This document shows positions 1 through 32,289 of a stretch of DNA of 32,289 nucleotides, one piece after another. A program made the position numbers and the translations under genes. Position 1 is the first letter of the stretch; each line of letters starts with the position of its first letter. Source of the DNA: a virus; the IMG/VR virus record IMGVR_UViG_3300045051_000023, positions 1-32,289 of that record; one strand, written 5' to 3'. The notes below the pieces were generated by a model. That model was not told the DNA's origin, made no database searches, and saw nothing but the letters and a program-made list of their open reading frames with translations.

Positions 1-127
1 TACTGCTTCAGCGACAGGTGTTGTTAGAACCGCAGCAGACCTTGGCCAACAGGAATACGGTGCTTTCCTTCGCACAGTAATTCCAGAACTACTTGACCAA
101 TACGGCAACGTAAATGCAACTGCTGCT
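1..127. repeat. Terminal direct repeat, left copy (circular overlap)
   Basis: The first 127 bases are identical to the last 127 (32163-32289). The repeat lies inside a coding sequence whose reading frame continues correctly across the join, so it marks the closing point of a circular or circularly permuted assembly. A length of exactly 127 matches a common assembler k-mer size, so it is probably an assembly overlap and not a biological terminal repeat (inference). Confidence 0.95.
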
Positions 128-742
128 ATTGCTTATTACAACCAAATGCGCGAACAATGGTCAGAACTTTATGGTGCAGCAGCAAAACGCACCGCTGGAC
201 GTGACGCAAATCGCACAGCCGCACAACGCTATGCAGCAGCGGTCACTGGTAGCAAAATAAAAGTTGCAACAAATGCAGAAGCGTTTTCGGCAACCTACGC
301 ACCAACTTACGACGTTGCTTCAAAGACAGATGCAGTTATGAACTTCGCAATGAAGGTCCGCGCAAAATACGGGCATGAAGCGTCCGTGCAAGCAATGAAT
401 AATGCGTTGACCCGTGAAGTTGCAATGTTCCACCGCGACACAGTTTTGTTCAACAGTGCGATTGACCCTTACGTGAATCGTGTGCAACGTGTCGCACAGG
501 CAACTGCGTGTGAGTTCTGTAGACTTATGGCATTGGGTAGCCGTGACGGAAAAGTGCGTGTTTCAACTTACGCAGCAAAATTCCACGACAACTGCCACTG
601 CACAATTCAACCACTTTTTGAAGGCGACCAACCAGTTCGTCCTGACTATTACGACCAGTTTGAAAAACAATACGCAGAGGCTTCTAAAGGAAACACTTCT
701 GCAAAGGACATTCTTACCGCGTGGAGAAATCCACAACAGTAG
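1..742 (+). CDS. MuF-like minor capsid (head morphogenesis) protein, 3' part
   Basis: This is the C-terminal part of a gene that starts at 32041 at the other end of the window; joined, it encodes 287 aa. The frame enters at base 2 and stays open to the TAG. The protein is alanine-rich and helical, then carries a Cys/His cluster near the C-terminus: C-x2-C (full-length residues about 211 and 214) followed by an H-x2-C-x-C group (236, 239, 241). That pattern is typical of the MuF-like capsid proteins that follow the portal gene in actinophages, and it sits in exactly that place, between portal and scaffold. MuF proteins are minor head components, sometimes carrying toxin or maturation domains; none is visible here. 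The family call is by pattern and position. Confidence 0.8.
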   Translation, partial: TASATGVVRTAADLGQQEYGAFLRTVIPELLDQYGNVNATAAIAYYNQMREQWSELYGAAAKRTAGRDANRTAAQRYAAAVTGSKIKVATNAEAFSATYAPTYDVASKTDAVMNFAMKVRAKYGHEASVQAMNNALTREVAMFHRDTVLFNSAIDPYVNRVQRVAQATACEFCRLMALGSRDGKVRVSTYAAKFHDNCHCTIQPLFEGDQPVRPDYYDQFEKQYAEASKGNTSAKDILTAWRNPQQ

Positions 743-807
743 ACTTCCAACAATCCGTTGGACGACAGCCGCATGGCTGGACAAATTCCTGCATAGGAGA
801 AAACGCA

Positions 808-1347
808 ATGAGTGACGAAATCACTACAGAAAACATTGAGCCAGAAACAACCGTTGAAGTAGCAGAGCCGCAGGGCAACGCAGAAACCGATTGGAAGGCC
901 CAAGCCCGCAAGTGGGAAGCCCGTGCTAAAGAAGCACAAGCAGACCGCGAACTTGCAGCCAAATGGCGTGAGTATGAATCTTCACAAAAGTCAGAGCATG
1001 AGAAACTGGCTGAAGAACTTGCAAAGGCAAACGCTATTGCTTCCGAAGCAACTAGCAAACTAACCCGCTACGAAGTGGCTGCCGAAAAAGGCATTCCCGC
1101 CGAAGCGATTGACCTGCTAAACGGTTCAACCAAAGAAGACTTGGAAGCCGCAGCAGAAAAACTGTTGTCACTTATTGCTGACCAGTCAAAACCAAAAACC
1201 CCTAGACCAGATGAACTGCAAGGCAAGCCTGCAAATGGCAACGCTGGACAGTTGACCCAGGCAGATTTGAAAAGCATGACTGCTGCACAAATCATGGAAG
1301 CCAAGGCCAACGGACGTTTGAATGATGTTCTAGGAATCCATTCATAA
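808..1347 (+). CDS. Capsid scaffolding protein
   Basis: A 179-aa, highly charged, alanine/glutamate/lysine-rich protein lacking hydrophobic segments. Residues about 30-75 look like a long coiled coil, followed by a proline-containing linker and a short helical C-terminus that would contact coat subunits. This composition, and its place directly upstream of the major capsid gene, is the usual signature of a scaffold that fills the procapsid and leaves before DNA packaging. The frame extends upstream to 721, but the ATG at 808 is preceded by AGGAG at 795-799 at good spacing, so I take it as the start. No protease active site is visible. Confidence 0.8.
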   Translation: MSDEITTENIEPETTVEVAEPQGNAETDWKAQARKWEARAKEAQADRELAAKWREYESSQKSEHEKLAEELAKANAIASEATSKLTRYEVAAEKGIPAEAIDLLNGSTKEDLEAAAEKLLSLIADQSKPKTPRPDELQGKPANGNAGQLTQADLKSMTAAQIMEAKANGRLNDVLGIHS

Positions 1348-1373
1348 AAATCAAAGAAAAGGAAATAACCTAA

Positions 1374-2192
1374 ATGGCTATTGACAACTTCATTCCAGAG
1401 ATTTGGGCTGCTGGTGTGACCACAGCCTTCTCAAAGGACCAGGTAGTTATCCCAACCCTAACCAACACCTATTCAGGCGAGGCACGCAAGGGCAACACCG
1501 TTCACATTATCGGTGCAACCACCCCAACAATCACTGACTACGCTGCTGCTTCACGCATTATCGAAGCAGAGGCAGGTGCAGATTCAACTGTTGCACTTCT
1601 AATTGACCAGGAAAAGGCGTTCAGCGTTTACGTTGACGACATTGACGCAGTTCAGGCTGCTGGCACATTCGACGCTTGGGTTCAGGCTGCTGGACGTGCA
1701 CTTGGTGAAGATGCAGAAGCAGCAGTTCTTGCTGCAATGATTTCTGGTGCAGGTTCAAACGCACAGGCTTCAACACCTGTTGCAGTTGACACCCCAGACG
1801 AGGCTATGGCTGCACTTCGCGCAATCCGCACAACCATGACCAAGAACAAGGTCCCTGCTTCAGACAGATTCGTAGCAGTTAACCCAGCCATGGCTGACCT
1901 TATCGTTGCAGGTCTAGGCACCAACGCTTCAGGTCTAGGTGCAGGCGAACTTCGCAATGGTGTAGTTGGTTCAATCTACGGTCTAACCGTTCTTGAAACC
2001 CCACTATTCGCAGAGGCTACCAAGCCAGTTGCAGTTGGCTACCACGCTTCAGCAGTGGCATTCGTGTCACAGATTGACAAGGTTGAGAGCCTACGCGCAC
2101 AGGACAAGTTCGCTGACATTGTTCGTGGACTAAACGTTTACGGCACCAAGGTTGTTCGCGCACTTGGCGTTGTGAAGTATGTTTCAGCCTAA
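1374..2192 (+). CDS. Major capsid protein (P22 coat-like, HK97 fold)
   Basis: A 272-aa protein beginning with the N-terminal pattern of P22-coat-type phage capsids (residues 5-12 FIPEIWAA, then an early valine/threonine-rich segment). Residues about 40-105 contain the invariant-looking stretch with the motif QEKAFSVYVDDID, and the C-terminus is glycine/valine-rich. It forms the icosahedral shell. It follows the scaffold, has a clear Shine-Dalgarno sequence (AGGAAA at 1360-1365), and is followed by a long hairpin. Its codons are strongly biased to GCA, GTT, CTA and GGC, consistent with high expression. No maturation cleavage site can be identified by eye. Confidence 0.9.
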   Translation: MAIDNFIPEIWAAGVTTAFSKDQVVIPTLTNTYSGEARKGNTVHIIGATTPTITDYAAASRIIEAEAGADSTVALLIDQEKAFSVYVDDIDAVQAAGTFDAWVQAAGRALGEDAEAAVLAAMISGAGSNAQASTPVAVDTPDEAMAALRAIRTTMTKNKVPASDRFVAVNPAMADLIVAGLGTNASGLGAGELRNGVVGSIYGLTVLETPLFAEATKPVAVGYHASAVAFVSQIDKVESLRAQDKFADIVRGLNVYGTKVVRALGVVKYVSA

Positions 2193-2205
2193 TAACTGAA
2201 TCAAC

Positions 2206-2260
2206 TGCTAGGGGGCTAAGTTTTGGAATGGGAATACCCGTTCGGCTTAGTCCCCTAGCA
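2206..2260 (+). terminator. Long hairpin after the major capsid gene (partial terminator or RNA stabiliser)
   Basis: Arms 2206-2220 and 2246-2260 form a 15-bp stem with 14 Watson-Crick pairs and one G-T pair around a 25-nt loop, itself holding a small GGG/CCC helix (2230-2239). No T-run follows, so it is not a classic intrinsic terminator. It lies 14 bp after the capsid stop and may reduce read-through or protect the upstream mRNA from 3' decay. Confidence 0.6.
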
Positions 2261-2286
2261 CCCCCCAAAACTTTTGAAAGGAAAAC

Positions 2287-2742
2287 ATGACTTGGGCAAC
2301 TTTTGAAGACGTGCGTGACCGCTGGGTTGGTTCGAATCTTCCAACTGACGCAGACCTAGTGACCGCACTAATCAACGACGCTGAAGCAGTTATCCTAAAA
2401 GAATTTCCAAAGATTCAAGACCGCATTGACGCGGCAACACTTCCGTTGAATCTTGTGAAAATGGTTGTGGTTCGCATGGTTAGCCGTGTTCTACGCAACC
2501 CAGAAAATCTGACTTATTGGCAGCAACAGACTGGACCGTTTGGACAGTCACGAAACTTCGGTTCTGGTGGTTCAGATATTTGGCTGACTGAAGAAGAAGA
2601 AGAAATGCTTGCACCTGATACCCGCGGCAAAGCATATCAAATAAATCTTGCACCAAATGCAACACACTACAGCCAAATTATCCTAATGAACGGTGACGGA
2701 TACACAGCCACCGACGAACCTTTGGACAGGGCAACTTACTAA
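2287..2742 (+). CDS. Head-tail connector (Gp19/Gp15/Gp42-like adaptor)
   Basis: A 151-aa protein. The N-terminal 75 residues (TWATFEDVRDRW, then helices with the pattern DADLVTALINDAEAVILKEFP and VVVRMVSRVLRNPENL) match the small all-helical adaptor that sits beneath the portal, in the Gp19/Gp15/Gp42 family common in actinophages. The C-terminal half is low in structure, with an acidic EEEEE run near residue 101. It is the first gene after the capsid, as expected. Shine-Dalgarno GAAAGGAA precedes the ATG and lies within a short dyad (CTTTTGAAAGG). The next gene begins two bases after its stop. Confidence 0.75.
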   Translation: MTWATFEDVRDRWVGSNLPTDADLVTALINDAEAVILKEFPKIQDRIDAATLPLNLVKMVVVRMVSRVLRNPENLTYWQQQTGPFGQSRNFGSGGSDIWLTEEEEEMLAPDTRGKAYQINLAPNATHYSQIILMNGDGYTATDEPLDRATY

Positions 2743-2743
2743 A

Positions 2744-3079
2744 ATGTCTTTTTTTCGCGGCAATGAAACCGTAATCATTACACGTCGTTCTTCAAACGCC
2801 ACAGATGATTTTGGAAATAAAACTTACACCAATACAACAATCACAGTCAAAGGTTGCTTCTTAGGTTTTGGTGGTGGTTCAGAACCAGTTGACGCGAACC
2901 GTGACCCCGTAGACACAAAGGTGACACTTTACTTCCCGAACGGCACCCGCATTGAAGAAGGCGACGTGTTCACAGTTCGTGGCACAAAATTCGTCAAAGA
3001 CGGCAGCCCTGAAGCGTGGGAAAATCCTTTTGGTTTAGACGCTGGTGTTGTTGTTCAAGTTAGAAAGCGAAATGGCTAA
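2744..3079 (+). CDS. Head closure (stopper) protein, putative
   Basis: A 111-aa, beta-rich protein with an N-terminal TVIITRR-type strand, a central CFLGFGGGSEP segment and a C-terminal VRGTKFVKDGSPEAWENP motif. Small beta-barrel proteins with this motif, second in the connector cluster, are usually head-closure proteins in siphophages. The ATG at 2744 follows the upstream stop immediately; the open frame extends back to 2693, but that would overlap the previous gene by 50 bp. The end overlaps the next start by 8 bases. The function rests mainly on synteny. Confidence 0.6.
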   Translation: MSFFRGNETVIITRRSSNATDDFGNKTYTNTTITVKGCFLGFGGGSEPVDANRDPVDTKVTLYFPNGTRIEEGDVFTVRGTKFVKDGSPEAWENPFGLDAGVVVQVRKRNG

Positions 3080-3413
3080 CGTCAAAGTTGTAGTGCATGA
3101 AGAAGGCATTGTGCAATTCATGCAAGCAAACAAACAGGTCCGCGACATGCTGGTTGGTGTTGCAAGGGCAGTAGCAAACGAAGCACAGTCAACCGCAAGC
3201 GACGCTGAAAAGGGTCCAGGCGGCAGAATCACTGGTTATGCAGACGCAGGTTTTTCTGTAGAGTGGCAAGCCCGTGGCGGCAAACGTCCCCGTGTGAATG
3301 TTGTTTCTAACGCAGAACCAAAGACTGCAATGGCAGTTCACTTTTACACACAGAAGCGTGACGGTGTAGCCCACCTACGCAAAGCATTGTATTCACAAAC
3401 TAGAAAGGGTTAG
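3072..3413 (+). CDS. HK97 gp10-like neck/tail completion protein, putative
   Basis: A 113-aa protein starting in an ATGGCTAA overlap with the previous stop. Residues 1-60 contain a helix with the pattern VRDMLVGVARAVANEAQSTA followed by a Gly-rich turn (GPGGRITGYADAG) and two strands; the C-terminus is basic (HLRKALYSQTRKG). This arrangement is seen in HK97 gp10-like proteins at the third connector position. These act in tail completion at the neck. Weak similarity only; position is the main support. Confidence 0.55.
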   Translation: MANVKVVVHEEGIVQFMQANKQVRDMLVGVARAVANEAQSTASDAEKGPGGRITGYADAGFSVEWQARGGKRPRVNVVSNAEPKTAMAVHFYTQKRDGVAHLRKALYSQTRKG

Positions 3414-3415
3414 CA

Positions 3416-3817
3416 ATGGCAGTTATTTTCCCAGACATTGAAAAAACCCTTGTCGCTTACTTCAACACTGCACTTGCCGCGCAAGACACAGAACTTGCAA
3501 GTGACGTTCGTGTTGCTACCAAAAAAGCACAACCAGACGAAGCACAGCCAGAAAAAGAAATTGTTCTGACAGTTGCTTACAATGCAGAAGACAACTTTGT
3601 TATGCGAACCGCTTCTGCCACAATCGAAATTTATGCGTCCGATTACGCAACCGCCAACGAATTGGCATTGCTAGTTGACGCATTGGTGCGCGACTGCACA
3701 GGCACCGAAATAAAACTTGCCGAAGTAAGACTGGGACCAGTCCGAATTGGCGAGGAAGGCCCTTCTGAAAAACGCTACCTGGACGTTCGTCTGGTAGTAA
3801 AGGGCACCAACCTATAA
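3416..3817 (+). CDS. Tail terminator protein, putative
   Basis: A 133-aa protein with an N-terminal helix (FPDIEKTLVAYFNTAL), strands in the middle (EIVLTVAYNAEDNF) and a final strand (RYLDVRLVVKGT) typical of tail terminators such as lambda gpU relatives. It lies immediately before the major tail protein gene, the standard position. Such proteins cap the tail tube and join it to the head. It starts three bases after the upstream stop with a Shine-Dalgarno sequence (AAAGGG) inside the preceding gene. Confidence 0.6.
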   Translation: MAVIFPDIEKTLVAYFNTALAAQDTELASDVRVATKKAQPDEAQPEKEIVLTVAYNAEDNFVMRTASATIEIYASDYATANELALLVDALVRDCTGTEIKLAEVRLGPVRIGEEGPSEKRYLDVRLVVKGTNL

Positions 3818-3848
3818 AGTTTCTGCACCGCAGAAAACCTGCCCACCT

Positions 3849-3869
3849 AGGGCTAATCCCTTTCGAAAG
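3849..3869 (+). promoter_or_regulatory. Small dyads over the ribosome binding site of the major tail gene
   Basis: An AGGG/CCCT mini-hairpin (3849-3861) abuts the perfect 10-bp palindrome CTTTCGAAAG (3860-3869), whose right half is part of the Shine-Dalgarno sequence for the ATG at 3882. A near copy (CTTTTGAAAGG) precedes the connector gene at 2287. It may tune translation, but it could simply be a favoured ribosome-binding context. Confidence 0.35.
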
Positions 3870-3881
3870 GAATAAACAACT

Positions 3882-4409
3882 ATGGCACTAACAGCCGATA
3901 ACGTAGTTGTAGGAATCACTGGCAAGGTTTATGTCGGTCCTACTTCTTCAACTGCACCAACTTCAAGCACAGCAACACTTACTGGTTTCACCGAACTTGG
4001 TTATGTTTCAGCGGACGGTGTGACTTTCACAACTGACCGTGCAACAAACCAGATTCGTGCATGGCAGAACGCGGACCTAGTTCGCGAGGTTGTCACAGAA
4101 GGAACCGTGACCTACCAGTTCACACTACTAGAAACAACCGAAGATGTTATCGAAACCTACTTCGGTGCAACTTTGACCAACGGCAAGTTGACCCTAGTCC
4201 CAACCGCAACTGGTGGACGCAAGTCATTCGTGATTGACGTTGTAGACGGTGCCAAGGGCATTCGTCACTACGTTCCTTCAGGCGAGGTTCTTGCACTAGA
4301 GGCACAGCAGATTCAGAATGGCGAAGCAGTTGCTTACGGAATCACCGTGACTGCTTACGCTTCAGCAGGACGCGTTGCAGACGTGTTCTTCAGCGAGTTC
4401 GAAGACTAA
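3882..4409 (+). CDS. Major tail tube protein
   Basis: A 175-aa, Thr/Val-rich beta protein with the start ALTADNVVVGITGKVYVGP and internal motifs FTELGYVSADGVTF and TYQFTLLETTEDVIETYFGA. These match actinophage major tail proteins, which stack as hexamers to form the tail tube. The codon use resembles that of the major capsid gene, as expected for the second most abundant virion protein. It is followed by its own GC-rich hairpin. It lies between the tail terminator and the tail chaperones. Confidence 0.85.
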   Translation: MALTADNVVVGITGKVYVGPTSSTAPTSSTATLTGFTELGYVSADGVTFTTDRATNQIRAWQNADLVREVVTEGTVTYQFTLLETTEDVIETYFGATLTNGKLTLVPTATGGRKSFVIDVVDGAKGIRHYVPSGEVLALEAQQIQNGEAVAYGITVTAYASAGRVADVFFSEFED

Positions 4410-4426
4410 ACCCTTCCCACTAAGCC

Positions 4427-4463
4427 GATAGGGGGGCCGTAGAGCGGTCACGGCCCCCTTATC
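4427..4463 (+). terminator. GC-rich hairpin after the major tail gene (likely partial terminator)
   Basis: Arms 4427-4440 and 4450-4463 form a 14-bp stem (13 Watson-Crick pairs, one G-T) with the 9-base loop AGAGCGGTC, followed by a short TTTAG. The weak T-tract fits partial termination, letting some transcripts continue into chaperone and tape measure genes. It is built like the hairpin after the capsid gene. Confidence 0.65.
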
Positions 4464-4515
4464 TTTAGAACCACAGACCGCAATCCCAGACCGCCAAGAC
4501 CGCAAAGGAAAACAA

Positions 4516-4794
4516 ATGAACGAACCGCAGGACAACCTAAAGGCCGCACCAAAGACTTACACCTTCAAGCAGAACGGCAAGGAATACACAATTCCTTCAC
4601 TAACCGCAATGCCAATCGGTGTGCAGCGTAAAGCACGCAAAGCAACAGACGACGCAGACCGCGTTTTTATTATGCTGGAAGAAGCAATGGGTGAAGATTC
4701 CCCAGAACTTGCAGCAGTGGATTCAATGGACCCAGAACAGTTTCAAGCATTTCTTGAAGGTTGGACACAGGGTGCCACAGTGGGGGAAGCCTAA
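4516..4794 (+). CDS. Tail assembly chaperone, zero-frame product
   Basis: A 92-aa protein rich in charged residues, with an N-terminal strand pair (TYTFKQNGKEYTIPSL) and helices (GVQRKARKATDD, EQFQAFLEGW). It corresponds to the gpG-type chaperone that binds the tape measure during tail assembly. It stands between the major tail and tape measure genes, where siphophages carry two overlapping chaperone frames. Near its end, codons GTG GGG GAA (4780-4788) form a G-rich slippery stretch; the -1 frame is open from there to 5174. The zero frame stops six bases later (TAA at 4792). Confidence 0.8.
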   Translation: MNEPQDNLKAAPKTYTFKQNGKEYTIPSLTAMPIGVQRKARKATDDADRVFIMLEEAMGEDSPELAAVDSMDPEQFQAFLEGWTQGATVGEA

Positions 4795-5174
4795 AGGTTC
4801 TGGAGTTTATCCAGGACCACCCCGCAGAATTGGCCTATGATTTTAGGCACAAATTCCAACTAAGTATTTTTGACATTGGTGGCAAAGTTTCCCTAGCGGA
4901 AGCCGTGCTTCTAATCGCCACGCTACTGACTGAAACAGATTCGCACTTGACTGCCGCAGTGCAGCAATGGAAGAATCCAGTTAGCCGTGAATGGATTGTG
5001 TTGACACACCTTTACGACTTGCTTGCCGCAGTGAATAGCAAAAACAAACCAAAGCCCTATCCGACACCATGGCCTGACCAAAACAGCAGCCGTCTTGGTA
5101 AGGCTAAAAACATTTCAAGTGACGAAGTTATGCGTCGCTTAGGAACTATGAACCCGAAGGAAGAAAATGGCTAG
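4785..5174 (+). CDS. Tail assembly chaperone, -1 frameshift extension
   Basis: If ribosomes slip back one base on GGGG around 4782-4785, reading continues with GGA AGC CTA AAG and adds 129 aa, giving a fused product of about 219 aa. The extension has the typical second-chaperone helices (LSIFDIGGKVSLAEAVLLIATLL, residues around the middle, then WKNPVSREWIVLTHLYDLL). An independent ATG at 4761 exists in this frame, but it lacks a good ribosome binding site. The end overlaps the tape measure start by 8 bases. P-site slippage is perfect (GGG to GGG); the A-site codon GAA re-pairs poorly with GGA, so the exact slip position is inferred. Confidence 0.75.
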   Translation, partial: GSLKVLEFIQDHPAELAYDFRHKFQLSIFDIGGKVSLAEAVLLIATLLTETDSHLTAAVQQWKNPVSREWIVLTHLYDLLAAVNSKNKPKPYPTPWPDQNSSRLGKAKNISSDEVMRRLGTMNPKEENG

Positions 5175-7623
5175 TTCAGCATTAGCAACGGCATTCGTTA
5201 ACATTGTTCCAGGCACCGCACAAATGGAAGCCTACCTAAAGGGTGGCTTGCAGAATCAAATGGGCACTGCTGGAACTGAAGCGGGTGCCGTCCTTGCAAA
5301 GAATGCTGGTCAAGGTTTTTCGTCTAAAATTGGTGCGTATATCAAACCTGCTTTGGCAACCATGGCTGCTTCTTTTGCAGCGGTTGGTGTTGCCAATTTT
5401 CTAAAGGATTCAATCACTGCTGCTTCTGACTTCAATGAGCAAGGTGCAGCGGTTGGTGAAGTTTTTGGTAAAGCGGCAGACGACATTCAGAAGTTTGCTG
5501 CGTCTGGTGCGAAAAGCCTAGGTCAGTCCAGAACACAGGTTTTGGAAGGTGCTAAAACTTTCGGTGTTTATGGAAAAGCCGCAGGTCTTGCAGGTGAAGA
5601 CAACGCAGCGTTTTCAAAAGAACTTGTCACACTTGCAACAGACTTGGCTTCATTCAACAACACTTCAGTTGACGAAGCGATTCTTGCATTGGGTTCAGGT
5701 TTGCGTGGCGAATCAGAACCACTGAAGCGTTTCGGTGTTCTACTGAACGATTTTGATTTGCGTCAACAGGCAGTCAAAATGGGTTTGATTGAAACCACCA
5801 AAACAGCGTTGACACCACAAATGAAGGTGTTGGCTTCTTACGCTTTGATTATGGACCAGACAGCAGTTCAGCAGGGCGACTTCGGACGCACTTCTGAAGG
5901 CTTGGCAAACCAGCAGCGTATTCTTGAAGCACAAACCAAAGACTTGTCTATTACTTTTGGAACCGCGTTGCTGCCTATCGTCAACAGCATTGTGACGTTT
6001 ATGAACAACAACATGGTGCCAGCATTCGACGCAGTGTTTGGTTTTATTAGCGACAACATTCCGACCATTGGAACATTCGCTGGTGTGCTTGGTGGTTTGC
6101 TAATTATTTTCAACGCAGCAAGTATTGCAACAAAGGCTTGGGCAGTTGCACAGGGAATTTTGAACTTTGTTATGGGGTTGAATCCGTTCACCCTTATTGC
6201 TATTGCCATTGCTGGTCTAATCGCTGCCATTGTGTTCATTGCAAACAAGACAACCTTCTTCCAGGACACTTGGGCAGCCATGACAAAGTTCATTGGCGAA
6301 GCATGGAACAACACAGTGAAGTTCATTACCGACGTGGGTAAGAATGTCATAAACTGGTTCATAAACCTTCCCGCAACAATTATGAAGGGGCTTGGCGACG
6401 TTGGCAAATGGTTGCTAGACGCTGGCAAAAACATTATTGACGGTTTGCTAAAGGGAATCACAAACGCCGCAAAGGGCATTGGTGATTTCTTCGGCAACAT
6501 TGGTAAGACTGCCATGGACGGTTTCAAGAAGGTTCTTGGAATCGCTTCCCCTTCAAAGGTTTTCATTCAGTTCGGTAAGAACATTATGCAGGGCTTGAAG
6601 AAGGGCCTTACAGACGACATTGCAAGCATGAAAGCCACCATGGAAAAGGTGGGCAACTTCATTGCAGACGCTTTGCTGGACAAAAAGATTTCAAAGAAGA
6701 CCGCTGCCGCTGCAACCAAGTTGGTCAAAGAATACACAACAAAAATTGAACCGCTTGCAAAAGCACACGAAGAAGTTCTAAAGAAACTTGACGCAGCCGA
6801 AGACAAACTAAAAGACAAAATTGCTGAACGTCTAACATTCATTGAAAACATTACCAAGAAGTTTGGTAGTGGACTTGCAATTCAAGACCAAATGACTGCT
6901 AAGGACGCAGTTGCACAGTTGAAGGACCGTATTGCACGGACTAAGGAACTTGCAAAAGTTTTGGCAGAGTTGCAGAAACTTGGTTTGTCAGGCGACCTTT
7001 ACCAGCAGGTTTTGGATTCAGGCAACCTAGAGTTTGCCAAGTCTATCGCAGCAGGTGGTGCGGCAACCGTCGCAGAACTAAACAACCTAGCCGCCGAAGC
7101 AAATTCAACTGCTATGCAACTTGGGACACAGGCTGGCGATATTCTTTACAACCAGGGCATTCAGGCTGCACAGGGAATCGTTGACGGTTTGAAGTCTGAA
7201 GAAGCAAGTTTGGTTGCACAAATGTCGGTGCTTGCAGATGAATTTAGTAGTCAACTTTCAAGCGTGATTGAAGCGGACACAACACAGGCTTTGGCTGAAG
7301 CAGCAAAAAAGACAAAGGCCACAACTAAGAAGGCTGCTGCAAAAGCAACACCAACAAAGGTTAGTTCGGCTAAGGCTTCGCAAGCATTCAAGTCTGTAAA
7401 GAAGAAGGCTGCAACTGGTGGTTTGTTCAACCGTCCAACCAGAACACTTATTGCTGAAGCAGGTCCAGAACTTGTGACCCCGTTGAAAGATTTTGAACGC
7501 ATTGTTTCTAGTGCAACAGGCGGCGGCAACATTACTTACATTGCTGCACCTAACCAGTCACTTGACGCAGAACAACAACTATTTATGGCAATCAAGCGTG
7601 CAAAGGCGGTAGGTGCATGGTAG
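5167..7623 (+). CDS. Tape measure protein
   Basis: The longest gene, 818 aa. It sets tail length and enters the cell envelope during DNA ejection. Alanine-rich helices fill residues 1-260, with the phage tape-measure pattern LATDLASFNNTSVDEAILAL near 155-174. Hydrophobic segments lie at about 262-280 and 301-360. A series of amphipathic repeats (GKNIIDGLLKGI, then the motif IASPSKVF near 460) follows, then a charged coiled coil and a C-terminal conserved block (GGLFNRPTRTLIAEAGPELV). No peptidase domain is evident. The usual rule of about 1.5 Angstrom per residue predicts a tail near 120 nm (inference). Confidence 0.92.
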   Translation: MASSALATAFVNIVPGTAQMEAYLKGGLQNQMGTAGTEAGAVLAKNAGQGFSSKIGAYIKPALATMAASFAAVGVANFLKDSITAASDFNEQGAAVGEVFGKAADDIQKFAASGAKSLGQSRTQVLEGAKTFGVYGKAAGLAGEDNAAFSKELVTLATDLASFNNTSVDEAILALGSGLRGESEPLKRFGVLLNDFDLRQQAVKMGLIETTKTALTPQMKVLASYALIMDQTAVQQGDFGRTSEGLANQQRILEAQTKDLSITFGTALLPIVNSIVTFMNNNMVPAFDAVFGFISDNIPTIGTFAGVLGGLLIIFNAASIATKAWAVAQGILNFVMGLNPFTLIAIAIAGLIAAIVFIANKTTFFQDTWAAMTKFIGEAWNNTVKFITDVGKNVINWFINLPATIMKGLGDVGKWLLDAGKNIIDGLLKGITNAAKGIGDFFGNIGKTAMDGFKKVLGIASPSKVFIQFGKNIMQGLKKGLTDDIASMKATMEKVGNFIADALLDKKISKKTAAAATKLVKEYTTKIEPLAKAHEEVLKKLDAAEDKLKDKIAERLTFIENITKKFGSGLAIQDQMTAKDAVAQLKDRIARTKELAKVLAELQKLGLSGDLYQQVLDSGNLEFAKSIAAGGAATVAELNNLAAEANSTAMQLGTQAGDILYNQGIQAAQGIVDGLKSEEASLVAQMSVLADEFSSQLSSVIEADTTQALAEAAKKTKATTKKAAAKATPTKVSSAKASQAFKSVKKKAATGGLFNRPTRTLIAEAGPELVTPLKDFERIVSSATGGGNITYIAAPNQSLDAEQQLFMAIKRAKAVGAW

Positions 7624-8474
7624 ACGTGACCATTTCACTAATTGGTTCTAACGGTGACGAAATTGAACTAGCAGACAGTGGTGACTTTGTCCTTGCTTCT
7701 GGTGTCACTGGTTTTGGTATTCCAGCAACCAACGTCCGCATTGACGAATCTGCAACCGCTGGCGGTGTTTGGCGTTTCAGTAAGCGTGGCGTGCGTGACA
7801 TTGACCTGCCTATTGTTATCATGGGAACAACCCGTTCAGATGTAGAAACAAAGTTGCGTCGTCTGGCAAGACTGCTTCAAGACGGTAAGGGTGCGACAAA
7901 AATCGTTGCAAACTACAGCGACAACACCAGCGTGTATTTGAACGCACACTATGTTGGTGGTGCAGAAACACAGTTCGGGTCAGACGCAACAAATTTCTTC
8001 TGCCGCTGGGTTGTGCAAATGCAAGCCCCGCAACCATTCTGGGAATCAGAACAAACTGAAAGTTTTAGCATTACCACAGGCAACACAGGCCGTGGCATGT
8101 TGCCAGAACTAACAAAACTGAAACTAACTTCTTCACAAACACTTGGTGTTGTTGAAGTGGATAATGTTGGTGACGTGACCATTCAACCAATCTGGACTAT
8201 TCGTGGCCCAGTGAATGAATTGGTGATTTCTAACGGCACACAATCATTCGGCCTAAACAGCCCTATTGCTTTGGGTTCAACGATTACGATTGACACAGGC
8301 AAGGGAACTGTTGTTGACGACGCAGGAACAAACCTTTACAGTTTGCTAAACCCTGCACCTAAGTTGTTTGGTTTGCCGCCAGGCACAACTAGCGTTTCAG
8401 TGAATGGTGTTGACGCAACACCTGAAACCAGAATCACTTGCTTCTATTCACCACGCTACGAGGTTGTTCACTAA
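7617..8474 (+). CDS. Distal tail protein (Dit-like)
   Basis: A 285-aa protein starting inside the last codons of the tape measure gene. The N-terminal half (GVTGFGIPATNVRIDES, then a strand-rich part with RDIDLPIVIMG and LRRLARLLQDGKG) matches siphovirus-type tail components, and the C-terminal half (WTIRGPVNELVISN, then a galectin-like strand set) matches the Dit fold. Dit forms the hexameric hub at the tail tip onto which fibres dock. The position right after the tape measure supports this. The stop overlaps the next start as TAATG. Confidence 0.8.
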   Translation: MVDVTISLIGSNGDEIELADSGDFVLASGVTGFGIPATNVRIDESATAGGVWRFSKRGVRDIDLPIVIMGTTRSDVETKLRRLARLLQDGKGATKIVANYSDNTSVYLNAHYVGGAETQFGSDATNFFCRWVVQMQAPQPFWESEQTESFSITTGNTGRGMLPELTKLKLTSSQTLGVVEVDNVGDVTIQPIWTIRGPVNELVISNGTQSFGLNSPIALGSTITIDTGKGTVVDDAGTNLYSLLNPAPKLFGLPPGTTSVSVNGVDATPETRITCFYSPRYEVVH

Positions 8475-9637
8475 TGCAAATCACTGACCTAACTGTTGAA
8501 GTTCGCAATGCCAATTTTGAACGTGTTGGTCAGATTACTGCTGAATACTTGGTTGGTTTCACTGCGGTGCTTCGCGACAAGCAAATTGGTTCATGGTCTA
8601 TCCCGCTACCAGTAGGAAACACCATGGCAGAATTGCTGCGTGAACCAGGTGCAGGAATTATTGTTTCAACTGCACAGGGCACACTTCTTTCGGGTCCAAC
8701 GACAGCAGTCATTGTGAATCAGGAAACCGCTGACCCTGAAGGCACTTACGAAATTAGCGGTGTGACAGACATGACAGTTCTGGACGAACGTCTTGCCTAC
8801 CCAACACCAACAACAGCAGACGTGACAGCCCAAACAACACCTTACGACATTCGCAATGGTGTCGCTGAAACTGTTATCAAAGAATACGTTGACGCAAACA
8901 TTGGCCCTTCTGCACCACTGGCCCGCCGCATTGACGGGTTCACTATTGAAGTTGACCAAGCCCGCGGCAACACAGTAAACGGTTCAGCCCGTTTCGATAA
9001 CCTGCTGGAACTAATCACAGGACTGGCAGACGTTGGTGAAGTAAGTTTCAACGTTGAGCAAGTAGGCAACGGCTTGCAATTTCAGGTGACGACAGCCACA
9101 GACCGTTCAGCAACTATTCGCTTGGATATTTACAACGGCAAACTGACACGTTCAGAATACGCTTACAGCCAACCACTAAGCACCCGCGCTATTGTTGGCG
9201 GTGCAGGCACAGACGCAACTAGAGTATTCTTAGAACATTCAACAGCAGATTCTTTGGACGCTGAAAATGTTTGGGGCCGTCGCATTGAAACTTTTATTGA
9301 CAGCAGCAACACTTTTGTCGAAGCAGAACTTCAAGCGTCCGCAGATGAAGTGCTTGTCAAGGACGGCAGAACCCAAGTGTCTGCCAGTGTTTCACCAACA
9401 GACGACGAAACAATGCTTTTCGGTGTTGACTGGAACCTTGGTGACAAAGTGACAGTTGTAATCGGTTCACTGGAATTGGTTGCAGTTGTGACCGAAGTGG
9501 GAATTTTGATTTCCGCAGACGGTGTTCGCATTGGTGCCACCGTTGGTGAACCTAAGAAACTTGATTACGAAACCCAGATTCTAAGCCGCCAAAACAACCA
9601 AGCGGTCCGCATTAGCAAACTAGAACGCACAAAGTAA
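8474..9637 (+). CDS. Tail hub protein, ReqiPepy6 gp37-like (Tal-type)
   Basis: A 387-aa protein starting in a TAATG overlap. It has the features of the Siphovirus ReqiPepy6 gp37-like family: an N-terminal tail-hub domain (FTAVLRDKQIGSWSIPLP), the GTYEISGVTDMTVLDERL segment, and a C-terminal WNLGDKVTVVIGSLELVAVVTEV barrel. These proteins close the tail tip below Dit and open upon adsorption. The frame runs upstream to 8438, but the overlapping start is better placed. No lytic enzyme domain is visible. Confidence 0.75.
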   Translation: MQITDLTVEVRNANFERVGQITAEYLVGFTAVLRDKQIGSWSIPLPVGNTMAELLREPGAGIIVSTAQGTLLSGPTTAVIVNQETADPEGTYEISGVTDMTVLDERLAYPTPTTADVTAQTTPYDIRNGVAETVIKEYVDANIGPSAPLARRIDGFTIEVDQARGNTVNGSARFDNLLELITGLADVGEVSFNVEQVGNGLQFQVTTATDRSATIRLDIYNGKLTRSEYAYSQPLSTRAIVGGAGTDATRVFLEHSTADSLDAENVWGRRIETFIDSSNTFVEAELQASADEVLVKDGRTQVSASVSPTDDETMLFGVDWNLGDKVTVVIGSLELVAVVTEVGILISADGVRIGATVGEPKKLDYETQILSRQNNQAVRISKLERTK

Positions 9638-9647
9638 GGAAAACAAA

Positions 9648-10451
9648 ATGGCACAAAGCGCATGGCCTTTTGAAAACGTTGACACGTCTGAAACACAGTT
9701 CAGCCAGTGGGCACGCAACATTGGTGAAGGTGTAAAGGGTTCGTCTGCTGGCACAGAGTTGAAGCCGTTTGGTGATTCAACTGGTATGCAGGTGAAAGTG
9801 TATGCGGGTCAGGCAATGGTTCGCGGTCACTACTACAGTTCTACTGCTACAGAAACTTTGGCGGTTGCTGCGGCACACGCAACTTTGGGACGCATTGACA
9901 ATGTTGTTTTGGAACTTGACCCTTCTGCTAACAGCATTGTTTTGTCTGTTGTCACTGGCACTGCTGCAAGCACACCTGCTGCACCTTCTTTGATACAAAC
10001 AGACGCAGGTGTTTACCAGTTGCTTTTGGGCACTATTACTGTTGACGCAGCGGCTACAACTATCGCTTCGGGTAAGGTCACAGACGCACGCACTTTCCTT
10101 GGGGCTATGGAAGTCACTTGGTCTTCAATCACAGGCAAACCAACTTCTTACAGTTCTGCAATTATCACAACTGCTTCAACTGACAAGTCTGCCAACTACA
10201 CTTTGACTTCAGCAGACAAGAACACTTTCATTCGTTCAACAAACAGCGCAATCACAATCACAGTCCCAGACGTTCTAGCAGACGGCGAAAGCATTCAGTT
10301 TATTCAGGCTGGTTCTGGTCAGATTACTTTTGCAGGTTCAGGCATTACACTTAACAGTGCAGACGCTTTGCTAAAAACTGCCAAGCAGTATGCGGGTGCA
10401 ACTGTAGTTAAGTCTGGCGGGGCTTACTACCTAATCGGAAACTTGGGGTAA
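9648..10451 (+). CDS. Minor tail protein / receptor-binding candidate
   Basis: A 267-aa protein. Residues 1-150 form a base-plate type domain (PFENVDTSETQFSQWARNIGEG, then VYAGQAMVRGHYYSS and LGRIDNVVLELDPSANS) seen in many actinophage and Gram-positive phage tail proteins. The last ~90 residues are a beta-rich knob closely similar to the C-terminus of the collagen-like fibre encoded at 12849-14918 (shared motifs [38 protein letters not shown]). It begins with the Shine-Dalgarno AAGGAAAAC. It probably contacts the host surface. Confidence 0.65.
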   Translation: MAQSAWPFENVDTSETQFSQWARNIGEGVKGSSAGTELKPFGDSTGMQVKVYAGQAMVRGHYYSSTATETLAVAAAHATLGRIDNVVLELDPSANSIVLSVVTGTAASTPAAPSLIQTDAGVYQLLLGTITVDAAATTIASGKVTDARTFLGAMEVTWSSITGKPTSYSSAIITTASTDKSANYTLTSADKNTFIRSTNSAITITVPDVLADGESIQFIQAGSGQITFAGSGITLNSADALLKTAKQYAGATVVKSGGAYYLIGNLG

Positions 10452-10457
10452 TTACTT

Positions 10458-11021
10458 ATGCTTATTCCTATTGGTTTTTTTGGTGGTGCGGCTTCAGGAA
10501 CGTTTGAACATATTTCAACAGTTGATATTTCAAGTGACGTTAGCACTATTTCTTTTAGTTCTTTGCCACAAACATATTCCCACCTAAAAGTTTTCGTTTC
10601 AGCCTATTCAAATAAAAGTTATAGCGACAGCACTAACTACTATCTATATTTCAATGGCGACGCTTCAACTAACTATATAAGTGCGGGCTTAGGTGAATCT
10701 GGGTTTACAGGAAATGGCAATACAAACGGGATTTATGCTGGGCAGGCAGTTTATTGGACGGGTTATGGTGGCGACGCTAATGCTAGAAATCACAATTATA
10801 TTTCTGAAGTGACCTTAGTTGATTACAAGTCAACTGCTAAATGGAAATCTGCCAATTATCTTGAAGGTGGACATATTGGTGAAGCAAGTTATTCTGTTAG
10901 CAGCGGTGGTGGTATTTGGAAAAATACGGCAGCAATTAGTTCTATAACTATCCACCAACCTAATGCTGCTGGTTCTGCGTTTAGAGCACCAACTAAAATT
11001 TCAATTTTTGGAGTAAAATAA
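10458..11021 (+). CDS. Tail-tip surface protein, tandem paralogue 1
   Basis: A 187-aa, Ser/Thr/Asn/Tyr-rich beta protein. After FEHISTVDIS it has the motif TISFSSLPQTYSHLKVFV shared with the next two genes, then a variable middle, and a closing strand APTKISIFGVK. The three genes abut through TAATG overlaps. Base composition is more A/T-rich and less codon-biased than in the structural genes upstream. Such jelly-roll-like proteins at the fibre end of tail clusters often bind host glycans, but the function here is not proven. The ribosome site is weak (GGGG eight bases upstream). Confidence 0.6.
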   Translation: MLIPIGFFGGAASGTFEHISTVDISSDVSTISFSSLPQTYSHLKVFVSAYSNKSYSDSTNYYLYFNGDASTNYISAGLGESGFTGNGNTNGIYAGQAVYWTGYGGDANARNHNYISEVTLVDYKSTAKWKSANYLEGGHIGEASYSVSSGGGIWKNTAAISSITIHQPNAAGSAFRAPTKISIFGVK

Positions 11022-11530
11022 TGGCTGGGTCTTTTGAAATAATTAGCGAAGTTGTTCTTAGTAGCAACACAAACACAATAACCTTCAGCAGCATTCCTTC
11101 AACATATAGGGTGCTAAAAATCTACGGTTTCTATAACCAGAATAATCAGAGTTATATGCAATGGCGTGTTAATTCAGGCACTGGCAGTTTTGCTGCCAAT
11201 AAGCATATGGGAAGTCGTGGCAGCAACTGGGGCAACTCTATTCAGAACAGCGGTAATGCAGCAAATGGTTCTACTGATTTTTCTAACCTGTTCCAGAATC
11301 CAGCATATAACGGCTTTGGTGCTTTTGAAATCACAATGTTCAATGCTTGGAATGGCAGAGGCGTTGGCCTGACTTCACGTTCAGGTGCACCAACAAATTC
11401 AAACGGTCTAAATTCAATTAGCGGACATTCGCAACGTGCTTCAGGTAATCTAACTACGTTCGAAATTAGACCGCAAAGTGGCGTATTCTACGCAGGCAGC
11501 CGTTTTATTCTTTATGGAGCAGGTAAATAA
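11021..11530 (+). CDS. Tail-tip surface protein, tandem paralogue 2
   Basis: A 169-aa protein starting in TAATG with the preceding gene. It repeats the family plan: FEIISEVVLSS, then TITFSSIPSTYRVLKIYG, a Gly/Ser/Asn-rich variable centre with several aromatic residues, and a final SRFILYGAGK strand. The centre differs almost completely from those of its two neighbours, which is what one expects from diversification of a binding surface after gene duplication. Cellular role unknown; virion surface attachment is inferred from position. Confidence 0.6.
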   Translation: MAGSFEIISEVVLSSNTNTITFSSIPSTYRVLKIYGFYNQNNQSYMQWRVNSGTGSFAANKHMGSRGSNWGNSIQNSGNAANGSTDFSNLFQNPAYNGFGAFEITMFNAWNGRGVGLTSRSGAPTNSNGLNSISGHSQRASGNLTTFEIRPQSGVFYAGSRFILYGAGK

Positions 11531-12015
11531 TGGCACTAAAATTAGTTGAAGAAATAGTTCTAACTGGCGACGCTAATTCAATTACTTTTTCAAACATTCC
11601 GCAGACAGGCAAAGGGTTGTCTTTGATAATGAGCCTAAGCGCGGAATATTCTATTCAGCCATATCTGCGACTAAATGGTGTAGATTCTACAAGTTGTGAC
11701 ATGTGGATAAACGATAGCGGCGGTAATTACGCAGGAAACTACGCTAATTTCACAATTAGATGTTGCGGTAGGTGGGATAATAGCACTGCGCTTTTTGGTT
11801 CTGCGTTAGTTAACATAGACAACTATGCAAGTTCAACGAACCCCAAACCAGTTCAGGCAGAAGGTTTTGCCCCGTTTAATACTACAAATTATGCTTTTCC
11901 TGCCATGAGCATGGGGCAATTTTCAGTTGGTGCCGTCACAAGTATTACAATGCTTGCACAAAGTTCTTATCCATTCAAAGCATATTCAAAAATCAGTCTA
12001 TACGTTAGGGACTAA
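11530..12015 (+). CDS. Tail-tip surface protein, tandem paralogue 3
   Basis: A 161-aa protein, again in a TAATG overlap. It has LVEEIVLTGDANSITFSNIPQTGKGL at the start and YSKISLYVRD at the end, matching paralogues 1 and 2 at both termini, while the middle contains several Cys residues (SCDMW, RCCGRW) absent from the other two. The shared ends probably form the common fold and the middle the specific surface. It closes the tandem set; the next gene follows after three bases with its own AGGGA. Confidence 0.6.
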   Translation: MALKLVEEIVLTGDANSITFSNIPQTGKGLSLIMSLSAEYSIQPYLRLNGVDSTSCDMWINDSGGNYAGNYANFTIRCCGRWDNSTALFGSALVNIDNYASSTNPKPVQAEGFAPFNTTNYAFPAMSMGQFSVGAVTSITMLAQSSYPFKAYSKISLYVRD

Positions 12016-12018
12016 ATC

Positions 12019-12249
12019 ATGGAAAACCCAATCGAACTAATCATAAATTGCGAAACTGGCGAACAGGAATTTGTTCCTGTAAGTGCAGAAAAACTTGCTG
12101 AAATGCAGGCAATAGAAGCACAATTTGCAGCAGCAGAAACAGAGCGTCTAGCCGCAGAAGAAGTAGCCGAGGCAGCGAAAGCGTCTGCTATTGCAAAACT
12201 ACAAGCAGTAGGTCTAACCGCGGACGAAATCGCTGCCCTAACCAAGTAA
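12019..12249 (+). CDS. Small acidic helical protein, unknown function
   Basis: A 76-aa protein with a short N-terminal strand segment (NPIELIINCETGEQEFVPVS), then an Ala/Glu-rich helix over residues 26-62, and a C-terminal GLTADEIAALTK. Proteins of this type occur near tail fibre genes in phages and may act as fibre chaperones, but I recognise no specific family. AGGGA lies eight bases before the ATG. Confidence 0.55.
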   Translation: MENPIELIINCETGEQEFVPVSAEKLAEMQAIEAQFAAAETERLAAEEVAEAAKASAIAKLQAVGLTADEIAALTK

Positions 12250-12260
12250 AGGGGTAGCCC

Positions 12261-12518
12261 GTGAGCGAAAGCACACCACGCGGCAATTCACAGCAAGCAT
12301 TACTTATGCGTGTTGTTGAAGACCTTGCCGAAATCAAAGCAGAAATAAAAGCAGACCGTGCGTGGCGTTCAAGAATCGAAAGCATTCTAGACGACCATGA
12401 AAACCGCACACGCGAACTAGAAAAAGCACGTTGGCAAACCGCATGGGTGACAGCGTTAGCAAGCGCAGCCCTAACAGCATTAGTGGTTGCAATGATAAAC
12501 ACAAACTTAGGGGCTTAA
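12261..12518 (+). CDS. Small coiled-coil protein with one C-terminal membrane segment
   Basis: An 85-aa protein with a GTG start preceded by AAAGGGG. Residues 15-57 are charged and heptad-like (VVEDLAEIKAEIKADRAW, ESILDDHENRTRELEKARW), and residues 60-80 are a hydrophobic helix (WVTALASAALTALVVAMIN). The layout fits a membrane-anchored coiled coil, as in some phage holin-accessory or superinfection proteins. It sits among tail genes and away from the lysis cassette, so its role is open. Confidence 0.55.
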   Translation: MSESTPRGNSQQALLMRVVEDLAEIKAEIKADRAWRSRIESILDDHENRTRELEKARWQTAWVTALASAALTALVVAMINTNLGA

Positions 12519-12519
12519 C

Positions 12520-12848
12520 ATGGCAGAGGTCTACACCTTACACGTTGACGCAGGGGCAACCTGGCGCGTTGAATTTGAATACACTAACGAAGACGAAACA
12601 GTGTTTGACCTAACTGGCTATGGTGCCATTATGCAATTCCGTGAAACACCTTCGTCAACACTTGCACTAGAACTTGAAGCAGACATTGACGTTGAATTGG
12701 GACGTTTGGTTTTTGTTGCTTCGGCTACTGACACTTCAACTTTGTTGTTGCCAACTTACGCTTATGCAGTTGAACTATCTAATGGCAGTGAAGTTATTCG
12801 TTTGGTTCAGGGCAGCGTGCATGTTAGTGCAGAAGTGGTGCGTGACTA

Positions 12849-12849
<1 letters not shown>
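12520..12849 (+). CDS. Beta-rich tail-associated protein, putative
   Basis: A 109-aa protein. It has the pattern of the small immunoglobulin-like or BppU-N-like domains in phage tail clusters: [58 protein letters not shown]. Comparable domains support fibres on the base plate. Its stop overlaps the fibre gene start in TAATG, which suggests coupled translation of a fibre and its attachment partner. AGGGG precedes the ATG. Confidence 0.5.
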
Positions 12850-14918
<2,069 letters not shown>

Positions 14919-14926
14919 GGAAAATC

Positions 14927-15238
14927 ATGGACGAACTAAACATTGAACCTACTGTTGAAGTAGAAGTTAGCAACTGCGACGATTGCGAATGCGAAGACGG
15001 TGAATGCAAGTATGCGTTGAAAAACGTTGAATGGATTGAACCAGTTGAAGTTCCTAAGCCTTCTAAGGTGAAGCCTGCCGCAGTGAAAAAAGATTATGTT
15101 GTTGCAGACGGTGACACTTACGCATTGCTTGGCAAGAAGTTTGTGAAGTCTGGCGAAACCCCGTTTGAAGCAGCGAACCGAATTATGACTGCTAATGGTG
15201 GCAAGTCACTTGTCGCTGGTGAAGTGGTGAAGTTCTAA
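14927..15238 (+). CDS. LysM-like cell wall binding protein
   Basis: A 103-aa protein in two parts. Residues 10-45 are acidic and Cys-rich (CDDCECEDGEC), and residues 55-103 look like a LysM fold: YVVADGDTYALLGKKF, then EAANRIMTANGG, then LVAGEVVKF. LysM binds peptidoglycan glycan strands. Its stop overlaps the start of the M23 peptidase in TAATG, so the pair looks like a binding domain and a catalytic domain made as two chains. The frame is open to 14873, but the ATG at 14927 has TAAGGAAAA upstream and does not cut into the fibre gene. Confidence 0.65.
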   Translation: MDELNIEPTVEVEVSNCDDCECEDGECKYALKNVEWIEPVEVPKPSKVKPAAVKKDYVVADGDTYALLGKKFVKSGETPFEAANRIMTANGGKSLVAGEVVKF

Positions 15239-15729
15239 TGACTTGGCGTTTACCTTTCCCTGACAAGATGTTGGCTGACCCGTTTGGTGCTTGGCCTGAA
15301 GCGCGTAAGAAAATGGGTTTGGGTCCGCACCGTGGTGTTGACTGGAATGGCATGAAAAAAGGTGCACCACTTCCAGCCGTCAATGACGGTGTTGTTTCTG
15401 CAAACTACTGGTCTGACATTTTGGGCTGGGTTGTCGAACTGAAGGTCATGGGACCTTGGGGCAAAGAACGCAAAAGCACTTATGTCTACTTTATGTATTG
15501 CCACCTGGACAAACAAAGCCCGTTGAAGGTTGGCACAAAGGTCAAGTCTGGTGATTCTGTTGGTGCGGCTGGAACTTCTGGCAAAGCGTCTTCAGGAATC
15601 CACTTGCACTTCACGTGTTCACTTACAACTAAGGGCGGTGCAGTTGGCAAAGTATTTGACGGACATGCTTACATTACCCGCCGCATAAATGAAGAAAAAA
15701 AGACCGCTTCCGAATCCACAACAAAATAA
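15238..15729 (+). CDS. M23-family metallopeptidase (endolysin)
   Basis: A 163-aa zinc peptidase that should cut peptide cross-bridges in host peptidoglycan. The M23 zinc ligands are visible as H31-x3-D35 (HRGVD) and the second His of H122-x-H124 (HLHF); H89 in YCHLD is the usual additional catalytic histidine. The G-V-x-A-G-x-S-G-type loop before HLHF is present (VGAAGTSGKASSGIHLHF). The protein is nearly all catalytic domain, with no wall-binding region, which the preceding LysM protein could supply. A holin gene follows. The lack of a signal sequence agrees with holin-dependent release. Confidence 0.85.
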   Translation: MTWRLPFPDKMLADPFGAWPEARKKMGLGPHRGVDWNGMKKGAPLPAVNDGVVSANYWSDILGWVVELKVMGPWGKERKSTYVYFMYCHLDKQSPLKVGTKVKSGDSVGAAGTSGKASSGIHLHFTCSLTTKGGAVGKVFDGHAYITRRINEEKKTASESTTK

Positions 15730-15736
15730 GGAAGTT

Positions 15737-16075
15737 ATGAAAACAATTCTTTCAAAACTAAAAAACATTCTGGTCCGTTCAATCGGTGTAATCATGTTTG
15801 CGTTTATCCCTGGCATGGCTGCTGGTTCAACAACTGTTGGTTGGTTGCAGGGTGGCCTTATTGGTGTTGCTACCGTGTTCAGCGGCATTATTATTTTCTT
15901 TGGTGTGCAGTTGGCGTGGGACGCTGGCATTTCTGACCAGGACATTGAAAAGGGTTTTCGCGCTGCGGTTGCCAAGCAGGATTCTGCTGCGGTGAAGGAC
16001 GCGATTGAAACCAGCAAAGATAATGAAATTAACTGGGACGATTTTGGCGATTTAGATGATGAAGAAGCAAAATAG
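15737..16075 (+). CDS. Holin
   Basis: A 112-aa protein with a basic N-terminus (MKTILSKLKNILVRS), two hydrophobic helices (about 15-31 and 36-60, joined by a short GSTTVGW turn), and a very acidic C-terminal tail ending in DDFGDLDDEEAK. Directly after the endolysin gene, this is the expected two-helix holin that forms membrane holes and releases the lysin. AAGGAAG precedes the ATG; the longer frame from 15689 would overlap the lysin. It is the last gene before the strong terminator. Confidence 0.8.
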   Translation: MKTILSKLKNILVRSIGVIMFAFIPGMAAGSTTVGWLQGGLIGVATVFSGIIIFFGVQLAWDAGISDQDIEKGFRAAVAKQDSAAVKDAIETSKDNEINWDDFGDLDDEEAK

Positions 16076-16117
16076 GTATTAGACTGAACTTTGTCTAGTT
16101 GCACTAAATCGCTTCAC

Positions 16118-16151
16118 AAGCCCCCTGCCCTTGATTGGGTGGGGGGTTTTT
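16118..16151 (+). terminator. Intrinsic terminator of the late operon
   Basis: A 13-bp stem (16118-16130 with 16137-16149, including three G-T pairs) with loop TTGATT, followed by a T-run that overlaps the 3' arm (16147-16151). It lies 42 bp after the holin stop and ends the long late transcript. Confidence 0.85.
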
Positions 16152-16188
16152 CTATACCTAAAAACTATTTTTCGTTTATTGAAATTGG

Positions 16189-16263
16189 TGCGAACGAACG
16201 AAAAGGGGACAATTTGCGGGGTTTCTAAGGGACAATTTGCGGTTTTTTGTGCGAACGAACGAA
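16189..16263. repeat. Nested A-B-B-A repeat cluster in the regulatory region
   Basis: The 14-mer TGCGAACGAACGAA occurs at 16189-16202 and 16250-16263. Between them GGGACAATTTGCGG occurs twice, at 16206-16219 and 16229-16242, a 23-bp step. The four repeats sit upstream of the early promoter and downstream of the late terminator. They may be binding sites for a regulator or an initiator; nothing in the sequence shows which. Confidence 0.75.
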
Positions 16264-16283
16264 TTTTGGCCAAATAAGGATTT

Positions 16284-16300
16284 GTCAGTAATTTACTGAC
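16284..16300. promoter_or_regulatory. 17-bp dyad operator candidate
   Basis: GTCAGTAA and TTACTGAC are perfect 8-bp inverted arms around a single T. The dyad lies directly upstream of the conserved promoter block, ending where that block begins, which is the place for an activator or repressor site. It is not found at the second promoter copy. Confidence 0.55.
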
Positions 16301-16360
16301 TGTTATCAAATTGTGACCAAATAGATTTGACAAATGAAACACTAACTGCTTGAATATCTA
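16299..16360 (+). promoter_or_regulatory. Early promoter P1
   Basis: A 62-bp block shared (46 of 62 identical by hand alignment) with 23688-23749. It has ACTGTTATCAAA upstream, a perfect -35 TTGACA at 16327-16332 and a conserved AATATCTA end. The -10 is uncertain: TTGAAT (16350-16355) gives a 17-bp spacer, TATCTA (16355-16360) gives 22 bp. The identity from the upstream motif through the -35 box is far above that of the spacer. Confidence 0.7.
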
Positions 16361-16365
16361 CATAG

Positions 16366-16378
16366 CCCGAAAGACGGG
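16366..16378 (+). promoter_or_regulatory. Small leader hairpin
   Basis: CCCG and CGGG pair around AAAGA in the leader of the first early mRNA, about 20 bases before the start codon and just upstream of the GAAAGGGAAG ribosome site. It may protect or expose the site; the role is a guess. Confidence 0.35.
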
Positions 16379-16397
16379 TTTTGAAAGGGAAGAAAAA

Positions 16398-16706
16398 ATG
16401 GCAGTATCAGTTCAGGCAGTAGCAGGTGCAATCCGTGCAACCAAGACCGTAGAAGTTAGTTCACGCTACACACACGCAGGTGCAAAGCACGTCCGCAGTG
16501 CAGGCGTTTACACATTCAAGAACTACAAGGACGAAATCGTTCTTGACTACTGGACTGGTGGCTACCAGCACCACGCAGACCGTAAGGACGAACAACTTGC
16601 AGACGTAATCACAACACTTTCACGCAAGGGCTACGCAGTAATTGCAAACCCAGTTATGTCTTACGGTGTTGAACAGATTCAACTTGTAGTTGTTGAAGCA
16701 AACTAA
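16398..16706 (+). CDS. First early protein, unknown function
   Basis: A 102-aa basic protein of mixed helix and strand: an N-terminal AVAGAIRATKTVEVSSRYTHAGAKH, then TFKNYKDEIVLDYWTGGYQHHADRKDEQ and a final strand EQIQLVVVEAN. It is the first gene after P1, with a strong ribosome site (GAAAGGGAAG), and its codons show the same strong bias as the virion genes, so it is probably made early and abundantly. The ATG at 16398 is chosen for its ribosome site; the frame extends to 16350. I do not recognise a family. Early abundant small proteins often inhibit host functions (inference). Confidence 0.65.
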   Translation: MAVSVQAVAGAIRATKTVEVSSRYTHAGAKHVRSAGVYTFKNYKDEIVLDYWTGGYQHHADRKDEQLADVITTLSRKGYAVIANPVMSYGVEQIQLVVVEAN

Positions 16707-16728
16707 CGACACGCCAAAACGCTAAACA

Positions 16729-16744
16729 GCAACTTTAGAGTTGC
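16729..16744 (+). promoter_or_regulatory. Intergenic hairpin between early genes
   Basis: GCAACT and AGTTGC pair perfectly around TTAG in the 58-bp gap between the first early gene and the exonuclease gene. No T-run follows, so it is more likely an mRNA processing or stability element than a terminator. Confidence 0.4.
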
Positions 16745-16764
16745 ACGCGGGCTAGTCTTATGGT

Positions 16765-17499
16765 ATGAAAATACTTTTCTTAGACTTAGAAACGTCACCT
16801 AACCTGGCACACGTTTGGGGCCTTTGGCAGCAGAACGTCGCCATAACCCAGTTAGTGTCGTCCACCGAAGTTATCTGTTTCGGTGCCCGCTGGAACGACA
16901 GCGAAAAAGTTATTTTCAAATCCGTTCACCACCACGGCAAAGAAGCCATGCTGGACGAAATGCACAGACTGCTGGACGCAGCAGATGTTGTGATTGGTTG
17001 GAACTCAATAAGTTTCGACACCAAACACATGAACCGCGAGTTCCTAGAAAACGGCTACCTGCCACCAGCCCCGTTCAAAGACCTGGACCTTATGCGCGTG
17101 GTCAAATCAAACTTCCGACTTCCGTCAAACAAACTTGACTATGTTTCGCAACTGCTTGGCGTTGGTGCAAAAGTTCAACACAGCGGTTTCCAACTTTGGT
17201 TGGACTGCATGGCTGGCAAATCAGCCGCGTGGAAAGAAATGAAAGAATACCAAATTCAAGACGTGAACCTTCTGGTTGACCTTTATGAAATCTTGAAGCC
17301 GTGGATAAAGAACGGTCCGCATTCTGCTTTGCATGACGGCGTTGAAGGTGGTTGCCGTAATTGTTCGTCAACGAATTTGCAACGTCGCGGTGTTGCTAAA
17401 ACTAACAATGCAAGTTATCAGCGGTTCCAGTGTCAAGATTGTGGCAGTTGGAATCGTGGCAGCAAATCTTTGACCACCACAGCAATGAAAGCAATTTAG
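16765..17499 (+). CDS. DEDDy 3'-5' exonuclease with C-terminal zinc ribbon
   Basis: A 244-aa protein of the RNase H-like 3'-5' exonuclease superfamily. The acidic residues are visible: D7 and E9 (LFLDLET), D85 in GWNSISFDTKH, and Y162-x3-D166 (YQIQD), which makes it the DEDDy type found in DNA polymerase proofreading domains. Residues 197-226 form a zinc ribbon (C197, C200, C223, C226). No polymerase domain is attached and none occurs in the window. It may degrade or edit DNA or RNA ends early in infection. The ribosome site is poor. The stop overlaps the next gene (TAGTG). Confidence 0.8.
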   Translation: MKILFLDLETSPNLAHVWGLWQQNVAITQLVSSTEVICFGARWNDSEKVIFKSVHHHGKEAMLDEMHRLLDAADVVIGWNSISFDTKHMNREFLENGYLPPAPFKDLDLMRVVKSNFRLPSNKLDYVSQLLGVGAKVQHSGFQLWLDCMAGKSAAWKEMKEYQIQDVNLLVDLYEILKPWIKNGPHSALHDGVEGGCRNCSSTNLQRRGVAKTNNASYQRFQCQDCGSWNRGSKSLTTTAMKAI

Positions 17500-18080
17500 T
17501 GACTGTTTTACCGAATGAAATGAAACTGGCTGAAAAGGTTGCTTGGCGTGTTGGTAGCAAATGGTCTTCAGTTGAGATTGACGACCTAACCAGCCACCTT
17601 TACCTTTGGCTTGTAGAAAACACGCGTGCGTTGGAACGGTGGCGTTTAGAAGCGTCTGACGGTAAACTGTATGTTAGTTTGCGACGTGAAGCAGCAAAGT
17701 ATTGTGCACGTGAGCAAGCAGCGCGTGTTGGCAGACCAATAAACGAAAACAACTTTTATTCTGAAGCGTTGGTTGAACGTGCATTGCCTTTCATTTTCGA
17801 AGACATTCCACAAACCACAGTTGCACAAAATCCAGTGACAGGTGCACCAGTGAACGTGCCCGCAGAATACGACGTGGCTTTGAATCTTCTAACAGACATT
17901 CGCCAAACCTTCTATGGCTTGAACCCTGACATTCGTGAAGTGCTTGCTTGGCGTTTCCGTGACGGTTTGACTTATGAAGAAATTGGTGAACTGAAAGGCA
18001 TTACTAAAGACGGTGGTGCAAAGTCTGTAAACCGTGCAGTCATTCGTTTGGTGGCTGCCCTAGCAGGGGAAAAACTATGA
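17499..18080 (+). CDS. Sigma-70-like factor
   Basis: A 193-aa protein. Residues about 20-70 resemble a reduced region 2 (VEIDDLTSHLYLWLVE and LYVSLRREAAKYCAREQ), and residues 130-190 look like region 4 with a helix-turn-helix: LNPDIREVLAWRFRDGLTYEEIGELKG, then NRAVIRLVAAL. Such proteins in actinophages are annotated as sigma-like and could redirect host RNA polymerase to late promoters. The GTG in TAGTG is taken as start; an ATG at 17520 is possible. The end overlaps the next gene by 4 bases. Promoter recognition is not shown by the sequence. Confidence 0.65.
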   Translation: MTVLPNEMKLAEKVAWRVGSKWSSVEIDDLTSHLYLWLVENTRALERWRLEASDGKLYVSLRREAAKYCAREQAARVGRPINENNFYSEALVERALPFIFEDIPQTTVAQNPVTGAPVNVPAEYDVALNLLTDIRQTFYGLNPDIREVLAWRFRDGLTYEEIGELKGITKDGGAKSVNRAVIRLVAALAGEKL

Positions 18081-18394
18081 AGCAAAAACTAGCAGAAGCC
18101 ATTGCGCTTCTTGACGACAAGCACTTGGTTTGGTCAGATGATTTTGAAAGCATTCGTCTTCCACTTAGTGACCTTTTGGAAAGGTTGCGTCAATCAGAAT
18201 CCACAGATTTTGACGACGAACTTGACACACTTCTGCACGCACTTTTGCAGATTGACTACACAGACCCAGTGACAACAGACCCACTTCTTCAGTGGTTAGA
18301 TTCTGCTTCACGTCAACTGGAAATTGTCGAATACGCAGCAAGCCGCAGTGAACGGACCGCCGCTGCAATCAAACGTTTGTTTCGTAGTATTTAG
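18077..18394 (+). CDS. Small acidic protein downstream of the sigma-like factor
   Basis: A 105-aa helical, acidic protein (SESTDFDDELDTLLHALLQIDY) with a basic C-terminus (RSERTAAAIKRLFRSI). It starts in an ATGA overlap with the sigma-like gene and is the last gene before the terminator. Its position suggests a partner of the sigma-like factor, possibly an anti-sigma-type protein, but I recognise no family and this is inference. Confidence 0.55.
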   Translation: MKQKLAEAIALLDDKHLVWSDDFESIRLPLSDLLERLRQSESTDFDDELDTLLHALLQIDYTDPVTTDPLLQWLDSASRQLEIVEYAASRSERTAAAIKRLFRSI

Positions 18395-18402
18395 ACAATA
18401 AG

Positions 18403-18435
18403 AAACCCCCTAGGTCACATAGACCTGGGGGGTTT
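18403..18435. terminator. Bidirectional terminator between converging genes
   Basis: Arms 18403-18416 and 18422-18435 form a 14-bp stem (one G-T pair) with loop ACATA. The stem begins with AAA and ends with TTT, so on each strand the 3' arm ends in T residues. It separates the + strand early unit from the minus-strand WhiB gene. Confidence 0.85.
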
Positions 18436-18438
18436 GTC

Positions 18439-18729
18439 TTACGCTACTTTTTGTTTGTTGCGGTAGGCGCGAATCTGGTCACGTTCTTTTACAGTTAGCC
18501 CGCCCCAAATGCCGTGGTCTGGTTCGTTCTTGATTCCGTATTCTGCACACTGGGCAACTATTGGACAATCGGCACACATGTCCCTAGCGGTCTTTAGGTT
18601 TATTGAACCGTCTTCGTGTGTTGGAAAAAATAAATCTGGAAAGTTTGTGCAAGGCACAATTTCTTTCGCTTCGTCTTGCGCTTTGTAGAGGTCTAGCAGG
18701 TCTTTTGAAATTAGTAGTTCGTAAGCCAC
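18439..18729 (-). CDS. whiB: WhiB-family iron-sulfur transcription regulator
   Basis: A 96-aa protein with the full WhiB signature: C27, then C52-x2-C55-x5-C61 for a [4Fe-4S] cluster, the GIWGGLT turn at 73-79, and a basic C-terminus (KERDQIRAYRNKQK) for DNA binding. WhiB proteins are confined to actinobacteria and their phages, so it is the best host marker here. Members of the family bind region 4 of the primary sigma factor. It uses a GTG start with AAGGGA upstream and is the only gene on this strand. A perfect palindrome lies 23 bp before the start, and a candidate promoter is present, so self-regulation is plausible (inference). Confidence 0.92.
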   Translation of the reverse strand: MAYELLISKDLLDLYKAQDEAKEIVPCTNFPDLFFPTHEDGSINLKTARDMCADCPIVAQCAEYGIKNEPDHGIWGGLTVKERDQIRAYRNKQKVA

Positions 18730-18751
18730 GGGGTTCCCTTCGTTGCAAAAT

Positions 18752-18766
18752 GTCGCACGGTGCGAC
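18752..18766. promoter_or_regulatory. 15-bp palindromic operator in the whiB/recombinase divergent region
   Basis: GTCGCAC and GTGCGAC are perfect 7-bp inverted arms around one G. The site lies near the expected transcription start of the WhiB gene and where a -35 would lie for the rightward operon, whose likely -10 is TAAAAT at 18785-18790. One factor bound here could control both directions. Confidence 0.6.
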
Positions 18767-18773
18767 TACACTG

Positions 18774-18802
18774 AATCTACAACATAAAATCTGGAAACGC
18801 AA
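18774..18802 (-). promoter_or_regulatory. Candidate promoter of the WhiB gene
   Basis: Reading the minus strand, TTGCGT (18797-18802) and TAGATT (18774-18779) are 17 bp apart and match the -35 and -10 consensus moderately. The start would fall at the edge of the 18752-18766 palindrome. The match is partial, so confidence is low. Confidence 0.35.
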
Positions 18803-18803
18803 A

Positions 18804-18838
18804 ACCGCAGGGAATCCAATAGGACTACAACCTGCGGT
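18804..18838 (+). promoter_or_regulatory. Leader hairpin before the YqaJ gene
   Basis: ACCGCAGG (18804-18811) and CCTGCGGT (18831-18838) pair perfectly with a 19-base loop, in the leader of the rightward recombination operon about 30 bases before its ribosome site (GAAGGGAAA). Confidence 0.4.
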
Positions 18839-18869
18839 CTGCTAACCATTACTGAAGGGAAATAAAGCA

Positions 18870-19790
18870 ATGGCTAAGAACAATGTAGCAGAACAAATTG
18901 AAACACTAGGCGACGCAATCTTTGTTGGAAACTTCGAAGACGGTTCACCCGAATGGCACGCACAACGTGCTAAGGGAATTGGTGGCAGCGACGTTGGTGT
19001 TATTTGTGGACTAAGCGAATGGACCAGCCCTTACACTTGGGCAGCGAAACGTTTAGGAAAAATCGAATCTGATTTTGAAACTTCCGAAGCAATGGAATGG
19101 GGCACAATTCTTGAACCCGTTATTCTTGATTGGTTTGAACGAAACAACCCTGACCTTGAATTGTGGCGTAATGCTGGAACCTGGCGACACAAAGACCGCG
19201 AATGGCAGCAAGCAAACCCAGACGCGTTGTTCAGCGAAGACGGTGGTAAGACTTGGAACTTGATTGAAGTAAAAACTGCACGCTATGAAGACCAGTGGAA
19301 ACAGACTGAATCTGGTGACGACATTGTTCCACCAACTTACCGTGCACAGGTGTTGTGGTATTTGCAAACTTTTGGAATGCAAAAAGCAAAAGTAGTTGTG
19401 TTGTTCAGTGGTTCGAAACCACGCGTGTTTGAAATCACAAATGACAAGTTTGAAGCAGACGCAAACTTGGCGAAGGTCACAGAGTTCATGGCCGAATACG
19501 TCAACAAAGAAACACTGCCACCATTCAGTGCACCATTCACTTCAACATTGGAAACCGTGCGATACATGCACCCAGACATTGAAGATAATGAAGTTGAACT
19601 AAGCATTGAAGGTGTTGCCTACTTTGAAGCAGCCCGTGCATTGGCTGAAGCCCAAGCAGAAATGGATTTGGTGAAGGCTGAAGTGTTGCAGGTTATGGGT
19701 AAAGCAAAACGTGGAATGATAAATGGCCAGTGGGTTTTGACACGTCAAGCCCGCGGCGGCGGTGCACCGTTCTTGGTTGTCAAAAAATGA
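18870..19790 (+). CDS. YqaJ/lambda exonuclease-family recombination nuclease
   Basis: A 306-aa nuclease of the PD-(D/E)XK class. Motifs are in order: GGSD (38-41, IGGSDVGVICG), E82 in WGTILEPVI, D118 in ANPDAL, and E133-x-K135 in LIEVKTA, followed by the helix YRAQVLWYLQTF. This matches the YqaJ viral recombinase family, which degrades one strand from double-stranded ends to feed an annealing protein, here probably the product of 20232-20729. The C-terminal 60 residues are a helical extension. It starts a long tightly packed operon with 4- and 8-base overlaps. Confidence 0.85.
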   Translation: MAKNNVAEQIETLGDAIFVGNFEDGSPEWHAQRAKGIGGSDVGVICGLSEWTSPYTWAAKRLGKIESDFETSEAMEWGTILEPVILDWFERNNPDLELWRNAGTWRHKDREWQQANPDALFSEDGGKTWNLIEVKTARYEDQWKQTESGDDIVPPTYRAQVLWYLQTFGMQKAKVVVLFSGSKPRVFEITNDKFEADANLAKVTEFMAEYVNKETLPPFSAPFTSTLETVRYMHPDIEDNEVELSIEGVAYFEAARALAEAQAEMDLVKAEVLQVMGKAKRGMINGQWVLTRQARGGGAPFLVVKK

Positions 19791-20239
19791 CCCATAACGT
19801 GACGCGTTATGCTACTGAAGAAACTAGAAACAATGAAAGAATGGTTTCTGCATTTCTCGAAAAAGCATGGAACGTCGAAATTCTAGACCGTGGACATTAT
19901 GACCCGATAGATTGGGACATAATCGAAGACGGTGAACAAATCGGTGTGATTGAATTGAAGTCTTATAACCGTTATGCGTCAAAGGACCCAGTGACAATTT
20001 GCAACGTTAGAAAATACATTGCATTGCGTGACTGGAATTTAGAAACAGACATGCCAGCAATCTACATGGTAAACTTCTTAGATGAAATACGCTATATTGA
20101 CGTGAGAAACATAAATCCAAGCCACCCAGTTATGGGTGGGCAAAAAGGCGGACCCCGTTCAACAGATTGGGAACCCGTTTACCAAATACTCGTTAGCAGC
20201 ATGAAACTGTTAGCGAAGAAGGGAAAACAAAATGGCTAA
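19787..20239 (+). CDS. PD-(D/E)XK-type nuclease, putative
   Basis: A 150-aa protein starting in an ATGA overlap. The core IDWDIIEDGEQIGVIELKSY supplies D44 and E56-x-K58, a typical D-(x)n-ExK nuclease arrangement, after an N-terminal helix (NNERMVSAFLEKAWN) placed as in small resolvases and repair nucleases. It lies between the YqaJ exonuclease and the putative annealing protein, so a role in processing recombination intermediates is likely. The frame extends back to 19730, but the overlap start is preferred. Substrate unknown. Confidence 0.65.
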   Translation: MTHNVTRYATEETRNNERMVSAFLEKAWNVEILDRGHYDPIDWDIIEDGEQIGVIELKSYNRYASKDPVTICNVRKYIALRDWNLETDMPAIYMVNFLDEIRYIDVRNINPSHPVMGGQKGGPRSTDWEPVYQILVSSMKLLAKKGKQNG

Positions 20240-20729
20240 CTACAAAGGCCCACTTGATTACATTGACGTTGCAACCCGCATTGTTGAATTTCGTGAGAAA
20301 TTTCCAACAGGTTCATTGCAGCAACATTCAGTTGAATTTGTAAACGTGAACGGAAAAGACTGGGTAGTTTACACCGCAGCGGCTTACCGAACACCAGACG
20401 ACATTCGTCCAGGAATGGGAACCGCTTGGGAACCAATCCCAGGTCCAACAAACTTCACACGCGACAGCGAAGTTCAGAATGCTGAAACTGCCGCTTGGGG
20501 CCGTGCAATGGTGGCTGCTTTGGCCGTTGACACACGCAAGGGAATCGCTAGTTCGGAAGAAGTTCGCAACCGTCAAGTTGAATCTGCACCTGCACGAAAC
20601 TGGTCAGCCGAAACAGAAAAACTGACAGACCGCGACAGCGCAGTTCAGTTGTTCAACGAAGCACGCACCCAGAAGGCACCAAAGGCCGTTCTGGACGCTA
20701 TCACAGCAAAGGCTAAGAGTTTTGCCTAA
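20232..20729 (+). CDS. Single-strand annealing protein (Rad52/Erf-like), putative
   Basis: A 165-aa protein with an N-terminal module YIDVATRIVEFREKFP, a strand WVVYTAAAYRT, and the motif SEVQNAETAAWGRAMVAAL near residues 83-102, which resembles the conserved helix of Erf/Rad52-like annealing proteins in actinophages. The C-terminal part is a flexible charged region. Beside a YqaJ nuclease, this gives the standard exonuclease/annealase pair of phage recombination. The start is in an ATGGCTAA overlap. The family call is by motif only. Confidence 0.55.
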   Translation: MANYKGPLDYIDVATRIVEFREKFPTGSLQQHSVEFVNVNGKDWVVYTAAAYRTPDDIRPGMGTAWEPIPGPTNFTRDSEVQNAETAAWGRAMVAALAVDTRKGIASSEEVRNRQVESAPARNWSAETEKLTDRDSAVQLFNEARTQKAPKAVLDAITAKAKSFA

Positions 20730-20916
20730 AGACCCTTTGAACCCGTTAGCACGCGACAGGGCCATTCTGGTGGAACTGTTTGGCCAGTTGGTTGCTATGG
20801 CGAAAGCGTATGAAGCGAATGGGTGGGACGCTACCCCGTTTCAGAATGAAGCGAAGCGGGTTCACATGCGTCTAATCCTTGTGCAGATGAAATTGGAAGA
20901 ACAGGAATATGACTGA
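20722..20916 (+). CDS. Small protein, unknown function
   Basis: A 64-aa helical protein with a TTG start that overlaps the upstream stop by 8 bases; AAGAG is the only ribosome site. Residues 8-64 form two amphipathic helices (RDRAILVELFGQLVAMAKAYE and NEAKRVHMRLILVQMKLEEQ). The next gene also begins 8 bases before its stop. No family recognised; the tight overlaps on both sides support it being real. Confidence 0.55.
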   Translation: MPKDPLNPLARDRAILVELFGQLVAMAKAYEANGWDATPFQNEAKRVHMRLILVQMKLEEQEYD

Positions 20917-21253
20917 AATTCTTACACCTTCAGATGTTGTGCGTGAACTTGCACGCATTCGTGAAGAAGCAGACCGTGGTGTGAAATTGTTGCAGACTGA
21001 AGCGAATGAATTGGTTCGTTTGGACGCGGCAGCAGACCGCATTGAATACACTGCATATTTGGAAGCCAAGGGCACAATAAATGACCGCCAAGCAATCAGC
21101 CGTTTGCAAGCAGAAGAAGCACGCATGGCAGCGGAAATGCAAAAAGTCAAAGTTGACTACATAAAGCAGAAACTTCGACAGTTGTCTGAAGCGACCATGG
21201 CGGTGCAAACTTCTGCACGCATGGTTGAACTGGATTTCAAGACGACAAGATGA
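20909..21253 (+). CDS. Coiled-coil protein, unknown function
   Basis: A 114-aa, almost wholly helical protein with heptads over residues 8-100 (VVRELARIREEADRGVKLLQ and ISRLQAEEARMAAEMQKVK). Similar helical proteins are frequent in replication regions of actinophages, function unknown. Both ends overlap their neighbours (8 and 4 bases). Confidence 0.6.
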   Translation: MTEILTPSDVVRELARIREEADRGVKLLQTEANELVRLDAAADRIEYTAYLEAKGTINDRQAISRLQAEEARMAAEMQKVKVDYIKQKLRQLSEATMAVQTSARMVELDFKTTR

Positions 21254-21468
21254 TTGAAGAACGTTGTAGTTGTGGTGCCCGTTTCAAAACGGACGAATCT
21301 GAAGCGGTGAAGTTGGTTAGGGATTGGCGACGGAATCATGCGTGTGTTTCGCGTGACGAAATTTCTGACACACCAACTAGCGGTTCAGCCCAAGTTGAAA
21401 TGGCTATGGGTTTCCAACCGCGTGAAATGACTTTTCCAAATCACGAACCAGATTGGGAAGAAGATTGA
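21250..21468 (+). CDS. Small Cys/His protein, possible zinc finger
   Basis: A 72-aa protein with an N-terminal CSCGARF (residues 6-8) and a later HAC (30-32), which together could bind one zinc ion (C-x-C, H-x-C). The C-terminal half is acidic and probably unstructured (NHEPDWEED). It starts in an ATGA overlap and lies before an HNH-like gene. A DNA-binding role is possible but unproven. Confidence 0.55.
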   Translation: MIEERCSCGARFKTDESEAVKLVRDWRRNHACVSRDEISDTPTSGSAQVEMAMGFQPREMTFPNHEPDWEED

Positions 21469-21803
21469 CACCAAAACAGTTTCAGAAGTTTTTAGAACGC
21501 GACGGTGGTTGCTACCATTGTGGTAGCACCGAAGCACTTTCACCTAACCATAGGGCTAACCGTGGAATGGGCGGGTCCAAGCAACGTGACGTGCCTAGCA
21601 ACATTTTTGTGTTGTGCAGCGAAATGAATAACGCGATTGAACAAAACGCACACTTGGCTTCCGCTGCCAGGTCTAAGGGGTGGAAGTTGTGGAATTGGCA
21701 GGACCCTACCACGACCCCTATTTTCGACACGCAGAAGAATCAGTGGTTTATCCTGGGTGACGATTTCACCCGTAGCATTGTAAATTCGAAGGGAACCGAA
21801 TGA
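21465..21803 (+). CDS. HNH endonuclease-like protein
   Basis: A 112-aa protein. C-x2-C at CYHCG and the motif PNHRANRGMGGSK, followed by SNIFVLCSEMNNAIE, match a group of HNH-like proteins in actinophages, in which the Asn-His pair and a later Asn form the metal site. The start is TTG at 21465 in a TTGA overlap with GGGAAG upstream; a TTG at 21453 is also possible. The C-terminus (WFILGDDFTRSI) is non-catalytic. Target unknown; it may assist recombination or host DNA degradation. Confidence 0.6.
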   Translation: MTPKQFQKFLERDGGCYHCGSTEALSPNHRANRGMGGSKQRDVPSNIFVLCSEMNNAIEQNAHLASAARSKGWKLWNWQDPTTTPIFDTQKNQWFILGDDFTRSIVNSKGTE

Positions 21804-22618
21804 GTATTGAAGTAATGAACGCAGTCTGGCGAATGTCAGGTGCAACAGGCCGTGCACGTCTTGTGCTTTTGGCAATCGCAGACCACCAAGGGGAAATTGG
21901 TGCGTGGCCGTCTATCACAACTTTGGCACGCATGGTAAATGCGTCCGAACGAAGTGTGCAACGCGACATTCAAGAACTTGTCGAAATGGGTGAACTTGAA
22001 GTTCATGTTCAGGCTGCACCTTCACGCGGACAATACAAATCAAACCTTTACTGGGTCACTTTGCCAGGGGTGACAGAATCGCGTTCAGGGGTGACAGATT
22101 TTGATTCAGGGGTGACAGAATCGGCACCAGGGGTGACAACAGTTGGCGCACTAACCCTTATAGAACCCTTAAAGAAACCTAATAGAAATATAACTTCTGA
22201 AATCGAAATTTCTTTTGAAGAATTTTGGAAGGTCTACCCGCGCAAGGCTGGAAAAGAAGCAGCCCGTAAAGCGTTCGTCAAAGCGTTCCAGTGTGACGGT
22301 GAAGATGTTGTTGCTGGTGCGGTTCGTTTCGCAAATGACCCTTACTTGCCGCAAGACAAAAACTTTATTCCACACCCAGCAACTTGGCTAAATGCTGGCC
22401 GTTGGTCAGACGACCCGCTGCCGCCCCGTGAGCGGTCTAAAGATGAACTTGCACTAATCGCTGCGGAACAGGCACGAAAAGCCCGTGAAGCGTCGCTGAA
22501 GGCCACTGAAGCCCTAATGCGTGAAAGTGCACAGAAGAAGGCTGAAGCCAGCCCACCACCAAAGTGTGAACACGGTAATACAATCGTGTCTTGCAAAATC
22601 TGCTTACACCGTAGGTAG
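21800..22618 (+). CDS. Helix-turn-helix replication initiator, putative
   Basis: A 272-aa protein. Residues 15-75 are a winged helix-turn-helix (GRARLVLLAIADHQ, WPSITTLARMVNASERSVQRDIQELVEMGEL) like those of phage replication initiators and DnaD-type proteins. A linker over residues 89-113 carries the repeated motif SGVT, encoded by the iterons. A second domain (EEFWKVYPRKAGKEAARKAF, then FIPHPATWLNAGRW) is typical of phage replication proteins. The C-terminus has a Cys/His group (CEHGNTIVSCKICLH). It starts in ATGA with AAGGGAACC upstream. By analogy with lambda O, it probably binds its own gene. Confidence 0.75.
   Translation: MSIEVMNAVWRMSGATGRARLVLLAIADHQGEIGAWPSITTLARMVNASERSVQRDIQELVEMGELEVHVQAAPSRGQYKSNLYWVTLPGVTESRSGVTDFDSGVTESAPGVTTVGALTLIEPLKKPNRNITSEIEISFEEFWKVYPRKAGKEAARKAFVKAFQCDGEDVVAGAVRFANDPYLPQDKNFIPHPATWLNAGRWSDDPLPPRERSKDELALIAAEQARKAREASLKATEALMRESAQKKAEASPPPKCEHGNTIVSCKICLHRR
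22065..22139. repeat. Four iterons, candidate replication origin
   Basis: CAGGGGTGACA occurs four times, starting at 22065, 22086, 22107 and 22128, an exact 21-bp period (two helical turns). Bases between copies vary. The array lies inside the initiator gene and is followed by an AT-rich stretch (about 22155-22230). This is the architecture of the lambda origin within gene O. Confidence 0.75.
22155..22230. other. AT-rich stretch, candidate DNA unwinding element
   Basis: About 75 bp of visibly A/T-rich coding sequence (around TAATAGAAATATAACTTC and GAAATTTCTTTTGAAG) directly after the iteron array. It codes for the linker and start of the second domain. It would be the melting site if the iterons are the origin. 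Confidence 0.5.
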
Positions 22619-22629
22619 AAACCAAAGTG

Positions 22630-22641
22630 CCCCGCATGGGG
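22630..22641 (+). promoter_or_regulatory. Small hairpin before the SSB gene
   Basis: CCCC and GGGG pair around GCAT in the 44-bp gap between the initiator and the single-strand binding protein genes. It is too short to terminate and has no T-run; it may space or protect the SSB ribosome site (GAAAGAAG). Confidence 0.3.
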
Positions 22642-22662
22642 ACCGAATGAAAGAAGAAACAA

Positions 22663-23043
22663 ATGGCAGTGAATGTAATTTTTGAAGGCTTTGTGAATGA
22701 AGTGAAGCCTTTTTCTTGGGGAACCGTTGCGAAGGTTAGCCATTCGCAACGTGCAAAGAATGACGCAACAGGCCAGTGGGAAACCGTTGGCAAAGATTAC
22801 TTTGACGTGACACTTCCAGAAGGCGTGACCGTGCCTGAAGGTGAACTGGTTCGTGTTGAAGGAACTTTGAAAGTTGGCACTTACGACAAGAAGGACGGCA
22901 CCACTGGTGTTGCTTTGAAAGTTCGTGCACAGTCCATTCGAAAAGTTGAACGCGGCAACCGTGACGCAGTAGCAGCAGCGAAAGAAGTTCTAGCACCAGT
23001 GCCAGATTCTTGGACTGCCGTAGACACCGAATTGCCGTTCTAA
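22663..23043 (+). CDS. ssb: Single-stranded DNA-binding protein (OB-fold)
   Basis: A 126-aa protein. An N-terminal five-strand pattern (VIFEGFVNEVKPFSWGTVAKVSH, YFDVTLPEG, GELVRVEGTLKVGTY, VALKVRAQSIRKV) fits an OB fold. The last residues, VDTELPF, mimic the acidic tip of bacterial SSB proteins that docks repair and replication partners. It lies after the initiator and before RusA. Length is shorter than that of host SSB, as is usual for phage versions. The family is assigned by fold pattern and tail motif. Confidence 0.7.
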   Translation: MAVNVIFEGFVNEVKPFSWGTVAKVSHSQRAKNDATGQWETVGKDYFDVTLPEGVTVPEGELVRVEGTLKVGTYDKKDGTTGVALKVRAQSIRKVERGNRDAVAAAKEVLAPVPDSWTAVDTELPF

Positions 23044-23198
23044 TGGGCATGGTCTTTTTCTGTTTTGCGTTTGCGTTTTTGTTTTTCGCTAATGCGGCTG
23101 CGGTTGAAAACCAGTGGCTTATTTGGGTGAACACAGCAGCGGCGGTTTATTACACCGTTGTTGGTGCAATCACAGGTTGGATAAAGGCCAGACAATGA
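23043..23198 (+). CDS. Small two-helix membrane protein
   Basis: A 51-aa protein starting in TAATG with the SSB stop. Residues 3-20 (MVFFCFAFAFLFFANAAA) and about 26-46 (LIWVNTAAAVYYTVVGAITGW) are hydrophobic helices, and the end is basic (KARQ). The function is unknown; small early membrane proteins can block superinfection or alter the host envelope (inference). The stop overlaps the RusA start by 4 bases. Confidence 0.6.
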   Translation: MGMVFFCFAFAFLFFANAAAVENQWLIWVNTAAAVYYTVVGAITGWIKARQ

Positions 23199-23677
23199 CA
23201 CGTGAAGAACTGTATTTTTCAGCCTTTGGCACCCCAAGACCGCAGGGGTCCAAACGCTACATTGGCAATGGCCGTTTCATTGAAGCGTCCGACGTTATGC
23301 CGTGGCGTAAGGCAATCGCTGAAGCAGTTCAGTTAGCGTTCCAGGCGACGGGGGACGAACGTCCGTTTACTGCACCAGTTGTGGTTTATGCGACGTTTTT
23401 CCTTCCGCGTCCGAAATCGGTGAAGCGTCTTTTCCCTACAGTGCCACCTGATTTGGATAAGTTGCAGCGTGCTTTGGGTGACGGCCTTTCGATAAACGCC
23501 AAGGCCCTTCAGGACGATTCGCTTATTGTGAAGTGGGTGGCAAGCAAGGTTTATGCCGATTCACGGGAAGCGGGGGTGCGTGTCGCAATCAAATTGGCGA
23601 CCCCTGAAAACCTGCTAGAAGCCGAACTTGCCAGTAATTCACTGGATTTTGGGGTGTGCGAGGTTTGTGGCAAATAG
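23195..23677 (+). CDS. rusA: RusA-type Holliday junction resolvase
   Basis: A 160-aa nuclease. It has the RusA order: an N-terminal strand with GTPRPQGSKR, a central YATFFLPRPKSV, the catalytic PPDLDKLQRALGDGL (D86, D88) and the DDSLIV strand (D107, D108). RusA cuts four-way junctions as a dimer, resolving recombination and replication intermediates before packaging. The C-terminus adds CEVCGK, an unusual Cys pair that could bind metal. The ATGA start is preferred over the longer frame from 23114. Confidence 0.88.
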   Translation: MTREELYFSAFGTPRPQGSKRYIGNGRFIEASDVMPWRKAIAEAVQLAFQATGDERPFTAPVVVYATFFLPRPKSVKRLFPTVPPDLDKLQRALGDGLSINAKALQDDSLIVKWVASKVYADSREAGVRVAIKLATPENLLEAELASNSLDFGVCEVCGK

Positions 23678-23687
23678 CCGTTATGAA

Positions 23688-23749
23688 ACTGTTATCAAAA
23701 AGTGCCTAAATAGATTTGACACTGGGCTTAGTTAGTGTTTCAATATCTA
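23688..23749 (+). promoter_or_regulatory. Early promoter P2
   Basis: A second copy of the P1 block: ACTGTTATCAAA, then AAATAGATTTGACA with TTGACA at 23716-23721, and AATATCTA at the end, with the same internal distances as in P1. It starts just after the RusA stop and drives the block of small genes. Confidence 0.7.
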
Positions 23750-23782
23750 TAACAACAGTTCATTCAACGAAGGGAAATCAAA

Positions 23783-24109
23783 ATGAACCGCACAGACCTA
23801 ACCGCTTACGAAACCAAGACACTACACGAAGCAACCTTGCAAATTCGCAAACATTCACTTGCAGTTGGTGCATTCGTCACACGCTACGGACGTGAAGAAG
23901 TTCTTGCAGAAGCCGCAGAACTTTACTTGTCACTTCTTGAAGCACTTACTAACGATTTAGAAATTCGCACAGGTGCACTTGAATACTGGAATGCTTTCGC
24001 TGCAAGCCGTGCTAATCTTCGCCAGGTTTCACAAGCAGCCCAGTTGCAGGGACAGTTCCTTGAAATGGTTTTGACCAATGCACTTGCAGACCGAAAGGTG
24101 GCCGCATAA
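23783..24109 (+). CDS. Helical early protein, unknown function
   Basis: A 108-aa all-helical protein (YETKTLHEATLQIRKHSLAVG, EVLAEAAELYLSLLEALTND, RQVSQAAQLQGQFLEMVLT). It is the first gene after P2, with the ribosome site GAAGGGAAA, the counterpart of the gene after P1. Codons are strongly biased, suggesting good expression. I recognise no family. The stop overlaps the next start in TAATG. Confidence 0.65.
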   Translation: MNRTDLTAYETKTLHEATLQIRKHSLAVGAFVTRYGREEVLAEAAELYLSLLEALTNDLEIRTGALEYWNAFAASRANLRQVSQAAQLQGQFLEMVLTNALADRKVAA

Positions 24110-24276
24110 TGGGAACCCTAAAATTCATTTTCGGCTTCATAGTTTTCTTTTTGCTTTACGCAGCCGTTGACCTGCTAGTGCCACTTATTCCAGAATGGGT
24201 TGGCATTGCTTTTCTAATCAGCATTGTTGCTGGCCTAGTTCGACTAATGTTCATAATCGCAAAGAAGGGAAACTAA
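24109..24276 (+). CDS. Small membrane protein with two helices
   Basis: A 55-aa protein starting in TAATG and ending in TAATG. Residues 5-26 (KFIFGFIVFFLLYAAVDLLV) and about 31-50 (WVGIAFLISIVAGLVRLMFI) are hydrophobic, and the tail is basic (AKKGN). It is under 60 codons, so it is easily missed, but both junctions are exact and it fills an otherwise empty gap. Function unknown. Confidence 0.6.
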   Translation: MGTLKFIFGFIVFFLLYAAVDLLVPLIPEWVGIAFLISIVAGLVRLMFIIAKKGN

Positions 24277-24470
24277 TGACACTGGAACAAACACCACAAG
24301 TGCTAGAAGCCCGCACAGCGGCACGCGACGCACTAATGAACGCAATGACACTACCAAGCACGCACCCAATCTGGGACGTGTATGTTGCAGCAATCACTGC
24401 TTACGCAGAAATAACAGACCAAACACCACAGCAAGCACACACAGAACTTTGCGGGGGCCTAAATGCGTAA
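24276..24470 (+). CDS. Small helical protein, unknown function
   Basis: A 64-aa protein of mainly alpha helix (QVLEARTAARDALMNAM, WDVYVAAITAYAEITDQ). The TAATG start has GAAGGGAAAC upstream. The frame also runs upstream to 24195, but that part overlaps the membrane protein. No family recognised. Confidence 0.55.
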   Translation: MTLEQTPQVLEARTAARDALMNAMTLPSTHPIWDVYVAAITAYAEITDQTPQQAHTELCGGLNA

Positions 24471-24666
24471 ACTACGCGAAGGCTACGAAGCCCGTCCAGA
24501 AAACTGCGACCTATGCCACAAAAAAGTTCACGCCAAGCGTTTGTGCATGGGCCACTACCTGAAGGTTTGGCGAAGCAAGCCAGCCGCAGGAAAAAACATG
24601 GAAACAATCAAAGACGCAAAGCCAGGTGAACTTTGGGCATTAGCAAAGGAAATGAACCTTGTTTAA
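24463..24666 (+). CDS. Small zinc-finger-like protein
   Basis: A 67-aa protein with C15-x2-C18 (CDLCHKKV) and a later C-x2-H (LCMGHYLK), an HNH-like or treble-clef zinc knuckle. The pattern of a CxxC followed by CxGHY occurs in small phage HNH-like proteins without a catalytic histidine. The start lies in an ATGCGTAA overlap. A DNA-binding role is possible. Confidence 0.55.
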   Translation: MRKLREGYEARPENCDLCHKKVHAKRLCMGHYLKVWRSKPAAGKNMETIKDAKPGELWALAKEMNLV

Positions 24667-24877
24667 CCTAACTGACTTAGACATGGAACGCTTAGATTTG
24701 TCTTATAGGACTGGTATAAAACTAACAGCGGAAGAAATGCAAAAAACCTTATTGAAAGAATTTGGTTATGCAGGTCTTTTGTCTGTAGCAAGAAAAAAAC
24801 AAATAACAGAATACAACGTTGTGCAGAGGGCAGCCTATGACGGCACCTTGCACAATCTATGGAAGGGAAAGAAATGA
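24659..24877 (+). CDS. Small protein, unknown function
   Basis: A 72-aa protein. The TTG start at 24659 is chosen because AAAGGAA lies seven bases upstream and the start/stop overlap is the 8-base type used elsewhere; an ATG at 24683 lacks a ribosome site. It contains helices LTAEEMQKTLLKEFG and YNVVQRAAYDGTLHNLWKG. No family recognised. Confidence 0.5.
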   Translation: MFNLTDLDMERLDLSYRTGIKLTAEEMQKTLLKEFGYAGLLSVARKKQITEYNVVQRAAYDGTLHNLWKGKK

Positions 24878-25080
24878 CAACTTATCTACATTATGGACTT
24901 AGCGACATTACTAAAGCCATTGAAGAAGGTAAAGAAGCAGAACAGCACCGCATTATTAAGTTGCTAGAGGAAAATCTAATTAGTGCAAAACTTGGAGTTA
25001 TCCCAGTAGGCAACTCTAATTGGTGGCAAAAGGGAATGGAATACGCAATCGAACTTATCAAGGGGCAAACAAATGACTAA
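24874..25080 (+). CDS. Small protein, unknown function
   Basis: A 68-aa acidic, helical protein (DITKAIEEGKEAEQHRIIKLLEENL, then WWQKGMEYAIELIKG). The ATGA start has GGGAAAG upstream. Patterns like this (charged helix, then a WWxxGMEYAI helix) occur in short phage proteins of unknown role. Confidence 0.55.
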   Translation: MTTYLHYGLSDITKAIEEGKEAEQHRIIKLLEENLISAKLGVIPVGNSNWWQKGMEYAIELIKGQTND

Positions 25081-25342
25081 CCAAGAACGCAACAAAGACG
25101 CACTAATAGCCCATATTCAGGCATTAGACACAATCATTCGACAGCGAAACAATCGCATTGCTGAACTGAACGCTTTATTGGCTGGTGAAGAAGTCAAACC
25201 AGTTTCCGAAGTTGTTCAGAAAAAAGTGGATAAGGCTTACAACAAAGGTTGGAAAGACGCTTACCGTGCCATAAACCAATACATAAACAAAAACTGGGAC
25301 TTTATTCACTTATCTACACCACCTGAAGGGGAAACCAAATGA
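25073..25342 (+). CDS. Small coiled-coil protein, unknown function
   Basis: An 89-aa protein with an N-terminal coiled coil (DALIAHIQALDTIIRQRNNRIAELNALL) and a second helix rich in Lys, Tyr and Trp (VDKAYNKGWKDAYRAINQYI). Both ends overlap neighbours (8 and 4 bases). Not recognised. Confidence 0.55.
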   Translation: MTNQERNKDALIAHIQALDTIIRQRNNRIAELNALLAGEEVKPVSEVVQKKVDKAYNKGWKDAYRAINQYINKNWDFIHLSTPPEGETK

Positions 25343-25701
25343 CCGAATACAGAACCGACATTTTCGCAACAAACCACCCAGCAGTTCGCAGCAAGACATT
25401 AGCCGCAGCAAAAGACAACGACGGACTTTTCGAAGCAGCATTGTCTGAAACGTTTGAAGAAGCCAAAGCGTTGCTAATCAAGAAGCACCTTGACTATGGA
25501 CCGCGTAACATTGCAGACGCACCAGGCGGTGCACTGAACGGTTTGCGTGTAAGAATGCACGACAAGACCGCACGCATAAACCACTTGATTGACAACGCAG
25601 CAGACCCAGAAAACGAATCCCTACGCGATTCCTACCTGGACCTTCTGAACTATGCAGCGATTGGGCTAATGGTCCTAGACGGGAACTGGCCAAGTGACTA
25701 A
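25339..25701 (+). CDS. Nmad1/DUF1599-like protein
   Basis: A 120-aa helical protein. The pattern LIKKHLDYGPRNI, GLRVRMHDKTARINHLI and ESLRDSYLDLLNYAAIGLMV matches DUF1599, known as nucleotide modification associated domain 1. The family is related to helical nucleotide-handling folds; members often occur near enzymes that make modified bases, but no such enzyme is visible here. It starts in an ATGA overlap with GAAGGGGAAA upstream. A role in the nucleotide pool is inferred. Confidence 0.65.
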   Translation: MTEYRTDIFATNHPAVRSKTLAAAKDNDGLFEAALSETFEEAKALLIKKHLDYGPRNIADAPGGALNGLRVRMHDKTARINHLIDNAADPENESLRDSYLDLLNYAAIGLMVLDGNWPSD

Positions 25702-25825
25702 GCAAGCCCGCCACCGCGCAAACCTACTTCGTCAACCACGACTAACATTGCGTGTTCGCATTCGCGGCACAATAAACCGCCTACTTCACAGCAAGCACAG
25801 AAGGGAAACGTGGGTGCCTTGGTAG
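25694..25825 (+). CDS. Very small basic protein, putative
   Basis: A 43-aa Arg-rich peptide beginning with GTG in a GTGACTAA overlap (TKQARHRANLLRQPRLTLRVRIRG). It fills the gap between two good genes and overlaps the next start by 16 bases. Its high Arg content could bind nucleic acid, but frames in this composition can be Arg-rich by chance; there is no clear ribosome site. Confidence 0.35.
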   Translation: MTKQARHRANLLRQPRLTLRVRIRGTINRLLHSKHRRETWVPW

Positions 25826-25998
25826 ATTACACAAAACTTCCAACAGACTACGTTGACCGCTACACACCAGAAGTAGCCCGTGAAGCAGGATTCAAAGCAG
25901 GACTAATCCAAGCGTTTGTAATGGCAAGTGCAATAACCAAACCAACCAAACAGGTCAAAGACTTGCTTGCCGAATTAGAAAAGAAAATAAATGAGTAA
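25810..25998 (+). CDS. Small protein, unknown function
   Basis: A 62-aa protein with GTG start and AAGGGAAAC upstream. The motif YTPEVAREAGFKAGLIQAFVMASAI is a helical pair followed by the charged C-terminus KQVKDLLAELEKKI. Not recognised. Overlaps the next gene by 8 bases. Confidence 0.5.
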   Translation: MGALVDYTKLPTDYVDRYTPEVAREAGFKAGLIQAFVMASAITKPTKQVKDLLAELEKKINE

Positions 25999-26173
25999 GA
26001 AAACATTCAAGTTCGGTGAAGATTATATTGTTGCGTATGGCCGTGTAATCTGGAAAGTCAAACGCTACCGCAACAAACCAATCGAACTAAGAATAAACGC
26101 ACGCAAACGCCGCGACGCACAGCCGTGGGCAATGACAATAAGGGAAGACCAATGGCACACGAAGAAGAACTAG
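25991..26173 (+). CDS. Small basic protein, unknown function
   Basis: A 60-aa, very basic beta-type protein (FKFGEDYIVAYGRVIWKVKRY, then NKPIELRINARKRR). The ATGAGTAA start overlaps the upstream stop; the end overlaps the next gene by 22 bases. It might bind nucleic acid, on charge alone. Confidence 0.5.
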   Translation: MSKKTFKFGEDYIVAYGRVIWKVKRYRNKPIELRINARKRRDAQPWAMTIREDQWHTKKN

Positions 26174-26292
26174 ATTTTGAAACACGACTTGACTTGCTAC
26201 AGATTGAGTTAGACGAAATTGGTGAGATACTTGCCGCATTAGATAAAAAAATGAAAGCCGTCGCAACAATCTTCACAGAGGAAAACAACTAA
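26152..26292 (+). CDS. Small acidic coiled-coil protein
   Basis: A 46-aa acidic helix (EEELDFETRLDLLQIELDEIGEIL, then KKMKAVATIFTEE). AAGGGAAGACC gives a strong ribosome site for the ATG, and the end meets the NrdH start in TAATG. Its charge is opposite to that of the basic protein before it, so a complex is conceivable. Confidence 0.5.
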   Translation: MAHEEELDFETRLDLLQIELDEIGEILAALDKKMKAVATIFTEENN

Positions 26293-26543
26293 TGGAAATC
26301 ACAGTTTGGACTAAAAGCAACTGCGTTCAGTGCACACAAACCAAGAAGGAACTAACTAAGCGTGGCATTGAGTTCGTAGAAAAGAACCTTGAAGACGACC
26401 CTGAACAAATGCAGAAGTTCATTGAAGACGGATACATGTCTGCACCTATCGTGACCACAGACGTGAAAACTTGGTCAGGTTTCCGCATTGACAAAATCGC
26501 TTCACTAACCGCCTACCTTATGGGTCAAAAAAAGAATGGCTAA
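26292..26543 (+). CDS. nrdH: NrdH-like redoxin
   Basis: An 83-aa thioredoxin-fold protein with the active site C11-V-Q-C14 typical of NrdH, an APIV cis-proline segment (residues 51-54, SAPIVTT) and a WSGFRIDKI C-terminal helix pattern. NrdH passes electrons to class Ib ribonucleotide reductase, supporting dNTP supply. No reductase gene is present, so it would serve the host enzyme. Length fits the family. Confidence 0.85.
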   Translation: MEITVWTKSNCVQCTQTKKELTKRGIEFVEKNLEDDPEQMQKFIEDGYMSAPIVTTDVKTWSGFRIDKIASLTAYLMGQKKNG

Positions 26544-26637
26544 GTTCGGCTGGTGCCTAACAAACCAACATGAAGTTTGCATTTTCAACAGCACAGACAA
26601 TCTATGCAGTTGCGAATGTCACGAAAGGAAAGAATAA
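26536..26637 (+). CDS. Cys-rich mini-protein, putative zinc-binding
   Basis: A 33-aa protein in an ATGGCTAA overlap: Cys residues at 7, 15, 24, 26 and 28 with a following His 29 (CSCECH). GWCLTNxHxxC...CSCxCH is a pattern of tiny zinc-binding proteins found in actinophages, as far as I can judge from memory. The stop TAA is directly followed by the next ATG. Function unknown. Confidence 0.5.
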   Translation: MAKFGWCLTNQHEVCIFNSTDNLCSCECHERKE

Positions 26638-26940
26638 ATGCCACGCCCACCAAAAATGGTTCAAGAAGCAGCACAACGCGCACTTGACTGGATTGCTGAA
26701 GGAAAGCAAGGTTCAGGCTTCACAAGCGTTGGCCGTGTTCGTGCAGGACAGTTAGCACGCGGTGAAGAAATCAGCATGGAAACAATCGCACGCATGAAGT
26801 CTTACTTCGCACGTCACGCAGTAGACAAAGACGCACAAGGTTTCAACCGTGGCGAACCAGGTTATCCAACACCAGGACGTGTCGCATGGGACGCTTGGGG
26901 TGGGGACGCTGGTGAAATCTGGGTTTCAGGAATCAAGTGA
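26638..26940 (+). CDS. Conserved phage protein with GEPGYP-WGGDAG motif
   Basis: A 100-aa protein. The pattern ISMETIARMKSYFARHAVDKDA, GFNRGEPGYPTPGRVAWDAWGGDAGE-W is a known small domain that appears alone or fused to phage proteins involved in head formation; its biochemical role is unclear. GAAAGGAAAG precedes the ATG. Here it is in the early block, away from head genes. Confidence 0.6.
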   Translation: MPRPPKMVQEAAQRALDWIAEGKQGSGFTSVGRVRAGQLARGEEISMETIARMKSYFARHAVDKDAQGFNRGEPGYPTPGRVAWDAWGGDAGEIWVSGIK

Positions 26941-27011
26941 CAAAAGCCTTCAGTTCCTTTATTGGCTGAAGCAAGCGAAACAATTCAACGAACAACAGAA
27001 GGGAAACAACA

Positions 27012-27212
27012 ATGAGTGACCTGCAAGACCTAATACACAAAACAAGCATGGACTGTTTAGAACGTGGCAAACTACTAGAACGCGCAAGAATCAAAGTAGC
27101 AATCTTAGAACGCGTGCTAGACCTAAAGAGTTGCAACGACGACGACGACTGCCACCTGTTCGGGGAATTTATCGAATCCTACATTCCAGAATGGTTAGGG
27201 GAAGAAGAATGA
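27012..27212 (+). CDS. Small protein, unknown function
   Basis: A 66-aa helical protein with an acidic patch (CNDDDDCHLF) between helices (ERGKLLERARIKVAILERVL and FIESYIPEWLG). GAAGGGAAAC gives a strong ribosome site. A 71-bp gap upstream (26941-27011) holds a short CTTCAG/CTGAAG stem but no gene. Not recognised. Confidence 0.55.
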   Translation: MSDLQDLIHKTSMDCLERGKLLERARIKVAILERVLDLKSCNDDDDCHLFGEFIESYIPEWLGEEE

Positions 27213-27427
27213 AACGACTAAAAGGCCGCAAGTATTGGCGGGGATTCTTTGACGGATTCGACCAAGGCGTAAACAACGGCGTAGACGCAGCAAACTACCT
27301 GCTACTTTTAGAACTGAAACGCATAGGTTCAACAGGCGACAACTTCGAAGCCAAATGGTCAGACGTAGAAGCCCTATTTCCCAACAAAATAGTAGAAAAA
27401 ACAAAGCAAACCAATGTCTACTTTTAG
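27209..27427 (+). CDS. Small protein, unknown function
   Basis: A 72-aa protein in an ATGA overlap: basic start (KRLKGRKYWRGFFDGFDQG), helix (ANYLLLLELKRIG), then a charged tail. The WRGFFDGFDQG helix with regularly spaced glycines is seen in short phage proteins; not assigned. Confidence 0.5.
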   Translation: MKRLKGRKYWRGFFDGFDQGVNNGVDAANYLLLLELKRIGSTGDNFEAKWSDVEALFPNKIVEKTKQTNVYF

Positions 27428-27524
27428 CCCCCGAAACACCTTTACTTCTTATGTAGAAGGTTTAGGTGACTGCATTCACGCCAACCCAAAGGGCTATTCG
27501 GTGGAATGTTCAGGGGTCAGGTAG
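27414..27524 (+). CDS. Mini-protein, tentative
   Basis: A 36-aa frame with two Cys and one His (DCIHANPKGYSVECSGVR). It overlaps the upstream gene by 14 bases and ends directly before the next start. No good ribosome site. It could be the first part of a zinc peptide or a chance frame. Confidence 0.3.
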   Translation: MSTFSPRNTFTSYVEGLGDCIHANPKGYSVECSGVR

Positions 27525-27680
27525 GTGGGTCTGAACTTCTTCCGCTACATAATGACTTGCCCAAACGGGCACACACTGCTTATGACACTGATAGAAGGCA
27601 ACCACCCCGCACCATTCTGCGGGTCATGCCTAGCACAATGGCAAAGCATTGAAAGGCAACCATGCAAGGCTACGACCTAG
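27525..27680 (+). CDS. Zinc-ribbon mini-protein
   Basis: A 51-aa protein with GTG start. TCPNGH (C11 to H15) and FCGSCLAQW (C33, C36) form a plausible zinc ribbon. An internal ATG nine codons in is an alternative start. AGGGG and AGG lie upstream. The end overlaps the HAD-type gene by 19 bases. Function unknown. Confidence 0.45.
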   Translation: MGLNFFRYIMTCPNGHTLLMTLIEGNHPAPFCGSCLAQWQSIERQPCKATT

Positions 27681-28054
27681 ACGACACACTTGCAGCAGTA
27701 GACTATGAGCAAGCCAGTGTCCGCGGGCTAGTCAACGTTTTCAAATCGGCCAAAGTAATCTACAAACCTTCAGCCCCGTTCGTTGTAATCACAGCAAGAC
27801 CGCACGCAAACGCTGAACAACGACAAGCAACAACACAATGGTTGAAAGAAAACCAACCAAACTTCAAAGCAATCTACTACGTTCCAAGCGGAAGCGAAGC
27901 AACAGTAGCCAAGTCCAAGGCAGCAGTAATCAAACGCCTAAACCTTGACAGTTATACCTGCGACAACGCAGAGTTCAACGCACTACTGAAGCCACTAGTT
28001 CCAGGGGTTCGCGTCTACAAAATGAACGCAGACGGCACAAAGAAACCTGCCTAG
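27662..28054 (+). CDS. HAD-superfamily phosphatase-like protein
   Basis: A 130-aa protein with the HAD motif I as D5-L-D7-D8-T9 (YDLDDTLA) and motif II as FVVITARPH (Thr in the second strand). A Lys/Asp pair further on (VAKSKAAVIKRLN, YTCDNAEFN) fits motifs III and IV of small, cap-less HAD enzymes. Likely substrates are nucleotides or polynucleotide 3'-phosphates, as in phage 5'(3')-nucleotidases, but this is inference. GAAAGGCAACC precedes the ATG. Confidence 0.7.
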   Translation: MQGYDLDDTLAAVDYEQASVRGLVNVFKSAKVIYKPSAPFVVITARPHANAEQRQATTQWLKENQPNFKAIYYVPSGSEATVAKSKAAVIKRLNLDSYTCDNAEFNALLKPLVPGVRVYKMNADGTKKPA

Positions 28055-28135
28055 CCGCAACAAAAAAAGAAACACACGCCCCACCACCGTGTCAAAAATA
28101 CGGGGGTAGGGACAAAAGTTTGATAGGGTGGGGTC

Positions 28136-28486
28136 ATGCTTGCACCCACCCCCTGCGCGGACCCACAGTGCCACGCCACAGCAGTTCGTGAAGGACGTTG
28201 CCAAGACCACCAACGACCACGGTGGCAAGGCACAACACGCAAGCAACGACTACCAAAAGACTGGACAACCAGAAGGCTAGTAGTCCTAAAGCGTGACAAA
28301 GGCGTTTGCTACCTTTGTGGCCAACCAGGTGCAGACCGCGTTGACCATATAGTTCCAGGCGACAACCACAGTTTGACCAACCTGGCAGCAGTTCACGACG
28401 CAGTTGAACCACACTGCCACCGCTACAAGTCCAGCCAAGAAGGACACGAAGCACAGCAAGGAAACAGGGTAAGGCGTAGACATTGA
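28136..28486 (+). CDS. HNH endonuclease (packaging-associated)
   Basis: A 116-aa protein. Residues 58-95 form a ββα-metal HNH nuclease: C58-x2-C61, D70-H71 (RVDHIVPG), N82 (LTNLAAVHD) and H93-C94-H95. An additional Cys/His group lies at the N-terminus (C7, C12, C22, H25). HNH nucleases next to terminase genes are needed for cos cleavage in several siphophages such as HK97; the location just before the small terminase fits. The ATG is preceded by AGGGTGGGG. It opens the late block. Confidence 0.85.
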   Translation: MLAPTPCADPQCHATAVREGRCQDHQRPRWQGTTRKQRLPKDWTTRRLVVLKRDKGVCYLCGQPGADRVDHIVPGDNHSLTNLAAVHDAVEPHCHRYKSSQEGHEAQQGNRVRRRH

Positions 28487-28511
28487 CACCTTCGAACAAC
28501 TGTTCGTTTAC
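28483..28511 (+). promoter_or_regulatory. Candidate promoter before the terminase genes
   Basis: A perfect TTGACA (28483-28488) is followed 17 bp later by GTTTAC (28506-28511), a weak -10. The palindrome CGAACAACTGTTCG lies in the spacer. This could be a regulated late promoter, perhaps for the sigma-like factor, but the -10 match is poor. Confidence 0.3.
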
Positions 28512-28621
28512 CCAGGGGGGACCCCCTACCCCCCGTGTCGCACATGCTCGGCGCGATTAGCCAATACAGCCGTTCGGGATTCCCAAGGGGGGCCTAGGGG
28601 CACAAACCGAACAACCGTTCG
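28493..28621. repeat. Pair of 14-bp dyads CGAACAACYGTTCG
   Basis: Two copies at 28493-28506 and 28608-28621 differ by a single base; the first is a perfect palindrome with a 2-base centre. They are 115 bp apart in the same orientation. Confidence 0.7.
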
Positions 28622-28642
28622 AATAAGACTTGCACCACCATA

Positions 28643-28674
28643 GCCCGCACGGGCACCAGTTATCCCGCACGGGA
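28643..28674. repeat. Pair of 12-bp palindromes with compensating outer pair
   Basis: GCCCGCACGGGC and TCCCGCACGGGA are exactly 20 bp apart. The outer pair changes from G-C to T-A, keeping the symmetry. They may be small-terminase binding sites or RNA hairpins just before the small terminase start. Confidence 0.65.
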
Positions 28675-28688
28675 AGGAAACCAGCCGC

Positions 28689-29198
28689 ATGGCTACAGGC
28701 AGACCAGCAGGACGACCTGCTAAACCAATCGAAATGCACCGCATGGCGGGCAACCCTTCTAAGAAGCAGTTGCCTGACGCACCTATGCCAGGGGAAGGTT
28801 TGACTTCCACAGCAGGTGTTCCAACAGCCCCCGATTTAGGGGAAGCAGGCTTGGCCCTTTGGGACCATGTTTGGCAAGCGGGCCGCACTTGGTTGTCGCC
28901 TGAATCCGACGTGACTATTGTCACAATGCTTTGCGAAGCGCAAGACGACTACGCACTGATTCGCGACCTGCTGAACACAGGTGCCGAACCACGGTTCTAC
29001 ATAACTGCCAACGGCCAAATGGTCACGCACCCACTTGTGGTTCAGTTGCAGAACCTTCGCGCACAAATGACTTCATGGCTTGCTGCCATTGGTTTCAGTC
29101 CCGCAGACCGTTCACGTCTTGGACTTGCTGAAGTCCGTGTTCGTGACGAACTAGACGAATTGCACCGTAGACGTGTTGACCGAACTGCCACCGCCTAG
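28689..29198 (+). CDS. terS: Terminase small subunit (P27 family)
   Basis: A 169-aa DNA-recognition protein. The N-terminus GRPAGRPAKPIEMHRMAGNP is basic, then the P27-type core: APDLGEAGLALWDHVWQAGRTWLSPESDVTIVTMLCEAQDDY. The C-terminal helix (VRVRDELDELHRRRVDR) probably forms the oligomer contact. It binds the phage packaging site and recruits the large subunit. GGAAGGAAACC precedes the ATG. It overlaps the large subunit gene by 26 bases. Confidence 0.85.
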   Translation: MATGRPAGRPAKPIEMHRMAGNPSKKQLPDAPMPGEGLTSTAGVPTAPDLGEAGLALWDHVWQAGRTWLSPESDVTIVTMLCEAQDDYALIRDLLNTGAEPRFYITANGQMVTHPLVVQLQNLRAQMTSWLAAIGFSPADRSRLGLAEVRVRDELDELHRRRVDRTATA

Positions 29199-30699
29199 CC
29201 CCGAATGGGCACCAGCGTTTTCGGTTCCTAGCCGCAGCAACAAAACACTTGGCCCTGAAGTCACAGACTTTGCGGCAACCTTGCTGAAAGCCAGCCGTGG
29301 TTTCAAAGTTGGCGAACCGCTTGAATTTACTGCTTGGCAGTCTTGGCTTATGGACCGCCTTTTAGAGTTGGACCCAAACACTGGTCTTATGCGTTTCCGT
29401 AAGGCACTGATTCTATTGCCACGCAAGAACGGCAAATCGTTGCTGGGAACTTCTTTGGCTTTGCACCACCTAGTATTTGGTGAAGCAGGTGGACAGGTTT
29501 ATTCCGCAGCGTCGGACCGTTCACAGGCGAAAATTGTTTTTGGTGAAGCACGTCAACAGGTTTTGAACAATCCTTCACTATCCAGAATTTTGAAAGTTTA
29601 CCGCGACGCGATTGAACTGCCTTCCAAGGGAAGCGTTTACCGCCCACTTTCCGCAGACGCTATGCGTGCACACGGACTTGGACCGTCACTGGTTGTTGCG
29701 GACGAACTTCACGCTTGGCCTTCTTCGGCAAGCAACCAACGCGGCGACGAACTTTGGGACGCACTGACCCAAGGTTCAGCGGACCGCCCTGAATCACTTG
29801 TGGTTGGAATCACAACCGCAGGGGGTCACACAGACACTTTGCTTGGCCGTCTTTATGAGCACGGAAAAGCAGTGGTTGAATCCAACGGCGAATTGGACCC
29901 GCAGTTTGGCTTCTGGTCTTGGGAAGCGTCTAATGACGACGACCCTACAGACCCAGAAGTTTGGCGAAAGGCTAACCCGAACCTTGCCGAAGGACTTCTT
30001 GACATTGGCGACTTCGAAGCGGCTATTGCTTCGGCTGGTTCTGCTGGCTTCGCAGGTTTCCAACGTTATCGTTTGAACCAGTGGGTTCGAATGGCTGGTG
30101 AAGATTTTATTTCACCGCACCACTACACGGAAGCACAACGCGAACAATCCGTTCCGCTTGGTGCAGAAGTTGTTGCTGGTTTTGACGGTTCTGTTTCTGG
30201 CGACGCGACTGGCATTGTCATTCAAGATGTCAACACTGGAACCATGAGTGTTCACGCAGTTTGGGAACCAGACCACAGCGACCCTGACTGGACTGTTGAC
30301 CGTGCAGACGTGAACCGCGCCATGGAATTACTTTTTGAAAATTACAATGTTAGAATGTTATGGTGTGACCCGTCATTCTACGAACCAGATGTTTTAGAAT
30401 GGTCAAAGCGTTGGAAGAAACGTGTGGAACGTATTCCACCAACGAATCACCGAATAGCCCCTTTGTCGCAGCAATTTATTGCAGACCTTGTGGCTAAAGA
30501 AATCGGTGGCGACCAAGACCCCCGTTTGAAACGTCACTGCTTGAACGCAGTGGCTACTGAAGCAGGGTCCTTCAAAAAAGAAAAGAAGGCAAGCCCCCGA
30601 AAGGTGGACCTTCTTGCTTGTGCAGTCCTAGCAAATGGTGCACGACACGCTACGAAAGACCGCAAGCAAATCACGACCCGAAGGGCAACAATCCTATGA
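29173..30699 (+). CDS. terL: Terminase large subunit
   Basis: A 508-aa packaging motor. Walker A is LPRKNGKS (82-89), Walker B LVVADE (173-178, with catalytic E178), and motif III likely GITTAGG (212-218). The nuclease domain begins with GFDGS (D338) and has its last acidic residue near the C-terminus (KVDLLACAVLA). This matches the HK97/lambda-type Terminase_1 family. The first codon is GTG; a TTG follows immediately and either could be the start. The stop overlaps the portal start by 4 bases. Confidence 0.93.
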   Translation: MLTELPPPSPEWAPAFSVPSRSNKTLGPEVTDFAATLLKASRGFKVGEPLEFTAWQSWLMDRLLELDPNTGLMRFRKALILLPRKNGKSLLGTSLALHHLVFGEAGGQVYSAASDRSQAKIVFGEARQQVLNNPSLSRILKVYRDAIELPSKGSVYRPLSADAMRAHGLGPSLVVADELHAWPSSASNQRGDELWDALTQGSADRPESLVVGITTAGGHTDTLLGRLYEHGKAVVESNGELDPQFGFWSWEASNDDDPTDPEVWRKANPNLAEGLLDIGDFEAAIASAGSAGFAGFQRYRLNQWVRMAGEDFISPHHYTEAQREQSVPLGAEVVAGFDGSVSGDATGIVIQDVNTGTMSVHAVWEPDHSDPDWTVDRADVNRAMELLFENYNVRMLWCDPSFYEPDVLEWSKRWKKRVERIPPTNHRIAPLSQQFIADLVAKEIGGDQDPRLKRHCLNAVATEAGSFKKEKKASPRKVDLLACAVLANGARHATKDRKQITTRRATIL

Positions 30700-32060
30700 G
30701 CCTAACAATGGACGAACTAGCGGTTTTGGACCGCATGTTTCAGAAGTTGCGTCACCACGACGGCAAAAACCACCTTCTTGAAAACTACTACGAAGGCAAG
30801 ACCCGTCTAAAGGACCTAAACATTTCAGTTCCACCAGCATTGCGTTTGGTGGACAGTGTTGTTGGCTGGGCTGGAACCGCAGTTGACGTTCTTGAAGAAC
30901 GCCTAGACTTCGAAGGCTACATTGGTGGCGACACCTTGGGCTTGAATGAAATTTTTCGTGCCAACGAACTAGACCTTGAAAGTGGTCTAGGTCACAAGGA
31001 CGCACTAATTTATGGTGTTGGTTTTGTGTTTGTTGGCAAGGGTTCAAATGGTGAAGCAGACCCGCTGATTACTATTGAAAGCCCGAAGAAGGCAACCGCA
31101 TTGTATGACATGCGTAGCCGTCGCCTATCGGCAGCATTGCTTGTAGACCGTGACGACATTGGTGAAGTTCAATACGGCAAACTATATCTGCCAAATGAAA
31201 CAATCACTGTTGAACGTGAAAACAATCTTTGGTTTGAAATTGACCGCGACGTTCACAACCTTGGACGTGTTCCAGTTTCACCTTTGGTAAACAACCCACG
31301 TTCAGGCGACCCAGACGGACGTTCAGAAATTACAAAGGCAGTTCGTTCTTACACTGACAGTGCTATGCGAACTTTGCTTGGTGCAGAAGTTGCACGCGAA
31401 TTTTATTCAGCCCCGCAGCGTTTCGTTTTGGGTGCGAAAGAAGATTTGTTCTTGGACAGTGACGGCAACGCAATGAACCCTTGGTCTGTAATCCAGGGAA
31501 GAATGCTTGGCGTTCCTTACAACGACGACGACGGTGTAATGCCGCAAGTTGGCCAGTTCCAGGCAAACAGCCCTGCACCTTACTTTGAGCAAATCCGTCA
31601 ATACGCGCAACTGATTGCAGCGGAAACTGCAATTCCTGCTTCTTACCTTGGATTCCAAACTGACAATCCTTCGTCTGCGGACGCTATCCGTCAAATGGAA
31701 GCCCGTTTGGTGAAGCGTGCAGAACGCCGCCAGCGTCAATTCGGACGGACCTGGTCAGAGGTTGCAAAGTTGGCTTTGCTAGTTCGTGACGGTGAGATTC
31801 CTGCCGAAGCAGCAAACATTCGCCCGATTTGGCGTGACGCTTCTACACCTACCCGTGCAGCCGCAGCAGATGAAACAACCAAACTTATTCAGGTTGGTGT
31901 GCTTACACCTGATTCTGAAATTGTTTACAACCGAATTGGTTTGTCTGACAGCGACAAGCAGGTTATCAAGGCAGAAAAGGCTGCTTCTTCTGCAAGAAGC
32001 CTAGTTGCGAACCTAGCAGACGCAGCAAGGGCCGCAACAAATGGCAACACAACAGCCTAA
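30696..32060 (+). CDS. Portal protein (SPP1 gp6-like)
   Basis: A 454-aa protein forming the dodecameric ring through which DNA enters the capsid. It shows the SPP1 gp6-like plan: N-terminal helices (YYEGKTRLKDLNISVPPALR), a VDSVVGWAGTAVDVLEERLDFEG segment, the central wing domain, a stem helix region with PAPYFEQIRQYAQLIAAETAIPASYLGFQTDNPSSADAIRQ and the C-terminal crown helices. It follows terL in an ATGA overlap; the frame extends back to 30618 but that part overlaps terL. The next gene starts 20 bases before its stop. Confidence 0.9.
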   Translation: MSLTMDELAVLDRMFQKLRHHDGKNHLLENYYEGKTRLKDLNISVPPALRLVDSVVGWAGTAVDVLEERLDFEGYIGGDTLGLNEIFRANELDLESGLGHKDALIYGVGFVFVGKGSNGEADPLITIESPKKATALYDMRSRRLSAALLVDRDDIGEVQYGKLYLPNETITVERENNLWFEIDRDVHNLGRVPVSPLVNNPRSGDPDGRSEITKAVRSYTDSAMRTLLGAEVAREFYSAPQRFVLGAKEDLFLDSDGNAMNPWSVIQGRMLGVPYNDDDGVMPQVGQFQANSPAPYFEQIRQYAQLIAAETAIPASYLGFQTDNPSSADAIRQMEARLVKRAERRQRQFGRTWSEVAKLALLVRDGEIPAEAANIRPIWRDASTPTRAAAADETTKLIQVGVLTPDSEIVYNRIGLSDSDKQVIKAEKAASSARSLVANLADAARAATNGNTTA

Positions 32061-32289
32061 ATTTGTCACTACCGAAGACGGTAGACGCATAACTTATGCA
32101 CGTTGGAAGTATGAGCAACAAATTCAGCAAGAAACAGTAATCAAGCAAGTCAATGACCTTATTACTGCTTCAGCGACAGGTGTTGTTAGAACCGCAGCAG
32201 ACCTTGGCCAACAGGAATACGGTGCTTTCCTTCGCACAGTAATTCCAGAACTACTTGACCAATACGGCAACGTAAATGCAACTGCTGCT
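32041..32289 (+). CDS. MuF-like minor capsid protein, 5' part
   Basis: The N-terminal 83 codons of the gene completed at window bases 1-742. It starts with ATG inside the portal end (20-base overlap) and the frame passes through the 127-bp repeat with no shift, which supports circular closure. The N-terminus (TEDGRRITYARWKYEQQIQQE, then DLITASATGVVRTAADLGQQEYGAFLR) is helical, as in MuF proteins that dock on the portal. Confidence 0.8.
   Translation, partial: MATQQPKFVTTEDGRRITYARWKYEQQIQQETVIKQVNDLITASATGVVRTAADLGQQEYGAFLRTVIPELLDQYGNVNATAA
32163..32289. repeat. Terminal direct repeat, right copy (circular overlap)
   Basis: Identical to bases 1-127. The unique genome is therefore 32,162 bp. 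Confidence 0.95.

Follow-up and report, generated by a model that had tools for sequence, protein, structure and literature searches.

The window, by which we mean the whole stretch of viral DNA analysed (32,289 nucleotides), contains a replication-initiator gene with an array of four identical repeats in its middle and AT-rich DNA beyond them; a YqaJ exonuclease gene lies upstream, and genes for a single-strand DNA-binding protein (SSB) and RusA follow. The features, in order of position, are these:

18870..19790, + strand: YqaJ/RecE-like recombination exonuclease gene of the same module (PF09588, E 2e-22; phrog_434, E 4e-68)
21800..22618, + strand: initiator gene, 272 aa, with a winged-helix N-terminal domain, a linker encoded by the putative origin and a helical C-terminal domain (PF13730, phrog_270, phrog_8540, AlphaFold2 model)
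21800..22063, + strand: predicted winged-helix DNA-binding domain, residues 1-88 (AlphaFold2 model; covariation of residues 71/81)
22064..22183, + strand: strong synonymous constraint, codons 89-128 (same-codon fraction 0.74-0.90 versus 0.27-0.52 in the rest of the gene)
22065..22075, + strand: iteron 1, CAGGGGTGACA (exact match; conserved context CAGGGGTGACAGA)
22086..22096, + strand: iteron 2, CAGGGGTGACA (exact match; codon-use profile)
22107..22117, + strand: iteron 3, CAGGGGTGACA (exact match; codon-use profile)
22128..22138, + strand: iteron 4, CAGGGGTGACA (exact match; codon-use profile)
22139..22152, + strand: 14-bp spacer separating iteron 4 from the AT-rich repeats (alignment of downstream DNA in 71 relatives; position constant in nearly all close relatives)
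22153..22187, + strand: three 11-bp AT-rich repeats, AACCCTTATAG / AACCCTTAAAG / AAACCTAATAG, a putative unwinding element (repeat search; conserved in relatives)
22169..22218, + strand: 50-bp stretch of highest AT content near the array, 78% (base composition)
22196..22615, + strand: C-terminal domain of FWxxYP...PATWLN type (model pLDDT 96; phrog_9327 'primosomal protein', E 3.5e-21)
22663..23043, + strand: SSB gene, adjoining the initiator (PF00436, E 0.002, below the Pfam cut-off; phrog_44, E 8e-6)
23198..23677, + strand: RusA-like Holliday junction resolvase gene (PF05866, E 1.3e-11)

The array begins 265 bp into the initiator gene, and its exact matches at 22065, 22086, 22107 and 22128 on the + strand recur nowhere else in the whole record and are spaced by exactly 21 bp (TRF score 92). 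None of 5000 shuffles that kept both protein and codon usage produced any 9-mer four times. A search inside the iterons found no inverted repeat, and by eye there are 3-bp TCA/TGA arms only. Together with the PF13730 and phrog_270 matches of the encoded protein, these data bear out the sequence-only reading from which the analysis started insofar as it placed four iterons at 21-bp steps inside a winged-helix replication gene.

The initiator itself matches PF13730 (HTH_36) with E 2.4e-10 and 40.5 bits against a cut-off of 25, phrog_270 ('replication initiation protein') with E 4.5e-37 and phrog_8540 ('replication initiation O-like') with E 9.6e-21, while neither PF04492 (Phage_rep_O) nor PF06970 (RepA_N) matches it at E up to 0.1. 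Residues 2-93 of its AlphaFold2 model align to winged-helix folds in general, including the N-terminal domain of pSK41 RepA (4pt7), at a middling Z of 8.1 that suggests likeness of fold only. Between the two folded domains, pLDDT falls below 50 at residues 94-129, a linker that is accordingly predicted to be disordered and that coincides with the repeat-coding segment. The C-terminal domain is proposed to be a helicase-recruiting module; despite its pLDDT of 96, a fold search matched it to no solved structure, helicase loaders included. Among the ORFs scanned in this possibly partial record we found no match to a P-like helicase-loader gene, the initiator being followed by SSB and RusA; the claim that this phage lacks polymerase, primase and helicase genes agrees with the same ORFs, read with the same caution about completeness. 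As the record also holds a WhiB-like gene, the host is probably actinobacterial. Elsewhere in the window, an unannotated gene at 20232-20729 (phrog_23738, unknown function) lies just after a PDDEXK nuclease gene and upstream of the initiator, a position that by itself makes a single-strand annealing role possible, and a collagen-like (GXY repeat) protein is encoded in the tail region at 12849-14918.

To follow the array in relatives, 80 related viral contigs were retrieved with an alignment of 90 residues that covered the DNA-binding domain and nothing else. Every one of the 80 carries an array of GTGACA iterons in the linker, with 3-5 copies in 79 and 2 copies in the remaining one, whose contig is truncated; a relative with the protein retained and the repeats gone, which the sequence-only reading had named as the evidence that would count against it, is thus absent from this domain-selected set. 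Across 71 distinct genes, 278 of the 279 GVT/EVT motifs in the linker are written GGG/GAG-GTG-ACA, whereas elsewhere in the genes GGG supplies 13% of Gly, GTG 27% of Val and ACA 24% of Thr codons; per-codon counts of GTG and ACA include the search seed GTGACA, of which the 278/279 motif count is independent. The spacers between copies vary while the iteron core stays, and in eight genes one copy has moved by 1 base, to a spacing of 22 where 21 is usual, so that RGD is encoded. Finally, over 2114 gene pairs less than 80% identical, the profile of same-codon use rises at 22064-22183 only, with sharp edges and a peak that spans both iterons and AT-rich repeats, and is flat elsewhere, so that the element is bounded and the AT-rich repeats belong to it. 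Its constrained part (about 22064-22183/22190) is slightly narrower than the 22065-22230 first proposed. Since the codons are uniform, copies occur out of frame and the constraint is confined to the array and the AT-rich repeats, these comparisons indicate that selection acts on the DNA and not on the peptide, and the SGVT repeats of the protein can be regarded, as had been suggested, as a by-product.

The AT-rich stretch is likewise real, with 75% AT at 22160-22230, and this region is among the most AT-rich DNA in the record: the AT content of 22169..22218 is equalled or exceeded by just 0.04% of the record's 50-mers. It starts 14 bp past the last iteron rather than at once, as had been supposed, and the three 11-bp repeats at 22153-22187 are a feature additional to the earlier description. 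Pairs of AACC 9-14 bp apart number 59 in 63 non-redundant genes versus a mean of 12.2 in synonymous shuffles, a count to be read with the motif having been picked after looking at some of the same sequences, and similar AACC-rich repeats also lie downstream of the arrays of distant initiator families. In a separate set of Phage_rep_O genes (L072, L075, L084, L085, L120, L125, L134), TGTCACC iterons replace those of lambda (L168), and the lambda AT-rich stretch CACAAAAGACACTATTACAAAAGA is retained almost letter for letter; there the iterons appear to have been exchanged and the unwinding region kept.

Within a gene the iteron units vary in concert, with CAGGGG, ATGAGG/CAGAGG or ACGATG preceding a constant TGACA: most genes have CAGGGGTGACA, some CAGAGG/ATGAGGTGACA, and two (L007 and L462) ACGATGTGACA. 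These types go with residues of the wing, as GGG genes have Q71 with S81 or T81 in 51 of 54 cases, GAG genes R71 and A81 in all 12, and both GAT genes Y71 and T81. The match hints at a recognition code. On the tree the GAG type requires three changes, and independent origins were set aside as a single clade is not rejected (p-AU 0.21); because the type may thus have arisen once, we regard the code as a strong lead and not as proof. In the GAG-type genes L390, L397, L411, L415, L422, L423, L426-L433 and L435, the first iteron is still GGGGTGACA and the later ones are GAGGTGACA.

Close relatives with near-identical N-terminal domain and array bear different C-terminal parts: of 81 genes, 60 have the FWxxYP type, 11 are DnaT-like as judged from a simple sequence pattern, 6 have some other part and 4 are truncated. 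Between the window and L363, nucleotide identity drops from about 0.9 to background just past the AT-rich repeats, and in this pair, as in L374, L378, L388 and L391, the C-terminal modules are swapped just downstream of these repeats. By these alignments the origin would form the border at which C-terminal modules are exchanged.

How far the arrangement extends was assessed in viral contigs by searching for three copies of GGTGACA in steps of 20-25 bp, which returned at least 83 distinct ORFs. Among those listed, 67 match phrog_678 ('replication initiation O-like'; about 80% initiator-like), and HTH_36 is present in 53 and Phage_rep_O in 13. Many of the arrays mix spacings of 21, 22, 23 and 24 bp, switching between the two frames that avoid TGA. 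A reversed-motif scan of viral contigs gave HTH_36 in 4 of 56 cases and mostly collagen-like tail proteins and other repeats; among control motifs, reversed ACAGTGG fell in winged-helix initiators in 6 of 76 cases and permuted GACAGGT at 24 of 80 loci, mostly of one lineage. Since control motifs also match initiators, GGTGACA is not alone in this: iterons of some sort are generally associated with such genes, and the notion of a universal GGTGACA core was toned down on account of the permuted motif. The rule suggested by these scans is that winged-helix initiator genes contain an origin whose iterons are specific to the lineage, GGTGACA being one widespread version. The GACAGGT-containing arrays found in another winged-helix gene family of related phages (L489, L491, L494, L498, L499, L505, L546, L547, L549, L562, L565) are probably further intragenic origins. 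In whole genomes, the triple GGTGACA scan met mostly unrelated tandem repeats of 7, 8, 12 and 24 bp, with about 10 of 118 hits in initiator genes, and the GGTGACA-initiator association is therefore limited to viral contigs. Several of the genome contigs with GGTGACA-containing heptanucleotide tandem repeats unrelated to initiators (L289, L297, L298, L327, L331, L347) are cyanobacterial.

Isolated phages of Arthrobacter, Curtobacterium, Vibrio, Pseudomonas, Microcystis and Psychrobacter carry other iterons in the same linker. Their HTH_36 initiators (phrog_270 / phrog_678; Arthrobacter phages Galaxy, RedFox and others) belong to the same N-terminal family and have a lineage-specific array in the same linker in most of the 16 examined, differing by lineage in iteron sequence and spacing, some with inverted pairs or 17/22-bp steps. 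No array was seen in the initiator gene of a distant isolate relative, Ruegeria phage 45A6. The initiator linker of Pseudomonas phage vB_PaeS-D14E (L451, gene 1001-1762) holds seven ACCCCCG at spacings of 17, 17, 17, 21, 23 and 22, and a replication P gene follows that initiator. A literature search of limited coverage, from which absence is not proven, found no mention of GGTGACA with iterons in a phage context.

Taken together, the array and the AT-rich repeats very probably constitute the replication origin of the phage, located where its own initiator gene encodes the linker. In the mechanism that we propose, the winged-helix domain of each initiator would bind one CAGGGGTGACAGA iteron, and the two-turn spacing of 21 bp would set the bound initiators on one face of the helix in an O-some-like complex, from which strain could pass into the adjoining 11-bp AT-rich repeats and open them. 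The C-terminal domain would then recruit or load the host DnaB helicase, with the host replisome doing the rest, and the origin-encoded residues (about 89-129) would serve as a flexible tether only. Iteron binding, melting, helicase recruitment and replication start at the array are steps that we infer. A GC-skew peak had been expected near 22.1 kb; the cumulative curve is highest over a broad stretch at about 23-25 kb, is dominated by other effects, and shows no sharp turn at 22.1 kb and no clear signal.

Three other explanations deserve comparison with an intragenic origin. Iteron systems often show autoregulatory feedback, and the sites lie inside the initiator gene, whose product would bind them; the array could thus be an operator at which the initiator blocks its own transcription, with replication starting elsewhere. 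We consider this improbable, as 265 bp of the gene precede the array, very AT-rich DNA with conserved 11-mers that an operator does not need follows it at a constant distance, and the proven parallels (lambda, pSK41) are origins; an operator role could, though, be additional to origin function. Less probable still is another cis-acting site using the same repeats: iterated sites also serve partition, packaging and superinfection exclusion in phages and plasmids, but the location within the initiator gene is constant across lineages, an AT-rich element adjoins and the iterons match wing residues of the initiator. That the repeats were selected as protein, a flexible SGVT-repeat linker whose DNA identity stems from codon bias or recent duplication, agrees with a spacing that is a multiple of three and with the repetition of the peptide, and is nonetheless ruled out for practical purposes by the frame-shifted copies and synonymous constraint, by codon choice uniform in a manner unlike the rest of the gene, by spacers that differ while the iteron core stays, and by the spacings of 17, 22 and 23 bp in distant relatives, which break the frame.

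Hardly any uncultured phage has a known origin of replication; the intragenic origin proposed here can be located to about 120 bp from sequence alone, with an internal control in the synonymous constraint and the frame-shifted copies. Initiator genes of many phage lineages bear a signature of the same kind, and origins could therefore be mapped in bulk. What makes the locus interesting is that the element is well delimited, that a recognition code may exist and that a module border falls there: as iteron variants go with wing residues, the specificity of initiator for origin can be tested directly, and the swap at that border suggests a way for phages to replace the helicase-recruiting module yet keep the origin. 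More tentatively, and at somewhat less than even likelihood, the winged-helix domain, iterons and AACC-type AT-rich repeats may form one travelling cassette with a readable code, residues 71/81 dictating which bases precede GTGACA, and the C-terminal helicase-recruiting modules attached to it would be interchangeable, switching just past the AT-rich repeats; with the GGTGACA core used by HTH_36 and Phage_rep_O initiators in many phages, origin specificity would then be predictable from sequence.

The arrangement appears to be of the lambda kind with a different initiator family. The four iterons to which lambda O binds lie in gene O itself, next to AT-rich DNA, and are inverted repeats of about 19 bp (PMC7466680). 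The window shares with lambda the placing of four iterons midway through the initiator gene with AT-rich DNA beyond them, a similar spacing (21 bp, against 20, 24 and 23 bp computed from the lambda sequence), and an initiator with a DNA-binding N-terminal part and a C-terminal part that recruits helicase in lambda and is proposed to do so here. It differs in that lambda O is a Phage_rep_O protein (PF04492) whereas the window's initiator is HTH_36 (PF13730), in that its iterons are direct, asymmetric and strictly 21 bp apart rather than inverted, in the lack of a P-like gene among the scanned ORFs, and in the sequences of both iterons and AT-rich DNA, the latter being built of 11-bp repeats. 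Of the original description as a lambda-O-like origin, it is thus the layout that holds, and not the protein family or the iteron symmetry.

In the staphylococcal plasmid pSK41, the four boxes bound by the winged-helix N-terminal domain of Rep sit midway through rep; the linker that they encode is dispensable, and the C-terminal domain makes contact with DnaG primase (PMC5703833). In the rep sequence analysed, these boxes recur every 23 bp within the linker, and the encoded protein shares the pSK41 Rep accession. The window resembles it in its winged-helix N-terminal domain, its linker encoded by the putative origin with four direct boxes and its C-terminal module, for which contact with host machinery is known in pSK41. 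Unlike the window's HTH_36, the pSK41 domain is RepA_N; the box sequence is TGTCAAAAGGACAC, unlike the window's iterons, and the C-terminal domain is Bac_RepA_C in the plasmid and of FWxxYP type in the phage. Plasmid pUSA03 (L443, NC_007792, 101-1060) and pSK41 (L444, 13205-14164) encode the same Rep accession, WP_000043161.1, which is RepA_N by Pfam; pUSA03 is listed among plasmids with a pfam13730 hybrid initiator (PMC5703833), while its sequence reads RepA_N. On domain and repeat architecture, the window's element belongs to the broad kind of origins embedded in an initiator gene and stands outside both RepA_N and the lambda O family, the latter since it has neither the Phage_rep_O domain nor inverted-repeat iterons.
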